DNA of 64,000 bases, taken from NCBI GenBank assembly GCA_016235665.1, contig JACRJI010000016.1, positions 124,001 through 188,000 of the forward strand, in the 5' to 3' direction. Positions within the stretch are counted from its first letter, which is position 1; the number at the start of each line of letters is the position of its first letter. The notes beneath the pieces are model-generated. The model was given only the letters and a program-made list of their open reading frames with translations. It searched no databases and had not been told where the DNA came from. The position numbers and the translations under genes are program-made. Shown here one piece after another: positions 1-64,000 of this stretch. This DNA is from a candidate division TA06 bacterium (GTDB taxonomy: Bacteria > Edwardsbacteria > AC1 > EtOH8).

Positions 1-909
1 GACAAATTCTGCGGCAGCCCCGGCGGAAAGAGAGAAGCTGATGTTGGTTGAACTGGAGAACGGATTGGGCCGGCTGGGATATACTTTGATGCCCCTGGTC
101 AGTTCCCTGTTGTCCGCTCCGCCCTCCACCCCCAGCGCCGGAAAGAAGGCCCGGCGGATCAGGGTGCTGTCCAGCACGAAGGGATTGACCTTGTTCTGCT
201 GGTAGGCAGCTATTTTCTTGGTGCGGGTTATTTCCCGGGCATCGGCCGGGTCGCTGACATGCCAGGCATACAGTCCGTCCCTCTGGCCGGTCCACCAGGC
301 CAGATTGGTGTCACCCAGCTGCCACATGGTCAGTACGTAGTACATGGCCCGGGCGGTATTGCCCTTTTGAGCCTCGCGCGGTTCGAATCTGACGCTGGTC
401 AGCAGTTCGGCATACTGCTCTATGTTCGAAGTGGGAACAGTGGTGGTGATCACATTGTTGCGGTACCATTTGTTGGTCTGATTGTCCGTGATGTCGCCGA
501 AAGGCAGCGTCCCCCGGTCGCCGTTGACCTGGACCTCGGTGGGAAACAGGTGGTGCAGGTCGGCCTCGGCGGTGCCCGAGGCCAGCATGCTCTGAGGCCA
601 GGTATGCTCGCAGTTTATATCCAGGCTGTAGGCCCAGGTGCTGGGATCCTGACCCGGCTGCATGTAAATTTTGTAACCGCTGTAAACGCATTCCAGGCTA
701 TCGTTCAGCTTGTCGATCACCCCATACATGGTATCGCGGCCGGCGTCGTAACCCAGGTTGGTGGTAGATTTATAAGAAGCCACCAGCGAGTTTATCAGCG
801 TGATCCCTGTCTGCCCGGCAAATATCGTGGAATCCGGGGGCACGGTGCCGGCCCAGACTATGGAGACAGCCGTCAGGGAAAGAATAATCGTAAAATATTG
901 TTTTTTCAC
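1..909 (-). CDS. Secreted endonuclease I family nuclease with sorting tail (C-terminus cut by window edge)
   Basis: Reading on the minus strand from a GTG at 907-909 gives an open frame of 303 codons to the window edge. An AAAGGA ribosome site lies seven bases before the GTG. Residues 1-20 form a signal peptide ending in WAG. The motif EHTWPQS at 101-107 and HHLFP near 119-123 are the His-Me (beta-beta-alpha metal) nuclease core of the endonuclease I (EndA) family, and a later NKVNPFV segment also fits it. Such enzymes cut DNA or RNA non-specifically outside the cytoplasm. The last visible residues (VYPSRPNPFSSSTNISF) begin an NPF-type Ig-like sorting tail like those of the M28 peptidases nearby, so export through a type IX-like route is inferred. 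The 3' end is missing. Confidence 0.88.
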   Translation of the reverse strand, partial: MKKQYFTIILSLTAVSIVWAGTVPPDSTIFAGQTGITLINSLVASYKSTTNLGYDAGRDTMYGVIDKLNDSLECVYSGYKIYMQPGQDPSTWAYSLDINCEHTWPQSMLASGTAEADLHHLFPTEVQVNGDRGTLPFGDITDNQTNKWYRNNVITTTVPTSNIEQYAELLTSVRFEPREAQKGNTARAMYYVLTMWQLGDTNLAWWTGQRDGLYAWHVSDPADAREITRTKKIAAYQQNKVNPFVLDSTLIRRAFFPALGVEGGADNRELTRGIKVYPSRPNPFSSSTNISFSLSAGAAAEFV

Positions 910-1051
910 TTATAAATCCTTTATTATCCTTTAATTATCAACCCATTTCACCAGTTTGTCAAGTGCCGTTTGTATATTTTTTGGAATTATGATAGAATTG
1001 ACTGCCTGCGCTCCACCATTTTAAAAATAACCATTTTACTGTTTTCCTTAA

Positions 1052-3007
1052 ATGATCCAGCTTTCCAACATATCGGTCTCCTTCGGCGAAAAGGTCCTCT
1101 TCAGGGACATCACCTGGAACATCGGGCTTTCCGAGCGCATCGCCCTGGTGGGCCCCAACGGCGCCGGCAAGACCACCCTGTTCAAGATCGCCCTGGGGCT
1201 CCAGAGCCCCACTACCGGCGGGGTGGCCTCGGCCAAAAAGATGCGCACCGGCTATCTGCCCCAGCAGGAGGTGGTATTCAAGGGCCGGACGGTGCTGGAG
1301 GAGGCCTCCTCCGTCTTTGCCGACCGCCATGCCATGCGGGACGAGGCCGAGGAGCTTTCCCATCTGATGGCCGCCATGTCCCAGGATGACCCGGAGCTGC
1401 CGGCGGTGGTGGAGCGCTACGGCGAACTGCATCACCTGTTCGAGGGACAGGACGGCTACCAGCTGGAAAGCCGCACCAAGTCGGTGCTTCAGGGGCTGGG
1501 TTTTTCCGAGGATGACTTCTCCCGCCCGGTGGAGACGTTCTCCGGTGGCTGGCAGATGCGCCTGGCCCTGGTCAAGCTGCTGCTGCAGGACCCTTCCTAT
1601 CTGTTTCTGGATGAGCCCACCAACCACCTGGACATCGAGTCCATGGAATACCTGGAGGGCTTTCTGAAAAGCTTCAAGGGCACCGCGGTGATGATCTCCC
1701 ACGATCGTTATTTCATCGACCGCACCGTCAAGAAGATCTTTGAACTGGAGCACGGCCGGCTGGACATCTACCACACCAACTATTCCGGATATCTGACCGA
1801 AAAGGAAAAACGCCGGGAGCTGCTGATCAAACAGCAGGCGGAGCAGGACAAGGAGATCGAGCATTTAAAGGAATTCGTCAGCCGCTGGAAGGGCAATTAT
1901 ATCAAGCGGGCCATGGTCACCAGCCGGGAGAAGATGATCGAAAAGCTCCGGCAGCAGCGGGTGGACCTTCCCTCCACCGTCAAAAGCTTCCGGCTCAACC
2001 TGCCCCAACCGCCATATTGCGGGCGCAACATGGTGACCCTGAAGGACGTTTCCAAGCATTACGGCTCCAAACAGGTTTTGAATAACGTGGACCTGCTGGT
2101 GGAGAACGGACGCAAGCTGGGACTGGTGGGTTTGAACGGAGCCGGCAAGTCCACCCTGTTGAAAATGCTGGCCCGGGTGGAAGCCCCCACCTCCGGGGAG
2201 ATGGTGGAATCGCCCCAGCTGCATCGGGCCTACTTTGCCCAGCACACCGCCGAGATGCTGGACGACAAGAAAACTGTCTACCAGCAGGTGGAGGACGTGA
2301 TCCCGCTGGAGACCCCGGGCCGGATCCGCACCATCCTGGGTTCTTTTCTCTTCCCCGGCGACGACGTTTACAAGAAGATCTCGGTGCTGTCCGGCGGGGA
2401 AAAGTCCCGGCTGGCCCTGTGCTGCACCCTGCTTTTGCCGGCCAATCTGCTGATCATGGACGAGCCCACCAACCACCTGGACCTGAAGGGCAAGGAGATC
2501 CTGGAGCAGGCTTTAAAGGAGTATCAGGGAGCCGTGGTGCTGGTGACCCATGACCGCTACCTGCTGGACCAGGTGGTGGATACCGTGGTGGAAGTGGCCG
2601 GCGGGCGGATCGGAATATTCCCCGGCAATTACACCGAGTATCTGGAGAAAAAAGAATCCCTGCTGGCCCAGGGCGCAACGGCGGCCCCCCAGCCGGTCAA
2701 GGAAAAGGCGTCTGCCGCCAAACTTCCGCCGGACAGGCCGCTGTGGGAGGAATCCAAAAAACTAAGAGCCCAACAGGCGGCCGAACAGCGGAAACATAAA
2801 AAGACGGTGGCCGAACTGGAGGAACGGATCCATTTGCTGGAAAAGAAGCAGAAGTCCCTGGAGTCCGATCAGGGCGGCCTGGCCGATCCCTCCATTTACA
2901 AGGACGGCGCTAAGATGAAGGAGCTGATGAACGATTTTGACAAGAACCGCAAAGAGCTTAAATATCTCTATGACCGCTGGGAGCATTACAATGAAGAAAA
3001 CGCCTAA
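1052..3007 (+). CDS. ABC-F family ATPase (Uup/YdiF-like)
   Basis: A 651-residue cytoplasmic protein with two ABC ATPase domains and no membrane segments, the layout of ABC-F proteins that act on ribosomes. Domain 1 has Walker A GPNGAGKTT at residues 34-42, signature FSGGWQMR and Walker B FLDEPTNHLD. An ABC-F linker rich in charged residues follows, then domain 2 with GLNGAGKST, LSGGEKSRLAL and LIMDEPTNHLD. The C-terminal 110 residues are charged and coiled-coil-like, as in Uup/YdiF. The first domain's signature is SGGWQ rather than SGGQ, which is common in this family. There is no clear ribosome site before the ATG; a weak TTGACT...TTAAAA pair lies at 998-1026. The gene overlaps the next one by 17 bases. 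The exact subfamily, and whether it acts in translation or antibiotic protection, cannot be told from sequence alone. Confidence 0.93.
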   Translation: MIQLSNISVSFGEKVLFRDITWNIGLSERIALVGPNGAGKTTLFKIALGLQSPTTGGVASAKKMRTGYLPQQEVVFKGRTVLEEASSVFADRHAMRDEAEELSHLMAAMSQDDPELPAVVERYGELHHLFEGQDGYQLESRTKSVLQGLGFSEDDFSRPVETFSGGWQMRLALVKLLLQDPSYLFLDEPTNHLDIESMEYLEGFLKSFKGTAVMISHDRYFIDRTVKKIFELEHGRLDIYHTNYSGYLTEKEKRRELLIKQQAEQDKEIEHLKEFVSRWKGNYIKRAMVTSREKMIEKLRQQRVDLPSTVKSFRLNLPQPPYCGRNMVTLKDVSKHYGSKQVLNNVDLLVENGRKLGLVGLNGAGKSTLLKMLARVEAPTSGEMVESPQLHRAYFAQHTAEMLDDKKTVYQQVEDVIPLETPGRIRTILGSFLFPGDDVYKKISVLSGGEKSRLALCCTLLLPANLLIMDEPTNHLDLKGKEILEQALKEYQGAVVLVTHDRYLLDQVVDTVVEVAGGRIGIFPGNYTEYLEKKESLLAQGATAAPQPVKEKASAAKLPPDRPLWEESKKLRAQQAAEQRKHKKTVAELEERIHLLEKKQKSLESDQGGLADPSIYKDGAKMKELMNDFDKNRKELKYLYDRWEHYNEENA

Positions 3008-4547
3008 GGCCGGAACGGTCAGGCTCTTCACCAACGCCAGGATCCATGCCGTTGCGGACATAAACACTGACGAAGCCATGGCCTGCGACGCTTTTACCGG
3101 AACCATCCTGTCGGTGGGAAAATCCAAAGAACTGATGAGCAGTTATAAATCTCTGAAGCCGGAGATCATAGACCTTCAGGGAATGACCGTCCTGCCGGGC
3201 TTCACCGACTGCCACACCCATTTTTGCGGCTATTCCCTGATGCTCAGCCGGCCCAATTTGGACGGGATCGGATCGCTAAAGGGCTGCCAGGAAAAGGTCT
3301 TCTCTTATCTCAAGGGAAAAAGACCGGGGCAGTGGATCATCGGCACCGGCTGGAACAAGAACATCTGGGCCGAAGGCCGCCTGCCCCATAAAAACGATCT
3401 TGACGCCGTAGCTCCTTCCAACCCGGTCTTCTTGTGGAGCAAGGACTGGCACACCGGATGGGTCAACAGCGCCGCCATCAAGGCCCTGGGCTTGTCGCAC
3501 AGCACCCAGGCCAACACCGGCGGCGTGGTGGAGCTTGACGCCCGGGGGAGTTTGACCGGCCTGCTGCGGGAGGAGGCCGCCAATGCCTGCTATCTGCAGA
3601 TCCCCAAGCCTTCCTGGCCGGAATACCGGCAGGCCCTGACGGCCGGGCAAAGGTCCCTGGCCGGACTGGGATTCACCTGTTTTCATACCATGGAGACCAG
3701 CGAAGAGTTCCAGGCCCTGCAGGACCTGAAAAACGAAGACGCTTTAAAGCTGTCTGCCGTATGCTACTTAAGACATCAGTCACTGGGCGACCTGATCTCG
3801 CTGGGAGTCAGGTCCGGGTTCGGGGATAAAAAGCTGAAATTCGGCGGGCTGAAGCTGTTCGTTGACGGCTCGCTGGGATCGCAGACCGCCCTGATGCTTC
3901 AGCCTTACGAGAACAGCCGCTCACAGGGGATACTGGCCATGGATCAGGATCAGCTGCTCTCTTTGGTGACCGCCGCCTCCCGGAACGGGATCGCCTGCGC
4001 GGTGCATGCCATCGGCGACGCCGCCAACCGCCTGGCCCTGGACATATTCGAAAGGGTCCGCGATCTGAACCCCAAACTGCGCCATCGGATCGAGCATTGC
4101 CAGCTGATGGCCCCGGACGACATCGCCCGGTTCGGGAAGCTGGGCCTCATCGCATCGGTCCAGCCCGTTCACTATCCCTCGGACCGGGAACTGATCGCCA
4201 GACACTGGGGAGCCAGGGGCCGCTATGCCTATCCTTTCGGCTCGCTGTCCGGATCCGGAGCCAGGCTGGCCTTCGGCTCCGACACCCCGATAGAGTCCCC
4301 CAATCCCTGGCCGGCCATCCAGGCGGCGGTGTGCCGCAAAGAAGAAGGGATCACCGTCAAAGATGCGGTCAGGGCTTATACCTCCAATGCCGCCTATGCT
4401 TCCAATGATGAAGCGGTAAAGGGTACCTTGGAACCGGGCAAGCAGGCAGATTTCATCTGCCTGTCCGAAGACATGTTTCAAGTAAAGGCAGATGCGATCG
4501 GGCGGTTAAAGGTAAAAAGAACATTTGTAGGCGGAAAAGAAATTTAA
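2991..4547 (+). CDS. YtcJ-like metal-dependent amidohydrolase
   Basis: Amidohydrolase of the PF07969/YtcJ type, 518 residues from the chosen ATG. That start is preferred because GGGAG lies seven bases before it, while a longer frame from 2937 would run deep inside the ABC-F gene. The metal-site motifs appear in order: HTH in 'DCHTHF', then CAVHAIGDAANR, HRIEHCQL and FGSDTPIESP. The family hydrolyses amide or related C-N bonds with one or two metal ions; the substrate is unknown. The start overlaps the end of the ABC-F gene by 17 bases, so translation is probably coupled, although no functional link between the two is obvious. A strong terminator follows the stop codon. No signal peptide, so cytoplasmic. 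Confidence 0.9.
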   Translation: MKKTPKAGTVRLFTNARIHAVADINTDEAMACDAFTGTILSVGKSKELMSSYKSLKPEIIDLQGMTVLPGFTDCHTHFCGYSLMLSRPNLDGIGSLKGCQEKVFSYLKGKRPGQWIIGTGWNKNIWAEGRLPHKNDLDAVAPSNPVFLWSKDWHTGWVNSAAIKALGLSHSTQANTGGVVELDARGSLTGLLREEAANACYLQIPKPSWPEYRQALTAGQRSLAGLGFTCFHTMETSEEFQALQDLKNEDALKLSAVCYLRHQSLGDLISLGVRSGFGDKKLKFGGLKLFVDGSLGSQTALMLQPYENSRSQGILAMDQDQLLSLVTAASRNGIACAVHAIGDAANRLALDIFERVRDLNPKLRHRIEHCQLMAPDDIARFGKLGLIASVQPVHYPSDRELIARHWGARGRYAYPFGSLSGSGARLAFGSDTPIESPNPWPAIQAAVCRKEEGITVKDAVRAYTSNAAYASNDEAVKGTLEPGKQADFICLSEDMFQVKADAIGRLKVKRTFVGGKEI

Positions 4548-4560
4548 AGTTAAAAAGCAA

Positions 4561-4600
4561 AAAGGCGGAGATTTGTAAAAACAAATCTCCGCCTTTTCTT
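4561..4600 (+). terminator. Intrinsic terminator after amidohydrolase gene
   Basis: Perfect 15-bp stem (4561-4575 with 4582-4596) with a six-base TAAAAA loop, followed by TCTTATT. It starts 13 bases after the stop codon. The AAAGG/CCTTT ends make it partly bidirectional. Confidence 0.88.
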
Positions 4601-4660
4601 ATTGCGTAATCTGGCCTGCCAGACGTAGCCGGCAAATATTATTTCTTTTATGGCGAAGTC

Positions 4661-4736
<76 letters not shown>

Positions 4737-4787
4737 AGCCTGAAATAGAATGTAATTATAGCAAAATTATAAGGCCCCCGTCAACTG

Positions 4788-7298
4788 CTATCGGAGCAAA
4801 AGCATTTTTTTAGTGCCTTTGATCCCTGCGGCTTCCAGTTTGCAGACATAGACACCGTTGCTTGCCTGCAGGCCGTTGTCGTCCCGGCCGTTCCATTTGA
4901 CCGTATAGCTCCCAGCCTGCTGTTCACTATTGACCAATGTTTTCACCAGCTGGCCTGCTATGTTATAGATGTTCAGCTTGACCATCCCGTTCTTCGGCAG
5001 TTGGTAACTGATATTCGTCTGCTGGCTGAATGGGTTGGGCGAGTTCTGGAACAGTCTGAAGTCAGATATCCTTTCTCTGTTATCCGGCTTGCCAACCACC
5101 CCCAGCGGCACCTCCCCGAACTCTGCCATCACCTTCTGGGCCGCCAGTTTGACCTGTTCCCGGTCCATGAAGTACAGCGGGAACCCAAAGAACACCGTCT
5201 TCCCCGAGTCCCGCACCGCACAGGCTTTGCCTTCAAACGTACTGCCATTGTTCTTCATGTCCATCACATAGATGGTATCTGCCCCGGCCAGCGGGGTCAG
5301 GGCCTCGATGCTCCGGAACGTCTTGCCCCAGATGGTGGAGGGGTATTTTAAGGTATCCACAGCTATATCCGGATATCCCTTTAGGCCTATGGCAGTTTTG
5401 AAGGAGTCCACCGTGCTCGATAGTTCGGCATGGGATATCTTAAAATTATCATAAAGTATGTTTCCAAAGATAAAATCATCCGGGTATGAGGCGCTGCCCA
5501 TCACATCCCCGGTTGGTTTCCACCCGGCCAGCCACAGCTTGCCGCCATTGTCAAGGTAGCTCTTCATATCATTCACCGCCCCGGAGGCCAGTAATGTAAC
5601 GTAATCATCAGAGAACCAGGCCACCGTGGAATACGGTCCTAAGTCAGCCAGGATAGGCTTTTGCAGCGATGTCCCGTACTCGTAGGGTTCGTACTTGTAA
5701 CCGTTAAGGATATAGTTGTAGAAGCTGTCCTGCTGGGCATCCCGGGGAAAGCTCCCAGTGGTCCAATTATTGGTCTCGTCCATCAAAAGAACCCCCTGGT
5801 CCAGGGTGATCGGCCGGGCGTAGGCCGAGTCGGTAAATGGGCTATAGTTGCCATCGGAGTCGAAGGCACGGACCTTGTAATAGTATTTATTGGCACCGGG
5901 CAATGGTCTGATCACCAACTGCGTATCTGTCACTACAGTTAAACTGTCAAAAGAACCATCATCAATTTTACAGTATGCCTCATACCCGGCTATGTCAAGC
6001 TCCTGGTTTTTCTTCCAAAACAGGGAAATGCCCGAATCCACCGGGACAGCCGTCATGCTTGATGGGATCAAAGGCATTGATCTCGGGATCCCGGTTGTTT
6101 CCGATATCACTGGGCTTTCCCGGCCAGAGTCATCAATAGCAATGACACCCACATAATACAAACTATCTTCCTTTAATCCGGAAATGATATACTCTGTCAA
6201 CCCAGTAGTGGCTGAATCGGTATACACCCCAGAACTGCGGCCCCAATAGATATTATAGGCCACTATATTGCCTGCGATATCTGGTTCCCAATTAATTAAA
6301 AGCTCCGTACCGCTACCGGCATCTTTTACTGCCGGTTTGGTAGCTCTGGGATAATTTGATACGGTAGCCATCAGCCCCAATCCGCTCCTGATGATGTTAG
6401 CCATGGCTGGATAGTTGATGTAAATAGTGCTGTCGTGCCACGAGTGAATGAACGTATAATCAATAAAGTATTCCTGACTGTGTGTGGTATGGTACCCCAG
6501 GTCATGAAATGAAATAAAGTCGCTTGACATATCATCCCCTATTGCAGCCCGGATTGCGTTGGCTCCATCGTTACCGTACTTTTCCGCAGATAAGGCAAGT
6601 AATACGGTGAATGCCTCCGAACCCGATTGGGGCACTATGTGATAAAGAGTATCACATAAACGGCTTCCAATGCAGTCATAATTGCTCATCAGGCCGATAT
6701 TCATGTTCTGCTCATATGCTTCTTCAGCATAATGTTTACTTCCCAATAATCCTGATTCCTCAGCATCGAAGGCAATGAATCTAACGGTGCAGTTCGGTCG
6801 GTTCCCAGGCAACGCCAGCAACCTGGCCATCTCCAGTACCGCCGTGGTACCAGAACCGTTGTCGTCCGCGCCAGGGCTATTGCAAGTATCTCCGTTCAGA
6901 TCAATAGTTCCACCTGTGTCATAATGACCGCCTGTGATATATACTATCGAAGTATCGAGTAAACCAGGGAGGGTAGCCACTATGTTGTAACCATTCCTTT
7001 TTGCTATGGGATGGTAAAATGAATCCAACCTGACGTCGCTGATGCCCATCATAGTAAATTGATCAACCAGCCACTGCACAGTGCTGTCATAATTTGATCT
7101 GAAAATGCTATGATTATAAAATGACTGCAGGCTTTCCATATAATATTTGAGAGATAAAGTATCAACCTGAGCTGTCATTGAGCCTATCACCGGATCGTAT
7201 TCCAGGTAGGGATTGGCTATTAAAGTATCTGCCTTTGTAATCGTTGGAATACCGACCAACAAAGACAATACTACTATGATATTTAATGCCGTTTTCAT
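4788..7298 (-). CDS. Secreted M28 zinc aminopeptidase with FN3 domains and sorting tail (paralogue 1)
   Basis: 836 residues with a signal peptide (1-23, ending in TKA). The M28 peptidase domain follows: GGHYDTGG (H125), SPGADDNGSGT (D145/D146), DAEESGLLGS (E180/E181), NYDCIG (D208) and a late histidine near 280, the usual co-catalytic two-zinc set. Two fibronectin III-like domains come next. Then comes a domain beginning 'LLMDETNNW' that looks Rossmann or GATase-like but which I cannot name. The tail starts FRLFQNSPNPF and ends KKMLLLR, an FlgD/Ig-like sorting domain. It probably removes N-terminal residues from peptides outside the cell. GAAAGGGGG precedes the ATG. It lies 31 bases downstream of paralogue 2 on the same strand, so the two are probably cotranscribed. 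Parts are almost identical to paralogues 2 and 3. Confidence 0.9.
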   Translation of the reverse strand: MKTALNIIVVLSLLVGIPTITKADTLIANPYLEYDPVIGSMTAQVDTLSLKYYMESLQSFYNHSIFRSNYDSTVQWLVDQFTMMGISDVRLDSFYHPIAKRNGYNIVATLPGLLDTSIVYITGGHYDTGGTIDLNGDTCNSPGADDNGSGTTAVLEMARLLALPGNRPNCTVRFIAFDAEESGLLGSKHYAEEAYEQNMNIGLMSNYDCIGSRLCDTLYHIVPQSGSEAFTVLLALSAEKYGNDGANAIRAAIGDDMSSDFISFHDLGYHTTHSQEYFIDYTFIHSWHDSTIYINYPAMANIIRSGLGLMATVSNYPRATKPAVKDAGSGTELLINWEPDIAGNIVAYNIYWGRSSGVYTDSATTGLTEYIISGLKEDSLYYVGVIAIDDSGRESPVISETTGIPRSMPLIPSSMTAVPVDSGISLFWKKNQELDIAGYEAYCKIDDGSFDSLTVVTDTQLVIRPLPGANKYYYKVRAFDSDGNYSPFTDSAYARPITLDQGVLLMDETNNWTTGSFPRDAQQDSFYNYILNGYKYEPYEYGTSLQKPILADLGPYSTVAWFSDDYVTLLASGAVNDMKSYLDNGGKLWLAGWKPTGDVMGSASYPDDFIFGNILYDNFKISHAELSSTVDSFKTAIGLKGYPDIAVDTLKYPSTIWGKTFRSIEALTPLAGADTIYVMDMKNNGSTFEGKACAVRDSGKTVFFGFPLYFMDREQVKLAAQKVMAEFGEVPLGVVGKPDNRERISDFRLFQNSPNPFSQQTNISYQLPKNGMVKLNIYNIAGQLVKTLVNSEQQAGSYTVKWNGRDDNGLQASNGVYVCKLEAAGIKGTKKMLLLR
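5032..5347 (-). repeat. Near-identical block shared with paralogue 2 (copy A)
   Basis: This 316-base stretch of M28 paralogue 1 aligns without gaps to 7574-7889 of paralogue 2 and differs by only scattered bases. Flanking sequence diverges much more, which suggests gene conversion or recent partial duplication. Confidence 0.85.
5554..5753 (-). repeat. 200-base block shared with paralogue 3 (copy A)
   Basis: Ungapped match to 11121-11320 with two mismatches in 200 bases by eye. The same stretch of paralogue 2 (around 8095-8294) is clearly more diverged. Confidence 0.88.
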
Positions 7299-7329
7299 AT
7301 GCCCCCTTTCATGATCTATTTTATAGTAT

Positions 7330-10224
7330 TTACTTCAGTACTATCATCTTCCGGCTTTGGGTCTTGCCATCTGTGCTTAAATGATATATGTAAACCCCGG
7401 CGCTGACCTGTCTATTCTTGCTGTCTAACCTGTTCCATTTGACCGTATAGCTCCCAGCCTGCTGTTCACCATTGACCAATGTCTTCACCAACTGGCCCGC
7501 GATGTTATAGATGTTCAGTTTGACCCGGCCCGTTTGGGGAAGCTGATAGCTTATTGCCGTCTGGTTCTTGAACGGGTTGGGCGAGTTCTGGAACAATCTG
7601 AAATCAGTTATCCTTTCTCTGTTATCCGGCTTGCCAACCACCCCCAGCGGCACCTCCCCGAACTCTGCCATCACCTTCTGGGCCGCCAGTTTTGCTTGCT
7701 CCTTGTCCATGAAATACAGCGGGAAACCAAAGAACACCGTCTTGCCCGAGTCCCGCACCGCACAGGCTTTGCCTTCAAACGTACTGCCATTGTTCTTCAT
7801 GTCCATCACGTAGATGGTATCTGCCCCGGTCAGCGGGGTCAGGGCCTCGATGCTCCGGAACGTCTTGCCCCAGATGGTGGAGGGATATTTCAAAGTATCA
7901 ACCATGATATCCGGATATCCTCGTAACCCCGCAGCCATCCTGAAAGAATCTGTCGTTCCGGATAATTCGGCCTGGGAGATTTTAAAATGATCATAGGCTA
8001 TGTCCCCCGCGGAATAATTTGCGGGATAGGTAGTAGTGTTATGGATATTGCTTGATGGTTTCCAACCGGCAAACCAAAGCTTACCGCCGGCAGCCAGGTA
8101 GGCCTTCATATCAGCCACTGCCCCCGGGGCCAGCAATCCGGCATAATCATCGGCAAACCAAACCACAGTTGAGTATGGTCCAAAGTCCCCCAGTATAGGC
8201 CTTTGAGAGGAAAGACCGTACTCGTAAGGTTCGTAATCATAGCCCGTCATTATGTAGTTGTATAAACTGTCCTGCTGGGCGTCTCTTGGAAAGCTTCCCG
8301 TCGTCCAGTTGTTGGTCTCGTCCACCATAATGATCCCCTGATCCAGGGTGATCGGACGGCAGTAGACCGAATCCGATAGCGGGCTTTTGTTGCCGTCTGA
8401 ATCTTTGGCCTGCACTTTGTAAAAGTACCGGCTGGCACCGGACAGCGGTTTGTCCAGTAAAAAAGTGTCGGTGGTGCTGGCCAGGCTTTCGAACAAAGAG
8501 CCGTCAACCCTGCGGTAGACATCATAACCCGCCAGATCCAGCTCCAGATTTTTGCTCCAATCCAGCGAAACACCAGAATCCACCGGGACGGGGGTCAGAC
8601 CAGATGGTGCTAAGGGAAAAGCTTTGGGTGTGCCTGATTTTTCAACTGCAGCGTAACTACATGTACCATCTGATGCCACAGCTCGCATTATAATATAATA
8701 GGTTGTATCCGAAATCAGCCCATTTATCGTATCTAATGAAGCATCCTTTCCGAGAATGTAGGAACTGTCTGAATAAATCCCGCTGGTCTTACCCCAATAA
8801 ACATAATAACCTTCAATGTCGCTTTCTTGACTTGGTTCCCAAATCAATTGCAAACTGCTTCCGTTGCCTATATCAGCGACGAATGGTTCGACAGGATTTG
8901 GGTACTGCGATATGATCGCCATTAAGGCCACAGCAGCCTTGGTGTTTTTTGTATAAATATCCGCAGATAAAGTTTTTAACGAATCGGTTAAGCGGTGAAT
9001 ATTAGGATTTAAAGCTGGTTCTTCAAAAGCCAGGGTTGGAAACCCTAATTCCGCAAAACTCCAATCATCACAACCGGTAAAACTTTCGCACAAATATTGG
9101 TAATCTGAAACATATGAAGGTATAACCTGCAAGGCCAGATCTCTTAACCATCCTTTTGGGGAAGATAATTTGCCATCTATGATTGTATCTGACTTAAAGC
9201 CTACCATATCCATATTAAACATATTTGCGACATTCATACACGCACTATCTGCATACGTTGCGTAGTGTTTACTCCCCAGAATGCCCTGTTCTTCGGCCGC
9301 CCAACCGCAAAACATAATGGTTTTCCTCAAATTTGTGCCGGATAAAACCCTTGATACTTCCATTGCCCCAGCCGTACCGGAGGCGTTATCATCCGCACCG
9401 GGTGAAGTTACCTGAGATATTAATTCATCATATTCACTATATGAATCGTAATGCCCAGAAATGATGCTGATGCTGTTTGGATCCATTAACCCTATCTTTG
9501 AGGCGATGACATTTCTTGTATAACCGCTATCAATAAAATATGACGTATCTATGTAATGATGCCATATTTCTAAATAAAAACTGTCATACTCGGCCACGTA
9601 CCCCCAACCAGTCAGTTTGTCAACCAGCCATTGCGAAGCGGCAGTTGAACTGTCAGTCAAGGAGAACCTGGTCCTAAAATCCTGAAGTCTTTGGATGTAT
9701 GAGGTTATTGAATCTGCATTTACCTGGTCCACTAAGCTCTGGATGAAAGGGTCATAGGGTACGCTCTTTAACGTGACATACTTGGTAGTAACACTCTTCC
9801 AGAACCGGTCTCCCAATGGCTTGATATTCATCGGCCGGGTGATATGCTTATATTCAAGATCTAAATCATGGCCTTTGGATAGCGGCTTTATTATTGCCGC
9901 TTGGCCGTTCTGCCAGATTGGTTTTTCTTTTGGCCCCTGAGCTTTTTCGTTCTTCGATATTACCATGCACTTTGATGTTTCCGGCTGCCTGTCAATTATC
10001 TCTATAAGATAACCTTTTTGTTTTAATGATCCAACCTGGCTTTCCTCTATTTCCGTTATGGCCGTATTGCCTATAAGCTCATAGGTCGGTATTTTTAGCT
10101 GATGCCAGGCTTTCTTGCTCTCAATGGTCGGCAGTTCCACCGAGATCAACACAGTAGAACAAAGTGCCTCGGTAGCCAAAAGTAATAGCGCCAATAATGT
10201 TGCCAAAACGTACGGCCTTTTCAT
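7330..10224 (-). CDS. Secreted M28 zinc aminopeptidase with FN3 domains and sorting tail (paralogue 2)
   Basis: 964 residues with a signal peptide (1-22). A 130-residue N-terminal region unlike paralogue 1 resembles a propeptide. The M28 core carries SGHYDSYS (H258), SPGADDNASGT (D278/D279), AAEEQGILGS (E311/E312) and NMDMVGF, followed by two FN3-like domains, the 'MVDETNNW' domain and a sorting tail from FRLFQNSPNPF to KMIVLK. AGAAAGG sits seven bases before the ATG, and a good promoter lies 42 bases upstream. It is separated from paralogue 3 by a terminator and heads its own two-gene operon with paralogue 1. An extracellular exopeptidase role is inferred from the family; peptide preference is unknown. 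Confidence 0.9.
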   Translation of the reverse strand: MKRPYVLATLLALLLLATEALCSTVLISVELPTIESKKAWHQLKIPTYELIGNTAITEIEESQVGSLKQKGYLIEIIDRQPETSKCMVISKNEKAQGPKEKPIWQNGQAAIIKPLSKGHDLDLEYKHITRPMNIKPLGDRFWKSVTTKYVTLKSVPYDPFIQSLVDQVNADSITSYIQRLQDFRTRFSLTDSSTAASQWLVDKLTGWGYVAEYDSFYLEIWHHYIDTSYFIDSGYTRNVIASKIGLMDPNSISIISGHYDSYSEYDELISQVTSPGADDNASGTAGAMEVSRVLSGTNLRKTIMFCGWAAEEQGILGSKHYATYADSACMNVANMFNMDMVGFKSDTIIDGKLSSPKGWLRDLALQVIPSYVSDYQYLCESFTGCDDWSFAELGFPTLAFEEPALNPNIHRLTDSLKTLSADIYTKNTKAAVALMAIISQYPNPVEPFVADIGNGSSLQLIWEPSQESDIEGYYVYWGKTSGIYSDSSYILGKDASLDTINGLISDTTYYIIMRAVASDGTCSYAAVEKSGTPKAFPLAPSGLTPVPVDSGVSLDWSKNLELDLAGYDVYRRVDGSLFESLASTTDTFLLDKPLSGASRYFYKVQAKDSDGNKSPLSDSVYCRPITLDQGIIMVDETNNWTTGSFPRDAQQDSLYNYIMTGYDYEPYEYGLSSQRPILGDFGPYSTVVWFADDYAGLLAPGAVADMKAYLAAGGKLWFAGWKPSSNIHNTTTYPANYSAGDIAYDHFKISQAELSGTTDSFRMAAGLRGYPDIMVDTLKYPSTIWGKTFRSIEALTPLTGADTIYVMDMKNNGSTFEGKACAVRDSGKTVFFGFPLYFMDKEQAKLAAQKVMAEFGEVPLGVVGKPDNRERITDFRLFQNSPNPFKNQTAISYQLPQTGRVKLNIYNIAGQLVKTLVNGEQQAGSYTVKWNRLDSKNRQVSAGVYIYHLSTDGKTQSRKMIVLK
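7574..7889 (-). repeat. Near-identical block shared with paralogue 1 (copy B)
   Basis: Partner of 5032-5347 at a constant offset of 2542 bases with no gaps. Confidence 0.85.
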
Positions 10225-10265
10225 GGTTATACCTTTCTGTTGTTGGAATATTATCTATTATTTTA

Positions 10266-10295
10266 ACTATACTCCCCGGATATACTCTTTGTCAA
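10266..10295 (-). promoter_or_regulatory. Sigma70-type promoter for the M28 paralogue 2-1 operon
   Basis: On the minus strand TTGACA (10295-10290), an 18-base spacer and TATAGT (10271-10266). The -10 box ends 42 bases before the ATG. It sits just downstream of the terminator of paralogue 3, as expected for a new transcription unit. Confidence 0.7.
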
Positions 10296-10303
10296 CAATA
10301 ATT

Positions 10304-10340
10304 TAAATAAAAAGAGGCCGCCTTTGCCAGGCGGCCTCTT
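10304..10340 (-). terminator. Intrinsic terminator after M28 paralogue 3
   Basis: An 11-bp stem (10340-10330 with 10322-10312 on the minus strand) around a seven-base loop, followed on the minus strand by TTTATTT. It lies 14 bases after the stop of the gene at 10355. Confidence 0.88.
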
Positions 10341-10354
10341 AACATGGTTTCTGT

Positions 10355-13228
10355 TTACTTTAAAACTATCATCTTCCGGCTTTGGGTCTTGCCATCTGTA
10401 CTTAAATGATATATGTACACTCCAGCGCTGACCTGTCTATTCTTGCTATCTAACCTGTCCCATTTCACCGCATAGCTCCCAGCCGCCTGCTCCCCGCTTA
10501 CCAATGTCTTTACCAGCTGGCCCGCTATGTTATAGATGTTCAGTTTTACCATTCCGCTCTTCGGCAGTTGGTAACTAATGCTCGTCTGGTTCTTGAACGG
10601 GTTGGGCGAGTTCTGGAACAATCTGAAATCAGTTATCCGCTCCAAGTTCTCCGGCTTGCCCGCCACCCCCAGCGGCTCCTCCCCGAACTCAAGCATCACC
10701 TGCTGGGCCGCTGCTTTTACCTGTTCCCGGTCCATGAAGTACAGCGGGAACCCGAAGAACACCGTCTTGCCCGAGTCCCGCACCGCGCAGGCCCGGCCCT
10801 CGAACGGACTGGAGTCGTTCTTCAGATCCACCGTATAGATTGTATCTCCAGCCCCGGCCGGGGTCAAAGCCTCGACATACCTTAAGACCCTGCCCCAGAT
10901 GGTCAGGGGATACTTCAGGGTATCGATGGCAATGTCCGGATACCCCCTCGATCCCCTGGCGACTATAAAAGAATCGGTTGCAGCCGAAAGCTCGGCATTG
11001 GCCAGTCCGAAGTAATCATACAATATACTTCCGGGAACGAAGGTGAACGGATAGGTGGTGCTGTTTTGAACGTCGCTGCAGGGCTTCCACCCGGCCAGCC
11101 AGAGTTTACCGCCAGCATCCAGGTAGCTCTTCATATCATTCACCGCCCCGGAGGCCAGTAATGTAACGTAATCATCAGAGAACCAGGCCACCGTGGAATA
11201 CGGTCCTAAGTCAGCCAGGATAGGCTTTTGCAGCGATATCCCGTACTCGTAGGGTTCGTACTTGTAACCATTAAGGATATAGTTGTAGAAGCTGTCCTGC
11301 TGGGCATCCCGGGGAAAGCTTCCGCTTATCCAATTATTGGTCTCGTCCACCAGCAGGATCCCCTGGTCCCTGGTGATGGGACGGCTGTAGACCGAGTCTG
11401 ACAAGAGGCTTGTATTGCCTCCGGCATCCTGGGCCTGGATCTTGTAATAATACCGGCTGGCTCCGGAAAGCGGCTTTTCCAGGAGAAAGGTGTCCGCCGT
11501 GTGGGTCAGGCTGTCAAATGTGCCGTTGTCTATCCTGCGGTATACGTTGTAACCCTCCATATCCAGCTCCAGGTTACTTTTCCAGTTCAGCCTGATACCG
11601 GAGTCCACCGGAACTGCCGCCAGCCCACTAGGAGCCAGGGGCAATGACTTGGGAGTGCCGGTGATCTCGCTTATCAAGGGGCTCTCCCGGTTTTCATCAT
11701 CCATCGCTATGACCCCGATATAATACAGGCTGTCGGAGTTCAAGCCGCCGATGGTGTCTGAGGTGCCGGCAACCGGCATTGAATCAATATAACTGCCCGA
11801 GGCTTTCCCCCAATAGAGCTTATAACCGGTCACATTGCTGGCCTGGTTTGGCTGCCAATTGACATATAGCTGGGTTCCGTTCCCAACATCCTTAACTGCC
11901 AATCCCCTGACCTTCTGGGGATAATTGGCCAGGGTCCCAAGCAGGCCCATCCCAGCCCTGATAATGCTGGTGCAATACCTCATATTCATGTATGTGGTAC
12001 TATCTGAAATAAGATGCCAATTGGGGCTAAAAAGATATTCTTCACTGTATGCCACGGGATACCCCCTGGCGAAAAAAGACCAACTATCGCTGCCGCTGGA
12101 ATTGTCATTCACGTAAAACGGGACCAGGTTAGTGTCTGCGGTCCGTCCGTACCACTGGGCGCACTGGCCGGATAACCCGGCATAGATTTCGGAACCATCG
12201 TAAGAATAGCAATTGAAAAGGCTTTGGTTGCCCAGGTTCCCTATCATGTCAAAATTAAGCATGGTCGCAATGTTCATGCCCTGGGACAGGGCCTGCTCTG
12301 CAAAATATTCGCAACCATAAAGGCCCCATTCCTCGCCGTCGAATGCCACGAATTTGATTGTGGTTGCCGGAGGATTGGCAGCCAGCACCTCGGCGGCCTC
12401 CATGGCTGCGGTGGTGCCCGACGCATTGTCATCTGCGCCCGGAGCCCAGGGATTGTATGGCCAGACCGAAGAGTCATAATGCCCGCCGATGACATAGACC
12501 GTGCTAGTATCTTTGGTGCCCGGAATGGTGGCCACCACGTTTTTCATCCAGATCACTGAGTCCATATCGGCATTCAAACCGGCATCGGTGAAGGAATCGA
12601 TTTTGACATCGGCGATGCCCATTCCAAGGAATTTTGTCTGGATCCATTTGGCCACGGAATCATGGTTGGAAGCCATGATCGACCTGGTGTTGAAGGCCTG
12701 AAAGGTATCGATAGTGGCCCGCACGTGGGCTGTGTCTATCAGACCTGCCAGGGCCGCCACCGCAGTATCCAGGGTCAGGCTGTTATTTCTGACCACAGCG
12801 GACGTAGGTATGATTATCGGTTGAACCCTGAAAGGCCGGACCACATAACTGCTCCCGCTTTTGATGCCGGCCGCGGTCAGGCTCCCGGTTTCCGCCAGCA
12901 GCATATCTTTTCCCGAATAAACCGCTTTGATGACCGGCGGTTGGTTGTTTCTTTTAAGATGCACCCAGCGCAGATCTTCCGAGAGACCCCGATAGGCCAG
13001 GGATGACCCCTGTACCTCTTGGTGTCCGGATCCGGACAATGGTAGGCCCATCAGGGCTTGTTGCCCGGAAATGTGGTACACCGGCCATTTTTGGGAACCG
13101 GCCAGCCGGTAAACATCGGTGCCCGGTATAAATTTCACAAGATAGAGTTCCACTGGAACTGCCAATACGGTCCCGGCTCCCATCGCCAGCAGGACCAAGG
13201 CGGAGATGAACAGATTTCTGATTCTCAT
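10355..13228 (-). CDS. Secreted M28 zinc aminopeptidase with FN3 domains and sorting tail (paralogue 3)
   Basis: 957 residues with a signal peptide (1-23) and a long N-terminal region (to about 150) distinct from both paralogues. M28 motifs are GGHYDSS (H250), APGADDNASGT (D266/D267), DGEEWGLYG (E299/E300), NFDMIGN and a late NWHLIS histidine. FN3-like domains, the 'LVDETNNW' domain and the sorting tail (FRLFQNSPNPF to KMIVLK) follow. The last 12 residues are identical to paralogue 2, while residues covering 11121-11320 match paralogue 1. AAGGAAAACC precedes the ATG. A TATAAT box lies at 13274-13279 on the minus strand, inside the 3' gap of htpX, but its -35 is poor. Its own terminator follows. 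Confidence 0.9.
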   Translation of the reverse strand: MRIRNLFISALVLLAMGAGTVLAVPVELYLVKFIPGTDVYRLAGSQKWPVYHISGQQALMGLPLSGSGHQEVQGSSLAYRGLSEDLRWVHLKRNNQPPVIKAVYSGKDMLLAETGSLTAAGIKSGSSYVVRPFRVQPIIIPTSAVVRNNSLTLDTAVAALAGLIDTAHVRATIDTFQAFNTRSIMASNHDSVAKWIQTKFLGMGIADVKIDSFTDAGLNADMDSVIWMKNVVATIPGTKDTSTVYVIGGHYDSSVWPYNPWAPGADDNASGTTAAMEAAEVLAANPPATTIKFVAFDGEEWGLYGCEYFAEQALSQGMNIATMLNFDMIGNLGNQSLFNCYSYDGSEIYAGLSGQCAQWYGRTADTNLVPFYVNDNSSGSDSWSFFARGYPVAYSEEYLFSPNWHLISDSTTYMNMRYCTSIIRAGMGLLGTLANYPQKVRGLAVKDVGNGTQLYVNWQPNQASNVTGYKLYWGKASGSYIDSMPVAGTSDTIGGLNSDSLYYIGVIAMDDENRESPLISEITGTPKSLPLAPSGLAAVPVDSGIRLNWKSNLELDMEGYNVYRRIDNGTFDSLTHTADTFLLEKPLSGASRYYYKIQAQDAGGNTSLLSDSVYSRPITRDQGILLVDETNNWISGSFPRDAQQDSFYNYILNGYKYEPYEYGISLQKPILADLGPYSTVAWFSDDYVTLLASGAVNDMKSYLDAGGKLWLAGWKPCSDVQNSTTYPFTFVPGSILYDYFGLANAELSAATDSFIVARGSRGYPDIAIDTLKYPLTIWGRVLRYVEALTPAGAGDTIYTVDLKNDSSPFEGRACAVRDSGKTVFFGFPLYFMDREQVKAAAQQVMLEFGEEPLGVAGKPENLERITDFRLFQNSPNPFKNQTSISYQLPKSGMVKLNIYNIAGQLVKTLVSGEQAAGSYAVKWDRLDSKNRQVSAGVYIYHLSTDGKTQSRKMIVLK
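11121..11320 (-). repeat. 200-base block shared with paralogue 1 (copy B)
   Basis: Partner of 5554-5753; the two mismatches are a G/A in the 'gatNtcc' stretch and a G/A in 'aaccNtta'. Confidence 0.88.
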
Positions 13229-13298
13229 GGTTTTCCTTATAGCATTATTATTGAATATTTGTTTCTGCCGTTATTATACACCCACTTTTGCCCCAAGT

Positions 13299-14150
13299 CT
13301 ACCCCCTGCCCAAGGCCCTCAGTTTTGCCACCCTCTCCTCGATCGGAGGGTGGGTAGAGAACAGGCTCATCAGGCTTTTGCCCGAAAGCGGATTGACGAT
13401 AAACAGGTGGGATGAAACGGGATTGGCGTTCATCGGCGCGATCTGCACCCCGGCCTGCAGTTTTTCCAATGCGCTGGCCAGCCCCTGGGGGGAGCCTGCG
13501 ATCTGGGCACCCCCGGAGTCGGCCGAGTATTCCCGGGTGCGGGATATCCACATCTTGATCAGCAGCGCGGCTATGGGCGCCAGGATCATCATCAGGATCA
13601 TTCCCAGCCCCCCGCCGCCCCGGTCGCGGTCCCGGTCGCCGCCGTAGCCCCCGAACATGGCGGCGTAGCCCGCCATTCGGGCTATCATGGTGATGGCCCC
13701 GGCGATGGTGGCCACCACCGTGGCTATCAGGATATCCCGGTGCTGGACATGGGCCAGCTCATGGGCGATCACTCCTTCCAGCTCCTGGCGGTTCAAAAGC
13801 TGCATGATGCCCTGGGTCACCGCCACCGCCGCGTGCTGGGGATCGCGCCCGGTGGCAAAAGCGTTGGGCGAGGCCGAGGGAATGATGTAGACCTTGGGCA
13901 TGGGCAGGGAGGCCCGGGTGGCCAGGGTCCGCACCATGTTATACAGGTCAGGGGCCTCGGCTTCGGTCACCGGCTGGGCCTTGTAACTCATTAATGCGAT
14001 CTTGTCCGAGAACCAGTAGGCCACAAAGTTCAGGCCCCCGGCAAAAAGCAGGGCCATGATCGCGCCCTGTTGGCCGCCATAATATCCGCCCAGTAATACC
14101 AGCAGAACGGTTAGCCCTGACATCAGGATGATAGTTTTGAACATGTTCAT
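13299..14150 (-). CDS. htpX: HtpX-like membrane zinc metalloprotease (M48)
   Basis: 283 residues, the usual HtpX length. Two membrane segments lie at about 5-25 and 30-48, then the zinc motif HELAH at 130-134 (followed by VQHRD) and a hydrophobic pair around 142-195. The third ligand is expected in REYSAD near residue 204. In known bacteria HtpX degrades misfolded inner-membrane proteins with its active site facing the cytoplasm. It is the last gene of a five-gene run and starts 12 bases after the stop of the barrel-like protein, which suggests a role in envelope stress or processing with its neighbours. A glycine/arginine-rich loop (GGYGGDRDRDRGGGG) lies between membrane segments. Confidence 0.95.
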   Translation of the reverse strand: MNMFKTIILMSGLTVLLVLLGGYYGGQQGAIMALLFAGGLNFVAYWFSDKIALMSYKAQPVTEAEAPDLYNMVRTLATRASLPMPKVYIIPSASPNAFATGRDPQHAAVAVTQGIMQLLNRQELEGVIAHELAHVQHRDILIATVVATIAGAITMIARMAGYAAMFGGYGGDRDRDRGGGGLGMILMMILAPIAALLIKMWISRTREYSADSGGAQIAGSPQGLASALEKLQAGVQIAPMNANPVSSHLFIVNPLSGKSLMSLFSTHPPIEERVAKLRALGRG

Positions 14151-14162
14151 GGTTGGTTGACC

Positions 14163-15227
14163 TTAAAGTTTATATTCTATGAATGCTATGATGTTGTTTT
14201 GACGGAGTTTTAAAGTATTATCTATGGGCGGCGAAACACTCCCGGTGTCATCAAAATCTTCAGATGCAGGATCGTCTCCATACCACCGTTGGATCTGACT
14301 GCCGGTAGCTTTGATCCGGAGCATGCTGTAGCCGCCGCCCCAATTAAGTTCTGCTCCCGAGGTGAATCTATGAGCCTGAATTTTTATCCTTCCTTCCACC
14401 TGGTATCCATTGCCAGATGCATCAGTAGACATATTTTTATTCCTGAAGATATGATCATCAAAGTCCGTGGCCTTCACATACGGCAAATAACATGTTTTCA
14501 GATAAAGTGACAGGCCATTTTTGGGAATGGTTTCAAATATCAATCCCGTCATCAATTGGTGGTAATCCACCTTGTAGGTGCCGACCTTGACACTATTATC
14601 CAAGGGATCATACATATGATTATAATCATATGGCCATTCCCACCACCCGGACAAACCCATAACATCATAATTCTTATGGATTGTTTGGAATCCCAATAGA
14701 ACTGTCATTTTCAGTTGTTTATTTAACCAAAAGGGATAACCTGCGGATAATCTTAGGTCATAATCAGAATATTTCACTTCTGATTTGGTTGCACTGTAAA
14801 CCCATATTGGGGGAGCAAAATAGGAAACATATATATAATCTGAATCAACCATAGCTTCTTCTGGCTTTGTAATCGTCTTGCCGAAAGCCACCTCAAATAT
14901 CATTTTATCTTTGTTCGTCAATCTGGCGGTCAGTTGCCCTGCTATTTCAACATGGTAGCCATCAGCAGGAAAAGCCAATATGCTGTGGCCTTCGCCCGGA
15001 TAAACGTAATAAATTGTGGGATATACGATATGATATTCCGTATACCCCGACACTTTTTTACCGGCAAAATTAACCGAATACTCCCACTTAGATGTAGCTT
15101 TAGCCTTTTCAACCACAGACTGCATGTCCGGGGCAGTTTTTTGTGCCGGCGTATCCTGGCAGTAACCTGAGGAACTGATCATAAACACGACCAAAAGCAT
15201 TAAACCAACCGTTAGAATCTTCTTCAC
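14163..15227 (-). CDS. Secreted protein of unknown function, probably outer-membrane barrel
   Basis: 354 residues starting at GTG, with AAAGGA eight bases upstream. The first 23 residues are a signal peptide ending in GYC. The mature part alternates polar and aromatic residues (many YxY, WxY, FxV strands) and ends FIEYKL, as outer-membrane beta-barrels do. I recognise no named family. It lies 19 bases after the response regulator and 12 bases before htpX, so all are likely cotranscribed. It could be the envelope component whose state the upstream kinase system manages, but that is inference only. Confidence 0.72.
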   Translation of the reverse strand: MKKILTVGLMLLVVFMISSSGYCQDTPAQKTAPDMQSVVEKAKATSKWEYSVNFAGKKVSGYTEYHIVYPTIYYVYPGEGHSILAFPADGYHVEIAGQLTARLTNKDKMIFEVAFGKTITKPEEAMVDSDYIYVSYFAPPIWVYSATKSEVKYSDYDLRLSAGYPFWLNKQLKMTVLLGFQTIHKNYDVMGLSGWWEWPYDYNHMYDPLDNSVKVGTYKVDYHQLMTGLIFETIPKNGLSLYLKTCYLPYVKATDFDDHIFRNKNMSTDASGNGYQVEGRIKIQAHRFTSGAELNWGGGYSMLRIKATGSQIQRWYGDDPASEDFDDTGSVSPPIDNTLKLRQNNIIAFIEYKL

Positions 15228-15246
15228 CTTAAGTTCCTTTTTGATG

Positions 15247-15606
15247 TTAGTTTTTGTTTAATAATTTTGTCACGGTCTGCTTAAGTTCATCCAGGTTGCC
15301 GGACTTGACTATGTAGGCATCGGCCAGCCAGGAGGAGAAATCCGCCTTGTAGGCCGGATAGGCGGTGTTGATGACGATGGGGATCCTGGGGTCAAAATCC
15401 CGCATCCAGCGAAGGGCTTCCAGGCCGCCTTCCTCGGCGGTCAGCTTCAAATCCAGCACCACCAGCTCCGGCTTTTCCTTTTCAAAACACTGCCGGGCCT
15501 CTTCCGCCGAAGCGGCTGTGGTGATCTGGTGACCCATGGCCTCCAACTCTTTTTGATACAGCAGCCGGAGGTTCTGGTCGTCGTCCACTACCAGCAATTT
15601 ACCCAT
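15247..15606 (-). CDS. Receiver-only (CheY-like) response regulator
   Basis: 119 residues, a single receiver domain with no output domain. The acidic cluster D8-D9-D10, phospho-acceptor D52 (in VVLDLK), the NTAY switch region and K near residue 100 are all present. AAGGATCAGC precedes the ATG. It lies 28 bases downstream of the histidine kinase and is probably its phosphorylation partner. Lacking a DNA-binding part, it must act by protein contact or pass phosphate on. Confidence 0.93.
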   Translation of the reverse strand: MGKLLVVDDDQNLRLLYQKELEAMGHQITTAASAEEARQCFEKEKPELVVLDLKLTAEEGGLEALRWMRDFDPRIPIVINTAYPAYKADFSSWLADAYIVKSGNLDELKQTVTKLLNKN

Positions 15607-15634
15607 ATGCTGATCCTTCCGTTTGGTTTTGGAT

Positions 15635-17275
15635 TTATTCTGCCGTTTGTTGGCCCGATGGCAGGCGGATCACAAACGATGTCCCCCGGCCCTCGGCTGA
15701 GCTTACCGAGATGCTGCCCCGGTGGCTTTCCACTATCTTCTTGCTGACCGCCAGCCCTATGCCCAGCCCCCCGCGCTTAGTAGTGAATTTGGGCTCAAAG
15801 ACATGCTCCAGCGCCTGATGCGGTATGCCCGAACCGGTATCTGATATCGATATGACCATCTCTTTTTGGATATCCAGAAATGTTCTGGCCGACAACTGCC
15901 CGCCCAGAGGCATGGCATGCAGGGCGTTCTTGAGAATGTTCATTAGCACCTGGGGAAACTGATGGCGGTCTATCCAGACCGGCTCCAGCCCTTCTTCCAG
16001 AGATACCACCACATCTATGTTCTGCCGGTCAAACTCCGCCTTCAACACCCCGATGCACCGTTTGACCACATCGTTGATGTTCTCGCTGACCAGCTCCGGC
16101 TCCTTGAACCGCGAAAGTTCCAGCGTGTCGGTCAGCACCCCCTCCAGCCGGTCGATCTCGGAACTGATGATCTTCAGCTGCTGGCCGAACCGCGGGTCGT
16201 CAGGCGTTTCCCGTATCATGGAATTGACGAATCCCCCGATGGAGACCATGGGAGTACGGATCTCGTGGGCCAGCACCGCCGCCATCTCCCCCACCGCCGC
16301 CATCCGCTCCGCCTTCAATAGTTTTTCCTGGCTGTGCTGCAGTTCTTTGACCTTATCCTTCAAATTCTGGTACAGCCCGGCATTCCGGATGAAGGCCGAG
16401 ACTTGCCCGGCGAAGATCTCCAGCAAAGTGACGTCGTCGGAATGGATCGGCATTTTAGTGACGGCGTTGTCAGCCAGGATGATCCCCAAGGCTTCCTGCT
16501 CGGCCACCAGCGGGGCTGCGATGAAGGAGTTGACCTTCAGCAGGCCGACCAGTTCCTGGGCGCCGGGAAAAGAGGCAGCGTCGGTCACCAGCAGTGGCTT
16601 CTTTGATCCCAGCACCTGGATCAGGATGTTGTTGCGGTCACTTAAGGGCGCCGACAGTTTTTTTACCAGTTGATTGACCTGAAGATTTCCCTTTACCTGG
16701 CTATAAGGGGTCAGGGCCATTTCCCGGAATGAGCGGGGCGACTTTTGCAGCTCGTTCCAAATGTTAAAAGCCTCCTCGGCCCCGCCCGGCCCCACAGCCA
16801 TCTTCCCGGTCAACGATCTCCGGTCGCCGTCCACCAGCAGCAGAAAGGCCCGGTTAAGGCTCAGGGCCTGGGCAGCCGTGACCCCGGTCAAAATGATGTG
16901 CAGCACCTGGTCCAGATCCAGCGTGGTCTGAAGGGCCTTGGTCGCTTCGTTCAGAATAGCCAGTTCCCGCATCTTCTGGCCCAGCTGCCGGTTGCTGGCC
17001 GTCAGTTCGGCATGGACCCCGCCCATCTCCTCCAGCAGTTTCAGGACCGTCTCGGCCATCACCTGGTCGGTCAGCCGCCGTCCGGTGCTACGCTCCAAAG
17101 TCTTCTGAAAATGAGGGCAGTCCCGGCAGCACTGGTGCAGGCGCTCCCGGATGTCCCGGTTCTGCCCGTCAATGCAAACCCGGGCTTGGGAAAGCCAGCA
17201 ATAGTCCTCCTGGTTCTGCTTGACCGGGCAGTCCTCCCGGGTGCACAGTACCTCCTCCCAGCATTTTTTGGTCAT
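15635..17275 (-). CDS. Histidine kinase with N-terminal Cys-rich module and GAF domain
   Basis: 546 residues from the ATG at 17273-17275, which overlaps the stop of the upstream gene as ATGA. Residues 1-55 hold eight cysteines (5, 11, 16, 26, 34, 49, 50, 53) with two CW pairs, resembling the 'two-CW' module, a possible metal or Fe-S site. A coiled linker and a GAF domain (about 120-310) follow, then HisKA with phospho-acceptor H337 in LAHEIRTPM and a HATPase domain with NILKNALHA, DTGSGIP and GLGIGLAVSKKIV. No membrane segment, so a cytoplasmic sensor. A small ligand in the GAF domain or redox/metal state at the cysteines are plausible signals. The response regulator follows 28 bases on. Confidence 0.93.
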   Translation of the reverse strand: MTKKCWEEVLCTREDCPVKQNQEDYCWLSQARVCIDGQNRDIRERLHQCCRDCPHFQKTLERSTGRRLTDQVMAETVLKLLEEMGGVHAELTASNRQLGQKMRELAILNEATKALQTTLDLDQVLHIILTGVTAAQALSLNRAFLLLVDGDRRSLTGKMAVGPGGAEEAFNIWNELQKSPRSFREMALTPYSQVKGNLQVNQLVKKLSAPLSDRNNILIQVLGSKKPLLVTDAASFPGAQELVGLLKVNSFIAAPLVAEQEALGIILADNAVTKMPIHSDDVTLLEIFAGQVSAFIRNAGLYQNLKDKVKELQHSQEKLLKAERMAAVGEMAAVLAHEIRTPMVSIGGFVNSMIRETPDDPRFGQQLKIISSEIDRLEGVLTDTLELSRFKEPELVSENINDVVKRCIGVLKAEFDRQNIDVVVSLEEGLEPVWIDRHQFPQVLMNILKNALHAMPLGGQLSARTFLDIQKEMVISISDTGSGIPHQALEHVFEPKFTTKRGGLGIGLAVSKKIVESHRGSISVSSAEGRGTSFVIRLPSGQQTAE

Positions 17276-18234
17276 GGCGCCCTCACTATCCGGTCGGGCG
17301 GACCGCCCCCGCTCTCGTCCAGCTCCTGATGCCAGCCGTTCTCCAGCCCCAGCTCCTCCAGCCATTCCAGGGCCTGGCGGTATTCTTCAGGCATCAGACG
17401 GCGGTCCAGCTCCGGCATGGCTTTGGTTTGATGAGCGGGAAAATACTGGGCCATCAGGGAAAGGTGCACCGCCGGAGATATTTCACCGGCCAAAAAAGCC
17501 AGGGCTTCCCTGGTCTGGGAAAGACGGTTGGGAAGTACCAGGTGTCTGACGATCATCCCCCGCTGGGCAATACCAGCGTGATCGGTTTCAAGTTCTCCGG
17601 CCTGGCGCCACATTTCCTTGAGAGCAGCGCGGCAGACTTCCGGGTAGTCCGGAGCCTGGGAGTATTTTTCGGAAGCCTCGGGATCGCAGTAACGGATGTC
17701 GGGCAGGTAAATGTCCACCACGCCGTCCAAAAGTTTCAGGGATGTTTGGGAATCGTACCCGCTGGAGTTGTAGACCAGCGGTAGGTTAAAACCCTGCTCC
17801 GCCGCCAGCCGCAGCGCCAATAGGATCTGGGCTGTCATGTGCGAGGGGGTGACTAAGTTGATGTTGTGGCAGCCCCTCTCCTGCAATTCCAGCATCATCC
17901 CGGCCAGGCGCTTCAAGGACACTTCCTGGCCCTGGCCCAGCTGGCTGATCGGCCAGTTCTGACAGTAGACACAGGCCATGTTACAGTTGGCAAAGAAGAT
18001 AGTGCCCGAACCCCTGCTGCCCGAAATGGGAGGCTCTTCGCCCATATGGGCGTTATAGCTGGAAACTATGGGAAGACGGCCGCTGCGGCAAAAGCCCTTC
18101 TGGTTCCGGGCCCGGTCCACCCCGCACTGCCGGGGGCACAGGCAGCAGGAAGACAGGAGCTTTTCGGCCTCCCGGCATCTTGCTTCCAGCCGTCCGTCCT
18201 GGAATAATTCTATGTATGAGGGCTGATGAACCAT
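17272..18234 (-). CDS. Radical SAM protein, PflA-like (COG1313 type)
   Basis: 320 residues with the radical SAM cluster motif CNMACVYC (C84, C88, C91) binding a 4Fe-4S cluster. An extra N-terminal cysteine group (C30, C31, C33, C37, C49) is typical of this PflA-like family and may bind a second cluster. It would generate a 5'-deoxyadenosyl radical; the substrate is unknown. The promoter at 18241-18269 ends six bases before the ATG, so the mRNA may be leaderless. The stop overlaps the kinase start as ATGA. Pairing with a Cys-rich kinase is intriguing because both may respond to iron-sulfur status. Confidence 0.88.
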   Translation of the reverse strand: MVHQPSYIELFQDGRLEARCREAEKLLSSCCLCPRQCGVDRARNQKGFCRSGRLPIVSSYNAHMGEEPPISGSRGSGTIFFANCNMACVYCQNWPISQLGQGQEVSLKRLAGMMLELQERGCHNINLVTPSHMTAQILLALRLAAEQGFNLPLVYNSSGYDSQTSLKLLDGVVDIYLPDIRYCDPEASEKYSQAPDYPEVCRAALKEMWRQAGELETDHAGIAQRGMIVRHLVLPNRLSQTREALAFLAGEISPAVHLSLMAQYFPAHQTKAMPELDRRLMPEEYRQALEWLEELGLENGWHQELDESGGGPPDRIVRAP

Positions 18235-18240
18235 TAAATT

Positions 18241-18269
18241 AATATACCCGTAAAAACAAATATTGTCAA
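18241..18269 (-). promoter_or_regulatory. Sigma70-type promoter abutting the radical SAM start codon
   Basis: On the minus strand TTGACA (18269-18264), a 17-base spacer and TATATT (18246-18241). Only six bases (18240-18235) separate the -10 box from the ATG, so transcription would begin at or within the start codon. Confidence 0.72.
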
Positions 18270-18324
18270 GTTAAAATGGCTCCGGGGAATGCCCATAATT
18301 CTAAAAAGTTTTCGTTGGCAGAGA

Positions 18325-19596
18325 TCATTCCAATTCTCCCGCCAGCCGGCGCAGGCTGTGCGGCCAGGTTGCAGTATCTGAGGCCTTGATCAACTCCCGG
18401 GCCTGTTCTTTGTATGCCGGCTTGGCCGTGATCCGGTGAAGATGGTGGAGAATCTCAAACCGCCTTTTGCCATCCTGGTTTTCTGCCAACAGTCCGGTCA
18501 AGGCGGCCTCGGCTTCGGATTGGTTTTCCTCCGCCGTAAGCAGGGCCTCCAGCAGCCTGGCCTTGAATATCATTTCTTCCCGCCCGATCTCAATGGCTAT
18601 GGCCTTGCCGGCGGTGGTATCCGCCAGGGCTTGGTCAGGTTGCTTCAATTCATGGTATAAACCGGCCCTAAAAATGAGATAATAGCAAAGGTAATATTTG
18701 ATCTCCAATTTGCTTTGGATGTCAATGGCCAGGGAATAATTCTCCAGAGCCTCCTTGTTCCGTCCCAAGGCCTGAAAGACTTGCCCCAAATCGCCGTAGG
18801 CCACGCTCTCTAAAAATTTATCCCCCAGCTTTTTGGAGATGATCAGTTGTTTCTCAAAGTATTCTTTGGCTTCCAAAAAATGCCCCTGTTTGAGGCAGCA
18901 ATCTCCGATGTTATTGCTGGCTACTGCAATGCTGTTCAGTTCCCCCATCTGTGTGGCCATGGTCAGCTGAATGTTGGAACACTCTAATGCCTTCTGATAA
19001 TCGCCCTGATCCATGTAAATACTGGCCATGTTCCCCATGCCATTGCAGATGTTGGCGGTATTCCCCACCTTTTTTGACAGTTCGATCTGCTTCCGGTAGT
19101 GGTCAAGCGCCTTATCCAGTTCGCCCAGTTCATAATATACAATCCCCAGATTCCCATATAAGGCACAGACGGCTTCCTGATCGTTGCTGGTTACCGAAAG
19201 CTCCAGGTCAGTATTGTAGTACTCTATTGCCTTTTGATACTGGCCCTGGCGGTAGTGCAAGGTGCCCAAGAAATTGCAGCAACGGGCCAACCCATAAGAG
19301 TGCTCCGCTTCTTTGAAAGTTTTATAGGCTTCCTCCAGCATGGTCCTGGCCTGATCCGGCCGGCCCTTATTGGTCAGCATCCACCCCAGATCGTTCTGGC
19401 TTAAGGCCAGATGGATCCTGTCTCCGAAGCGTTCGGACATTTCCAGGTTGCGGCAGTACAAGTTTTCGGCGTTATCCCATTGGCCCAGTGTCTCCAGTAT
19501 GTCGGCCTTTCTTTTTATTACCAACCAGGGATAATGACTGCCGCCGCCTTGCTTGGTTATCCACAATTTCTGATGTTTATGCGACCATTTATTCAT
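18325..19596 (-). CDS. TPR repeat protein (second of a pair)
   Basis: 423 residues from the ATG at 19594-19596; a longer frame exists from a TTG at 19626, but it lies wholly inside the upstream gene. At least seven tetratricopeptide units can be read, with A/Y-rich spacing such as 'ALCNLGxxYxxxGxxxKALxYY'. Such solenoids bind proteins; no enzymatic domain, signal peptide or membrane segment is visible. Its start overlaps the stop of the preceding TPR gene by eight bases. The two proteins share style (rows of QLGD, ALGNIG, LEM) and may be parts of one split ancestral protein. Confidence 0.85.
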   Translation of the reverse strand: MNKWSHKHQKLWITKQGGGSHYPWLVIKRKADILETLGQWDNAENLYCRNLEMSERFGDRIHLALSQNDLGWMLTNKGRPDQARTMLEEAYKTFKEAEHSYGLARCCNFLGTLHYRQGQYQKAIEYYNTDLELSVTSNDQEAVCALYGNLGIVYYELGELDKALDHYRKQIELSKKVGNTANICNGMGNMASIYMDQGDYQKALECSNIQLTMATQMGELNSIAVASNNIGDCCLKQGHFLEAKEYFEKQLIISKKLGDKFLESVAYGDLGQVFQALGRNKEALENYSLAIDIQSKLEIKYYLCYYLIFRAGLYHELKQPDQALADTTAGKAIAIEIGREEMIFKARLLEALLTAEENQSEAEAALTGLLAENQDGKRRFEILHHLHRITAKPAYKEQARELIKASDTATWPHSLRRLAGELE

Positions 19597-20473
19597 TTTG
19601 CTTCGCTTGTACCGTTTTCTCCACAACCTCAGCCGTTGTAAGACGCTTAATATCTTCCAGGATATCCCTTTCCCCCGGCCCGTCTCCCAGCTGCCGGGCC
19701 ATCTCCAGGTCCCGCCGGTAGTGCATGGCCGCTTCCTCTTTCAGTCCCATCCGCTCGCAGGATCTGGCCAGGTTGTAGACCGCGTAATACTCGGAATAAA
19801 CGTCCCCGATCCTCCGGCTGATCTCTATCGCCTCCCGGTCGCAGGCGGCCGCCTTCTGGTGGTCGCCCCTGGCCGTGTAGAAGTTGCCGATGTTTCCCAG
19901 CGCGCTGGCCCGGCCCCTTTCGTCGCCCAGCTTCAGCGACAGTTCTATCTTGCGTTCCAGATAGCCCAGGGCCTCCTCCCACCTCCCGGTCTCCAGGGAT
20001 AACAGCCCCAGGTTGTTCAGCATCTCGCTTTCGTTCCGGACGTTCCCCTCCCGGCGGGCCAGGTCAAGAAGCTCCCGTCCGGAGCGTTCCGCCTGTTCAA
20101 AGTTCTCCAGTTTCATGTCGATCTTGACCAGGGTGGAACGGCAATACAGCACCATATCCCGGTCATTTCCTTTATTCAACAGGCTCAGGGCCTCTTCGGC
20201 CCTGGCCCGGGCTTGTTCAAAACTGCCGCGTTGGGCATCAAGGATCCCCAGCTTCAACAGGCATCTGCCGCGGTGGTAAGGCAGGCCGGAGGCCCGGGCC
20301 TCCGAAAGATCCTGCTCCGTCATCAATACCAGCTCCTCCCACCTTCCCACGCCGTGAAGCACCTCGGATTTGGCGGCCCTTAATTGAAAGGGGTAGTACC
20401 GTCTGCCGGGCAGGCTTTCCCAAAGCATCCGGCCTCTGCTGTAAAGTCCTTTTGCCATCTTTCGTTTGACCAT
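19589..20473 (-). CDS. TPR repeat protein (first of a pair)
   Basis: 294 residues. The ATG directly follows the TGA of the helicase gene (no bases between), so translation is probably coupled to it. Four to five TPR units fill residues 40-270, for example LGDERGRASALGNIGNFYTARGDHQKA. It begins with a basic segment (MVKRKMAKGLYSRGRM). No catalytic domain is seen. Its position after UvrD/PcrA and before another TPR protein suggests a three-gene operon, but a role in DNA repair is not shown. Confidence 0.85.
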   Translation of the reverse strand: MVKRKMAKGLYSRGRMLWESLPGRRYYPFQLRAAKSEVLHGVGRWEELVLMTEQDLSEARASGLPYHRGRCLLKLGILDAQRGSFEQARARAEEALSLLNKGNDRDMVLYCRSTLVKIDMKLENFEQAERSGRELLDLARREGNVRNESEMLNNLGLLSLETGRWEEALGYLERKIELSLKLGDERGRASALGNIGNFYTARGDHQKAAACDREAIEISRRIGDVYSEYYAVYNLARSCERMGLKEEAAMHYRRDLEMARQLGDGPGERDILEDIKRLTTAEVVEKTVQAKQNE

Positions 20474-22615
20474 TCATTCCCTGGTTACGTAGCTGGCCAA
20501 TACTTTTTTCCTCAAGCCCCCGGAAAAGACTATGGACAGCTTCATCTCCTCGCCCTCGCCCTCCACCTCCACCACCTTGCCCCGGCCCCAGACCGAATGC
20601 CGGACGGCCTGGCCCTTGATGGTCCCGGTCTCCGGCAGTTCCTGGTCCATGTCCTCGGCCGGGGCCCGGGTGATCTCGGTCTTGCCGGCCCGGCCCTGGA
20701 TCTCTAAAAGATCCCGGGGCAACTCGGCCAAAAAGCGCGAGGGCACCGCCGGCATCAGCCCGCCGAAGCGGCGCCGGGAGGAAGCCAGGCAAAGATGCAG
20801 GCTCTTTTTGGCCCGGGTGATGGCCACGTAAAAGAGGCGCCGCTCCTCCTCCAGCTCCTGGCGGGACTCCACCGAGGCCGAGTGCGGCAGCAGGCCGTCC
20901 TCCAGCCCGGCAATGTAGACGTGGTCGAACTCCAGCCCCTTGGCGTTGTGCATGGTCATCAGGGTGACCGCCTGGGACTGCGGGTCCCAGCGGTCGATGT
21001 CGGCCACCAGCGACACTTCGGCCAAAAAGGCGGCTAAAGACTTGTCTTCCGACCGCTCGCAAAAATCGTTGGCCGCGGCCTCAAGCTCGCCCACGTTCTC
21101 GGCCCGACTGTCGGCCTCCTCCGAGTCGGGGTACTGCCCCTGCAGGTGCTTAAGATACGAGGTTCTTTCCACCAGTTCCTTTATGACCTCCTCGGCGGTC
21201 TTGGCAGTGGCCAGAGCTTTCATCTCTTCCATGAACCCGTGAAAAGCTTTGACGGCGGCCTTGACCGAAGGCCCCAGGCCCGGCACCTGGTCTGCCTGTT
21301 CCAAGGCCCGGTAAAGGGAGGTCTTGCTTTCGGCGGCCCAGGCCTCAATCCGCATCAGGCTGGTGTCGCCGATGCCCCGGGGCGGCTCGTTGACTATCCG
21401 CTTTAAATTGACGCTGTCGGCGGGGTTGGCCGCCACCTTAAGGTAGGCCAGCAGGTCCTTGACCTCCTTGCGCTCGTAGAATTTCACCCCGCCCACTATC
21501 AGGTAGGGCAGGGAATAGCGGCGGCAGGCGTCTTCCAGGGCCCGGCTCTGGGCGTTGGTGCGGTACAGCACCACCATGTCCTTGAGCGAGGCCTGTGGCA
21601 TGTTCGATTTGATGCTCAGGCAGATCTTGTCGGCCTCGTCCCGCTCGTCCCAGGCCTGCCATAGAGCGGCTTTGTCTCCCGACGGGTTCTCGGTCCACAG
21701 GTTCTTGCCCTTGCGGCCCAGATTGTTCTTGACCACCTGGTTGGCGCATTCCAGGATGGTCTTGGTGGAACGGTAATTCTGTTCCAGCCTTATCACCTTG
21801 GCCTCGGGGAAATCCTTCTCGAACTCCAGGATATTGCGGATGTCGGCCCCCCTAAAGCCGTAGATGGACTGGTCGTCGTCGCCCACCACGCACAGCCGCC
21901 GGTTCTTGACCGAAAGAAGCTTGACCAGCAGGTACTGGGTATGGTTGGTGTCCTGATATTCATCCACCAGAATGTGCTTGAATTTTTCGGTATATGACTC
22001 CAGGGTGCCGGGGTTCTCCTGGAACAGCCGCACCGCATTTACCAGCAGGTCGTCGAAGTCCATGGCCTGGTTCCTTAGCAAAGCCTGCTGATAGGCGGGG
22101 TAAACCCGGGCCACCTCCTTTTCGAAAAAGTCGTAGGCCGTTTTCTGGTATTCATCGGGCCCTATCATCTGGTCCTTGGCCCCGGAGATGCGGGAGATAA
22201 CGGCCCGGGGAGAGACCCGGCGCTCGGGAATGGCCAGATCGGCCATGATCCTTTTGATCAGCGACAGCTTGTCGGACTCGTCGTAAATGGTGAAGTCCCG
22301 GCCGTAGCCCAGCCGGAATCCCTCCCGGCGCAGTATCCGCCCGCAGACCGAATGGAAGGTGCCGATCCACAGGCCCTCGGCCGGACGCTTCAGCAGGGCA
22401 GCCACCCGCTGTTTCATCTCGGCCGCCGCCTTGTTGGTGAAGGGCACCGCCAGGATGTTCCAGGGGGCGCAGGCTCCGGTGCCGGTGATGTAGGCCAGAC
22501 GGTGGGTAAGCACCCGGGTCTTGCCCGAGCCGGCCCCGGCTAAAATGAGCACCGGGCCGTCCAGGTAGGTGACGGCCTCGCGCTGGGGAGGATTGAGATT
22601 GTTAAGCAGATCCAT
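20474..22615 (-). CDS. pcrA: UvrD/PcrA-type DNA helicase
   Basis: 713 residues, full length for superfamily 1A helicases. The Q motif NPPQREAV lies at 8-15, Walker A GAGSGKT at 27-33, the DEYQDT Walker B, VGDDDQSIYGFRGAD motif III and LEQNYRST motif IV, and in the C-terminal half TMHNAKGLEFDHV and the VAITRAKK motif VI. The tail carries VWGRGKVV...LSIVFSGGLRK, the Tudor-like end typical of PcrA/UvrD that contacts RNA polymerase. It unwinds DNA 3' to 5' in repair and clearing of stalled complexes. PcrA versus UvrD naming is a matter of convention here. Confidence 0.96.
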   Translation of the reverse strand: MDLLNNLNPPQREAVTYLDGPVLILAGAGSGKTRVLTHRLAYITGTGACAPWNILAVPFTNKAAAEMKQRVAALLKRPAEGLWIGTFHSVCGRILRREGFRLGYGRDFTIYDESDKLSLIKRIMADLAIPERRVSPRAVISRISGAKDQMIGPDEYQKTAYDFFEKEVARVYPAYQQALLRNQAMDFDDLLVNAVRLFQENPGTLESYTEKFKHILVDEYQDTNHTQYLLVKLLSVKNRRLCVVGDDDQSIYGFRGADIRNILEFEKDFPEAKVIRLEQNYRSTKTILECANQVVKNNLGRKGKNLWTENPSGDKAALWQAWDERDEADKICLSIKSNMPQASLKDMVVLYRTNAQSRALEDACRRYSLPYLIVGGVKFYERKEVKDLLAYLKVAANPADSVNLKRIVNEPPRGIGDTSLMRIEAWAAESKTSLYRALEQADQVPGLGPSVKAAVKAFHGFMEEMKALATAKTAEEVIKELVERTSYLKHLQGQYPDSEEADSRAENVGELEAAANDFCERSEDKSLAAFLAEVSLVADIDRWDPQSQAVTLMTMHNAKGLEFDHVYIAGLEDGLLPHSASVESRQELEEERRLFYVAITRAKKSLHLCLASSRRRFGGLMPAVPSRFLAELPRDLLEIQGRAGKTEITRAPAEDMDQELPETGTIKGQAVRHSVWGRGKVVEVEGEGEEMKLSIVFSGGLRKKVLASYVTRE

Positions 22616-22691
22616 GAAGTAAAAAAAACAGATTCTGATTGCAATATTTTAAGTAAGGGTCCGGTAATTTCTGTCCTTTAGTGGGCAAAAG

Positions 22692-23546
22692 TCACTTCGT
22701 TTGCAGACTGGCCAGCGGCACTTCCAGTATTATCTCCGCGCTGTAATCCTCAAAGATCCTGGTGGACCTGACCTTGGCCCCCGGTATGTTTGCCGTCCCT
22801 CCTTTAGGCGATATCCTGCCCAGGGCTATCCCCAGGTTCTTGTAAGCCGTCACCCGGGCCGCTCTCAGGGCCTGGGACTTGGTCATGCTTTCAAATCCAG
22901 GAACATCTATTTTTGTCTTGCCCTTGCCCCTGCCCCGGACCAGCAGATAATCTCCCTCGATCCAGGCGTCGGCCGAGGTGATGATCTGGGCGGCCACGGC
23001 CTCGCTGGAGGAATAGCTGATCTTGATCTGCCTGATCAAAAAACGGCCGTCGCCCAGATACGGCACGCCGCCATCGGCGTAGAACAGGACCCTCAGCTTG
23101 TTGTCCGGGCCCAAATAATCCAGCCTGCCGTCGGAGGAGGTGGTGTAAAGATATTCGGGGTTTTTGCTGGTCCAGCTGCCGGTGCCGTTGGTGGCCTGCC
23201 ACAGCCGCCAGTTGGGGGCCAGTTTAGGGTTGCGGTAGCTTGGGTCGTCGTAGACCGTGCCGTAGTTGTAGACGTACATCTTCAGCCACTTGCCGCTCTG
23301 ATTGTCGAACGACAGATCCATCTTCACCCGGTCGGCGGTTGATGGCAGCGGCACTGAATACTCGGCGGCACCATAGGTAAAGGATCCGGACAACCGGGCG
23401 GACTGTCCGGCGGCTTTGGTATTGCGGGATGAAGCCTCAAAACGGCTGCCATCGATGGCAACCTCGGCGGCTGGCGCCAAGCCTACGCCCGCAGGCAGGA
23501 TGGTCGAAGCCAGCAGAACGGCCAGGAATGAAGTGATCTTTTTCAT
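22692..23546 (-). CDS. Secreted protein with LPP20-like C-terminal domain
   Basis: 284 residues with a signal peptide (about 1-26). The middle (50-185) is beta-rich and unrecognised. The C-terminal 90 residues (GKTKIDVPGFESM, then KSQALRAARVTAYKNLGIALG) have the shape of LPP20/FlgT-N-like domains found in envelope proteins, where an AxRAAxxxAYxNL helix is characteristic. GGGGAGGG precedes the ATG and a near-consensus promoter lies at 23589-23617. It stands alone, divergent from the ACT-like gene. The function is not known. Confidence 0.78.
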   Translation of the reverse strand: MKKITSFLAVLLASTILPAGVGLAPAAEVAIDGSRFEASSRNTKAAGQSARLSGSFTYGAAEYSVPLPSTADRVKMDLSFDNQSGKWLKMYVYNYGTVYDDPSYRNPKLAPNWRLWQATNGTGSWTSKNPEYLYTTSSDGRLDYLGPDNKLRVLFYADGGVPYLGDGRFLIRQIKISYSSSEAVAAQIITSADAWIEGDYLLVRGRGKGKTKIDVPGFESMTKSQALRAARVTAYKNLGIALGRISPKGGTANIPGAKVRSTRIFEDYSAEIILEVPLASLQTK

Positions 23547-23588
23547 GTTCCCTCCCCAATGTTTGTTGGGTATTTCCTTTAACCTTGT

Positions 23589-23617
23589 ATGATAACATCT
23601 TAAAATATGTCTGTCAA
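23589..23617 (-). promoter_or_regulatory. Sigma70-type promoter for the LPP20-like gene
   Basis: Minus strand TTGACA (23617-23612), 17-base spacer, TATCAT (23594-23589), 42 bases before the ATG. Confidence 0.72.
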
Positions 23618-23621
23618 CCGG

Positions 23622-23638
23622 TAAAAAGCAAAAAGGCG
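23622..23638. repeat. Short motif also found at 4551-4567
   Basis: Seventeen bases (taaaaagcaaaaaggcg) are identical to 4551-4567 beside an unrelated gene. It contains two heptamers of form NAAAAAG, in the style of the other 7-base repeats of this window. Confidence 0.6.
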
Positions 23639-23699
23639 CTGGCGGGTTTCCGGTCCCGCCCTCAGTCCCGCCGTAACCGCTTAGACCTTTCTTTTTCTC

Positions 23700-23727
23700 T
23701 TGACTTTGCCCTATAAATTGGTATGAT
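23700..23727 (+). promoter_or_regulatory. Sigma70-type promoter abutting the ACT-like gene start
   Basis: TTGACT (23700-23705), 16-base spacer, TATGAT (23722-23727). The ATG at 23736 follows the -10 box after eight bases, so the transcript would have no usable 5' leader. Confidence 0.68.
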
Positions 23728-23735
23728 TAGAAGTT

Positions 23736-25607
23736 ATGAAGCTTTCCTTACTATCCCCCTATCTTTTGGACTCCGGGCTTAAGCCCCGCCAGATCGCGGA
23801 GTACAACCGACAGATCCGCCTGGGCACCGCCTACGCCGAAAGGCTGACCGCCCAGGAGCGGGCCCTGCTGGTCCGGCTGTTGAGCGATGAAGAACAGTCT
23901 CCCGGCACCGCCCACGTCATCACCGAAAAGGTCCAGAACGAGGACAAGCCCGAAGCCCTGCCCTCCCTGCTGTTCGGGGTGCTGGCCCCGGACTGGGCCG
24001 GCCTGGCCGACGCCTGCCTGGGGACGGTGCACGAGGCGGGACTGAATATAGCCTACACCCACGGCTTCATCCTGCGCCGGGAGCGCCAGAAACTGGGGGT
24101 GATCCTGATGGAGGTGGAGGTCAGCCCCAACCTGACCAAGCAGGCTTTGGACCGGGCCCGGGGCAAGGTCCAGGAGCGGCTGGCCCGGATCGCGGCCGAC
24201 GACGAGGCCAAGAAGACCCTGCAGCGCCAGGAATCGCGGCGGCTCTACGCCTTCACCGCCGTCACCGACGCCCTGAAGAAGCAGGTCAACGAGCAGGACC
24301 TTAAGGAGATCATGGGCGACAACGGCGAGGCCATAAAATTCTTCGTGGCCCGCCAGGAGTCCTACATCAACCAGAGGCCGCTGGAGGCTATCGCCCGCCA
24401 GGTGCTGGTCAATTTCCGGTTAAAGAGCCGGATCCGCCAGGGGCTTTCCACCACCGAGGTCGACATCGGGCCGATCCCCTTCGGCTACAAGGATCTTACC
24501 ACCCTGACCATCATCACCAAAGAGAACTGGCTGACCTACGAACTGCTGCTGCGGCTGATCGACCAGGAACTGCCGGGGTACCGCCGCTACGACGACTACG
24601 CCTATTTTACCACCGACAAACTGTCGGTCTATCATCTGGAGATCACCGGCCCTGATGACAAGCCCCTGAGTTCCCAATCCGCCAAAAGCCTGGAGGCCAG
24701 GATCAAATCGCCGCCCTCTTCCAGGGAAGCTTTGGGCCCCACGCCCGGAGTGGAGCTGATCCGGCGCAAGATCGTCCCCCCCATGCTGGACGAGGAACGG
24801 GAGCTTAAGATCCCCCAGGGCTACATCCACCCCCATGCCCCGGACAACTTCAAGCTGATCGCGGTGGCCTCGGGCGCCGATGCCGGACAGGGATTGAACC
24901 TGGTGGCCGCCCTCTCCGCCGTGCCCGGCCTTTCGGCGGCCATGCCAGACAAGCCCAGCCACTTAAGCCACAGCCAGAACGGAGCGGAGGTGATCCAGGA
25001 GATATCCATCATCGACATCTGGATAGACCGCAAGACCCTGTTCCCCGCCGGAGGCTTGTTCAACGAGGAGGAGGTCTACACCAGGATCGAACAGGCGGTC
25101 CGGAACATTCCCGGCTTCGGCCCCCGGCTCAGGATATTTGACCGCACCAGCCGGGCCCTGCGCCAGATGCGGCTGGCGGCGGTAGTGGAACTGGCCCAAA
25201 GGGAGAACATACCGGCCCAGGAGATAAAATCCCTGTTCTACAACCTAGGCGATAAATGCCTGCTGAACCCGGAGATCCCTGACAGCGCAGTATTCTCCCA
25301 GCTCAAGCTCTGGCAGCAGATCCAAAAACCGGAACCCGGCCTAAAAGGCCTAAGCTACCGCCTGCAGAATCTTCAAATGACCTCGGACCAGGACCAGTAT
25401 ACCGCCCTGGCGGTGGCCCTGCCTTCTGGCTCGGACCTGCTGGTCAGGGTGATGGCGCTGGCCGGCGGCTACCAGGTGTTATCGGTCTGCCGCAGCGACC
25501 TTTCCCGGATAACCCTGCTGCTGTTCTCGCTTACCTGCCACGACCTGCCCCTGAGCGAAAAACAACAGGCAGCCCTGTCCGCCAAACTGGGCGAGCTTTC
25601 CGCCTGA
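23736..25607 (+). CDS. Large protein of unknown function with ACT-like N-terminal region
   Basis: 623 residues, no signal peptide or membrane segment, so cytoplasmic. Around residues 80-130 'FGVLAPDWAGLADACLGTV' then 'GLNIAYTHGF' has the beta-alpha-beta pattern of ACT ligand-binding domains (DxxGL...nI). A similar pattern near 375-400 (LIAVASGADAGQGLNLVAAL) suggests a second copy. A helical, charged stretch (140-210) lies between. I see no catalytic motif and cannot name the family. Large NAD-glutamate dehydrogenases also begin with ACT domains but no dehydrogenase domain is present here. No clear Shine-Dalgarno; the promoter is almost on the ATG. It may be an amino-acid or nucleotide sensor; this is speculative. 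Confidence 0.7.
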   Translation: MKLSLLSPYLLDSGLKPRQIAEYNRQIRLGTAYAERLTAQERALLVRLLSDEEQSPGTAHVITEKVQNEDKPEALPSLLFGVLAPDWAGLADACLGTVHEAGLNIAYTHGFILRRERQKLGVILMEVEVSPNLTKQALDRARGKVQERLARIAADDEAKKTLQRQESRRLYAFTAVTDALKKQVNEQDLKEIMGDNGEAIKFFVARQESYINQRPLEAIARQVLVNFRLKSRIRQGLSTTEVDIGPIPFGYKDLTTLTIITKENWLTYELLLRLIDQELPGYRRYDDYAYFTTDKLSVYHLEITGPDDKPLSSQSAKSLEARIKSPPSSREALGPTPGVELIRRKIVPPMLDEERELKIPQGYIHPHAPDNFKLIAVASGADAGQGLNLVAALSAVPGLSAAMPDKPSHLSHSQNGAEVIQEISIIDIWIDRKTLFPAGGLFNEEEVYTRIEQAVRNIPGFGPRLRIFDRTSRALRQMRLAAVVELAQRENIPAQEIKSLFYNLGDKCLLNPEIPDSAVFSQLKLWQQIQKPEPGLKGLSYRLQNLQMTSDQDQYTALAVALPSGSDLLVRVMALAGGYQVLSVCRSDLSRITLLLFSLTCHDLPLSEKQQAALSAKLGELSA

Positions 25608-25758
25608 GATTATAGAAGGTTAACCATAAAACATGTGGTGAGTTAATCGAACCAGGCACAAAACGCGCAAAACAACCGTGTTTAACGTTAATACGTAGTA
25701 ACTCTGTTACGATTTGGGATTGAAATCATGTTAATCGTGTCTTTCCTTAAGTGACCTT

Positions 25759-26532
25759 ATGCACCAAGCGATAACCTTTGATCTTTGGGAGACCCTGATA
25801 GCCGACTCCAAGGCTTTGGACAAAAAGCGCGCGGTTTCCCGGGTGGAACGGGCGCACCACATCCTGCGCCGGGCTGGCTTTGACGTGTCCCGTAAAGAAC
25901 TGGACCTGGCCCATCAGGCGGTTTGGGAAAGTTGCCGGATAAAATGGGAAAAAGCCCGCGATGTTTCCTTTCACGGCCAGTTAAGAATGTTTTTGGATCT
26001 GGCCCGGCCCGGTTTGGCCGAAAGCCTGAAGCCCGGGACATTGAGGGGGATTGAGAAAGCCTATTCACAGGCGGTCCTGTTGTATCCTCCCCGGATGATA
26101 AAAGGCGCCGATCAGGTCTTGCAGGGATTGTGCAAGGACGGATATAAGCTTGGACTGATCTGCAACACCGGCCGCACCCCTGGTTTTGTTTTGAGACAAC
26201 TGTTGACCAGATACCGTCTGCTGAAATATTTTGACGTGGCCCTGTTCTCGGACGAGACAATGGTCCGCAAACCGGACGCTAAGATCTTCCGGCTGGCCTT
26301 AAAAGCCCTGAACTGCCATCCCAGCCGGGCCCTGCATGTGGGTGACGACCTGAAAAACGATGTCCAGGGGGCTTTGAACATTGGAATGCAGGTTGTCTGG
26401 ATCGAGCAGCCCGGGCAAAGGGCTCCGGCAAAAGTCAAAAGAATAAAAAGCGTGGCCGGTATCCCCCGCCTGCGGGCCATAGCCCTTTGGCGGGCGCAGG
26501 CCCGGCACCTAAAACAAGAACCCGGCCGTTAA
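25759..26532 (+). CDS. HAD superfamily hydrolase
   Basis: 257 residues. Motif I is FDLWETL with nucleophile D8, motif II LICNTG, motif III the lysine in RKPDAKIF, motif IV HVGDDLKNDV. A helical cap (about 20-95) sits between motifs I and II. The position two after the nucleophile is W10, not the Asp that phosphatases use as acid/base; haloacid dehalogenases and some other HAD enzymes also lack it, so ordinary phosphatase activity is uncertain. The TAA stop lies in the loop of the terminator hairpin. The 150-base gap upstream has no clear promoter. Confidence 0.87.
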   Translation: MHQAITFDLWETLIADSKALDKKRAVSRVERAHHILRRAGFDVSRKELDLAHQAVWESCRIKWEKARDVSFHGQLRMFLDLARPGLAESLKPGTLRGIEKAYSQAVLLYPPRMIKGADQVLQGLCKDGYKLGLICNTGRTPGFVLRQLLTRYRLLKYFDVALFSDETMVRKPDAKIFRLALKALNCHPSRALHVGDDLKNDVQGALNIGMQVVWIEQPGQRAPAKVKRIKSVAGIPRLRAIALWRAQARHLKQEPGR

Positions 26533-26551
26533 AGGCCGGGTTCTTGTTTTT
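26511..26551. terminator. Bidirectional terminator between HAD and copA genes
   Basis: Perfect 17-bp stem (26511-26527 with 26534-26550) with a six-base loop. A-rich and T-rich ends make it work on both strands, serving convergent genes. The stem takes up the last codons of the HAD gene and its stop codon is in the loop. Confidence 0.9.
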
Positions 26552-26572
26552 AGATTTTGATTCACTCATAAT

Positions 26573-26599
26573 ATCTGCGTAAATCTGTGAAATCTGCGG
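26573..26599. repeat. Three tandem 9-base repeats (consensus AATCTGCGN)
   Basis: Units such as aatctgtga and aatctgcgg in direct succession, followed by ATG. The same 9-mer recurs in two copies at 48300-48317, also followed by ATG. Confidence 0.75.
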
Positions 26600-26628
26600 A
26601 TGAAGATGTGTTTCCATATTTTTAGCCG

Positions 26629-29064
26629 TTACTTCCAGCGCTTCAGCCTTAAGCTGTTGCTGACCACGCTGACCGAGGAGAAGGCCATGGCCAGAGCGGC
26701 GAACATCGGGTTGAGCAATATGCCGAAGAAGGGATAGAGCAGTCCGGCCGCCACCGGTATTCCGACGACATTGTAGAAGAAGGCCCAGAAGAGGTTTTGC
26801 TTGATGACCTTCAGGGTGGACCGTGACAGCCGGATGGTCTTGAGTATAAGGTTCAGGTCGTCCCCCATCAGGATCACATCGGCCGATTCTATGGCCACGT
26901 CGGTCCCCCTGCCCATGGCGATACCGATATCGGCCTGGGCCAAGGCCGGGGCGTCGTTGATGCCGTCGCCCACCATGGCCACCACCGAGCTCCCGGCCTG
27001 CAGTTTCCTGATCTCCTCCGCCTTGTCCCGGGGCAGGACCTCGGAGATGGTTTTGTCCACCCCCAGCTGCCCGGCGATGGCCGAGGCCACTTCCTGGTGG
27101 TCGCCGGTGATCATGGCGGCCTTCAGCCCCAGGGCCCGCAGGCTGGAAACGGCCTGGGGGGCGTTCTCCCTCAGGGTATCGGCCACAGCGATGATCCCGG
27201 CCGGGGCTCCATCCACGGCCATATAGATGACGGTCTTGCCCTCCTGCTGCAGCCGGGCGGCCAGCTTTTCCAAGGTGGGAAAATCCACCCCGGTCTGATC
27301 CATCAGAAGCCTGTTGCCTATCACCACCGCTCTGCCGTTCACCTGACAGCTCAGCCCCGCTCCGGGCAGGGCCTTGAAGCCGGAAGTCTTAAGCATGTCA
27401 ATTTTCTTCATCCGGGCATAATCGGCCACCGCCTGGCCGATGGGGTGTTCGGAGGAACTTTCGGCCGAAGCGGCCAGGGCCAGCAGCTGCTCCTCGTCCA
27501 GATCCGGCGACACCGCCACGTTGGTGACGGTGATCCTTCCGGTGGTCAGGGTCCCGGTCTTGTCGAAGACGATGGTGTCCAGGCTCCCGGCCTTTTCCAG
27601 GATCTCCCCCCGCCGGATCAGGATGCCCAGTTCCGCCCCCCGCCCGGTACCCACCATGATGGCGGTGGGAGTGGCCAGGCCCAGGGCGCAGGGACAGGCT
27701 ATGACTAAGACCGCCACCGCGTTGATCAGGGCCAGTTTGAAGGACGGCCCGAAGACCAGCCACAGGATGAAGGTCAGGGCGGCCGCGGCCATGACGATGG
27801 GAACGAAGACCGAAGCTATCTTGTCGGCCAGCCGCTGGATGGGAGCCTTGCTGCCCTGGGCCTCCTCCACCAGCTTGATGATCTGGGCCAGCACGGTCTC
27901 CCGCCCCACTTTTTGCGCCTGGAACCGGAAGGCCCCTGTCTTGTTGATGGTGCCTCCGGTCACCTGGTCCCCGGCCGCCTTGTCAACCGGAATGCTTTCC
28001 CCGGTGATCATGGATTCGTCCAGGGACGAAAAGCCCTCCAGGATCACGCCGTCGGCAGCCACCCGCTCGCCCGGCCGGACAGAGATTACGTCCCCGGTCT
28101 TTACCTGCTCGATGGGCAGTTCTATTTCCCGCCCGTCTTTTATCACCCGGGCTGTTTTGGCCTGCAGTCCTATCAGGCGTTTGATGGCTTGGGAAGTCCT
28201 GCCCCGGGCCCCGGCCTCCAACATCCGGCCCAGCAGGATCAAAGTGATGATCACCGCCGAAGAGTCGTAATAATAGGCTTGCTGCAGCCCGGCCTGGGCA
28301 AAGAAACCCGGGAGCACCGTGGCCAGCAGGCTGTAACCGAAGGCGGCCGAAGTGCCCACCGCCACCAGGGTGTCCATGTCCGCATTGCGCCTTTTAATGG
28401 AAGCCCACAGCCCCTTGTAAAACAGCCAGCCCGAGAAGAACTGGACCGGGGCGGCCAGGGCCAGCATCAGCCAGGGATTGTGCAGCCAACCGGGCAGGAA
28501 GGGCAGGACCATATGCATCCCGCCTAGGAACAAAGGAACGGAAAATGTCAAGGCGAATAAAAACCTTTTTCTGAGCGACGAGTAATATTTATCCCGCTGC
28601 CCTTCCAGCGACCGGACCTGAACCGGCATGGAACCTTCCGCGGCGGACTGAGGCTCGGGGACCTCGTACCCAGCGTTGACTATCGCTCCTTTTATCCGCT
28701 CCGGGTCGGTGGCTCCGGACAGGAAGGAAATGCCGGCCCGCTCCGTGGCCAGGTTCACCGTGGCCGAGACCACACCGGGGCTGGCCAAAAGCGCCTTCTC
28801 TACGTTCAGCACACAGCTGGCGCAATGCATCCCGGCCACCGGCAGCTCGAGCTTCTGCAGCGGCACCTGGTAACCGGAATCATTGACGGCCTGCACGATC
28901 TCCGGGACCGTGATCAGTCCGGGGTCGTATTCGACCAGGGCCTTTTCCGTGGCCAGGTTCACCGCGGCCGACTGCACCCCCTTCAGCCGCTTGAGATACT
29001 GCTCCACGTTGTTGACGCAGGAAGCGCAGTGCATCCCGCTGATCGGGATCTCGATCTTGTTCAT
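26629..29064 (-). CDS. copA: Copper-exporting P1B-type ATPase
   Basis: 811 residues from the ATG at 29062-29064, chosen because AAAGGA lies five bases before it; the frame is open further upstream. Two heavy-metal domains each carry GMHCASC (C13/C16 and C81/C84). The membrane CPC motif (ACPCALGLATP), phosphorylation DKTGTLT, SSEHPIG and MVGDGINDAPAL follow in order, and eight membrane helices fit. CPC with paired GMHCASC domains points to Cu(I) export from the cytoplasm. It is alone between a divergent membrane-protein gene and a bidirectional terminator. No CueR-type or CsoR gene is adjacent. Confidence 0.96.
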   Translation of the reverse strand: MNKIEIPISGMHCASCVNNVEQYLKRLKGVQSAAVNLATEKALVEYDPGLITVPEIVQAVNDSGYQVPLQKLELPVAGMHCASCVLNVEKALLASPGVVSATVNLATERAGISFLSGATDPERIKGAIVNAGYEVPEPQSAAEGSMPVQVRSLEGQRDKYYSSLRKRFLFALTFSVPLFLGGMHMVLPFLPGWLHNPWLMLALAAPVQFFSGWLFYKGLWASIKRRNADMDTLVAVGTSAAFGYSLLATVLPGFFAQAGLQQAYYYDSSAVIITLILLGRMLEAGARGRTSQAIKRLIGLQAKTARVIKDGREIELPIEQVKTGDVISVRPGERVAADGVILEGFSSLDESMITGESIPVDKAAGDQVTGGTINKTGAFRFQAQKVGRETVLAQIIKLVEEAQGSKAPIQRLADKIASVFVPIVMAAAALTFILWLVFGPSFKLALINAVAVLVIACPCALGLATPTAIMVGTGRGAELGILIRRGEILEKAGSLDTIVFDKTGTLTTGRITVTNVAVSPDLDEEQLLALAASAESSSEHPIGQAVADYARMKKIDMLKTSGFKALPGAGLSCQVNGRAVVIGNRLLMDQTGVDFPTLEKLAARLQQEGKTVIYMAVDGAPAGIIAVADTLRENAPQAVSSLRALGLKAAMITGDHQEVASAIAGQLGVDKTISEVLPRDKAEEIRKLQAGSSVVAMVGDGINDAPALAQADIGIAMGRGTDVAIESADVILMGDDLNLILKTIRLSRSTLKVIKQNLFWAFFYNVVGIPVAAGLLYPFFGILLNPMFAALAMAFSSVSVVSNSLRLKRWK

Positions 29065-29145
29065 GCCCATCCTTTGCTGGTTGTCTGCCTTGAAAGTTTT
29101 CTGTCCGGGACGGCCCCAACGGCCTTTGATGGCGCCCCTCAAGTC

Positions 29146-29174
29146 AGTATAACACCAAAAAAGCATTTTCACAA
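29146..29174 (-). promoter_or_regulatory. Sigma70-type promoter for copA
   Basis: Minus strand TTGTGA (29174-29169), 17-base spacer, TATACT (29151-29146), about 80 bases before the chosen ATG. I see no obvious CueR-type dyad in the spacer, which is normal length rather than the 19 bases of MerR-family promoters. Confidence 0.6.
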
Positions 29175-29202
29175 GGTCCGGGAAATATTTTGGATTTTTT
29201 GC

Positions 29203-29231
29203 TTGACTTATGGCGTGCTTTAACCTATCAT
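29203..29231 (+). promoter_or_regulatory. Sigma70-type promoter for the TPR membrane protein
   Basis: TTGACT (29203-29208), 17-base spacer, TATCAT (29226-29231), 39 bases before the ATG at 29271. It runs divergently from the copA promoter only about 30 bases away. Confidence 0.7.
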
Positions 29232-29270
29232 TTTACATATGTTTATAAAACTCACAATCCAAATCCATTT

Positions 29271-31238
29271 ATGATGAAAAAAAGAATCCTGTTGTTCCTG
29301 GCCGTCTTGATCCTGTCCGCAGTTCCCTGCTTTTCCCAGAATAGGGAGGATGACCCCGGGGAAGCGGCGCCTATCCAAACGGCTGTGCCCGCAAAGGTTT
29401 TGGCCGACAGCCAATCCTTTTACCGTCTGCTGGACTGGCCCTTGTTGTGGCAGAAAAGCCGAACCGGTTTATCTGGGGATTCCGTTGATCAGTCTTTGGA
29501 TCTGGCTGATTCGGCCCTGACCAAGGCTGCCTCTTTGGATATCAGTCTGCCCCTCCAGGCTGGTTATCTTAAAAACCTTTCTCGCCAGGCTTTGCGGGAG
29601 CGTAACCGGAACCTGGATTACCGCTATTACCAGCTGGCCCTCAAGGCCGATCCCACATATCCCGGTCTTATTTACAATTATTTTTTGATCCAGCAGGAGC
29701 GGACCGGATTCAGCCAGGCCTTGAAGGATTCCTGGAACTATTTCAATTCGGCCAGAAAGTATTTCCAGTTTGAATTGGGTTTTTCCGCCAAAGCCCTGAT
29801 CATGGTCTCGATTTTCCTTTTGACTGCCAGCCTGATATTCCTGCTGCTGCTGGCGGTGAAGCACTTGCCATACCTGCACCATATATTTAGCGATCTGATG
29901 CCCGATGTCATGCCGCCATACAGCCGCCGACTGATCACCGCCGCCCTATTGGTCTCATTATGCCTTATCCTGGGGTTCGTAAGCCTGGTCCTGCCGGCGG
30001 CCCTGATGGCGATCGCGGGCTCGGTCTACGCCTCCCGTAAGGAGAAGATACTGCTGCTTTTGGTACTGGTGCTTTTAACAGCTTCCGGTCTGGGCCTTAC
30101 GGCCGGACGGCATTTGTTCGTCACTATGAACGATGATTACATCCAGGCCTTGGCCCGGGCCAATCATTCAGAGGCTGACGCCAGGCTCAAGGCCCAGCTG
30201 TCCAAATGCCAGCAGCAGCGCCCCGATAACCTGACCCCGCTGTTTTGCCTGGCCCTGATGGAAAAACGATCCGGTGATTTCGGCCAGGCCCGGCAGTATC
30301 TGGAGACTATGCTGGCGAACGGTGGACAAAACTCCAAGGTTTTGAATAATCTGGGAAACATGCTTTTCTACCAGGGGAAGATCGACAGTGCCGCTGATTT
30401 TTACCGCCGGGCCATCCAGGTCAACCCGGCGGCGACCCTGCCCCATTACAACCTGGCCCAAGCCTATTTCAAGCAGGTTGATTTCAAGGCCGCCGACCAG
30501 GAACGGGAATACGCTATGCTCTTGGACCGGGCGGGCATATCGTCCCGAGCCGGTTTTCAGGATGCCGGACTGGTGCTGGATGAACTGATACCTGCATCAT
30601 ATTTCTGGGGTCAAGTCTGGCTGGGCTTGGATCCCTTGTCCGGCTTCAGCCCGGCCGAGTCAGCCGGTTTGATGGGACTGAACCTGTGGCTACCCGGATG
30701 GCTGGGACTGGCACTGCTGGGTTTGGGACTGATAGTGGTGATAGTATTTTTCAATGGCCCGGCGCCTGATCGCTGTTCGGTCTGCGGCAAGGCGGTCTGT
30801 TCCCAATGCCAGAAGACCTCCGCCCAGCAGGACCTGCTATGCTCCGATTGCCACCAGGTGATCTCGGCCGCCACTTCGCCGGAGTTGCAGGAAACAATGA
30901 CCTCCAAGCTGAAGTTGCAGAGGACCAAGCGCAGGGTCTGGACCGGGGCCATTTCCAACCTGCTGGTGCCGGGTTCGGTGCTGTTACTTGAAAGCATGAC
31001 TGTCCTGGCCCTGCTGTTGGCCTTCCTCTGGGGAGGGATATATGCCATACTTTGCGGATTTAAACTTTTGCTTTTCCCCCGGGACCTCCAGTATTACATC
31101 TTTCAGACCGGGCCGGGCTGGCTGATCATAACTCTGTTGATCCTGAGCTGGCTTTTCACCTGGGTGATTTTCCTGAAACACTCTAATCTGCTGGCCCATC
31201 CGGCCCAGCCTGTAAAGGATGGTACTCATGGAAGGTAA
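29271..31238 (+). CDS. Membrane TPR protein with zinc-ribbon-like cysteine cluster
   Basis: 655 residues from the first ATG of an ATGATG pair; the frame is open upstream but the signal peptide KKRILLFLAVLILSAVPCFSQ begins here. Membrane segments follow around 175-200, 220-275, 480-505 and at the C-terminus. Two or three TPR units lie at about 325-420 (LNNLGNMLFYQGKIDSAADFY). After a membrane segment comes a compact cysteine cluster, CSVCGKAVCSQCQ then CSDCH, like a B-box or zinc ribbon. Part of the protein thus faces each side of the inner membrane. No Shine-Dalgarno is visible. The stop overlaps the DUF4388 start by 11 bases, so the two probably work together. Function unknown. Confidence 0.82.
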   Translation: MMKKRILLFLAVLILSAVPCFSQNREDDPGEAAPIQTAVPAKVLADSQSFYRLLDWPLLWQKSRTGLSGDSVDQSLDLADSALTKAASLDISLPLQAGYLKNLSRQALRERNRNLDYRYYQLALKADPTYPGLIYNYFLIQQERTGFSQALKDSWNYFNSARKYFQFELGFSAKALIMVSIFLLTASLIFLLLLAVKHLPYLHHIFSDLMPDVMPPYSRRLITAALLVSLCLILGFVSLVLPAALMAIAGSVYASRKEKILLLLVLVLLTASGLGLTAGRHLFVTMNDDYIQALARANHSEADARLKAQLSKCQQQRPDNLTPLFCLALMEKRSGDFGQARQYLETMLANGGQNSKVLNNLGNMLFYQGKIDSAADFYRRAIQVNPAATLPHYNLAQAYFKQVDFKAADQEREYAMLLDRAGISSRAGFQDAGLVLDELIPASYFWGQVWLGLDPLSGFSPAESAGLMGLNLWLPGWLGLALLGLGLIVVIVFFNGPAPDRCSVCGKAVCSQCQKTSAQQDLLCSDCHQVISAATSPELQETMTSKLKLQRTKRRVWTGAISNLLVPGSVLLLESMTVLALLLAFLWGGIYAILCGFKLLLFPRDLQYYIFQTGPGWLIITLLILSWLFTWVIFLKHSNLLAHPAQPVKDGTHGR

Positions 31239-32304
31239 TGTCAAAGAATTCGGACTGGCCGACGTCATTCAATTCATCTCCACCAGCCAGAAGACCGGAG
31301 TGCTGCTGCTTGACCATCATACCGACACCGCCTCCATCGCCTTCTCCAACGGCGACATCACCGCCGCGGTCTACGGCCGGAAGGGCAAGCAGGACCAGCT
31401 GCAGGACTACCTGTTCCGCTCCAAGAAGCTTGATACCGGTACCATTCAGAAGCTGACCCAGATCCAGAAGGACACCAACCTGGGCATCGACGAGGTGATG
31501 ATCAAGGAGCAGATCATGACCGAGGAGGAACTGTTCGGTGTGATCGCCTTCAAGATACAGGAGGTGATAGACGACATCTTCACCTGGAGCGACGCTCACT
31601 ACAAATTCGACGCCCAGGCCGATCTTTACACCAAGAGCCGGACCAAACTCACCATTCCCCCGGCCACTTTGCTGATGGAAGCCATGCGCCGCAAGGACGA
31701 GTGGCCCCGGATAAAGATGGCCATCCCCTCCGAGGACATAGTACTGTTGATCAAGCCCGACGGCATGCTGCCCTACGACGCCCTGCCCGAGGCCAAGCAG
31801 ATGATGGAGTTCATTGACGGCCAGCGAACCATCTCGGAAATGATCCAGCTCTCCGGCTTCGGGCGCTTCCGGACCTTTAACGCCTTGTTCCATTTGTTCG
31901 AGCTGGGGATGATCGAGCGCAAGGTCATCGAGAGTACCGCCCCGCCAAGGACCTTGGCCAAGCCCAAGACCCCGTCCCCGTTGTTAAAATATGTGGGGCC
32001 AGCCGCCACGATGGTGGCCACCATAGGAATCGTGCTGATTTTTTTAACCGCCGCGGTCTTCGGGGGACATAAGATAAGCCTGCTGCTGGATTCCGGGACC
32101 AACTTAGTGGACGAACTGCTTTTGAAATCGGCCCGGGACAAGTATCAGCAGGAAATTGAGATCTATAAGATGCTCAACGGGCGCTACCCGGAGGAACTTG
32201 GGCAGGTGGTAAATGACCGGAGGTATTTGTACCAGTTGCAGTACGGGGTTTCCGGGGATGGGCAGAGATTTGAGTTGCGAGAGGTGAGTCTGAACGAAAA
32301 TTAA
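31228..32304 (+). CDS. DUF4388 domain protein with membrane anchor
   Basis: 358 residues from the ATG at 31228, which has AAAGGA upstream; an in-frame ATG nine bases earlier is less well placed. Residues 1-130 (MEGNVKEFGLADVIQFI...TGVLLLDHH...IAFSNGDI) are a DUF4388 domain, common in proteins tied to gliding, chemotaxis or GTPase signalling. A helical middle region, one membrane segment (about 253-277) and a short C-terminal part follow; the latter (YKMLNGRYPEELGQVV) resembles the soluble end of type II secretion pseudopilins. It overlaps the previous gene by 11 bases. A DUF4388 sensory or scaffold role is inferred. Confidence 0.85.
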   Translation: MEGNVKEFGLADVIQFISTSQKTGVLLLDHHTDTASIAFSNGDITAAVYGRKGKQDQLQDYLFRSKKLDTGTIQKLTQIQKDTNLGIDEVMIKEQIMTEEELFGVIAFKIQEVIDDIFTWSDAHYKFDAQADLYTKSRTKLTIPPATLLMEAMRRKDEWPRIKMAIPSEDIVLLIKPDGMLPYDALPEAKQMMEFIDGQRTISEMIQLSGFGRFRTFNALFHLFELGMIERKVIESTAPPRTLAKPKTPSPLLKYVGPAATMVATIGIVLIFLTAAVFGGHKISLLLDSGTNLVDELLLKSARDKYQQEIEIYKMLNGRYPEELGQVVNDRRYLYQLQYGVSGDGQRFELREVSLNEN

Positions 32305-32316
32305 CGGATACATGAG

Positions 32317-32350
32317 AAAAGCCCGGTCAGTTATGACCGGGCTTTTCTAT
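32317..32350 (+). terminator. Intrinsic terminator after the DUF4388 gene
   Basis: A 12-bp stem (32318-32329 with 32334-32345), four-base loop GTTA, then TCTAT with part of the T tract within the stem end. Confidence 0.85.
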
Positions 32351-32447
32351 CTGATTTCAATGCCCCAAAGTATTTTTTGTGCCTTTTGTGCCCATTCGAC
32401 ATTGCTCAGGGCAGACTTTTTGTTGTTAATAAATCCTGTCCCCGCCC

Positions 32448-34109
32448 TTAGTACTCAAAAGTACTCCCCCCTATGAACTCCCTCAGTATCGAGGTATGCG
32501 GCACCTCGTCGGCGAACACCGGCACGAACATCTGCAAAAAGCGCTGCAGGCGATAGGCCTCGTAAAAGGCGGGATCGTCGGTGGGCACTTCCATCAAAAA
32601 GCGCTCGGCGTACATCCGCAGCACGGCCGGCTCGTAGATCAAAGTGGAATTGAAGATGATGTCAGCCTCCTCCTGGAAGGGAAAGATATTGCGCTCCTCG
32701 CCCCGCTGGACCGCGGGCCAGACCTTTAAGGTATGGGCGGCCCGGTAGCCCCTAAACAGCCGGTCCCGCACGATGCGCCGGATCAGCCGGACGTCCGAGG
32801 TGTTGATGCGGTTGTGGTTGTCCAGACAGAGCTGGGTCAGCGCGCTGATGTAGACCTTGAGCTTGTTCTCGGCCGGAACCGACCTGGTAAGTTTGGAATT
32901 CAATCCGTGGATGCCCTCCACCAAAAGGATGTCGTCATTCTTCAGTTTTAGCTTGATGGTCTTTTCGGCCCTCTGTCCGGTATGGAAATCGTAGACCGGG
33001 GTGGCCACTTCCTCCCCAGCCAACAGGGCGGTCATCTGCTGGTTGAACAGCTCCAGGTCCACCGCGCTTAAGGACTCGAAATCCGGCTTGCCGTCCTCGC
33101 CCAGCGGGGTCTGCTCCCGCCCCAGAAAATAGTTGTCGGTGGACAGGGCGATGGGATGCAGCCCGTTGACCTTGAGCTGGATCATCAACCGTTTGCTGGA
33201 GGTGGTCTTGCCCGAGGATGAGGGTCCGGCGATCAGCACTAACTTGACCCGCTGGCGCTGGGCGGTGATCCGGTCGGCCACCTCCACTATCTTCTTCTCG
33301 TGAAAGCCCTCGGCGATCCGGATCAGCTCGCTCATCTGCCCGGCCAGGCACAGCTCGTTGAGCTCGCCCACGTTGTTGACCCCCAGGATCCGGTTCCAGT
33401 CCTTGGTCTCCTTGTAGATCTGGAACAGCTTGGCCTGGGGGGAGATCTCCGGGATCCGCTCCGGATTGCGCTGCTGGGGAAAGCGCAGCACGAAGCCCGG
33501 GGGATACACTGTCAACTCGAAGCGGTCTATCAGACCGGCTCCCGGCACCACCGGCCCGTGGTAGATGTCCTTGAAGACCCCGCAGCCCACCAGCCGGACC
33601 TCGGTCAGGCGGATTGTGGTCAAAAGCTTGGCCTTGTCGGAATAGCCCTCGGCTTCGAAATATTCCTTGGCTTCCTCGATGGAGACGGTTTCTTTGACAA
33701 AGGGGCGGTTCTCGGAAACAATCAGGCGCATCCGGGCCTCGATCTTGCCCAGAGTATCTTCGTCCAGAGCCTGGTCCCCGCTGAAATCAAAATAATAGCC
33801 GTTGGCCAGCGACTGGCCCACCACCACCCGGGCCGCGGGATAGAGTTCTTTGATGGCCTCGTATAGTATCAGGCAGGCGGCCCGGCGGTACAGGGCTATG
33901 CCCTCGCGGCCGGAATAGAACACCGGCTCCAGGCGGCAGTTGGAATGAACTGTGGCATCCAGGCTGACCAGCTGCTGGTTCATCTTAGCGGCCAGGATCT
34001 TGGCAGGAGATTTGTCCAAGTATTTTTTAAAGATGGCCTGGACCTGTTCCCCGGCCTTGGTGGGCACCCGCTGGCCGTCCAGTTGGATCTCGATTGATTT
34101 ATGGGTCAT
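32448..34109 (-). CDS. Nucleoside (uridine-type) kinase fused to ThrRS-like TGS and editing-like domains
   Basis: 553 residues. Residues 1-65 are TGS-like and 70-250 resemble the second additional domain of threonyl-tRNA synthetase (GYYFDF, RAACLILYEAIKELYP). The C-terminal half is a phosphoribulokinase/uridine kinase with P-loop GPSSSGKTTSSKR, STDNYF and LLVEGIHGLN. This architecture is known in many bacteria and annotated as a nucleoside kinase; its physiological substrate is not settled. The aminoacylation core of ThrRS is absent. A promoter at 34196-34224 and a leader hairpin at 34154-34181 precede it. It is a single-gene unit divergent from tdk. Confidence 0.88.
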   Translation of the reverse strand: MTHKSIEIQLDGQRVPTKAGEQVQAIFKKYLDKSPAKILAAKMNQQLVSLDATVHSNCRLEPVFYSGREGIALYRRAACLILYEAIKELYPAARVVVGQSLANGYYFDFSGDQALDEDTLGKIEARMRLIVSENRPFVKETVSIEEAKEYFEAEGYSDKAKLLTTIRLTEVRLVGCGVFKDIYHGPVVPGAGLIDRFELTVYPPGFVLRFPQQRNPERIPEISPQAKLFQIYKETKDWNRILGVNNVGELNELCLAGQMSELIRIAEGFHEKKIVEVADRITAQRQRVKLVLIAGPSSSGKTTSSKRLMIQLKVNGLHPIALSTDNYFLGREQTPLGEDGKPDFESLSAVDLELFNQQMTALLAGEEVATPVYDFHTGQRAEKTIKLKLKNDDILLVEGIHGLNSKLTRSVPAENKLKVYISALTQLCLDNHNRINTSDVRLIRRIVRDRLFRGYRAAHTLKVWPAVQRGEERNIFPFQEEADIIFNSTLIYEPAVLRMYAERFLMEVPTDDPAFYEAYRLQRFLQMFVPVFADEVPHTSILREFIGGSTFEY

Positions 34110-34153
34110 GTTGTCTTCTGATTTTTTCTGGTTGTGCGTTTATTGAAATTTAT

Positions 34154-34181
34154 AGCCGACCCGCAATCTGCCGGGCCGGCT
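34154..34181 (-). promoter_or_regulatory. Hairpin in the leader of the nucleoside kinase mRNA
   Basis: Ten-base arms (34154-34163 and 34172-34181) pair fully on the minus-strand RNA with one G-U, while the plus strand would have an A-C mismatch. It lies between promoter and start codon, 45 bases before the ATG. Role unknown; possibly leader stability or attenuation. Confidence 0.5.
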
Positions 34182-34195
34182 TTTCCACTGCCAAT

Positions 34196-34224
34196 AATGT
34201 AACCTAAAAAGAGGCTGATGTCAA
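34196..34224 (-). promoter_or_regulatory. Sigma70-type promoter for the nucleoside kinase
   Basis: Minus strand TTGACA (34224-34219), 17-base spacer, TACATT (34201-34196). This leaves a leader of about 80 bases. Confidence 0.7.
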
Positions 34225-34309
34225 GTGATTTTTGGGATTTTCTCACCGGCATATTAGGCCACTGCCACATGCAAAGAAAAAGGCTTGGCTAAAAAGATGT
34301 CCCTGGGTC

Positions 34310-34339
34310 TTGATTTACCACCGGTTTTGATTGTATAGT
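34310..34339 (+). promoter_or_regulatory. Sigma70-type promoter for tdk
   Basis: TTGATT (34310-34315), 18-base spacer, TATAGT (34334-34339), 43 bases before the tdk ATG. Confidence 0.6.
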
Positions 34340-34382
34340 TATTTATCAGCCTGTGTTTTACAAAGAAAGGGCCCTATTACTT

Positions 34383-34991
34383 ATGATCAACGGACAACTG
34401 GAAGTCATTTGCGGATGTATGTTCAGCGGCAAGACCGAGGAGCTGATCCGCCGGCTCAAGCGGGCCAGCTACGCCCGGCAGAAGGTGCAGATATTCAAGC
34501 ACTCCTTCGACACCAGATACGATGAACTGAGCATTACCACCCATTACGGGCTGAAGCTGCCCACCGTACCCTGCCGGGAGCCGGGGGACATCATCCGGGG
34601 CATAGAGCGCGGGGTGCAGGTGGTGGGAATAGACGAGGTCCAGTTCTATGGGGACCTGATAGTGCCGGCCATCGAGGAAGTGTTGAACCAGGACATCAAG
34701 GTGATCGTCTCCGGCCTAGACATGGATTTCCGGGGTGAAGCCTTCGGGGCTATGCCCCGGCTTTTGACCATGGCCGAGCAGGTGGACAAGCTGACCGCCA
34801 TTTGCTCGGTCTGCGGTGAGCCAGCCACCCGCACCCAGAGGCTTTTGGACGGACACCCGGCCCCATATGACAGCGAAGTGGTCTCGGTAGGATCTACGGA
34901 GAAATACGAGGCCCGCTGCCGCAAATGCCATGCGGTTCCCGGCAAGCCGGACCAGGGGCCTTTTCACCTTTCCCCCCAGCTGGAGATGTAA
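34383..34991 (+). CDS. tdk: Thymidine kinase (type II)
   Basis: 202 residues from ATG 34383; an in-frame GTG at 34353 would add ten atypical residues. P-loop CMFSGKT (12-18), GIDEVQFY with the catalytic Glu, a lasso region and a zinc site of two cysteine pairs (CSVCG and CRKCH) match bacterial tetrameric thymidine kinases. It phosphorylates thymidine to dTMP in salvage. Only three bases separate its stop from the HIT gene, so the two are cotranscribed. Confidence 0.96.
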   Translation: MINGQLEVICGCMFSGKTEELIRRLKRASYARQKVQIFKHSFDTRYDELSITTHYGLKLPTVPCREPGDIIRGIERGVQVVGIDEVQFYGDLIVPAIEEVLNQDIKVIVSGLDMDFRGEAFGAMPRLLTMAEQVDKLTAICSVCGEPATRTQRLLDGHPAPYDSEVVSVGSTEKYEARCRKCHAVPGKPDQGPFHLSPQLEM

Positions 34992-34994
34992 ACA

Positions 34995-35462
34995 ATGAAG
35001 TGGAAAGCACCGGAGGAATGGGCCCGGCTGAAAGCAGGCATTGACTGCCCGATGTGCCTTGAAAAAGGGTTGGATGAGAATCCCCACAGTTTTAAGGTGA
35101 TCGAGCTTCATCGCTCCATAGTCCGGTTTAACAAGAACCAGCATATGAAAGGCTGGACCACCCTGGTGCTGAAACGGCATGTCACGGAGCTGTTCGAACT
35201 GGGGCCGGAAGAACGGGCGGAGTTCTGGAATGAGGTTTCCCTGGTGGCCGAGGCGCTTAACGACATCTACCACCCGGCCAAGATCAACTACTGCATCTGG
35301 GGGAACATCGTGCCACATCTGCACTGCCACCTGTTCCCCCGGTTCTATGAGGATGACCCGGGCAGGCCTGTCAACCAGAACGAGAAGGAAGTGCTTCTTT
35401 CCCTTGATGAATACCGGTCGTTGATTAAAGACATCAAGGACAGATTAAACCATGGACGGTGA
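34995..35462 (+). CDS. HIT family hydrolase or transferase
   Basis: 155 residues. The signature HLHCHLFPRF near residue 103 is the histidine triad of nucleotide-binding HIT enzymes. An N-terminal CPMC pair (C15/C18) may bind zinc with later residues. Such proteins split or transfer nucleoside phosphates (for example Ap4A, AMP-amino acid adducts). Translation probably couples with tdk, giving a small nucleotide-salvage unit. Confidence 0.9.
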   Translation: MKWKAPEEWARLKAGIDCPMCLEKGLDENPHSFKVIELHRSIVRFNKNQHMKGWTTLVLKRHVTELFELGPEERAEFWNEVSLVAEALNDIYHPAKINYCIWGNIVPHLHCHLFPRFYEDDPGRPVNQNEKEVLLSLDEYRSLIKDIKDRLNHGR

Positions 35463-35538
35463 AACATTATTTGCCCGGTTGGCGTAATTTGACATGGTCA
35501 TATGAGCACAACCATTAATTGAATGATATGGGAGCCCT

Positions 35539-36264
35539 ATGAGCAAGATTACGGTCAAAAAAGCGGTATATCTGTCCCTGGGCATCATCACCCTGGGATG
35601 GATACAGAAGATCTACAATTATCTCTCCACCAAGCCTTCTCTGCCCGAACAGCTTGGTATTAAGGTCAAGCTGAGTGAGAACCTGCCTCAGGCTTCTTTA
35701 TACATTGTTACGGTGGGCATTTTCACCTTCCTGCTGGTCTGGTATCTGCTCAAGCTGGCCAATGAGGGTTTTGGCTCCCTGGGTTTCAACCGCAACCAGC
35801 TGGGAAAGCAGATAGCCATAGGCGCTTTGTTCGGGATCGGCATCTTTGCCCTGGACACAATTCTGGTCAGCCCGGTGCTGGGGGCCCTGCTGCCAAACGC
35901 CGCGGCTGAGGGCGAAAACATAAAATATTTGTTCGGCAAATTGTACAATTTCCCGATCCTGTTGTTCCTGGGTATTTTCAAGGGCGGGTTTTTGGAAGAA
36001 CTCTGGCGGATATTCGTTCTGACCAGATTCGAAAAAGCTTTCCGTAAACCGGGACTGATCTTTGCCCTGATATTCTTCTCATTGATGTTCGGCCTGGGGC
36101 ATGCCTATCAGGGGATCTCCGGGATAATTTCCACCGCCATCATAGGTTTTCTTGACGGCCTGGTCTACCTGCGCAAGAGAAACGCCATGGAGGCGGTCAC
36201 GGCCCATGCCGTGTTTGATGTGGTGGCTTTGGTATTGGGCTTCATTATTTATTACGGCAAGTAA
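35539..36264 (+). CDS. CPBP family intramembrane protease
   Basis: 241 residues with six or more membrane segments. The CPBP (Abi/Rce1-like) motifs are EELWR near 155, FGLGHAYQG near 185 and HAVFD near 225, supplying the Glu/His catalytic set. GGGAG lies five bases before the ATG. A TTGACA at 35489-35494 may serve as -35, but the -10 is weak. Bacterial members process membrane peptides or confer bacteriocin immunity; the target here is unknown. Second CPBP gene at 37948. Confidence 0.9.
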   Translation: MSKITVKKAVYLSLGIITLGWIQKIYNYLSTKPSLPEQLGIKVKLSENLPQASLYIVTVGIFTFLLVWYLLKLANEGFGSLGFNRNQLGKQIAIGALFGIGIFALDTILVSPVLGALLPNAAAEGENIKYLFGKLYNFPILLFLGIFKGGFLEELWRIFVLTRFEKAFRKPGLIFALIFFSLMFGLGHAYQGISGIISTAIIGFLDGLVYLRKRNAMEAVTAHAVFDVVALVLGFIIYYGK

Positions 36265-36286
36265 AGATCCCTTAAACGGAAGTCAA

Positions 36287-36320
36287 AAAGCCCGAATGAT
36301 CTCTCATTCGGGCTTTAATA
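36287..36320. terminator. Bidirectional terminator between CPBP and SWIB-like genes
   Basis: A 13-bp stem (36287-36299 with 36304-36316) with TCTC loop; A5 on the left and T3 plus AT-rich sequence on the right make it useful to the plus-strand CPBP gene and the minus-strand SWIB/tRNA unit. Confidence 0.87.
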
Positions 36321-36370
36321 TTTTTCGGCCACCTGGTCTGCCGGGAAGGAACTCAATGCTGCGTGTGATT

Positions 36371-36520
36371 TTATTTGGTGGTTTTAACCTGGAGATTGTT
36401 TTCCCGAATGTAAGCCCAGAGCCCTTTGGTCAATTCCATGCCGGTGATGGTAGCCCCTTCTTTTTTCTTGAACACTTTGGCCAGGGTTGCGTCCAGCTTG
36501 ATGGTTCCGCCTGCTGCCAT
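36371..36520 (-). CDS. Very small SWIB/MDM2-like protein (49 residues)
   Basis: The ATG at 36518-36520 has an excellent AAAGGAG seven bases upstream, so this short gene is real even though the frame is open further up. The sequence (TIKLDATLAKVFK...MELTKGLWAYIRENNLQ) matches the first half of the SWIB domain known from chromatin proteins and from chlamydial DNA-binding-like proteins. The usual second half is missing: the protein ends four residues later. It lies 50 bases downstream of tRNA-His on the same strand, before a terminator, so it may be processed from a tRNA transcript. Either a family of mini-SWIB proteins or a decayed gene. Confidence 0.75.
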   Translation of the reverse strand: MAAGGTIKLDATLAKVFKKKEGATITGMELTKGLWAYIRENNLQVKTTK

Positions 36521-36570
36521 TTTAGCTCTCCTTTTGTTGAATGTTTTTAGGTGAACTTTGGTTGATTTTT

Positions 36571-36648
36571 TGGGGTGGATGAGGGGATTCGAACCCCCGG
36601 CCTTCGGATCCACAATCCGACGTTCTAACCAGCTGAACTACATCCACC
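36571..36648 (-). tRNA. tRNA-His (GTG)
   Basis: Cloverleaf with anticodon loop TTGTGGA. The extra G at position -1 (36648) opposite C73 is the histidine identity feature. CCA is encoded at 36571-36573. Confidence 0.97.
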
Positions 36649-36718
36649 ATGTTCTTTATGACTTGAACCTTATGATTTGGTTCAAGGAATTTTCTCGTTT
36701 CTTTTCCAGCCTTGAATA

Positions 36719-36795
36719 TGGTACGCCTGACAGGATTCGGACCTGTGACCCTCTGCTTAGAAGGCAGATGCTCTATCCAACTGAGCTACAGGCGC
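36719..36795 (-). tRNA. tRNA-Arg (TCT)
   Basis: Cloverleaf with anticodon loop CTTCTAA, acceptor GCGCCTG/CAGGCGT (one G-U at the end), discriminator A and encoded CCA. Confidence 0.97.
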
Positions 36796-37028
36796 ATATT
36801 ATTGCCGCCTTGATTGATGGGCTCCCTTGCTTCCAGTCCTGAACGGCTCGATTGAGCTCGCCGAAGTCCTGTCGAAGGAAGCTACCACCGCCGCAGCGGG
36901 GTCCCGCCCAAGGCGGGACAGGCGCACATCGTTGCTTTTTGGGTCCTGATCATTGGGATATCTTCTCCAAATCATGCTTCAATCCCATAAGCCACAAATC
37001 CCGATCATCCATAACCTGTTCCCTGAGT
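36796..37028. other. Spacer between tRNA-Arg and tRNA-Pro with GC hairpin
   Basis: No gene is apparent. It holds a 7-bp GC stem with a three-base loop (36902-36918) and a 'cgccgaagtcctgtcgaagg' stretch of the kind seen as dispersed intergenic repeats in candidate-phylum genomes. The spacer is much longer than needed for a tRNA cluster. Confidence 0.5.
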
Positions 37029-37104
37029 TGGTCGGGGTGCCCAGACTCGAACTGGGGGCTTCTTGCTCCCAAAGCAAGCGCGCTACCAACTGCGCCACAC
37101 CCCG
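37029..37104 (-). tRNA. tRNA-Pro (TGG)
   Basis: Cloverleaf with anticodon loop TTTGGGA, acceptor CGGGGTG/CACCCCG, discriminator A, CCA encoded at 37029-37031. Confidence 0.97.
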
Positions 37105-37173
37105 CTTTATAACAATAACTTGTAATTATATAACACTTTTACCGGCGATGTCAAGCAATACCGGGGGTTCGAT

Positions 37174-37794
37174 TCAGGCCACAGGAAAGTTGTGCCGGTC
37201 ATGGCCAGACAGACTGGCTATCAGGGAAGCGATCTTCTTTAGGGCCAGGGTCCGGTGGCTGATCCTGTTCTTCTCTTCAGGGGAAAGCTGGGCCATGGTC
37301 TTTTCATATTGGGGCAGCCAGAACACCGGATCGTAGCCGAAGCCATTATGGCCCCGGGGCTGGTCTGTGATACGGCCTTCTATCTTCCCCTCGGTAAAAT
37401 AGGCCCGGTTGTGATTGGAGACCAGGGCCATGGTGCAGACGAAGCGGGCGGTCAGTTTTTCAGGGGGCAGGCCCTTGATCTCGGCCAGCAGTTTTTGGAT
37501 GTTCTTTTCGGAGTCGGCCTCCTCCCCGGCATAGCGGGCGGAATGAACCCCCGGGCGGCCCTGCAGGGCATCCACCTCCAAGCCGGAGTCGTCAGCCAGG
37601 GCCCAGCAGCCGGAGTGATAGGCCGCGGTCTGGGCCTTAAGCAGAGCGTTGTCGGCAAAGGTCTTTCCCGTCTCCTCCACCTCCGGGTACTCCGGAAGAT
37701 CATTCAGGCTCAGAAACTCCACCCCGTCCACTTTAAGGATCTGGGAGATCTCCCTTAGCTTGTGAGCGTTCCTGGTGGCGATGATAATCTGCAT
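37174..37794 (-). CDS. rdgB: XTP/dITP pyrophosphatase (RdgB/HAM1)
   Basis: 206 residues, normal length. Begins IIATRNAHKLREI (the T/S-x-N-x-x-K substrate motif), with ADDSGLEVDAL and GHNGFGYDPVFW downstream and SHRTLALKK at the end, all family hallmarks. It removes inosine and xanthosine triphosphates from the nucleotide pool. It lies upstream of the three tRNAs on the same strand, with a 69-base gap to tRNA-Pro. Confidence 0.96.
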   Translation of the reverse strand: MQIIIATRNAHKLREISQILKVDGVEFLSLNDLPEYPEVEETGKTFADNALLKAQTAAYHSGCWALADDSGLEVDALQGRPGVHSARYAGEEADSEKNIQKLLAEIKGLPPEKLTARFVCTMALVSNHNRAYFTEGKIEGRITDQPRGHNGFGYDPVFWLPQYEKTMAQLSPEEKNRISHRTLALKKIASLIASLSGHDRHNFPVA

Positions 37795-37822
37795 AATGGC
37801 TGGTTTTGATTAAATTTCAAGC

Positions 37823-37843
37823 ACTAAATGCTAAATCCTAAAT
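37823..37843. repeat. Three heptamers NCTAAAT
   Basis: Actaaat, gctaaat and cctaaat follow each other exactly in the gap between the CPBP and rdgB genes. Confidence 0.75.
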
Positions 37844-37947
37844 AATGCCCAATGATCAATGTATTCAATTACCCGGCTGTTTTAGGTTTATAGATTCGTG
37901 CTTGTTTAGAGTTTAGATATTGGCTTTTGGATCTTTCCGGCCTCAGG

Positions 37948-38652
37948 TTATCTCAGGTATTTCCACACCAGGAAGATGATGGCCCCCCAGCCCCCCAGCC
38001 CGTGGCAGATGGCCGCGGCCCAGATGTTTTTAGTGTGTTGGGTCAGCCAGGCCAGCACCAGCCCGCTCAGGAACACCAGTCCCACCAATGGCAGGCCGGG
38101 CAGCCCCGGCATCAAAAAGCCCACCGTCACCAGGTGGTAAAAGGTGAACAGCAGGGCCGAGATCAGCACCGTTTTGGTTTTGGAAAACCTAAGGCTTAAA
38201 AGCCCCTGCAGACCGGCCCGCCAGTACAGCTCCTCGCCCACCGGGACTATGATCCCCACAAACAAAAAGAACTGCCAGAAGCTGTAGCGCAGGGCCTGGC
38301 TCTGGGCCAGGCGCTGGGAGCAGGCCTGCAAAATGTTTCCGGAAACAGCCTGGGTGAAGAACATGGTCCCCAGCACCAGGATCAGGGCCGCCGCTCCCAG
38401 GGCCGATGATATTCCCCAGACCAGGCTATTTAGGATGTTCCGGGGCCTCATTACCAGCATTGACTTTAACCGGAAGGCCCTGATCACCCAATACGCTCCG
38501 CCGTAAAAAATCAGGCAGCACAGGAGGATGGCCAGCCAGGCGTCATTCAATATCCACAGCCCCAGCCAGTTGGCCAGGGCCGGGGCCAGGGTCAGGGCCG
38601 CCAGCAGAAAATCTATGGCCGGGCGGGAATGTTTATTCCGGTGTTTGTTCAT
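37948..38652 (-). CDS. CPBP family intramembrane protease (second)
   Basis: 234 residues, about six membrane segments. CPBP motifs EELYWR near 144, FTFYHL near 172 and a late CHGLGGW (in place of HxxxN/D) can be read. The gene starts inside the end of the dus gene, overlapping by 20 bases. It shares no close similarity with the CPBP protein at 35539. The target is unknown. Confidence 0.87.
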   Translation of the reverse strand: MNKHRNKHSRPAIDFLLAALTLAPALANWLGLWILNDAWLAILLCCLIFYGGAYWVIRAFRLKSMLVMRPRNILNSLVWGISSALGAAALILVLGTMFFTQAVSGNILQACSQRLAQSQALRYSFWQFFLFVGIIVPVGEELYWRAGLQGLLSLRFSKTKTVLISALLFTFYHLVTVGFLMPGLPGLPLVGLVFLSGLVLAWLTQHTKNIWAAAICHGLGGWGAIIFLVWKYLR

Positions 38653-39652
38653 CCATATCCCCCTGATGCCGGTGGATGGAGTTTTGAAGTTTTTCCAGCA
38701 GGCCCAGCACTTCCTCCCTGGTCTCGGCCCGCATCAGTTCCTGGCGCAGGGCGGCCGCCCCGGGAATGCCCTTGATGTACCAGCCCAGGTGCTTGCGCAT
38801 CTCCCGGAGGCCCCGGGTCTGGCCCTTGTCGGCCACCGCCATCTCTATGTGCTGGATTATGACCGCCAGCTTTTCCGGCCAGCTTACTTCATATTCTGAT
38901 TTTTGATTTTTGATTTTTGATTTTAGGCAGTCGTTGATCTCGGCAAACAGAAAGGGATTTCCCAGTGCCGCCCGGCCCACCATCACCAGGTCGCAGCCGG
39001 TCTCCTCCGCCATCCTTGCGGCGTCGGCCCCGCTGCGGATATCGCCGTTGCCTATCACCGGGATATTGACCGCCTGCTTGACCCGGCCGATCACCGCCCA
39101 GTCGGCCGAACCGGAGAACATCTGGCTTTTGGTCCGGCCGTGGACCGCTATGGCCGCGATCCCGCTGCCCTCAAGTATTTTGGCGATCTCCACCGCATTC
39201 TCGGCCCCCACTTCCCAGCCGCTCCGGATTTTGGCCAGCACCGGCCGGGGCGAGGCCTGGACCGCGGCCCGGGCGATCTGCCCCACCAGCTCCGGATCCT
39301 TGAGCAGGGCCGACCCGCCACCGTTCTTGACGATCTTGGGGGCCGGACAGCCGAAATTAAGGTCGTAGCAGTCGGGGGCCAAAGGCTCCAGCCAGGCCAC
39401 CGCCTCGGCAAAGGCCTGGGGCCTTTTGCCGAAAAGCTGGAGGGCCACCGGACGCTCCTCCTCCCGGAATCCGGCCATTTTGAGGGTCTTCCCGTGACGG
39501 CGGGACAGGGCCTCGGTGGAAAGCATCTCGGAATATACCAAAGCCGCCCCGTACCTGCGGCATATAACGCGAAAGGCCGAATCGGTGATGCCCGCCATGG
39601 GCGCCAGCACCGCCCGGCCCTTAAGTTGGCTGATGTCTAACGCTGTTCCCAA
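38633..39652 (-). CDS. dusB: tRNA-dihydrouridine synthase (DusB/NifR3-like)
   Basis: 339 residues with a TTG start preceded by AGGA seven bases upstream. LAPMAGITDSAFR (FMN site), catalytic cysteine in NFGCPAPK, VHGRTKSQ and GNGDIRSG, MVGRAALGNP are all present. It reduces uridines in tRNA D-loops using FMN and NADPH. After the core, a run coding KSKIKNQKSE is made by four tandem copies of a 7-base unit (38897-38924), which looks inserted. It overlaps the downstream CPBP gene by 20 bases. Confidence 0.94.
   Translation of the reverse strand: MGTALDISQLKGRAVLAPMAGITDSAFRVICRRYGAALVYSEMLSTEALSRRHGKTLKMAGFREEERPVALQLFGKRPQAFAEAVAWLEPLAPDCYDLNFGCPAPKIVKNGGGSALLKDPELVGQIARAAVQASPRPVLAKIRSGWEVGAENAVEIAKILEGSGIAAIAVHGRTKSQMFSGSADWAVIGRVKQAVNIPVIGNGDIRSGADAARMAEETGCDLVMVGRAALGNPFLFAEINDCLKSKIKNQKSEYEVSWPEKLAVIIQHIEMAVADKGQTRGLREMRKHLGWYIKGIPGAAALRQELMRAETREEVLGLLEKLQNSIHRHQGDMDEQTPE
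38897..38924. repeat. Four tandem heptamers TGATTTT inside dusB
   Basis: Four exact copies with nothing between. As the unit is not a multiple of three, gain or loss of a copy would shift the dusB reading frame after the catalytic core. Confidence 0.9.
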
Positions 39653-39848
39653 ATTGTGTCCTGAATTGTTTTGGTGAATGAAACCCGGCTAGGTTGAGAT
39701 AGACCGTTTTCCAATGAGGAACCCAGGAAAGAAACATTGTTGTTTCCCGTTGGCCCTGCTGGCAGCTATAAATATTTCTGAGCAAACTGCGGAAATCGTC
39801 CGGCTAAGTATATGCCGGAGCCTGCGTCCTGTTTTGATTTCTAAAATG

Positions 39849-40877
39849 CTACTCCCGGTTCTTCTGCCACTTCATGAAGAACACCCAAACCAATATTATA
39901 AACACGATGGCCAGGATGGAGATCAGCCTGCGGTCGGCCGAGGCCGCCATGATGGACAGCACCGACAGGAAGAAAGTACTGCCGTAAAGGAACAGCACCG
40001 CCCCCTGGTGGGAAAACCCGGCCGACAAAAGCAGGTGGTGGATGTGCTCCTTGTCCGCCTGGTAGAATTTCTGGCCCCTCCGGGTGCGGCGCAGCACCGC
40101 CTTGACGGTGTCGAAGATCGGCACTCCCAGGGCGGCGATGGGCAGCAGCAGGGAGATGGCGGCCACGCTCTTCATGGTGCCCAGAGTGGTCATGGCCCCG
40201 AACAGGAAACCGAGCAGGGTGGCCCCGGAGTCGCCCAGAAATATTTTGGCCGGATGAAAGTTGAACGGCAGAAATCCCAGCAGGCTCCCCAGCATCAGGA
40301 TCGAGGTCAAAGCCACCAGCGGTTGGCCGGTCTGTTCGGCCACAAAGAAAATTGTGAGAGCCACGATGGCGCTGACCCCGGCGGCCAGCCCGTCCAGACC
40401 GTCCAAGAAATTGAGGGCGTTGATCAGGAACACTATCCACAAGGCGGTGAAGGGATAGCTCAGCAGACCCAGGTCCAGTCTTCCGCCCAGGGGATTGGGA
40501 AGCATGGTGATCAGAAATCCCCCCCAGACCAGTACACCGGCCGCCGCGAACTGCACCAGGAACCTCAAGGCCACCGAGGCGTCCTTGAGGTCGTCGTACA
40601 GCCCGATGCCGAAGATCATCAGCCCGCCCAGGGTCAAAGCCAGAAGCTTCCGGTCCATTGTTTCGAACACCTGGGGCCAGATGCCCCTGGCCAGCCACAG
40701 GCAGATGAAAAATGACGCCGCCACCGCCGCCCCGCCCAGACAGGGAACTTCCTTCTGGTGGACCTTGCGCAGGCCGGGGCGGTCAAAGACCTGGTACCTT
40801 ACCGACAGGGCCATTGCCAGCGGGGTCAGTCCCAGGGCCAGCATGGCCGCCCCGAAAAATGACAGAAGATAATGCAT
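39849..40877 (-). CDS. WecA/TagO-like polyprenyl-phosphate sugar-1-phosphate transferase (first copy)
   Basis: 342 residues with about ten membrane helices. The catalytic motifs YDDLKD, NALNFLDGLDGLAAG and LGDSGAT belong to the GT4/MraY family that loads GlcNAc-1-P or a similar sugar onto undecaprenyl phosphate at the start of O-antigen or teichoic-like glycan synthesis. HIHH in the cytoplasmic loop (KEHIHHLL) fits the WecA group rather than MraY. It is far from the polysaccharide locus, where a second copy lies at 54374. Confidence 0.92.
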   Translation of the reverse strand: MHYLLSFFGAAMLALGLTPLAMALSVRYQVFDRPGLRKVHQKEVPCLGGAAVAASFFICLWLARGIWPQVFETMDRKLLALTLGGLMIFGIGLYDDLKDASVALRFLVQFAAAGVLVWGGFLITMLPNPLGGRLDLGLLSYPFTALWIVFLINALNFLDGLDGLAAGVSAIVALTIFFVAEQTGQPLVALTSILMLGSLLGFLPFNFHPAKIFLGDSGATLLGFLFGAMTTLGTMKSVAAISLLLPIAALGVPIFDTVKAVLRRTRRGQKFYQADKEHIHHLLLSAGFSHQGAVLFLYGSTFFLSVLSIMAASADRRLISILAIVFIILVWVFFMKWQKNRE

Positions 40878-40895
40878 AACTTTTTATGGATTTAC

Positions 40896-40939
40896 CAGAA
40901 TGCCGCCCCGGTTTAAGAGGGACGGCATTCTGTTTTTTT
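40896..40939 (+). terminator. Terminator-like hairpin with T-run on the plus strand
   Basis: Perfect 10-bp arms (40896-40905 and 40923-40932), 17-base loop, then seven Ts at 40933-40939. The T-run serves plus-strand transcription, although both flanking genes run minus. On the minus strand the hairpin lacks a T tract. Confidence 0.65.
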
Positions 40940-40942
40940 GAG

Positions 40943-42259
40943 CTAAACGTTGATCTTTGAGGTCAGCAGGTCCAGTTCCTCCTTGGTCCTCTTCTCGGTG
41001 ACCGCCAGCATCATGTGGCCTTTTAATTCGGGATAGAACTTCTCCAGGTCCAGCCCCCCCAGTATCCCATCCTTCTTTAATTCTTCCAGCAGTTTGGCCA
41101 CCGGCTGTTTGGGCTGGATCACGAATTCCTTGAAGAAGGGTGCGCTGAAGGAGGGCTTCAGCTTCTGCGACAGATAATGGCTCTTCTGCAGGCAGAGTTC
41201 CGCCACCTGCTTGATCCCGGAGCGGCCCATCAGGGAAAGGTAGACCGCGGCGGCCAGGGCGCACAGGGCCTCGTTGGAGCAGATATTGGAGGTGGCTTTT
41301 TCCCGGCGGATGTGCTGTTCCCGGGTCTGCAGGGTCAGCACCGCCCCCTCCTGCCCCTTGGCGTCGGTGGTCAGTCCCACCAGCCGGCCCGGTATCAGCC
41401 GCAACAGGTTGGTCTTGACGGCAAACAGTCCCAGATAAGGCCCGCCCAGGTTGGTGGGCATGCCCAGGGGCTGGCCCTCTCCGGTGACGATGTCGGCCCC
41501 GTATTCCCCCGGGGTCTTTAAAAGGCCCAGGGAAATGGGATCGACCGAGACCGCCAGCAGCGCCCCGGCCTTATGGGTTAGGTCCGAGATCTCGTCCATC
41601 TGCTCCAGATGGCCGAAGAAGTTGGGATGCTGGATCAGCACTCCGGCGGTGTTCGAACCCACGGCCTTCTTTAAGGCCTCCAGATCGGTGACTCCGTCCT
41701 TGAAGCTGATCTCAATGACATCGATCCCGGCCCCGCCGGCATAGGTGGCCAGTACCTGGCGGTAGGCGGGATTTACCGTCCGGGCGACCACCAGTTGTTT
41801 GCGCTTGGTGTGGTTGCAGGCCAGCACTCCGGCCTCGGCCAGGGCGGTGGCCCCGTCGTACATCGAGGCGTTGGCGGCGTCCATACCGGTCAGGGCGGTG
41901 ACCAGGCTCTGGAATTCCCAGATGGCCTGCAGGGTGCCCTGGCTGACCTCGGCCTGGTAGGGGGTGTAGGCGGTGTAGAACTCGGAGCGCAGCAGAATGT
42001 GGTCTATGGCCGCCGGTATGTAGTGGTCGTAGGCTCCCCCGCCCAGGAAGGAGATCAGGGAGGAGGCCGGCTTGTTCTGCGCGGACAGTGATTTTATTTC
42101 TTTGACCGCTTCCATCTCGGACAGAGCCTTAGGAAGTTTCAGCTCGGCCTTGAGCCTTATCTCGGCCGGGATGTCGGCTATCAACTCGTCAAAATTCTTG
42201 ACCCCGATCCGCTTGAGCATGGCCTGGCGGTTCTGGTCTGTATTCGGTATGTATGGCAT
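40943..42259 (-). CDS. gcvPA: Glycine dehydrogenase (decarboxylating) subunit 1
   Basis: 438 residues, typical of the N-terminal half of P protein when split. YIPNTDQNRQAML, SFLGGGAYDHYIP, YTPYQAEVSQGTLQ and NLGGPYLGLFA are conserved GcvPA stretches. With GcvPB it decarboxylates glycine using PLP (bound by the PB subunit) and passes the aminomethyl group to GcvH. AAGGA lies before the ATG. The partner gcvPB would normally follow at once but the next gene is a WecA-like transferase, so gcvPB must be elsewhere. Confidence 0.95.
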   Translation of the reverse strand: MPYIPNTDQNRQAMLKRIGVKNFDELIADIPAEIRLKAELKLPKALSEMEAVKEIKSLSAQNKPASSLISFLGGGAYDHYIPAAIDHILLRSEFYTAYTPYQAEVSQGTLQAIWEFQSLVTALTGMDAANASMYDGATALAEAGVLACNHTKRKQLVVARTVNPAYRQVLATYAGGAGIDVIEISFKDGVTDLEALKKAVGSNTAGVLIQHPNFFGHLEQMDEISDLTHKAGALLAVSVDPISLGLLKTPGEYGADIVTGEGQPLGMPTNLGGPYLGLFAVKTNLLRLIPGRLVGLTTDAKGQEGAVLTLQTREQHIRREKATSNICSNEALCALAAAVYLSLMGRSGIKQVAELCLQKSHYLSQKLKPSFSAPFFKEFVIQPKQPVAKLLEELKKDGILGGLDLEKFYPELKGHMMLAVTEKRTKEELDLLTSKINV

Positions 42260-42282
42260 TCTTATTCCTTGAAAATTATAAA

Positions 42283-42320
42283 CGTTTCAAACCGTTTGAA
42301 CCGTTTCAAACAGTTCAAAC
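42283..42320. repeat. Degenerate 9-10 base repeats, GTTTCAAAC-like
   Basis: Four units of form cgtttcaaac or cgtttgaac in the gap between gcvH and gcvPA; several are inverted with respect to one another, allowing small hairpins. Confidence 0.7.
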
Positions 42321-42343
42321 TTATTACGGCTTCCGTGCCTGGC

Positions 42344-42730
42344 TCAGTGACCGTGCTTCTCCATCTTGTCGTAACCGGCGGCGTCCATCAGGTTGGCGGC
42401 CTCGGCGGCATTGGACAGCTTGATCTTTACCATCCAACCAGCGCCGTAGGCGTCCTTATTGACCACATCCGGGGTCCCTTCCAGGGATCGGTTGACCTCG
42501 GTCACCTCGCCGGAAAGCGGGGCGTTGAGGTCGGAGACCGCCTTGACCGCTTCCACCGTGCCCAGCGGCTTGTTCTGGGAAACCTTGGCGCCGACGGCCG
42601 GCAGTTCCACGAAAACGATGTCACCCAGCTCGCCCTGGGCAAAGTCTGTGATGCCGATGGTGGCGGTGTCGCCTTCGATCCTTGCCCACTCGTGGCTGGC
42701 GGAATATTTCAGGTCCTTGGGAATGTTCAT
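42344..42730 (-). CDS. gcvH: Glycine cleavage system H protein
   Basis: 128 residues. YSASHEWARIEG at the start, and lipoylated lysine K63 in GTVEAVKAVSDL. It carries the aminomethyl intermediate between P, T and L proteins. It is preceded by gcvT and followed by gcvPA on the same strand. Confidence 0.97.
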   Translation of the reverse strand: MNIPKDLKYSASHEWARIEGDTATIGITDFAQGELGDIVFVELPAVGAKVSQNKPLGTVEAVKAVSDLNAPLSGEVTEVNRSLEGTPDVVNKDAYGAGWMVKIKLSNAAEAANLMDAAGYDKMEKHGH

Positions 42731-42745
42731 GATCTCTCCAATTTT

Positions 42746-42773
42746 GAATATTTTATTTTTAATGTTTTATTTC
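42746..42773. repeat. Four AT-rich heptamers between gcvT and gcvH
   Basis: Units such as ttatttt, taatgtt and ttatttc share a 7-base register and reach into the stop codon of gcvT. Confidence 0.55.
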
Positions 42774-43867
42774 TTTATCGAGCTGTGCTTCCAGAACGGC
42801 GTCTCGGCCACCTTGGCCGGAACCATCTTGCCCCGGATCTCCACCTGGAAGGGCGTGCCCACCGCCGCGAACTCGGCCTTGATGTACCCGGTGCCGATGC
42901 CCTTGGCCACCGAGGGCGAAAATACTCCGCTGGCCACTTCGCCCACCTGGGCGCCGTCCTTGAACATCTTGTAATGTTGGCGCGGGAAGGCGTTGCCTTC
43001 GACCTCGAATCCTATTAGTTTTCGTTTTACACCTTCTGCTTTCTGCTTTAACAAGACATCTCTGCCGTTGAATTCGCCGGCCTTCTTGAGCTTGGTGATC
43101 CAGCCCAGGCCCGCCTCCAGCGGTGAGGTGGTCTGATCGATGTCGTTACCGTAGAGACAGTATTTCATCTCCAGGCGGAGCGAGTCCCTGGCCCCCAGGC
43201 CGATGGGCCGCAGGTCGAATTCCTTCCCGGCCGTGAACAGGGCGTTCCAGATCTGGCCGGCGTATTTGATGTCGAAGTACAGCTCAAAACCGTCCTCGCC
43301 GGTATAGCCGGTGCGGGAGACCAGCATCTCGACCCCGTCCACCTTCCCGGTGCCGAACCAGTAGAACTTCATGTCGGAGAGTTTCAGATCGCAGATCTTC
43401 TGCAGCAGCAGCTCGGACTTGGGCCCCTGCAGGGCCAGCTGGGCAACTTCGTTGCTGGTGTTCTTCAGTGTAACATTAAAACCCTTCGATTGTTCCTGGA
43501 GCCAGGCAAAATCCTTAGCCAGGTTGGAGGCGTTGACCACCAGGAAAAAATGCTCGGGGTAACGGTAGACCAGCAGGTCGTCCACGATCCCGCCTTCCTT
43601 GTAGCACATGGCCGAGTACTGGACCTGGTTGATTTCCAAAGCCGCCGGATCGTTGATAGTGCAGTAGGAAACGAACTTCAGGGCCTCGGGGCCGCGGACC
43701 TCGATCTCCCCCATGTGGGAAACGTCGAACAAGCCAGCGGCCGAGCGGACGTGGCGGTGTTCTTCGATGATCCCCTGGTACTGTACCGGCATCAAAAATC
43801 CCGCAAAAGGCACCATTTTGCCGCCTGCCTTGACGTGGTGTTCATAGAACGGGGTCTTGTTCTCCAT
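42767..43867 (-). CDS. gcvT: Glycine cleavage system T protein (aminomethyltransferase)
   Basis: 366 residues, usual length. MVPFAGFLMPVQYQG, FDVSHMGEIEVRG, SRTGYTGEDGFELY and GLGARDSLRLE are diagnostic. It moves the methylene group to tetrahydrofolate, releasing ammonia. First gene of the gcvT-gcvH-gcvPA operon, with GGGAG before the ATG and a strong promoter at 43936-43964. The leader is only about 65 bases, too short for a glycine riboswitch. Confidence 0.97.
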   Translation of the reverse strand: MENKTPFYEHHVKAGGKMVPFAGFLMPVQYQGIIEEHRHVRSAAGLFDVSHMGEIEVRGPEALKFVSYCTINDPAALEINQVQYSAMCYKEGGIVDDLLVYRYPEHFFLVVNASNLAKDFAWLQEQSKGFNVTLKNTSNEVAQLALQGPKSELLLQKICDLKLSDMKFYWFGTGKVDGVEMLVSRTGYTGEDGFELYFDIKYAGQIWNALFTAGKEFDLRPIGLGARDSLRLEMKYCLYGNDIDQTTSPLEAGLGWITKLKKAGEFNGRDVLLKQKAEGVKRKLIGFEVEGNAFPRQHYKMFKDGAQVGEVASGVFSPSVAKGIGTGYIKAEFAAVGTPFQVEIRGKMVPAKVAETPFWKHSSIKK

Positions 43868-43935
43868 GGTTGCTCCCTAAAGATATATTATGATTTTTGG
43901 TTTAACGAAAGGAATTCTGCCGGGTATAAACTGTT

Positions 43936-43964
43936 ATTATAGCCTAAAGACGGTTCATTTTCAA
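43936..43964 (-). promoter_or_regulatory. Strong sigma70-type promoter for the gcv operon
   Basis: Minus strand TTGAAA (43964-43959), 17-base spacer, perfect TATAAT (43941-43936), 68 bases before the gcvT ATG. Confidence 0.78.
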
Positions 43965-44043
43965 TTGAAAACAAAAAATAACTGTTAGTGTTTTTGCATG
44001 GGTTTCCTGTCTTCCTGAATTCCTAAGAAGTTTCCAGGCGTGA

Positions 44044-45540
44044 TCACGGCGCTATCTCCAGCAGTTTTTCCAGTATCGCGTCCTGCACCCGGCGGACCTC
44101 TACGGCCTTGCCGGGATAATTGTTGAACATAATGACAAAACAGTATACTTTGTCATCAGCACCAAAGGCAAACCCGGCCAGGCAGGAGACCCCTGTCATG
44201 GTGCCGGTCTTGGCCCGGACCCTTATTTTGGCTCCACTGTTCTGCATCCGACGGTAAAGGGTTCCGTCCACCCCGGCCAGCGGCAGGGCCTCCAACAGCT
44301 CGGTCTGCAGCAGGGGATCGCCATACAGCGTCATCAGCACTTCAGCCACCATCCGGGGATAGCACAGGTTATAGCGGGAGAGACCGGAGCCGTCGGCCAC
44401 CTTAAAACTGCCGGGGGCAAAGCCCATCCTGTGCAGGGTCTTCTCCACTCCGTTAAAGGTGTCGGGGCCGGAAGAAGCGAAGGCCATACTGTCGCGGGAC
44501 ACCTGCCGGAAAAGCATCTCAGCTATAAAGTTGTCGCTCTCCTTGTTCATCTTCTGAATCATGGCGTAAAGCGGGGGCGACTCATGCAGCGCCAGGCAGG
44601 CCAGGCTTTCCGGGGTTTGGCCGATCCTGGCCCGGCCGGTGAACCGAATACCCTGGTCTTCCAGGATCTGGACAAATAAGGCGCCGCTGTATAGAGCTGG
44701 CTCGGAGATGCTGAAGAAATTGTACTGCACCGAGTCGTCCTGGGGCAGGTGGCCGCTGAAGGTGAAGACGTCTGTCCCGTTGGCATGACTGCGTTCGGCC
44801 CTGATCTTCCTTTTTATCCCCGGCCTGCTGGTGGTGACCTGGTTCTGTATCCTGATATAAGACAGTCCGGTGCCGGCACTGACCGCGGCCCGGCGGCCTA
44901 TCCTTGATGAAGGCCTAAAACTAACTTCAAAGATATTCTGATTGGCCGAGAGGGCCGAGACCGGGGCATTGTAGGCATGGGGGCCCTCGTCCCACATCCA
45001 GCCGGCCCCGTATTTGACGGTGTCCAGATACGAGGCGTCCACTATCAGGTCCCCGGTGATCTGAAAAATACCCCGGGACCTCAGCCGGAAGGCCAGGTCC
45101 TCCAGGCCGGTTGAAGACAGCAGGGGGTCGCCGAAACCTTTGAGATAGACATCCCCCTTGAGCTTTCCTCCAGCCCAGGAAGGATGTCCGTAGACCGCGG
45201 TTCTGAACCGGCGGTGCGGCCCCAGCTGGTACAGGGCGGCGGCGGTGATGAATATCTTATTGACCGAGGCCGGGATGAAAAGCTGGTCCTGGTTCTTGGC
45301 GTACAACGGGGCAGACCCGCTCAGATCCGTCAGATACAGCCCGCACTGAGCCTGCGCCAGCGAGCTGTCTGCTAGCAGGGAGTCTATGGCCATTGCCATC
45401 CGGACCCGCTTGAGGACTGCGCTGTCCGGGACCGCCAGCACCGCAGTAGTTTCCGGCTTAATGGCCCCCTGCCCGCCGCAGCCCTCTATTAAGGCCAGAA
45501 TCAGCAGGACAAAAATACCATTGATTTTATTTTTAGACAT
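44044..45540 (-). CDS. dacB: D-alanyl-D-alanine carboxypeptidase/endopeptidase (PBP4/DacB)
   Basis: 498 residues. The signal sequence ends LALIEGC, with a cysteine at 21 that could be lipidated although the lipobox is poor. Active-site motifs are SVNK (S92, K95), ESDN and AKTGTMTG, all as in class C penicillin-binding proteins. It trims or cuts peptidoglycan cross-links in the periplasm. It lies downstream of pgi on the same strand with an 84-base gap. Confidence 0.94.
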   Translation of the reverse strand: MSKNKINGIFVLLILALIEGCGGQGAIKPETTAVLAVPDSAVLKRVRMAMAIDSLLADSSLAQAQCGLYLTDLSGSAPLYAKNQDQLFIPASVNKIFITAAALYQLGPHRRFRTAVYGHPSWAGGKLKGDVYLKGFGDPLLSSTGLEDLAFRLRSRGIFQITGDLIVDASYLDTVKYGAGWMWDEGPHAYNAPVSALSANQNIFEVSFRPSSRIGRRAAVSAGTGLSYIRIQNQVTTSRPGIKRKIRAERSHANGTDVFTFSGHLPQDDSVQYNFFSISEPALYSGALFVQILEDQGIRFTGRARIGQTPESLACLALHESPPLYAMIQKMNKESDNFIAEMLFRQVSRDSMAFASSGPDTFNGVEKTLHRMGFAPGSFKVADGSGLSRYNLCYPRMVAEVLMTLYGDPLLQTELLEALPLAGVDGTLYRRMQNSGAKIRVRAKTGTMTGVSCLAGFAFGADDKVYCFVIMFNNYPGKAVEVRRVQDAILEKLLEIAP

Positions 45541-45624
45541 TTACTTTTCAAAAATTGGCTGTGGGTTTTCCAATGTTTGAGGCTTCGCCATTTTTGGTCA
45601 AATTTTCCGGAGATCACAAATACT

Positions 45625-47031
45625 TTATACCACGTATTTTCCCAGGCTGCCCGCTTCATACTTTTCCACCTCCACCGCCCGGTTGGCAAAGCCCTCCTTG
45701 CCCATCAGGCCGTAAGTGTAGCGCTTGCCCTCCTCCACCCCCGGCTGGTCCATGGGATTGACCCCGAACAGCCCTCCGGCATAGGCGGTGGCCGTCTCCA
45801 ATAGAAATATCATTTGACCAATGACCGGAGCGGTGATCTGGGGGATTATAAAACTGCAGTTAGGACGGCCGTTCTTGGCCAGAGCCATGGCGGTGGCCCT
45901 CTGTTCGGCGTTCAAAAGATCGCCGAAATCATGGCCGCTCAAATATGCCAGATCTTTTATCTTGGGATATCCTTTGGGGATGGACAGGGTTGCCCGGAAT
46001 TTTTCCACCCGGATGAAGGTCACCACCTTATCACGCGGCCCCTCGGCATATAGCTGTATCTGGGAATGCTGGTCTGTGGCCCCCAGCGCCTTGACCGGTG
46101 TGGGACCGGTCTCTACCACCTCGTTCCGGCTGTTAAGCTTTTTGCCCAGACTTTCGGCCCACAGCTGACGGAACCAATCGGCTAAAAGATAAAGACTGTC
46201 GGAATAAGGCATCATCACGCTGATATGATAGCCCTTCCGGTAAAGCAGGTACTGGGTCAGGGCATAAAGCCGGGCAGGATTGCGCCAGGGATTTTCTTCC
46301 AGGGTTCTTTTGCGCATGGCGGCCGCGCCGGCCAACAGGCCCTTGATATCCACTCCGGTCATGACCAGGGGAAACAGGCCTACCGGGGTTAGCACCGAAA
46401 ACCTGCCGCCCACTCCGGAAGGAACCTCCAGACTCAACAGCCCTTCCTCCCGCACTATCTGACGCAAAATGCCTTCCTCGGGGTCGGTTGTGACCACCAG
46501 GTTATTTTTCCATTTGGGGCCCAGCGATTTGAACAACCACGCCTTGAGCCACAGGAACTGGGCGCTGGTCTCGGCGGTGGCCCCCGACTTGCTGATGACA
46601 TTGACCAATGTTGTTTTGGGATTAAGCAGGGACTGAATGTTTTTCAGTTTTTCCGGGTCCACGTTGTCCAGCACCCACAACCGGGGCCGGCCCTTGAGCG
46701 TTTTTTTATCCTGATGGTTGTAGGTCAAAGGATTCAAGGCTGCCTGGACCGCAGCCGTGCCCAAGGCCGAGCCGCCGATGCCCAGCACCACCAGGTCGCT
46801 GAATTTGCCCTTCATCATTCCGGCCAGGGCCAGCGATGATTTTAAATGTTCCGGTTTCTCAGGCAGGTCAAAATAATCCATCTTCCCCTTGGCTCTCTGC
46901 CGGAAAAACCATTCCGAGGCCTGGGCCGCTTGCAGACCGGATTTCTCGATCTGGGAGTATGCGATCCCATGATCTCCCAGCCGCTCGGACATCAGGTTGT
47001 TGAAATCAAATCTGATCTTAAGCTCGGACAT
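45625..47031 (-). CDS. pgi: Glucose-6-phosphate isomerase
   Basis: 468 residues from the ATG at 47029-47031, which has GAGGGAAG four bases upstream; the frame is open further up only because it passes through a repeat region. SKSGATAET is the sugar-phosphate binding loop; GIGGSALGT and GVGGRFSVLTPVGLFP fit the SIS domains. It interconverts glucose-6-P and fructose-6-P and lies near pfkA, giving two neighbouring glycolytic steps. Confidence 0.95.
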   Translation of the reverse strand: MSELKIRFDFNNLMSERLGDHGIAYSQIEKSGLQAAQASEWFFRQRAKGKMDYFDLPEKPEHLKSSLALAGMMKGKFSDLVVLGIGGSALGTAAVQAALNPLTYNHQDKKTLKGRPRLWVLDNVDPEKLKNIQSLLNPKTTLVNVISKSGATAETSAQFLWLKAWLFKSLGPKWKNNLVVTTDPEEGILRQIVREEGLLSLEVPSGVGGRFSVLTPVGLFPLVMTGVDIKGLLAGAAAMRKRTLEENPWRNPARLYALTQYLLYRKGYHISVMMPYSDSLYLLADWFRQLWAESLGKKLNSRNEVVETGPTPVKALGATDQHSQIQLYAEGPRDKVVTFIRVEKFRATLSIPKGYPKIKDLAYLSGHDFGDLLNAEQRATAMALAKNGRPNCSFIIPQITAPVIGQMIFLLETATAYAGGLFGVNPMDQPGVEEGKRYTYGLMGKEGFANRAVEVEKYEAGSLGKYVV

Positions 47032-47054
47032 TTTACTTCCCTCACTTTTAAACA

Positions 47055-47117
47055 GTTTACAATTTACCGGTTTACAGTTGAGACGTTTGTCGTTCATTGT
47101 TCATTGTTAGCTGTAGA
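47055..47117. repeat. Degenerate heptamer repeats upstream of pgi
   Basis: Roughly 7-base periodic; gttcatt occurs twice in a row at 47092-47105, flanked by similar units such as gtttaca and gtttgtc. The tail 'agctgtagactgc' at 47110-47122 recurs at 49450-49462. Confidence 0.6.
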
Positions 47118-47127
47118 CTGCCTGCCC

Positions 47128-48201
47128 TCAACGGGAGTACTGCAGCGACAGGGCCAACATGTCCTGCTTGAGGCCGCTGCCGGAGAACAACCGGCTGGTG
47201 GCAGCGGAACAATTAAGGGTGACAGGGCCGACTGTAAACGACTGCCCGGCTGAGATGAAATACATATCCTGCAGGCTGGGATAATTTTGGATCAACTGCG
47301 GCACCAATGGCGTGCCCACGGTAAAAAAGCCGAACCGCAGAATATAGCCCCGAGATGCTGGCTGCAACTCCATACCCAGTTTAAAATCGGCCCGGCCCTG
47401 ATAATCCCAGGAGGCGTTCTGCCATCCGGTGATGTCTATCTGTCCAGCCAGGGTGGAGGTTGAATCGATCCGGTAATTGAAGCCCAAGGTTGAAAGGGCC
47501 GGCACCACTCCGTAAAGCGCCAGATCGTCACCGCCCGGTTCCGGCAGATAATCGGCGGTGCCTGTCATCCGGCTCTCTGTGCGAAGGCGGGTAAACAATA
47601 TCAGCTCGGAATTGATTGTCATTTCTATTCCGGCATTTAGGTTGAGTCCTTGGGCAGAACCCTGGGTTATAAGGGTATCCCCTTTTTGCCAGATCATGGC
47701 CACCGACCCCTCGCAGAAGGATAGCCCGACCATCACTCCCTCAGAGACCTCATAAAAGCACCCCAAGGCAGTCAGGTGCAGGTCCAGGCTGGCTTGATAC
47801 TGGATATAGGGCTGCCATTGGTCGGGAAAGTTCATATCGGTTTTCATGTAATTTGCAAACCCTGCGGCCAGTCCCCAGCGCCCAAAATTCCAAGCTCCGG
47901 CGGCTGCGGCCGGCAGGGCCAGGGACTGCCTGGTGGTAATCAGCACGTGGCTATGACTATCCGAAAGGAAATCTCCCGATACCACCGCCGAAGCCTTTGT
48001 ACCGGGGATCTTCAACCGACAGGGATTGCCGAACAAAGCTGCCGGCCCCCGGTTAAGACAAGTAACGTTACCGCTACCCAAAGCTGCCGCGTCCAAGGTC
48101 TGGTAATAGTTATACTGCAGCGGCAGGGTCAGCTGGTATTGGACGGCCCAGACCGGCCGGCAGAGCAACAACAGCAATATGGCAGCGGTGGTTTTATTCA
48201 T
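47128..48201 (-). CDS. Secreted barrel-like protein, PorV/UPF0164-like
   Basis: 357 residues with a signal peptide (1-19, ending VWA). 'DAAALGSGNVTCLNRGPAAL' followed by 'FGNPCRL' matches the start of PorV/UPF0164-type outer-membrane barrels (usual form AGMGGA...AAxxNPA). Amphipathic strands follow and the protein ends LSLQYSR, a barrel-like C-terminus. PorV proteins are part of type IX secretion in Bacteroidetes, which would fit the sorting tails in this window; but many relatives have other roles. Confidence 0.65.
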   Translation of the reverse strand: MNKTTAAILLLLLCRPVWAVQYQLTLPLQYNYYQTLDAAALGSGNVTCLNRGPAALFGNPCRLKIPGTKASAVVSGDFLSDSHSHVLITTRQSLALPAAAAGAWNFGRWGLAAGFANYMKTDMNFPDQWQPYIQYQASLDLHLTALGCFYEVSEGVMVGLSFCEGSVAMIWQKGDTLITQGSAQGLNLNAGIEMTINSELILFTRLRTESRMTGTADYLPEPGGDDLALYGVVPALSTLGFNYRIDSTSTLAGQIDITGWQNASWDYQGRADFKLGMELQPASRGYILRFGFFTVGTPLVPQLIQNYPSLQDMYFISAGQSFTVGPVTLNCSAATSRLFSGSGLKQDMLALSLQYSR

Positions 48202-48299
48202 ATCTAAAAAATAGTGGGAGAGGGCAGGTAAGTTATGGTTGTTTGAGTTGATGTTTTATGCCACTTCGGCTCTGATCAATGCAAGTTTATGGGATAAAT

Positions 48300-48317
48300 A
48301 ATCTGCGCAATCTGCGG
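48300..48317. repeat. Two tandem 9-base repeats AATCTGCGN
   Basis: Aatctgcgc and aatctgcgg, followed by ATG, the same unit and same following bases as at 26573-26599. Confidence 0.75.
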
Positions 48318-48333
48318 ATGTGATGCCCCGGGA

Positions 48334-49428
48334 TCAGTCCCCGAACACGGTGCCGATGGACTTGGCCGCCCGGATCACCTCGGAGTCCGGCTGGACCAGC
48401 CGCAGCTGGCCCACCGCCTCCTTGATGGGAACCGCCTCCACCTTCAGGCCCTTGAGGGCCGCCATCTGCCCGAACTCGCCTTTGGCCATCAGTTCCACGG
48501 CCTTGACCCCGAACCTGGTTCCCAAAATGCGGTCGAAGGCTGTGGGGCTGCCTCCCCGCTGCAGGTGGCCTAAGACTGTCACCCGGCAGTCGATCCCGGT
48601 CCGTTCTTCGATATCATCGGCCAGCTTTTGGCCTATGCCGCCCAGCCGCACCGGGTCGGTGGACTCCTTGATGATCTTGCGGACCACCATCTCCCCGCCC
48701 TTGGGCTTGGCCCCCTCCGAAACCACCACGATGGAAAAACGCCGGCCCTTCTGGTTACGCTCGATGATCCGCCGGCAGACCTGGTTGATGTCGTAGGGTA
48801 TCTCGGGAAGAAGGATGATATCACCGCCGCCTGCCACTCCGCTGTAAAGGGCGATCCACCCGGCATAGCGGCCCATGGTCTCCACGATCATCACCCGGTG
48901 GTGGGACATGGCGGTGGACTGCAGTTTGTCCAGGGCCTCAGTGGCGGTCACCACCGCAGAGTCGAAGCCGAAGGTGACGTCGGTGGCGGCCAGGTCGTTG
49001 TCGATGGTCTTGGGAATGCCCACAGCCTTGATGCCCCGGTCTATCATCTGCTGAGTGATGGCCATGGTGCCATCGCCGCCGATGGCCACCAGGGCCTCCA
49101 GCTTGGCCAGTTCAAAATTCTCCTGGACCCGCTCGAACACGTCCTGGTATTCCATCTCCCCCTTGGCGTTCTTGACCGCGTAGCGAAAGGGGTTGTCCCG
49201 GTTGGAGGTGCCCAAAATAGTGCCGCCCTCGGCCAAAATGCCCGAGACGTTGCGCCAGTTAAGCTCGTGATACCGGCCCTCGATCAGCCCGGCGTAGCCG
49301 TCCTCAATGCCGATCACCTTCATCCCGTGGCCGTTGATGGCGGTCTTGGCCACCGCCCTGATCACCGCGTTAAGACCGGGGCAATCGCCCCCGGCGGTCA
49401 GGATCCCGAAGCGCTTGATCTTGGACAT
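48334..49428 (-). CDS. pfkA: 6-phosphofructokinase, ATP-type with mixed signature
   Basis: 364 residues. TAGGDCPGLNAVIR at the start, GGDGT at 117-121 (G120, corresponding to E. coli G104, points to ATP as donor) and PKTIDND with K140 (corresponding to G124 in E. coli; Lys is usual in pyrophosphate enzymes). This G/K combination is known from the long-form ATP-using clade. Catalytic TIDND and MGRYAGWIAL are intact. It phosphorylates fructose-6-P in glycolysis. Divided from pgi only by the barrel-like gene. Confidence 0.93.
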   Translation of the reverse strand: MSKIKRFGILTAGGDCPGLNAVIRAVAKTAINGHGMKVIGIEDGYAGLIEGRYHELNWRNVSGILAEGGTILGTSNRDNPFRYAVKNAKGEMEYQDVFERVQENFELAKLEALVAIGGDGTMAITQQMIDRGIKAVGIPKTIDNDLAATDVTFGFDSAVVTATEALDKLQSTAMSHHRVMIVETMGRYAGWIALYSGVAGGGDIILLPEIPYDINQVCRRIIERNQKGRRFSIVVVSEGAKPKGGEMVVRKIIKESTDPVRLGGIGQKLADDIEERTGIDCRVTVLGHLQRGGSPTAFDRILGTRFGVKAVELMAKGEFGQMAALKGLKVEAVPIKEAVGQLRLVQPDSEVIRAAKSIGTVFGD

Positions 49429-49449
49429 CTGTGAAACTCCTTATCTTGA

Positions 49450-49544
49450 GCTGTAGACTGCAAGCCCTAAGCTTTATGCTTAGGCTGGGAGTTGATAGCT
49501 ATCAGGGGGTAACCCCACCCTTCCCTCCCCTCGAGGGGAGGGAA
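49450..49544. repeat. Cluster of three palindromes between pfkA and the glycosyltransferase
   Basis: A 13-base stretch shared with 47110-47122, a CTAAGC/GCTTAG hairpin (about 49467-49483), the 12-base palindrome tgatagctatca (49493-49504) and a perfect 24-base palindrome at 49521-49544 with 12-base arms and no loop. No T-run follows on either strand, so a simple terminator is unlikely. Confidence 0.75.
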
Positions 49545-49555
49545 AGAGGGAGAGG

Positions 49556-50689
49556 TCAATTTAAGATCTCCTCCACCAGTTTGACCACCTCCTGGGCGGC
49601 CCGGGGCCTGCCCAGGGCCAGGGCGTTCTTGCGCATCTGCGCCAGTTTCTGGGGCGAAGCCAGCACCTCGTCCAGCCGGTGAGGAATGTCCAACTGATGC
49701 ATGGCCTTTATCCCGGCCCCGTGCTCCAGCAGCATGTCGCTGTTCATGTCCTCCTGTCCGGGGATGGGGTTGACGATGATCATGGGCAGGCCGCAGGCCA
49801 TAGCCTCGGCGGTGGTCAGTCCGCCGGGCTTGCTGATCAGTATGTCGGAGGCCCGCATGTATTCGTCCATCTGTTCGGTGAACCCCACCGGGATCATCTT
49901 GAACGGCATTTGCTCCCGCATCTGGCGGAGGCGGCCCAGCAGCTTGCGGTTCTTCCCGGCCACCACCACCAGCTGAAAGTTGGACCTGACCGAGGCCAGT
50001 GAAGCCACTATCTTCTCGATCGGCCCCACACCAAAACCGCCTGACAACATCAGCACCACGGGCAGTCTGGGAGCCAGCACCAGTTTTTCCCGGATGGCGG
50101 CCGGCGATTTCTTTTTGGAGAATTCCAGGCCCACCGGTATCCCCAGCGTCCGGATCCTCTCCGGCGGAACGCCCGAAGCCATCAAGTGCTGTTTGCTGTT
50201 TTCATCAGCCACCGCGTAGTGTTCGCATTCCGGCAGGATCCAATATGAATGCAGTCCGTAGTCGGTGGTGACCGTCAGCAGCGGGGTCTCTATCTTCTCC
50301 TTGCGCTTAAGGTCGCAGACTAGCTGGGAAGCCAGAAAATGAGTGGATATTATCAGATCCCACTCCTGCTCCCTGATGAAAGAGGTGAACTTGCGGGTGT
50401 TGAGGGTGTCCAGCAGACGCAGCAGGAAATCTGGGCGGTTCTGGCGTTTCAGATTGTCCGAGGTGGTGAAGATGTAGCCGAACAGCAGCGGTTGCTTCTG
50501 GGCCATGTACAGATAGATGTCGTGATAGACAGTCTTGTAGAGCAAGGTGGAGTATTTGAGCAGGTCGATATGGGTGACCTGGCAGCGCTCCTTGCTCTGG
50601 GGCAGCAAGGATAGCGATTGCTCAATGGCTTTGGCAGCCATGGTGTGGCCGGCCCCGGCCGAGGCCGAGATAATCAGGATGTTTTTCAT
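49556..50689 (-). CDS. Diacylglycerol-type glycosyltransferase (MGDG synthase/UgtP-like)
   Basis: 377 residues from ATG 50687-50689; the upstream in-frame extension is repeat-derived and rejected. The N-terminal SASAGAGHTMAAKAI...VTHIDLLKYS is the MGDG-synthase domain, and the C-terminal GT28 part has LSGGFGVGPIEKI, ISKPGGLTTAEAMACGLPMI and NPIPGQE. Family members add glucose or galactose to diacylglycerol at the inner membrane. MurG is related but lacks this N-terminal motif. It may supply a glycolipid for the envelope. Confidence 0.9.
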   Translation of the reverse strand: MKNILIISASAGAGHTMAAKAIEQSLSLLPQSKERCQVTHIDLLKYSTLLYKTVYHDIYLYMAQKQPLLFGYIFTTSDNLKRQNRPDFLLRLLDTLNTRKFTSFIREQEWDLIISTHFLASQLVCDLKRKEKIETPLLTVTTDYGLHSYWILPECEHYAVADENSKQHLMASGVPPERIRTLGIPVGLEFSKKKSPAAIREKLVLAPRLPVVLMLSGGFGVGPIEKIVASLASVRSNFQLVVVAGKNRKLLGRLRQMREQMPFKMIPVGFTEQMDEYMRASDILISKPGGLTTAEAMACGLPMIIVNPIPGQEDMNSDMLLEHGAGIKAMHQLDIPHRLDEVLASPQKLAQMRKNALALGRPRAAQEVVKLVEEILN

Positions 50690-50701
50690 AGTGTATCTGT
50701 T

Positions 50702-50743
50702 GCCCGTTCGCCGTTTGATGTTTACTGTTTGCCGTTTGGTGTT
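50702..50743. repeat. Six consecutive heptamers ending in GTT
   Basis: From 50702 to 50743 every seventh base triplet is GTT; units include tgatgtt, tactgtt and tgccgtt. Consensus is about TGCCGTT. They fill the gap before the glycosyltransferase. Confidence 0.88.
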
Positions 50744-50750
50744 CAGGGCC

Positions 50751-53057
50751 TTAAAAGCTTTCCTTGTCCTGGCGGCACAACACCGATTGATAGGGATTGA
50801 ATTCAATATCCTTGGGTTTTAAGGGCATCAGCGGTAGTTCCAGTTCGGTCAATGGCCCCTTTACCAGCACCCGCAGCCGGGCCTGCCTTTTTTCCCCAAA
50901 ATCTACCAACAACGGAATATACATCATAAAATCCGGAGAAACTTCCTCCTGACGGACTTTGAGAGTCACCCGGAATTTGCCATCTGGGGTCTTGCTGGTA
51001 GTATAACAATATTTGTAGTTGGGAATATCAGTGCCGTAAACCCATTGATCAAAAAACCATCCCATGTCCATCCACAGGTGTTTCTCCGCAATTTTCCGGA
51101 ACTGTTCAGTACTTACTAGGCTGTCGCGGTAAGTGGCATAATAATCGCGCATCATGCCGATGAATTTGTCCTCCTTCATGGTGTTCAGGTCTATCAACAT
51201 GTTCCGCAGCATCTGGATCACCCAGGCCCCTTTTTTATAGGTTATCACCGCGTTGTCCTCAAAGGTCTCACTGGTGATGTTGCGTCGGCCCAGCCAGATC
51301 GGCCCCGACCCCTTGCCATCCCCCAGCAGATATTTGCGGTTGTTGATTATATCGTCCCGGTATTCTTTGAACCACTTGAAATAGTTTTCATTGTCTTTTA
51401 ACGCGTTCTGCATATACCACAGACCGGAGAACTCGGAAAGGCCCTCCGAGAGCCACTGGTCGTGATAGGAGTCATGGCTCACACCGTAGCCCAGCCATTG
51501 ATGGGCTACTTCATGGGACCGTAACACTTCCTGATAGCTCTGATATTTATTGTAGAGGTTGTTTTTAAAACTGTACCAGGCTAGGTTTATCAGTCCCGGA
51601 AAAGCTACACCCCCGCCAAAAGGATATTGGGCGGCGCAGAGCCTGGAGGCCGGGCATTCCCCGTAGACTTTTTGAAAAAAAGCCAGGCTGTTGGCCACAT
51701 CGGCCCCCACTTGCTTTTCATCCATCCGAATCTCGTCCGAGGTCAGTATGGTCACCGGAGGAATGCTGTCGTTGATTATTTTAGTTTCCTTAAAATACCC
51801 CATATTAAAAGTGAAGAACTGGACCGGGGTGGAAGTGACCCAGCGGCTGTTGACAATTGCATCTACGGTATCAGATGATATCTGGTCTCCAACGCTGATG
51901 AATTTGAACTTGGAGGGATAATGATAGGTGACGTCAAACAGCGCCCGGTTTGACTCGCCAGCGTAGGGATACCACCCTGATGATGACTTGATATACACCC
52001 AGTTTTGGAAGCGTTCCATCAAATCACCATGGTAGAAAACTGTCAGGGTACAGACTTGACCTGAGGCCAGGGGATGGGGCGAACGGACCCACATATCGTC
52101 CAACTCCTTCCCTTTGTAAAATTCGGCCGGGCCCAAACCTGCCCAGGACACCGAGTCCGCCTCCACCCCGGCGCACCATTGGCTGGCAAGGTAAAAGTTG
52201 AGCCACCGGCTGTCAGCGTGGTGCGATTTTATCACCAATCGGCAGACTACATCCATTCTCTTCTCACCCGAAATCAGACAGTCCATTTTGTAATTTAAAA
52301 TACTCAGCGATTTTCGGATCTTTTCCTTTTCCGTTTTCAAGCTGTCGGCCTGCCAATGGAATTTGGAGATCAGGTCCAGGCGGTAGGTAGTCAGAGTGGC
52401 CTCTTTAATGCTTTTATAAAACTCCACTTCCTCGAAGGAATAGGGATCGAGTTCGAAAATCTCGGCGGCTTGATTGCCGGGGCCTTTGATGTGGGCATAG
52501 AACAATCCATTGGGCTGTTTTCCCAAAATGGTCTTCATTATCTCCGGTTCGCAGTAATCGCCTTTCAAGACGGAGTTGTAGGTGATATACTTTACCGCTT
52601 CATCGGCGGCTGAACCGAAGTCCTCGGAAATGGTCAGGGGGCCGAACTTCAGTTTCCGGTCAAGTTCTTCCATGGTCCCGTCGGCGCAAAGAAGGAACAA
52701 CTCGCTGAAATCCCGGTTGATGGAATCGTTCTGGTAGAACCTGGCGATCTGCTGCCTTTCGACTTTAGTGGGCGGAACAAAGACTATGTTCCCCTTTCCC
52801 TTGAACACCGCGGCGCAGCTGAAACCGTCGATGTCGGAGCACAGGAACATCTGCCCTTCGCTTAAGGTAATGGTGGCGGCATCGCGCTTCAGCACCAAGT
52901 CCTTTACCTCTGCCCCCCGTGGCCCGGCCTTAAGTTTCTTTAACTGCTGGCAGACCTTCTCGTATTGTGTTTTGGTTCCGTCTCCGGCCGGCTGGGAAAA
53001 AGCAGGGGCTGACAGGAACAATCCAATCATTAGGGTCCAGGTCATGCTTTTCAACAT
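50751..53057 (-). CDS. Secreted M1-family zinc aminopeptidase
   Basis: 768 residues with a signal peptide (about 1-21). The gluzincin site is HEVAH (H515, E516, H519) with third ligand E538 in WLSEGLSE, the HExxH-18-E spacing of M1. GGGVAFPG occupies the place of the exopeptidase GAMEN motif and departs from it, so substrate recognition may be unusual. The N-terminal 230 residues are extra. No C-terminal sorting tail is present, unlike the M28 enzymes, so it is probably periplasmic or outer-membrane associated. GGGGAGGA precedes the ATG. Confidence 0.9.
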   Translation of the reverse strand: MLKSMTWTLMIGLFLSAPAFSQPAGDGTKTQYEKVCQQLKKLKAGPRGAEVKDLVLKRDAATITLSEGQMFLCSDIDGFSCAAVFKGKGNIVFVPPTKVERQQIARFYQNDSINRDFSELFLLCADGTMEELDRKLKFGPLTISEDFGSAADEAVKYITYNSVLKGDYCEPEIMKTILGKQPNGLFYAHIKGPGNQAAEIFELDPYSFEEVEFYKSIKEATLTTYRLDLISKFHWQADSLKTEKEKIRKSLSILNYKMDCLISGEKRMDVVCRLVIKSHHADSRWLNFYLASQWCAGVEADSVSWAGLGPAEFYKGKELDDMWVRSPHPLASGQVCTLTVFYHGDLMERFQNWVYIKSSSGWYPYAGESNRALFDVTYHYPSKFKFISVGDQISSDTVDAIVNSRWVTSTPVQFFTFNMGYFKETKIINDSIPPVTILTSDEIRMDEKQVGADVANSLAFFQKVYGECPASRLCAAQYPFGGGVAFPGLINLAWYSFKNNLYNKYQSYQEVLRSHEVAHQWLGYGVSHDSYHDQWLSEGLSEFSGLWYMQNALKDNENYFKWFKEYRDDIINNRKYLLGDGKGSGPIWLGRRNITSETFEDNAVITYKKGAWVIQMLRNMLIDLNTMKEDKFIGMMRDYYATYRDSLVSTEQFRKIAEKHLWMDMGWFFDQWVYGTDIPNYKYCYTTSKTPDGKFRVTLKVRQEEVSPDFMMYIPLLVDFGEKRQARLRVLVKGPLTELELPLMPLKPKDIEFNPYQSVLCRQDKESF

Positions 53058-53132
53058 TAGTGTCCTCCCCTATTTTCTGTTATTTTGTTCTTAAATAATC
53101 CCTGGGCTGCCTCCGATGGTTTCATCTCTTTT

Positions 53133-54251
53133 TTACCGGCGCTGGCAGAATAGCATGATGGTCTTCACCACTTGCTCCTGATCGTTTAAACTGAGGCCAT
53201 GATGAAATGGTAGCGCCAAACTGCGGTCAGCCGTATCCTCGGTCACCGGAAAATCCCCTCGTTTATGTTTCAGTTCCTTCACCAGGTATGGCTGAAGGTG
53301 AAGAGCCGGAAAGTAGTGAGCACAACCGATACCCTTTCCCTGGAGGTGCTTTATCAGCCGGTCACGGCCCAAGCCTTTGAGTTTTGGAGGAACCAGGGCC
53401 ACGAATACGAACCAGCTGCGGGTTATTCCGGGAAAATCTTTTAACACGGTGAATTCCGGCAGGCGTTCGGCAAAAAGCTTTTGGTAGTTTTGGGCCACCT
53501 TTTTCCGCCTGGCCAAAATCCCGGGAAGCCTTGCCAGCTGGGCCAAGCCCAGTGCGGCGTTGATGTCAGCCATCCTATAATTATAACCCAGGTCATGATG
53601 GGCCAGCCAGCCGCCCATGGAATGGCGCCCCTGGTTGCGAAGACTGCGCATAGCCTCGGCCAGATCATCGTCATCGGTCAAGACCATTCCGCCCTCGCCG
53701 GTTGTGATCTGCTTGTTGGGGTAGAACCCGAAAGCCGAGGCGATCCCGAAACTGCCAGCCTGCTTACCGTGATACTTTGCCCCCAAGGCCTCGCAGGAAT
53801 CTTCGATCAGGATCAGTTCGTGTTTTTTGCAGATCCTCTGCAAGGCGGAATAATCTGCAGGCAGGCCGAAGACGTCCACCGCCAGTATTGCCTTGGTGCG
53901 CCGGGTGATGGCGGCCTCTATCATTTTAGGGTCAATGTTCAGGGTCTTAGGATCGATGTCCACAAAGACCGGCCTGGCTCCCTGGTACAAAATGCAGTTA
54001 ACCGAGGCGGCGAAAGAATAGGACGGAGTGATGACCTCATCGCCGGGCTTTAACCCCAGGGCATGGGTGATCAGGTGCAGCCCGGCGGTGCCGGAGGAGA
54101 CCGCCAGGGCGTGCTTGCGGCCGGTGTATCTGGCAAAAGCTTTTTCAAATTTCAGGATCTCCGGGCCCAGGCTTAGGGTTCCGGACTTGAGTACCTTGAT
54201 TACAGCGTTGATTTCGCGCTGGGTAATGTCAGGGGAGGCTAGCTTGAGCAC
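53133..54251 (-). CDS. DegT/DnrJ/EryC1-type sugar aminotransferase
   Basis: 372 residues from a GTG at 54249-54251, preferred because AGAGG sits five bases before it; an ATG 36 bases upstream is the alternative. PLP lysine K180 lies in FYPNKQITTGEGG; SSGTAGLHL, PSYSFAASVN and LIEDSCEALGA are conserved. Such enzymes place an amino group on a nucleotide-linked keto sugar for surface glycans. It is the last gene of the polysaccharide locus and lies downstream of the WecA-like gene. Confidence 0.93.
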   Translation of the reverse strand: MLKLASPDITQREINAVIKVLKSGTLSLGPEILKFEKAFARYTGRKHALAVSSGTAGLHLITHALGLKPGDEVITPSYSFAASVNCILYQGARPVFVDIDPKTLNIDPKMIEAAITRRTKAILAVDVFGLPADYSALQRICKKHELILIEDSCEALGAKYHGKQAGSFGIASAFGFYPNKQITTGEGGMVLTDDDDLAEAMRSLRNQGRHSMGGWLAHHDLGYNYRMADINAALGLAQLARLPGILARRKKVAQNYQKLFAERLPEFTVLKDFPGITRSWFVFVALVPPKLKGLGRDRLIKHLQGKGIGCAHYFPALHLQPYLVKELKHKRGDFPVTEDTADRSLALPFHHGLSLNDQEQVVKTIMLFCQRR

Positions 54252-54373
54252 TTTTACCTCTAAGCATTGTTCAATGTTGTGTGTCAAATATCCCAGAGCC
54301 TTTGATGGAATACGAATGATGTGTACCCTTTAGCAGGCGAAGCTCAGTGCACCCTGCCATTGATTCCCTGACC

Positions 54374-55432
54374 CTACTCCACTGTTTCCCGGGGCCAGCG
54401 TTTGGCCTCATATGAAACAGCGGGTCCATCTGCCTCAAGAGGGGCAAACATCCCCATCCTTATCATACATGCCAGTATCCCCAGCCACAGTACCAGGGCC
54501 ATCCCGGCCGGCAAGAACCAAGGCAGATACAATGCAGATACAGCCAGCAGCCCGAAGATCAGTTGAAATAGATACATGATGAGAATGGTCTTCCAGACTG
54601 AATTATAGCGACGGTGCATCAGGTCGTACACGTGCCGCCGGTCCCCGGTGAAGATATCACGGCTCAGGACGATCCGGCGGACTATGGCCAGCCCGGTGTC
54701 CAGCACCAGCCAGGAGAGCAGGATGAACCCGGCCAGCAGATGGATCAGCCCGTGTGCGGACAGAAGTAAAAGCATCCAGCCCAAAATGCCGCCCATCACC
54801 AGGCTACCGGAATCGCCCATGAATATCCGGGCCGGCGGTTTATTGATGGGCCAAAACCCTCCGGCCGCCCCGGCTAGAATGGCAGCCCAGCAGGCCAGGA
54901 TCATGTCCCCCAAAAGCATTCCCAGCACCAGGAACCCCAGTCCGGCCAAAACCGTCAGGCCCGCGGCCAGGCCGTCCATTCCGTCCAGAAAGTTCAGGGC
55001 GTTGGCCGAGGCCACCAGCGCCATTATCCCCAGCAGGAAATCCATCCTCTCGAATCCCAGCAGGGTCAGGTGCCTGGAGACCAGCATGATCATCAGCCCT
55101 GCCCCGAACAGGCCCAGGGCCTTGATGTAGGGCTTGATCTCGTGCAGATCATCCAACAGGCCGGTAACGAACAGACCGAAACATCCTATGCCCATGGCCA
55201 CCAGCTGGCGGTTAGAGATGATGACCCCGGGCAGCAGCCAGCAGACCTCCAAAGTGACCCAGATGGCCATGCCGATGGCAATGCCGCCGCTGCGGGGAAT
55301 GGAATTGCTGTGCATCCCCAGTTCGTCGGGATGGTCCATGATGGCCAGCCTCCGCCCCAGGATCCTGGCCAGTGGCCCGGTCAGCAGCGCAGTTAAAAAG
55401 GCCACCATAAGAAGCAGTAAGTAGTTCAGCAT
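54374..55432 (-). CDS. WecA-like polyprenyl-phosphate sugar-1-phosphate transferase (second copy)
   Basis: 352 residues from the ATG at 55430-55432 (a TTG just before is less likely). Many membrane helices; LLDDLHEI, NALNFLDGMDGLAAG and MGDSGSLVMGG are the catalytic motifs. Its place inside the glycan locus suggests it starts synthesis of that polysaccharide, while the copy at 39849 may serve another polymer. Confidence 0.92.
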   Translation of the reverse strand: MLNYLLLLMVAFLTALLTGPLARILGRRLAIMDHPDELGMHSNSIPRSGGIAIGMAIWVTLEVCWLLPGVIISNRQLVAMGIGCFGLFVTGLLDDLHEIKPYIKALGLFGAGLMIMLVSRHLTLLGFERMDFLLGIMALVASANALNFLDGMDGLAAGLTVLAGLGFLVLGMLLGDMILACWAAILAGAAGGFWPINKPPARIFMGDSGSLVMGGILGWMLLLLSAHGLIHLLAGFILLSWLVLDTGLAIVRRIVLSRDIFTGDRRHVYDLMHRRYNSVWKTILIMYLFQLIFGLLAVSALYLPWFLPAGMALVLWLGILACMIRMGMFAPLEADGPAVSYEAKRWPRETVE

Positions 55433-55433
55433 C

Positions 55434-55454
55434 AACTTGGCTATTGGTTATTGG
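55434..55454. repeat. Three heptamers ending TTGG
   Basis: Aacttgg, ctattgg and ttattgg run in a 7-base register immediately upstream of the WecA-like start codon. Confidence 0.65.
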
Positions 55455-55725
55455 AAAAACATTGTCCGGGGAACGCTGATCAGCAGGAGAGGTCGGACAA
55501 TCGCCCGGTAATTGACCACAGAAGGCAACAGGGATTCTTTATCGGCCACAAAAACACAGTTCAATTTCTAAATTCATATATCGAAGGCTTAAATCACCGC
55601 CATCCCTTTCATTTCTGCTAGTACCTCCGCTAAAATTTTGGTCCTCAAAGCGGGCTAATATCAAAGCGAAAGCTGACAGCAGACAGATTGACGGGATCCC
55701 GCTTTTGGGGGACAATGCCAAATGC
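55455..55725. other. Intergenic region with no recognised gene
   Basis: About 270 bases between the glycosyltransferase at 55726 and the WecA-like gene. I see no convincing coding frame, RNA gene or terminator. It may hold the promoter for the WecA-like gene, but no clear boxes were found. Confidence 0.5.
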
Positions 55726-57129
55726 TCAATCTGCAAAACTGCCTTGTTCAATGGGTTTCTTTGAATGATCCCGGTTTGAAACAATACCCGCGTCAACCCG
55801 CGTTTTTTTGGTGCCCCGCCAAAAGGGCAAAGTTACCAGACCCCAGAGCGAGCCCAAACCATAGGAAAAGTGCAGGGTGACAAATACCAGTGGCAGCAAC
55901 AGCAGGGAGCCTAACGACAGTTTGGCGTTTACAGTTGTACTGTTTTCCGTTGGGTCGGTTGACGTGTCATTCTGAGGCATGTCCTGAGTTGGGCTACCTG
56001 ACTTACGAGCGAAGGAGGGGCAATCCACCTTGCAAGCCGAAGAATCCGTTTTATGCTTATGTTTGCCAGACTGTAGAATGAAGAAAACCATGGCAGAAAA
56101 ATAAGCGAATAGCTCCAGGAACAACATTCGCAGGAACAGCAGGTGCCAGCTCCAGGCTTTTAGATTTAGAACTCCGGGTTGCTTAAGACCAAAACCCTTT
56201 ATGCCGTGCAGTGCATTGGCCAGCCTGGTCCCTGCCCCGTGGCCCCAAAGGTTGGCGCCCAGGCCGGAAAGGCTGAGGACGGTGAGAAGGATCAGGGAAG
56301 AGACGAAGATCAGGGGAATGAAGTGGCGCAGGCTTAGGGCATAGGGCGCAATGTATCTGGTATAGACCACCCACTGGCCGTTCATGAAGTTCTGGGCCCA
56401 CAGCCCGGACAAGGTTGACCGGCAGTAGTAATGGCTTTTGATCTTGGGCGTCAGGTAGATATTGCCAGGCGTTGGGGCTTTGCTATTGTTATACGGTTGT
56501 GATGCCATTGACACACCATTGTTGCCCGATCGTATTCCCTTGCGTATTCTTGCATTCAGTTCTATGTCCTGGTTCCGGTCCAGCCGGGGGTCGTACCGAC
56601 CGTACTTGGCGAAGGTTTCCCTGGGGAAACAGCCAAAAGTGACTGTGTCGGTATAGCCCTCGTAGTTTCCCATCCGGAAGGCCCCTCCACCCAGACCAAA
56701 AGCAGAGGCATGGGCCAACATAATGGCGTTGCTCATGGTGGTCCCACTGCCGATATTGCAGGCCGGTCCGCCCACGTTGCCGGCCTTGGTCTGTTCCAGG
56801 ATTTTTACGCAGCTGGAAACGTAGTCCGGCTCCATCACTGCGTGGCCGTCGAAGCGCAGGATGATGTCCCCCCTGGCCTTGGAGATCCCTAGGTTCATGG
56901 CGTGGGGCACGGTTAACTTGGTGTTGGTAAGCACCTGAATGTGGAAGTCATCATACCCACTGTCGAACTCGGCAATCTGATCCAGGGTATCGTCGTCGGA
57001 TAACCCATCCACTATCAGCAGTTCCATGCATTCCTTGGGGTAGTCCTGGGCGGCAATGGACTGCAGGCAGTTTACAATAAACTCCCCTTCATTTCTTACC
57101 GGTAGTATTATGGAGACATGAGGTTGCAT
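55726..57129 (-). CDS. Family 2 glycosyltransferase (ExoA-like) with membrane tail
   Basis: 467 residues. GT-A domain with VSIILPVRNEG at the start, VDGLSDDDT, RFDGHAV (DxD-type metal site) and DRNQDIELNAR. Two or more membrane helices follow (about 270-350), with another helix pair near 405-430 containing the LHFSYGLGSLWGL stretch typical of ExoA. Between them residues about 361-388 are an odd low-complexity insert encoded by repeat-like DNA (55965-56047). It adds a sugar to a lipid-linked glycan at the inner membrane. Confidence 0.9.
   Translation of the reverse strand: MQPHVSIILPVRNEGEFIVNCLQSIAAQDYPKECMELLIVDGLSDDDTLDQIAEFDSGYDDFHIQVLTNTKLTVPHAMNLGISKARGDIILRFDGHAVMEPDYVSSCVKILEQTKAGNVGGPACNIGSGTTMSNAIMLAHASAFGLGGGAFRMGNYEGYTDTVTFGCFPRETFAKYGRYDPRLDRNQDIELNARIRKGIRSGNNGVSMASQPYNNSKAPTPGNIYLTPKIKSHYYCRSTLSGLWAQNFMNGQWVVYTRYIAPYALSLRHFIPLIFVSSLILLTVLSLSGLGANLWGHGAGTRLANALHGIKGFGLKQPGVLNLKAWSWHLLFLRMLFLELFAYFSAMVFFILQSGKHKHKTDSSACKVDCPSFARKSGSPTQDMPQNDTSTDPTENSTTVNAKLSLGSLLLLPLVFVTLHFSYGLGSLWGLVTLPFWRGTKKTRVDAGIVSNRDHSKKPIEQGSFAD
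55965..56047. repeat. Dispersed-repeat-like block inside the glycosyltransferase gene
   Basis: It begins tgtcattctgagg and ends cgaagaatcc, a pair of ends I recognise from intergenic repeats in many candidate-phylum genomes. It keeps the frame open and codes a hydrophilic linker. Confidence 0.55.
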
Positions 57130-57150
57130 TAAATACCGATTTACTTTTAT

Positions 57151-57193
57151 ACTTTCAACTTTTTTACTTTCAACTTTTTGCTTTCAACTCTGA
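57151..57193. repeat. Heptamer repeats ACTTTCA/ACTTTTT
   Basis: A 15-base unit (actttcaactttttt) occurs twice, differing only at the last base, and a third partial copy follows; internally it is 7-base periodic with one inserted T. It lies just upstream of the GT2 start codon. Confidence 0.8.
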
Positions 57194-57264
57194 GGACTCG
57201 TTGCGGACGGGGTGGATTATGGTGACAAATGGCTGCAATAAATTTTTGACAGGATTAACATGAT

Positions 57265-58245
57265 TTATTTGCCGGCCATTACTTCTTCTACGGCTTGAAG
57301 CAATGCTGCCTTCCTTTTTTCCAGAGGGAAAACATCAATTATTCTTTGCCGGGCCTTTAGGCCGTATCCGTTCGGCAGGGCCAGGGCTTTTTTAATGGCC
57401 TCGGCCACGGCTTCCGGGGTTTGTTCTTCTATGTAGATGCCGGTATCGCCGACTACTTCGGGCAGGGCCGCCATGCGGGAGACAACCGGAATGCACCCGC
57501 CCAGCATGGCCTCGGCCACTGAACAGCCGAAGGATTCGTGGTATGAAGCCTGAACGTACACCTTGGCCTTGGCGTACCAGTTTTCAAGATCTTCATTGTA
57601 TAACCCGCCGGTGAAAGTTACATTTGGCGGAGTGATCTTTTTCAATTCTTCCACACTGCCATCATGGCTGGGACCTATCAGGTAATATTTTATATCCGGC
57701 AATAAGGAAGCTGATTGGACAAACAGCTTAAGGCCTTTTTTAATTACCGTTTCCCTGGTAATCCGGCCGACTGTTATCACGTCATTAACTCTGGGGTTTT
57801 GAGGCAACGGTTCTTTGCCAAAACCGTGATAAAGGCATTTAACCTTGTTTTCTTTGGCCCCGGTATTTTTTATAGATTCAGTCCGATTGAAATTAGAAAC
57901 GGATAGGGCCAGATCGCAATGCTTAAAGACGTAGTCAGGGCACCACCTTTTCCAACATTTTGCATAAAGACCGTAACCGATGGCTGGTTCATTGGCGACG
58001 TCGTCCCCCCCGGCGACAACGATTGATTTTTTGTTTAACATTCGGGCAAATAGAACGGCCCAAAACGCCTGCATTTTCCCGAACCAGCAGAAGACCAGAT
58101 CGCAGTTCAATACGGCTTTGAATAAACTGACTGACGGCAGAAATGAATTGCTTTCAACATTTACCGTTTGGTGGAAGTCGGATAAAATGTCATGATCCTT
58201 TTTCACAAAGGACATCATCTTGGGATGAACAAAACATATCTTCAT
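57265..58245 (-). CDS. Glycosyltransferase, GT4 type
   Basis: 326 residues with a GT-B C-terminal half: VGRITRETVIKKGL, YLIGPSHDGS, VYVQASYHESFGCSVAEAMLGGCIPVVS (the E-x7-E nucleotide-sugar site). The N-terminal half is short. Its ATG overlaps the stop of the upstream glycosyltransferase as ATGA, so they are coupled. Donor and acceptor sugars are unknown. Confidence 0.88.
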   Translation of the reverse strand: MKICFVHPKMMSFVKKDHDILSDFHQTVNVESNSFLPSVSLFKAVLNCDLVFCWFGKMQAFWAVLFARMLNKKSIVVAGGDDVANEPAIGYGLYAKCWKRWCPDYVFKHCDLALSVSNFNRTESIKNTGAKENKVKCLYHGFGKEPLPQNPRVNDVITVGRITRETVIKKGLKLFVQSASLLPDIKYYLIGPSHDGSVEELKKITPPNVTFTGGLYNEDLENWYAKAKVYVQASYHESFGCSVAEAMLGGCIPVVSRMAALPEVVGDTGIYIEEQTPEAVAEAIKKALALPNGYGLKARQRIIDVFPLEKRKAALLQAVEEVMAGK

Positions 58246-59432
58246 ACAATCTTATCCATCAAAGGGATTATCTTAGAAGCCCTTTGTACCCAACTGTTTT
58301 CCCTAGCATAGTTCTTTCTCTTACACTTTTTGCTTTCATCGTTATCCTTAAGGACCTTTTCTATAGAACCTGCAAATGCCTCCGTGTTATCAGCCATTTC
58401 CACCCATTCTTCATATTTGCTCATTTCGGGTAAGGAGGTGGATACTATCGGCAAACCCATCGCCATATATTCATGGAACTTATTGGGATCAACATATTTA
58501 TTGAATTCGCAATCCAATCTGTATGGTATTATTCCCACATCAAACAACTTAAGGTAACCAGGCAAAACAGCCCAATCCAACCAGCCGGTTAAGATCACAT
58601 TAGGCATGCCCTTTAATTCATTGAAAATGGGGGTCTCCGCCATCTTTCTGCTTTGAACCGGCCCCACCAAAAGAAAAGTCCATTCCTTTTTTAATTCGGC
58701 CAGTTTCAGCAACAGCTCCGCGTCCAAACCTTCGTGGATAGTGCCCAAATAACCTATGACAGGTTTTATTATGCCTTTTGTTAAATTGGCCCTTAAATCT
58801 TCGGCGGCTCCAACTCCGGAGAAATATTCATAATCTGCGGAATTTGGCAAATTATGGGTCTTTTCCTTAGCCCCGTTTAATTCTTCGGCAAGCTTTGACG
58901 CCGTGGTTATGATCAAGTCGGCTCGTTTTACCAATGCATGATCCAATGTAAACACCAACCCGGCCAAATCAGGACTTAGGCCTACTGCCTTTTCATATTT
59001 GTCGTATCTTTCGTAAACCACTTTATAGTTAGCCGGAAGGTCCATTTCCATTAATTGATACGGATGCGACAGCCATAAGACAGTATTGTCAGGTAAAAAT
59101 CCCCTGTTTTTTAAGAGTTTTTCTACCTGGCTTCTATATATGCTCTTTTGAATTTTCTGAGCAAAAGGTATATGCCGGGCAATAAGTGGATGGATGTATA
59201 ATTTTGGTCTATTAACTGACAAGTTATTGCCGTGTTTTTGGGGCTCTGATTCAAATACCTTACGCCACCGTTTAATATTACCGAACAGATCTGTAAGCAT
59301 AAAAATTGGCCGGTTAAAGCAAACAACCTGCCCGTTACTATCAGCCAACTGGCGGGCTATCTCGTTAAACATACTGGCCCGATAGGATAGTTCCCAATCG
59401 GGCGAAAGAAATACTATAAGATTTTTTATCAC
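58242..59432 (-). CDS. Glycosyltransferase, GT-B fold
   Basis: 396 residues beginning at GTG, which overlaps the preceding gene's stop as GTGA. The C-terminal half has IGYLGTIHEGLDAELL, FLLVGPVQ and 'GIIPYRLDCEFNKYVDPNKFHEYMAMGLPIVS', a GT1/GT4-type donor site. It is similar in design to the protein at 59974, suggesting duplication. Part of the same polysaccharide operon. Confidence 0.87.
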   Translation of the reverse strand: MIKNLIVFLSPDWELSYRASMFNEIARQLADSNGQVVCFNRPIFMLTDLFGNIKRWRKVFESEPQKHGNNLSVNRPKLYIHPLIARHIPFAQKIQKSIYRSQVEKLLKNRGFLPDNTVLWLSHPYQLMEMDLPANYKVVYERYDKYEKAVGLSPDLAGLVFTLDHALVKRADLIITTASKLAEELNGAKEKTHNLPNSADYEYFSGVGAAEDLRANLTKGIIKPVIGYLGTIHEGLDAELLLKLAELKKEWTFLLVGPVQSRKMAETPIFNELKGMPNVILTGWLDWAVLPGYLKLFDVGIIPYRLDCEFNKYVDPNKFHEYMAMGLPIVSTSLPEMSKYEEWVEMADNTEAFAGSIEKVLKDNDESKKCKRKNYARENSWVQRASKIIPLMDKIV

Positions 59433-59977
59433 TGAAAAGGCAATATATATTCTAATTTATAGTTCATCTCCCGGCTGCGTGTTCCTATCGGCTTGGCCGG
59501 GATACCGGCAACTATAGTGAATTCCGTCACGTCTCTTGTTACTACCGCACCGGCTGCCACTATCGCGCCCCTGCCTATCTTGACCCCGGGCAGAATCATG
59601 GCAGCCGAGGATATCCAAACGCTATCCTCTATTATTACAGGTTTCTTCTCCGTGTTGAACATGGGATCATTCGGCAAATGCTGCCAGGTGAATATTTTCA
59701 CGTAGGGCGAGATATTAACATTGTCACCCATAGTTATCCCAGCCCTAAAGTCCAGATGGCAATGGTGATTTATAACGCTATTCTTTCCCAATGACAGCTT
59801 GCCGAAATGTTTAAAGTCAAAATGACAGTTACGTTGTATGACCGAACGGGAACCGAACTTTGCCTTTAGGATAAGAATGTATACCAACCTGCGAATGATC
59901 CAGAAAGGGCAGGCATTAACAAATTGATTAATGACGTACATCCCAAAATAGAATATGAAGGCTTTTATTCTTTTCAT
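59429..59977 (-). CDS. Left-handed beta-helix acyltransferase (WbbJ-like)
   Basis: 182 residues from ATG 59975-59977 with AAGGA seven bases upstream, overlapping the previous stop as ATGA. A membrane-leaning N-terminal helix, then hexapeptide repeats (NSVINHHCHLDFRAGITMGDN, SAAMILPGVKIGRGAIVAAGAVVT). It probably transfers an acetyl group from acetyl-CoA to a sugar of the surface glycan. Confidence 0.9.
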   Translation of the reverse strand: MKRIKAFIFYFGMYVINQFVNACPFWIIRRLVYILILKAKFGSRSVIQRNCHFDFKHFGKLSLGKNSVINHHCHLDFRAGITMGDNVNISPYVKIFTWQHLPNDPMFNTEKKPVIIEDSVWISSAAMILPGVKIGRGAIVAAGAVVTRDVTEFTIVAGIPAKPIGTRSREMNYKLEYILPFQ

Positions 59978-61116
59978 AAATAATCCTTGATCTGATTTAC
60001 CCTGTTGTCCCAATTTTGGGTAAGGCCGTATTCTTTTCTCTTTGTCTGACTGGTCTCATCCTCTTTAAGCGCTTTTTCTATGGCGGCAATGAACTGATCC
60101 TTGTTTTCTGCCAGATACACATAATCCTTGTACGGCCTTACCCCGGCCAGGTTCTGGCTTACTATTGGTTTACCGGTAGCCATATAGTCAAAAAGCTTTA
60201 TGGGGCTTTCGCTGTCTACTAGTTTGTTTGCCAAATGCGGTAACAGACAAACATCAAATGAAGCAATTGTGCCAGGCATTTGCGTATATTCCATCCCATC
60301 TATAAAATATACGTTTTTAGGCCAGTCAATCTGGGCGTCCAGGCTTTTGTTTCCGACCAGGACAATACTCCAATCAGGTTTTTCTTTGGCAATGGCCTTG
60401 ATAAGTTCCAAATCCAATCGGTAATTTATACTGCCCACATATCCCAATACCGGTTTGGGTATATCTTTTAGACTATTATATAAATCCCCGTCGGTTATGA
60501 GCGAAAACACTTTTTCGTCCACCGCATTTGGCATTACTGCAATGTTTTTATTGAGCGGGGTTTTGATATCTCTCAAATATTCTGTTTGGACAAATACCTG
60601 GTCAGCTTCCTTGGTTAGCTGGTTATCCCATTCTATTATACTTTTTTTGATGTTCCGCCAATTATCAAATTCACTGAATTGCTCGCTGCAATCGTAAATA
60701 AGTTTATACTCTTTAAAACATTTTAGCCATAGTGCATCAAACGGCAGACTGGCCCAGAATACGTCCGGTTTAAAACCTTTGGGCAGTTTGGAAAATATGC
60801 TCCATTTTACTATAGATAAATTCAAGCCCTTCAATGCCCCGGTGGTAAAATAGGGCAGGATAGAAAATGGGGTGATAATTGTTATTTTCCCAAGATCAAA
60901 AGCAAAACCCGCTTTAAAAACCCTTGACCACCTTTGGGCGGATTCTTTATCTGCCCTGCCCGTCAGGTATTTAATAAGTGAAGTGCCGCTTAATGGCAAT
61001 TCGATAAAATATAATGTTTCTACCCCCGGTAATTTTGAAAGACGCATGGCAATCTGCTGGCGCCTACGCCATTTATCATCCCACTGATCTGAATAATAGA
61101 ATATTCTTTTTTTCAT
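59974..61116 (-). CDS. Glycosyltransferase, GT-B fold
   Basis: 380 residues. VLGYVGSINYRLDLELI, IVLVGNKS and a late LLPHLANKLVDSESPIKLFDYMATGKPIVS fit GT1/GT4-type sugar transferases, close in plan to the gene at 58242. The ATG directly follows the TAG of the methyltransferase gene upstream and the stop overlaps the acyltransferase start. Confidence 0.87.
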   Translation of the reverse strand: MKKRIFYYSDQWDDKWRRRQQIAMRLSKLPGVETLYFIELPLSGTSLIKYLTGRADKESAQRWSRVFKAGFAFDLGKITIITPFSILPYFTTGALKGLNLSIVKWSIFSKLPKGFKPDVFWASLPFDALWLKCFKEYKLIYDCSEQFSEFDNWRNIKKSIIEWDNQLTKEADQVFVQTEYLRDIKTPLNKNIAVMPNAVDEKVFSLITDGDLYNSLKDIPKPVLGYVGSINYRLDLELIKAIAKEKPDWSIVLVGNKSLDAQIDWPKNVYFIDGMEYTQMPGTIASFDVCLLPHLANKLVDSESPIKLFDYMATGKPIVSQNLAGVRPYKDYVYLAENKDQFIAAIEKALKEDETSQTKRKEYGLTQNWDNRVNQIKDYL

Positions 61117-61971
61117 CTACACACAACCCACAATGTCTTTACTAGACATTTTTATAAATTTGCTCAATACCTCTTTATTTTTTGCACCAACTACAACTAT
61201 ATTATCTCTAAAGACCCATTTTAATAATGGGATACTTTCCAACACAACTATTAAAGTTCTATATGGTATTGGTAGATTATCTATATTGTTTCGCCTTGTA
61301 ACGTATACTTTTGTGAAAAAACCCACAGACTGTAAATCATTTTTCAAAGCAAGCGGGTTTTTTATATTAACATGACCGGCTTTACATTCTTCTACTTGCC
61401 TTTCATTAGAACTTTTCAGTTTCTTCATTTGGACTATCTGCCTAATATGGCGTGTAGCCATATATACATGTTTTTGTAGCCACTCATTTGGGTGTGTACC
61501 TATCACTATTACTCCGTCATCTTTTAGGATGTAATATGACTGTCGTAAACACTCAAGCCATTGCCATTGATATAAATGCTCAACATTGGCCCAACTCATA
61601 ATTCTATCAAATAGTACACCATTAAAGGGCATTGACTCTGCACAAGCCTGTATTATCATGAATCTTTGTTTAACGTCATTACTGTAGAAGTCAAAACATT
61701 CTTTTGCTTTTTTAATAGCCTCATATGCATAATCAAAACCGAATGACTCAACGCCTTTATAGGCTAAATACATAACCAATTCACCACGTCCACATCCGAT
61801 ATCTAACACTTTCATTCCAGGCATAATTTTCACTTTACATAAATCATTTAAACGACAACATAGTAGCTTAGCACCTTTGTTATTGCAGAAATATTCATAG
61901 TTGCCAGGAGCCATTTGCTTAAAATAGTTTTCGTCATATTTATTTTGACTATAATATTCTTTCCCAATCAT
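61117..61971 (-). CDS. Class I SAM methyltransferase
   Basis: 284 residues. MKVLDIGCGRGELVMYL is the SAM-binding loop, with WANVEHLYQWQWL and ILKDDGVIVIGTHP completing a methyltransferase-11-like fold. Conspicuously AT-rich compared with genes left of 57 kb. Likely modifies a sugar or lipid carrier in the polysaccharide; not assigned more closely. Confidence 0.88.
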   Translation of the reverse strand: MIGKEYYSQNKYDENYFKQMAPGNYEYFCNNKGAKLLCCRLNDLCKVKIMPGMKVLDIGCGRGELVMYLAYKGVESFGFDYAYEAIKKAKECFDFYSNDVKQRFMIIQACAESMPFNGVLFDRIMSWANVEHLYQWQWLECLRQSYYILKDDGVIVIGTHPNEWLQKHVYMATRHIRQIVQMKKLKSSNERQVEECKAGHVNIKNPLALKNDLQSVGFFTKVYVTRRNNIDNLPIPYRTLIVVLESIPLLKWVFRDNIVVVGAKNKEVLSKFIKMSSKDIVGCV

Positions 61972-62000
61972 AAAGACCTCAATAATTACAGTTATACAAT

Positions 62001-62714
62001 CTACTTTTGGGGGCCTTTAGTTGCCCAAAATATAATATGGCCACAGAACACTAATTTAACAAGATTTGTTTTTTTTACGTCCCACTTACGTAGCCAACTT
62101 AAATTATCTATCAACCGATTTAACGGTGATTCATTGTCGAACCAACGATCAAATAACTTTGGTCTATTCAACCCCCGTCTAATGATCAATGTTAAACCAT
62201 CAATGCCTGGACGTATTTCCTTCAGCACTAATCCTTCTTGATTGAACAATTTGCACACCCCGTATATTGTGAAATTAAATATACTAAAGGAATGGAAAGG
62301 TTCAAGCTGTGAAACTGAACCAATTATATTACCACCTGGCTTTAGTATTCTAATAATCTCTTTTACTAATTCATTTGGATGTTCAACGTGCTCAAATACC
62401 TGCCTAGTATAAATAACATCAACAGAATTATCGTTCATTGGAATATTTGTACCGTCGTAAGTCATTATATTTTTGCTTTCATTGACTCTCTCCCTCACTT
62501 CTGGTGAATCTTCAATATCAATCCCTATCCAAATAATGTTGGGGTTGATATTTTTGAATATTTTCTCTGTTTCACCCCGGCCACACCCTAAATCTAAAAC
62601 ATTGCTTCCTGGTTTTAATTTCTTCAATATTTTATCGATAAAACGTACAACTGATACTTGCTTGGCATGGTCATTTGTTAAGAATTTATCGAAATATAAT
62701 TCCTGTTCACCCAT
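62001..62714 (-). CDS. Class I SAM methyltransferase (second)
   Basis: 237 residues. VLDLGCGRGETEKIF, GIDIEDSPEVR and QVFEHVEHPNELVKEI...LKPGGNIIGSV are standard motifs. One base separates it from the upstream glycosyltransferase stop. AT-rich like its neighbour but not a close duplicate. Probable glycan-modifying enzyme. Confidence 0.9.
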   Translation of the reverse strand: MGEQELYFDKFLTNDHAKQVSVVRFIDKILKKLKPGSNVLDLGCGRGETEKIFKNINPNIIWIGIDIEDSPEVRERVNESKNIMTYDGTNIPMNDNSVDVIYTRQVFEHVEHPNELVKEIIRILKPGGNIIGSVSQLEPFHSFSIFNFTIYGVCKLFNQEGLVLKEIRPGIDGLTLIIRRGLNRPKLFDRWFDNESPLNRLIDNLSWLRKWDVKKTNLVKLVFCGHIIFWATKGPQK

Positions 62715-62715
62715 T

Positions 62716-63843
62716 TCAATTACCCATCGTATTTATGGTTTTTAAATACATTTCAAGTTTTTTAGAGATTGCTGTCCATGTAAATATATTATTTACCCTT
62801 ATCTGACCGGCGTTTCCCATTCGATCTCGCAATGCTTTATCTTCTGTTAGTCTTAGCATAGCCTTAGAAAGTTGCTTAATATTGTTTGGTTCTATTAAAA
62901 TTCCTGTAACGCCGTCTTCTATAGCATCTGGCACACCACCTTGCTGGGTTCCTATAACAGCTTTGCCGCAAGCATTGGCTTCCAGATAAACTATTCCAAA
63001 GGTCTCAACATCCCTGCCTACAATTTTTGAAGGTAAAACAAAATAACTGCATTGCTTCATCTCGGTATAAACCTCATTTGCCGACTTAGCACCGGTAAAG
63101 ATAATTTTATCCGAACACTTCAATCTCAAAGCTAAAGTCTCAAGATTCTCTCTTTCTGGTCCGTCACCAACTATCTTTAAAATCGCTTTGGGATGTATGG
63201 CCGCCACTAAAGCAAATGCATTTATTAAATCGTCAATACCCTTCTTGGGTACCAGCCTCCCGGCCGTCAATACAACAGTATAGGCTTCAGTGTTGCATGT
63301 GATATCCAATTTGTGTTGGCTAATTCGATCCGGCCACACACCGGGGTTTAGTATTTTTGTTTTTAATACTACCTTTGGATATTTTTGTACCACCTTGTCT
63401 TTTGTATAATTGCTGTTTGCCAATATAAGATCGGCATTTCTAAACAAACAATCAAGATAATATTTATCTAAATCACAGGACACTGCGTAATCCAGGTCAT
63501 TTCCATGTGTAAGAACCGCCAAGTGAGTCAAATTGAATTTTCGTGCAAGTGTTCCCCCTGCACTTAGGGTGCTAACTGCATGGCCGTATAATAAAACATC
63601 AATTTTATTTGTTAAACATAGATAAAAAGTAACTATACATGGCCAAAGATTAGACATCCTCTTTGTCCTTTTATACCGTATTACCCTGTATGGCAGGCTG
63701 GCATCATTTTTACCAGCCATATCAGGGGCTAATACCCAAACCCTATGGCCTGCCAGTGCCATGCTTTCGGCTATCCCATCAATAAAAATAGAAACCCCGC
63801 CGATATTAGGCAAATAATCACCTGCAATTAATAATAATTTCAT
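62716..63843 (-). CDS. GT4 family glycosyltransferase
   Basis: 375 residues, a full GT-B enzyme. N-terminal GDYLPNIGGVSIFIDGIAESM, C-terminal TAGRLVPKKGIDDLI, LKIVGDGPEREN and 'VETFGIVYLEANACGKAVIG' with its E-x7-E site. Typical of capsule or O-antigen mannosyl/glucosyl-type transferases. Its ATG overlaps the stop of the partial upstream gene as ATGA. Confidence 0.92.
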   Translation of the reverse strand: MKLLLIAGDYLPNIGGVSIFIDGIAESMALAGHRVWVLAPDMAGKNDASLPYRVIRYKRTKRMSNLWPCIVTFYLCLTNKIDVLLYGHAVSTLSAGGTLARKFNLTHLAVLTHGNDLDYAVSCDLDKYYLDCLFRNADLILANSNYTKDKVVQKYPKVVLKTKILNPGVWPDRISQHKLDITCNTEAYTVVLTAGRLVPKKGIDDLINAFALVAAIHPKAILKIVGDGPERENLETLALRLKCSDKIIFTGAKSANEVYTEMKQCSYFVLPSKIVGRDVETFGIVYLEANACGKAVIGTQQGGVPDAIEDGVTGILIEPNNIKQLSKAMLRLTEDKALRDRMGNAGQIRVNNIFTWTAISKKLEMYLKTINTMGN

Positions 63844-64000
63844 TGTTTATGCTTATTAAATATTCCACCTATCAATACAAACATTAGCACTATGAACTGC
63901 AACAAGGCTACTGCCTGATAGATTGAACCACCCTTGACAATAACATAGCCAAGCAAAACCATCAATATAAATATTAAATAAATCATTTCAATTGTCTTTT
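63840..64000 (-). CDS. C-terminal end of a membrane protein (start outside or at 63987)
   Basis: The minus-strand frame is open from the window edge to a TGA at 63840-63842, coding two hydrophobic stretches (IYLIFILMVLLGYVIV and ALLQFIVLMFVLIGGIF) and a KHKQ end. An ATG at 63985-63987 exists but has no ribosome site. In this setting it could be the end of an O-antigen polymerase or flippase; that cannot be decided from 53 codons. Confidence 0.55.
   Translation of the reverse strand, partial: KTIEMIYLIFILMVLLGYVIVKGGSIYQAVALLQFIVLMFVLIGGIFNKHKQ

Follow-up and report, generated by a model that had tools for sequence, protein, structure and literature searches.

Modular recombination among tandem genes for predicted secreted M28 peptidases beside htpX in Edwardsbacteria

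Three adjacent peptidase genes in a 64,000-nucleotide stretch of an Edwardsbacteria genome (the window) resemble one another in pairs, and the pair that agrees changes along the genes. Does this pattern reflect gene conversion that keeps the C-terminal modules alike while the peptidase parts diversify, as an earlier note proposed, or does it extend to the whole gene? We find that modular recombination across the whole gene, catalytic domain included, is the better description.

The array consists of three tandem paralogues of predicted secreted M28 (zinc aminopeptidase-type) peptidases beside htpX, plus one unlinked paralogue, and all genes and features of the window described here are on the reverse strand. 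Gene p1 (4788..7298; 836 aa) encodes an M28 peptidase domain at residues 105–303, fn3-like repeats, a module of about 263 residues that has no Pfam name, and a FlgD_ig/T9SS sorting tail. The same order is found in p2 (7330..10224; 964 aa; prodomain, M28 at residues 248–434) and p3 (10355..13228; 957 aa; signal/prodomain, M28 at residues 230–416), whose prodomains span about 130 residues, while the N-terminus of p1 is short and includes almost none. Over the C-terminal half, all pairs among the three genes are collinear, with offsets of 2542, 5567 and 3025. The neighboring HtpX-like M48 peptidase gene (13299..14150), named from its sequence, serves as both syntenic anchor and species-tree control. 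A terminator-like hairpin (10312..10340) lies 3' of p3 and is followed by a promoter-like site (10295-10266, a consensus match only), which suggests that p3 and p2-p1 are two transcription units. The fourth paralogue, p4, is on another contig (L016:8166-11090, equivalent to C13:158165-161089), and its module is 81% identical to that of p1. Directly upstream of p4 are three more sorting-tail genes (L016:228-8109).

The catalytic domains match PF04389 (M28) with 110–124 bits (gathering threshold 21.3) and are predicted to be of the aminopeptidase type with intact metal-binding motifs: GHYD, PGADDN, EE, NxD and H are conserved in p1–p3 and near-invariant in an alignment of 16 sequences. As in the 1AMP family, these motifs would hold the five M28 metal ligands H, D, E, D and H. 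The p3 catalytic domain is homologous to the Vibrio/Aeromonas-type leucyl aminopeptidase (1AMP/1RTQ, M28; E about 1e-18 for 3b3t/1amp), and the match to the Legionella LapA model (E 1e-13 to 2e-20) is far below the LapA equivalog cut-off. Unlike 1AMP and LapA, the proteins described here additionally have fn3-like repeats, the 263-aa module and the sorting tail. This tail scores above the cut-off in all four paralogues for TIGR04183 (34–43 bits, cut-off 23), and scores 30–33 bits for PF18962 (cut-off 27). The genome also contains a strong PorU match (584 bits, cut-off 420), PorV-like proteins above their cut-off, a partial and weak SprA_N match (34.6 bits), and about 69 sorting-domain places. 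The sorting tail, PorU, the PorV-like proteins and the number of sorting-domain places together suggest a T9SS-like export route.

For the 263-aa module, Foldseek retrieves class I GATase/ThuA-like structures (4e5v, 1t0b; E 1e-5 to 1e-3). We assign this fold tentatively, as the module model has a pLDDT of 73 and the TM-scores (by query) are only 0.35–0.47; the module is probably not a catalytic amidotransferase. A single-protein scan of genome contigs found no relative, and a search with the module alignment found 68 loci in many phyla. Relatives are also attached to M1 aminopeptidases from Cloacimonadota and from a Caldithrix (L077, L089, L095), and so the module seems to be a general accessory of secreted peptidases. 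A check for a phage origin gave no match. Two Zixibacteria loci (L085 and L087) have module relatives with different C-termini, and the M28 protein of the former ends in a dockerin domain in place of the T9SS tail.

The blocks reported in the earlier note are present at the coordinates it gave. The p1 and p3 genes share 198 of 200 bases (5554..5753 and 11121..11320, respectively), which we take as a conversion tract, with silent-site support over 5577-5799. The p1 and p2 genes share a different block (5032..5347 and 7574..7889) in which 301 of 316 bases match (95.3%), so that “nearly identical” is slightly strong for its 15 mismatches. The last 31 residues of p2 (7330..7425) are identical to those of p3, with 4, 7 and 11 mismatches in the last 60, 90 and 120 bases, respectively. 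Two further stretches match the unlinked p4: one in p2 (7498..7603; 12 of 14 silent two-against-one sites, p=1e-4), and one in p3 (10639..10799; p 0.0003–0.0016 for third positions, 0.05–0.18 for silent sites alone). Outside of the blocks, the divergence claimed for the N-termini and peptidase domains is borne out, with identities of about 25–60% among p1–p3; the variable stretch between the p1-p3 and p1-p2 blocks is about 55% identical, and in the catalytic domains silent sites have reached saturation among all four paralogues (pS about 0.74).

We examined these similarities in two ways. The first asks, for each informative site, which two of three sequences agree, and compares the clustering of such sites with permutations; this two-against-one test is insensitive to constraint that is common to the paralogues. 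At silent sites, clustering is evident for p1~p3 (24 of 25 sites, p=1e-4) and p2~p4 (p=1e-4), and less pronounced for p1~p2 (p=0.016, or 0.11 with p4 as the third sequence) and p2~p3 (p=0.05, or 0.009 against p4). Zero-mismatch silent runs are significant for p1~p3 only, but this test is too strict for p1-p2 and p2-p3, and segment scores were used instead. The second approach sets silent divergence between paralogues of the genome against that separating them from the copies in sister species, with codons bootstrapped. Many distances are near saturation. Paralogues are closer than orthologues for p1-p3 (0.06 [0.00–0.14] at residues 641–705, versus 0.61), p1-p2 (0.21 versus 0.57 at residues 761–870), p3-p4 (0.16 versus 0.52), and the four-way comparison of p1–p4 at residues 801–870 (0.29 versus 0.54), whereas control regions (residues 716–760 and the catalytic domain) show no such difference.

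The proposal of blockwise gene conversion is therefore supported for the p1-p3 and p1-p2 blocks, by both silent divergence and clustering, although the silent-site support for p1-p2 is weak when taken alone. It is also supported as a multi-way process that includes the unlinked p4 (residues 801–870), since silent sites there differ less among the genome’s own paralogues than between these and the sister-species copies. Short tracts of the C-terminal module have thus passed from gene to gene, in the pairs p1-p3 and p1-p2 as well as across the whole set of four, leaving the peptidase domains unhomogenised; the likely agent is intragenomic gene conversion of the RecA type, by ordinary homologous recombination. 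With the HtpX-like gene as a clock, the array genome (G0) and its sister species G2 differ by 0.25 at silent sites, against 0.06 for p1-p3, which probably places the p1-p3 event after the split from G2.

This support does not extend to the tail shared by p2 and p3. Here silent divergence is 0.38, versus 0.47 between species, with an interval that includes zero, and the G2_p3, G5, G7, G8 and G9 genes carry nearly this tail as well, so that conversion is unproven. It is the p1 tail that stands apart, being similar to that of G1_a. We read the p2-p3 tail, from these comparisons, as common by retention. A wider conversion among all of the roughly 69 sorting tails was also considered and rejected, as the DNA similarity of the end of p3 reaches only the four paralogues.

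A different kind of exchange emerges from the Edwardsbacteria family genomes, sampled as one genome per species. Where readable, the htpX-linked locus has one to three such genes, and HtpX itself is 98% identical between G0 and G2, 93% between G0 and G1, 86–92% among G7, G8 and G9, and 70–77% between groups. The HtpX adjoining p3 is 98% identical to that of the same-genus G2 and 71% to that of G9, from another genus. Similarly, the p3 prodomain is closest to G2_p3 (79%, versus 62% for G9_a). The p3 catalytic domain, however, is 86% identical to G9_a and only 58–61% to G2_p3 and G1_a, and the catalytic block as a whole (11909..12841; 85–86% to G9_a, 58% to G2_p3) has a history unlike its flanks. 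Identity shifts near residues 145–150 and 421–450, close to the domain borders. The catalytic domains of G2_p3 and G1_a are in turn 83–87% identical to those of G5_a and G7_a. In G8_a, the prodomain and module are of the G5/G7 kind (pS 0.25 and 0.33 to G7_a), but the catalytic domain has a pS of 0.67, and is placed nearer to G3/G6 with weak support.

Trees of the prodomain, catalytic domain and C-terminal module conflict, with the main groupings well supported, and AU tests of the catalytic tree reject both G0_p3 with G2_p3 (p 1.7e-79) and G8_a with G5_a/G7_a (p 8e-5); as the clades were chosen with the trees already in view, the p-values are indicative. A single history for the whole gene is rejected by these tree tests. 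Because the three parts have different trees, catalytic blocks have evidently been replaced between conserved flanks at the htpX-linked locus in relatives. The tandem genes a and b of G7, with a saturated catalytic pS of 0.71 and a module pS of 0.35, are by the same kind of comparison an independent instance of module exchange. The picture of like C-terminal modules and diversifying peptidase parts is thus half of what is seen, as the relatives also exchange whole peptidase domains between conserved flanks.

Several other explanations can be weighed against these data. Strong purifying selection or codon constraint might keep the module parts alike without gene conversion, and indeed every pair, as well as other genomes, shows conservation of the same parts, with residues 801–870 showing lower silent divergence in most comparisons. 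But p1-p3 silent divergence is ten times below the between-species value at the same codons, and a common constraint cannot switch the agreeing pair along the gene. Constraint is thus contradicted for p1-p3 and p1-p2, and quite improbable as a general account, while for the p2-p3 tail it is still the more fitting explanation. Collapsed or cross-polished repeats could also have created common blocks, given that the genomes seem to come from metagenome assembly and that G2 contigs end inside these genes. Assembly collapse is nonetheless very unlikely: the longest exact run common to the paralogues is 117 bases, the blocks retain fixed differences, one side of the p2-p4 and p3-p4 tracts lies on another contig, and G7 has the same pattern independently; in addition, the p1-p3 block, a direct repeat present in two copies, would leave one possible path through the assembly graph. 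A dedicated variation system (a recombinase, shufflon or diversity-generating retroelement) would loosely fit variable parts with constant flanks, but is scarcely credible here, where tract lengths and places differ, flanking inverted repeats are only short and imperfect, and no recombinase or reverse transcriptase was recognised by eye among the listed ORFs around the array.

The most substantial alternative is hidden paralogy, in which an ancestral array held p3-like genes of both catalytic types (I and II) and the lineages then lost different members, with little horizontal exchange. Tandem copies and changes in copy number (1 to 3 genes) are common at the locus, and each type spans two genera. 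On the other hand, no searched family genome has both types, a result more in line with allelic exchange than with simple loss, and the prodomain and catalytic trees conflict inside single genes, so that intragenic recombination would still be needed. We regard this scenario as possible but doubtful. Very probably, the four paralogues exchange pieces by ordinary homologous recombination, including catalytic replacement in the relatives. For the latter, alleles may be taken up from other Edwardsbacteria, alongside conversion within the genome, with the conserved flanks supplying the homology for recombination; the fixed prodomain and tail would maintain folding and T9SS export, and the exchanged catalytic domain could change the substrate range. 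A ComEC-like gene in the genome (also present in most control genomes) is compatible with DNA uptake. It is conceivable, though we lean against it, that exchange at the htpX-linked locus is a standing arrangement, in which a fixed frame of signal, prodomain and export tail receives diverged catalytic domains recombined from a cross-genus pool under balancing or diversifying selection, with the array as a local donor.

Mosaic recombination of peptidases is already known from the Porphyromonas gingivalis gingipains, a close published precedent and the only close match that literature searches on concerted evolution of bacterial proteases at the domain level gave. The exchange of alleles and the rearrangement of domains are described there for Kgp/RgpA and PrtT, and gene conversion or allelic exchange was proposed for distinct catalytic-domain variants that do not track strain phylogeny (PMC5266723). 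The likeness is that the catalytic-domain tree of the Edwardsbacteria M28 genes conflicts with both flanks and species. The peptidases differ, however (gingipain C25 and streptopain C10 versus M28), the adhesin modules are unrelated, and Edwardsbacteria are another phylum; moreover, the P. gingivalis variation amounts to 21 changes over 150 residues in a single species, while here whole domains are about 40% different, across genera. In NRPS adenylation domains, the specificity-determining part is likewise exchanged by intragenomic recombination while the flanks stay (PMC9205934), but those are cytosolic biosynthetic enzymes, and the case for them is backed by biochemistry and engineering. Modular recombination of the kind known from the T9SS-exported peptidases of a human pathogen is thus now seen outside Bacteroidota, in uncultured bacteria, which suggests that its cause is the protein architecture rather than host immune pressure alone. 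The findings are also a warning that trees built from whole genes are misleading for such peptidases, because a single gene combines several histories.

A few genes in the relatives’ loci have unusual structures. At the same locus, G1_a (L046:4055-6655) is a lone gene with a p3-like prodomain/front and a p1-like tail, possibly an unequal crossing-over fusion or an assembly product; hybrids of this kind could arise during assembly, as the genomes seem to be metagenome-derived and several have contig ends inside the genes (e.g., G2). The p2-type gene G8_b (L052:3771-6659) has a frameshift in the prodomain and is without its last ~40 residues, and is probably a pseudogene. G2_c (L048:5537-8098) is a p2-like gene with an in-frame TAA in the N-terminal part but otherwise intact, representing either a pseudogene or a sequencing error. 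Finally, a SecA DEAD segment is joined to a module-plus-tail end in one ORF at L060:3278-5047, probably by an accident of frame or assembly.
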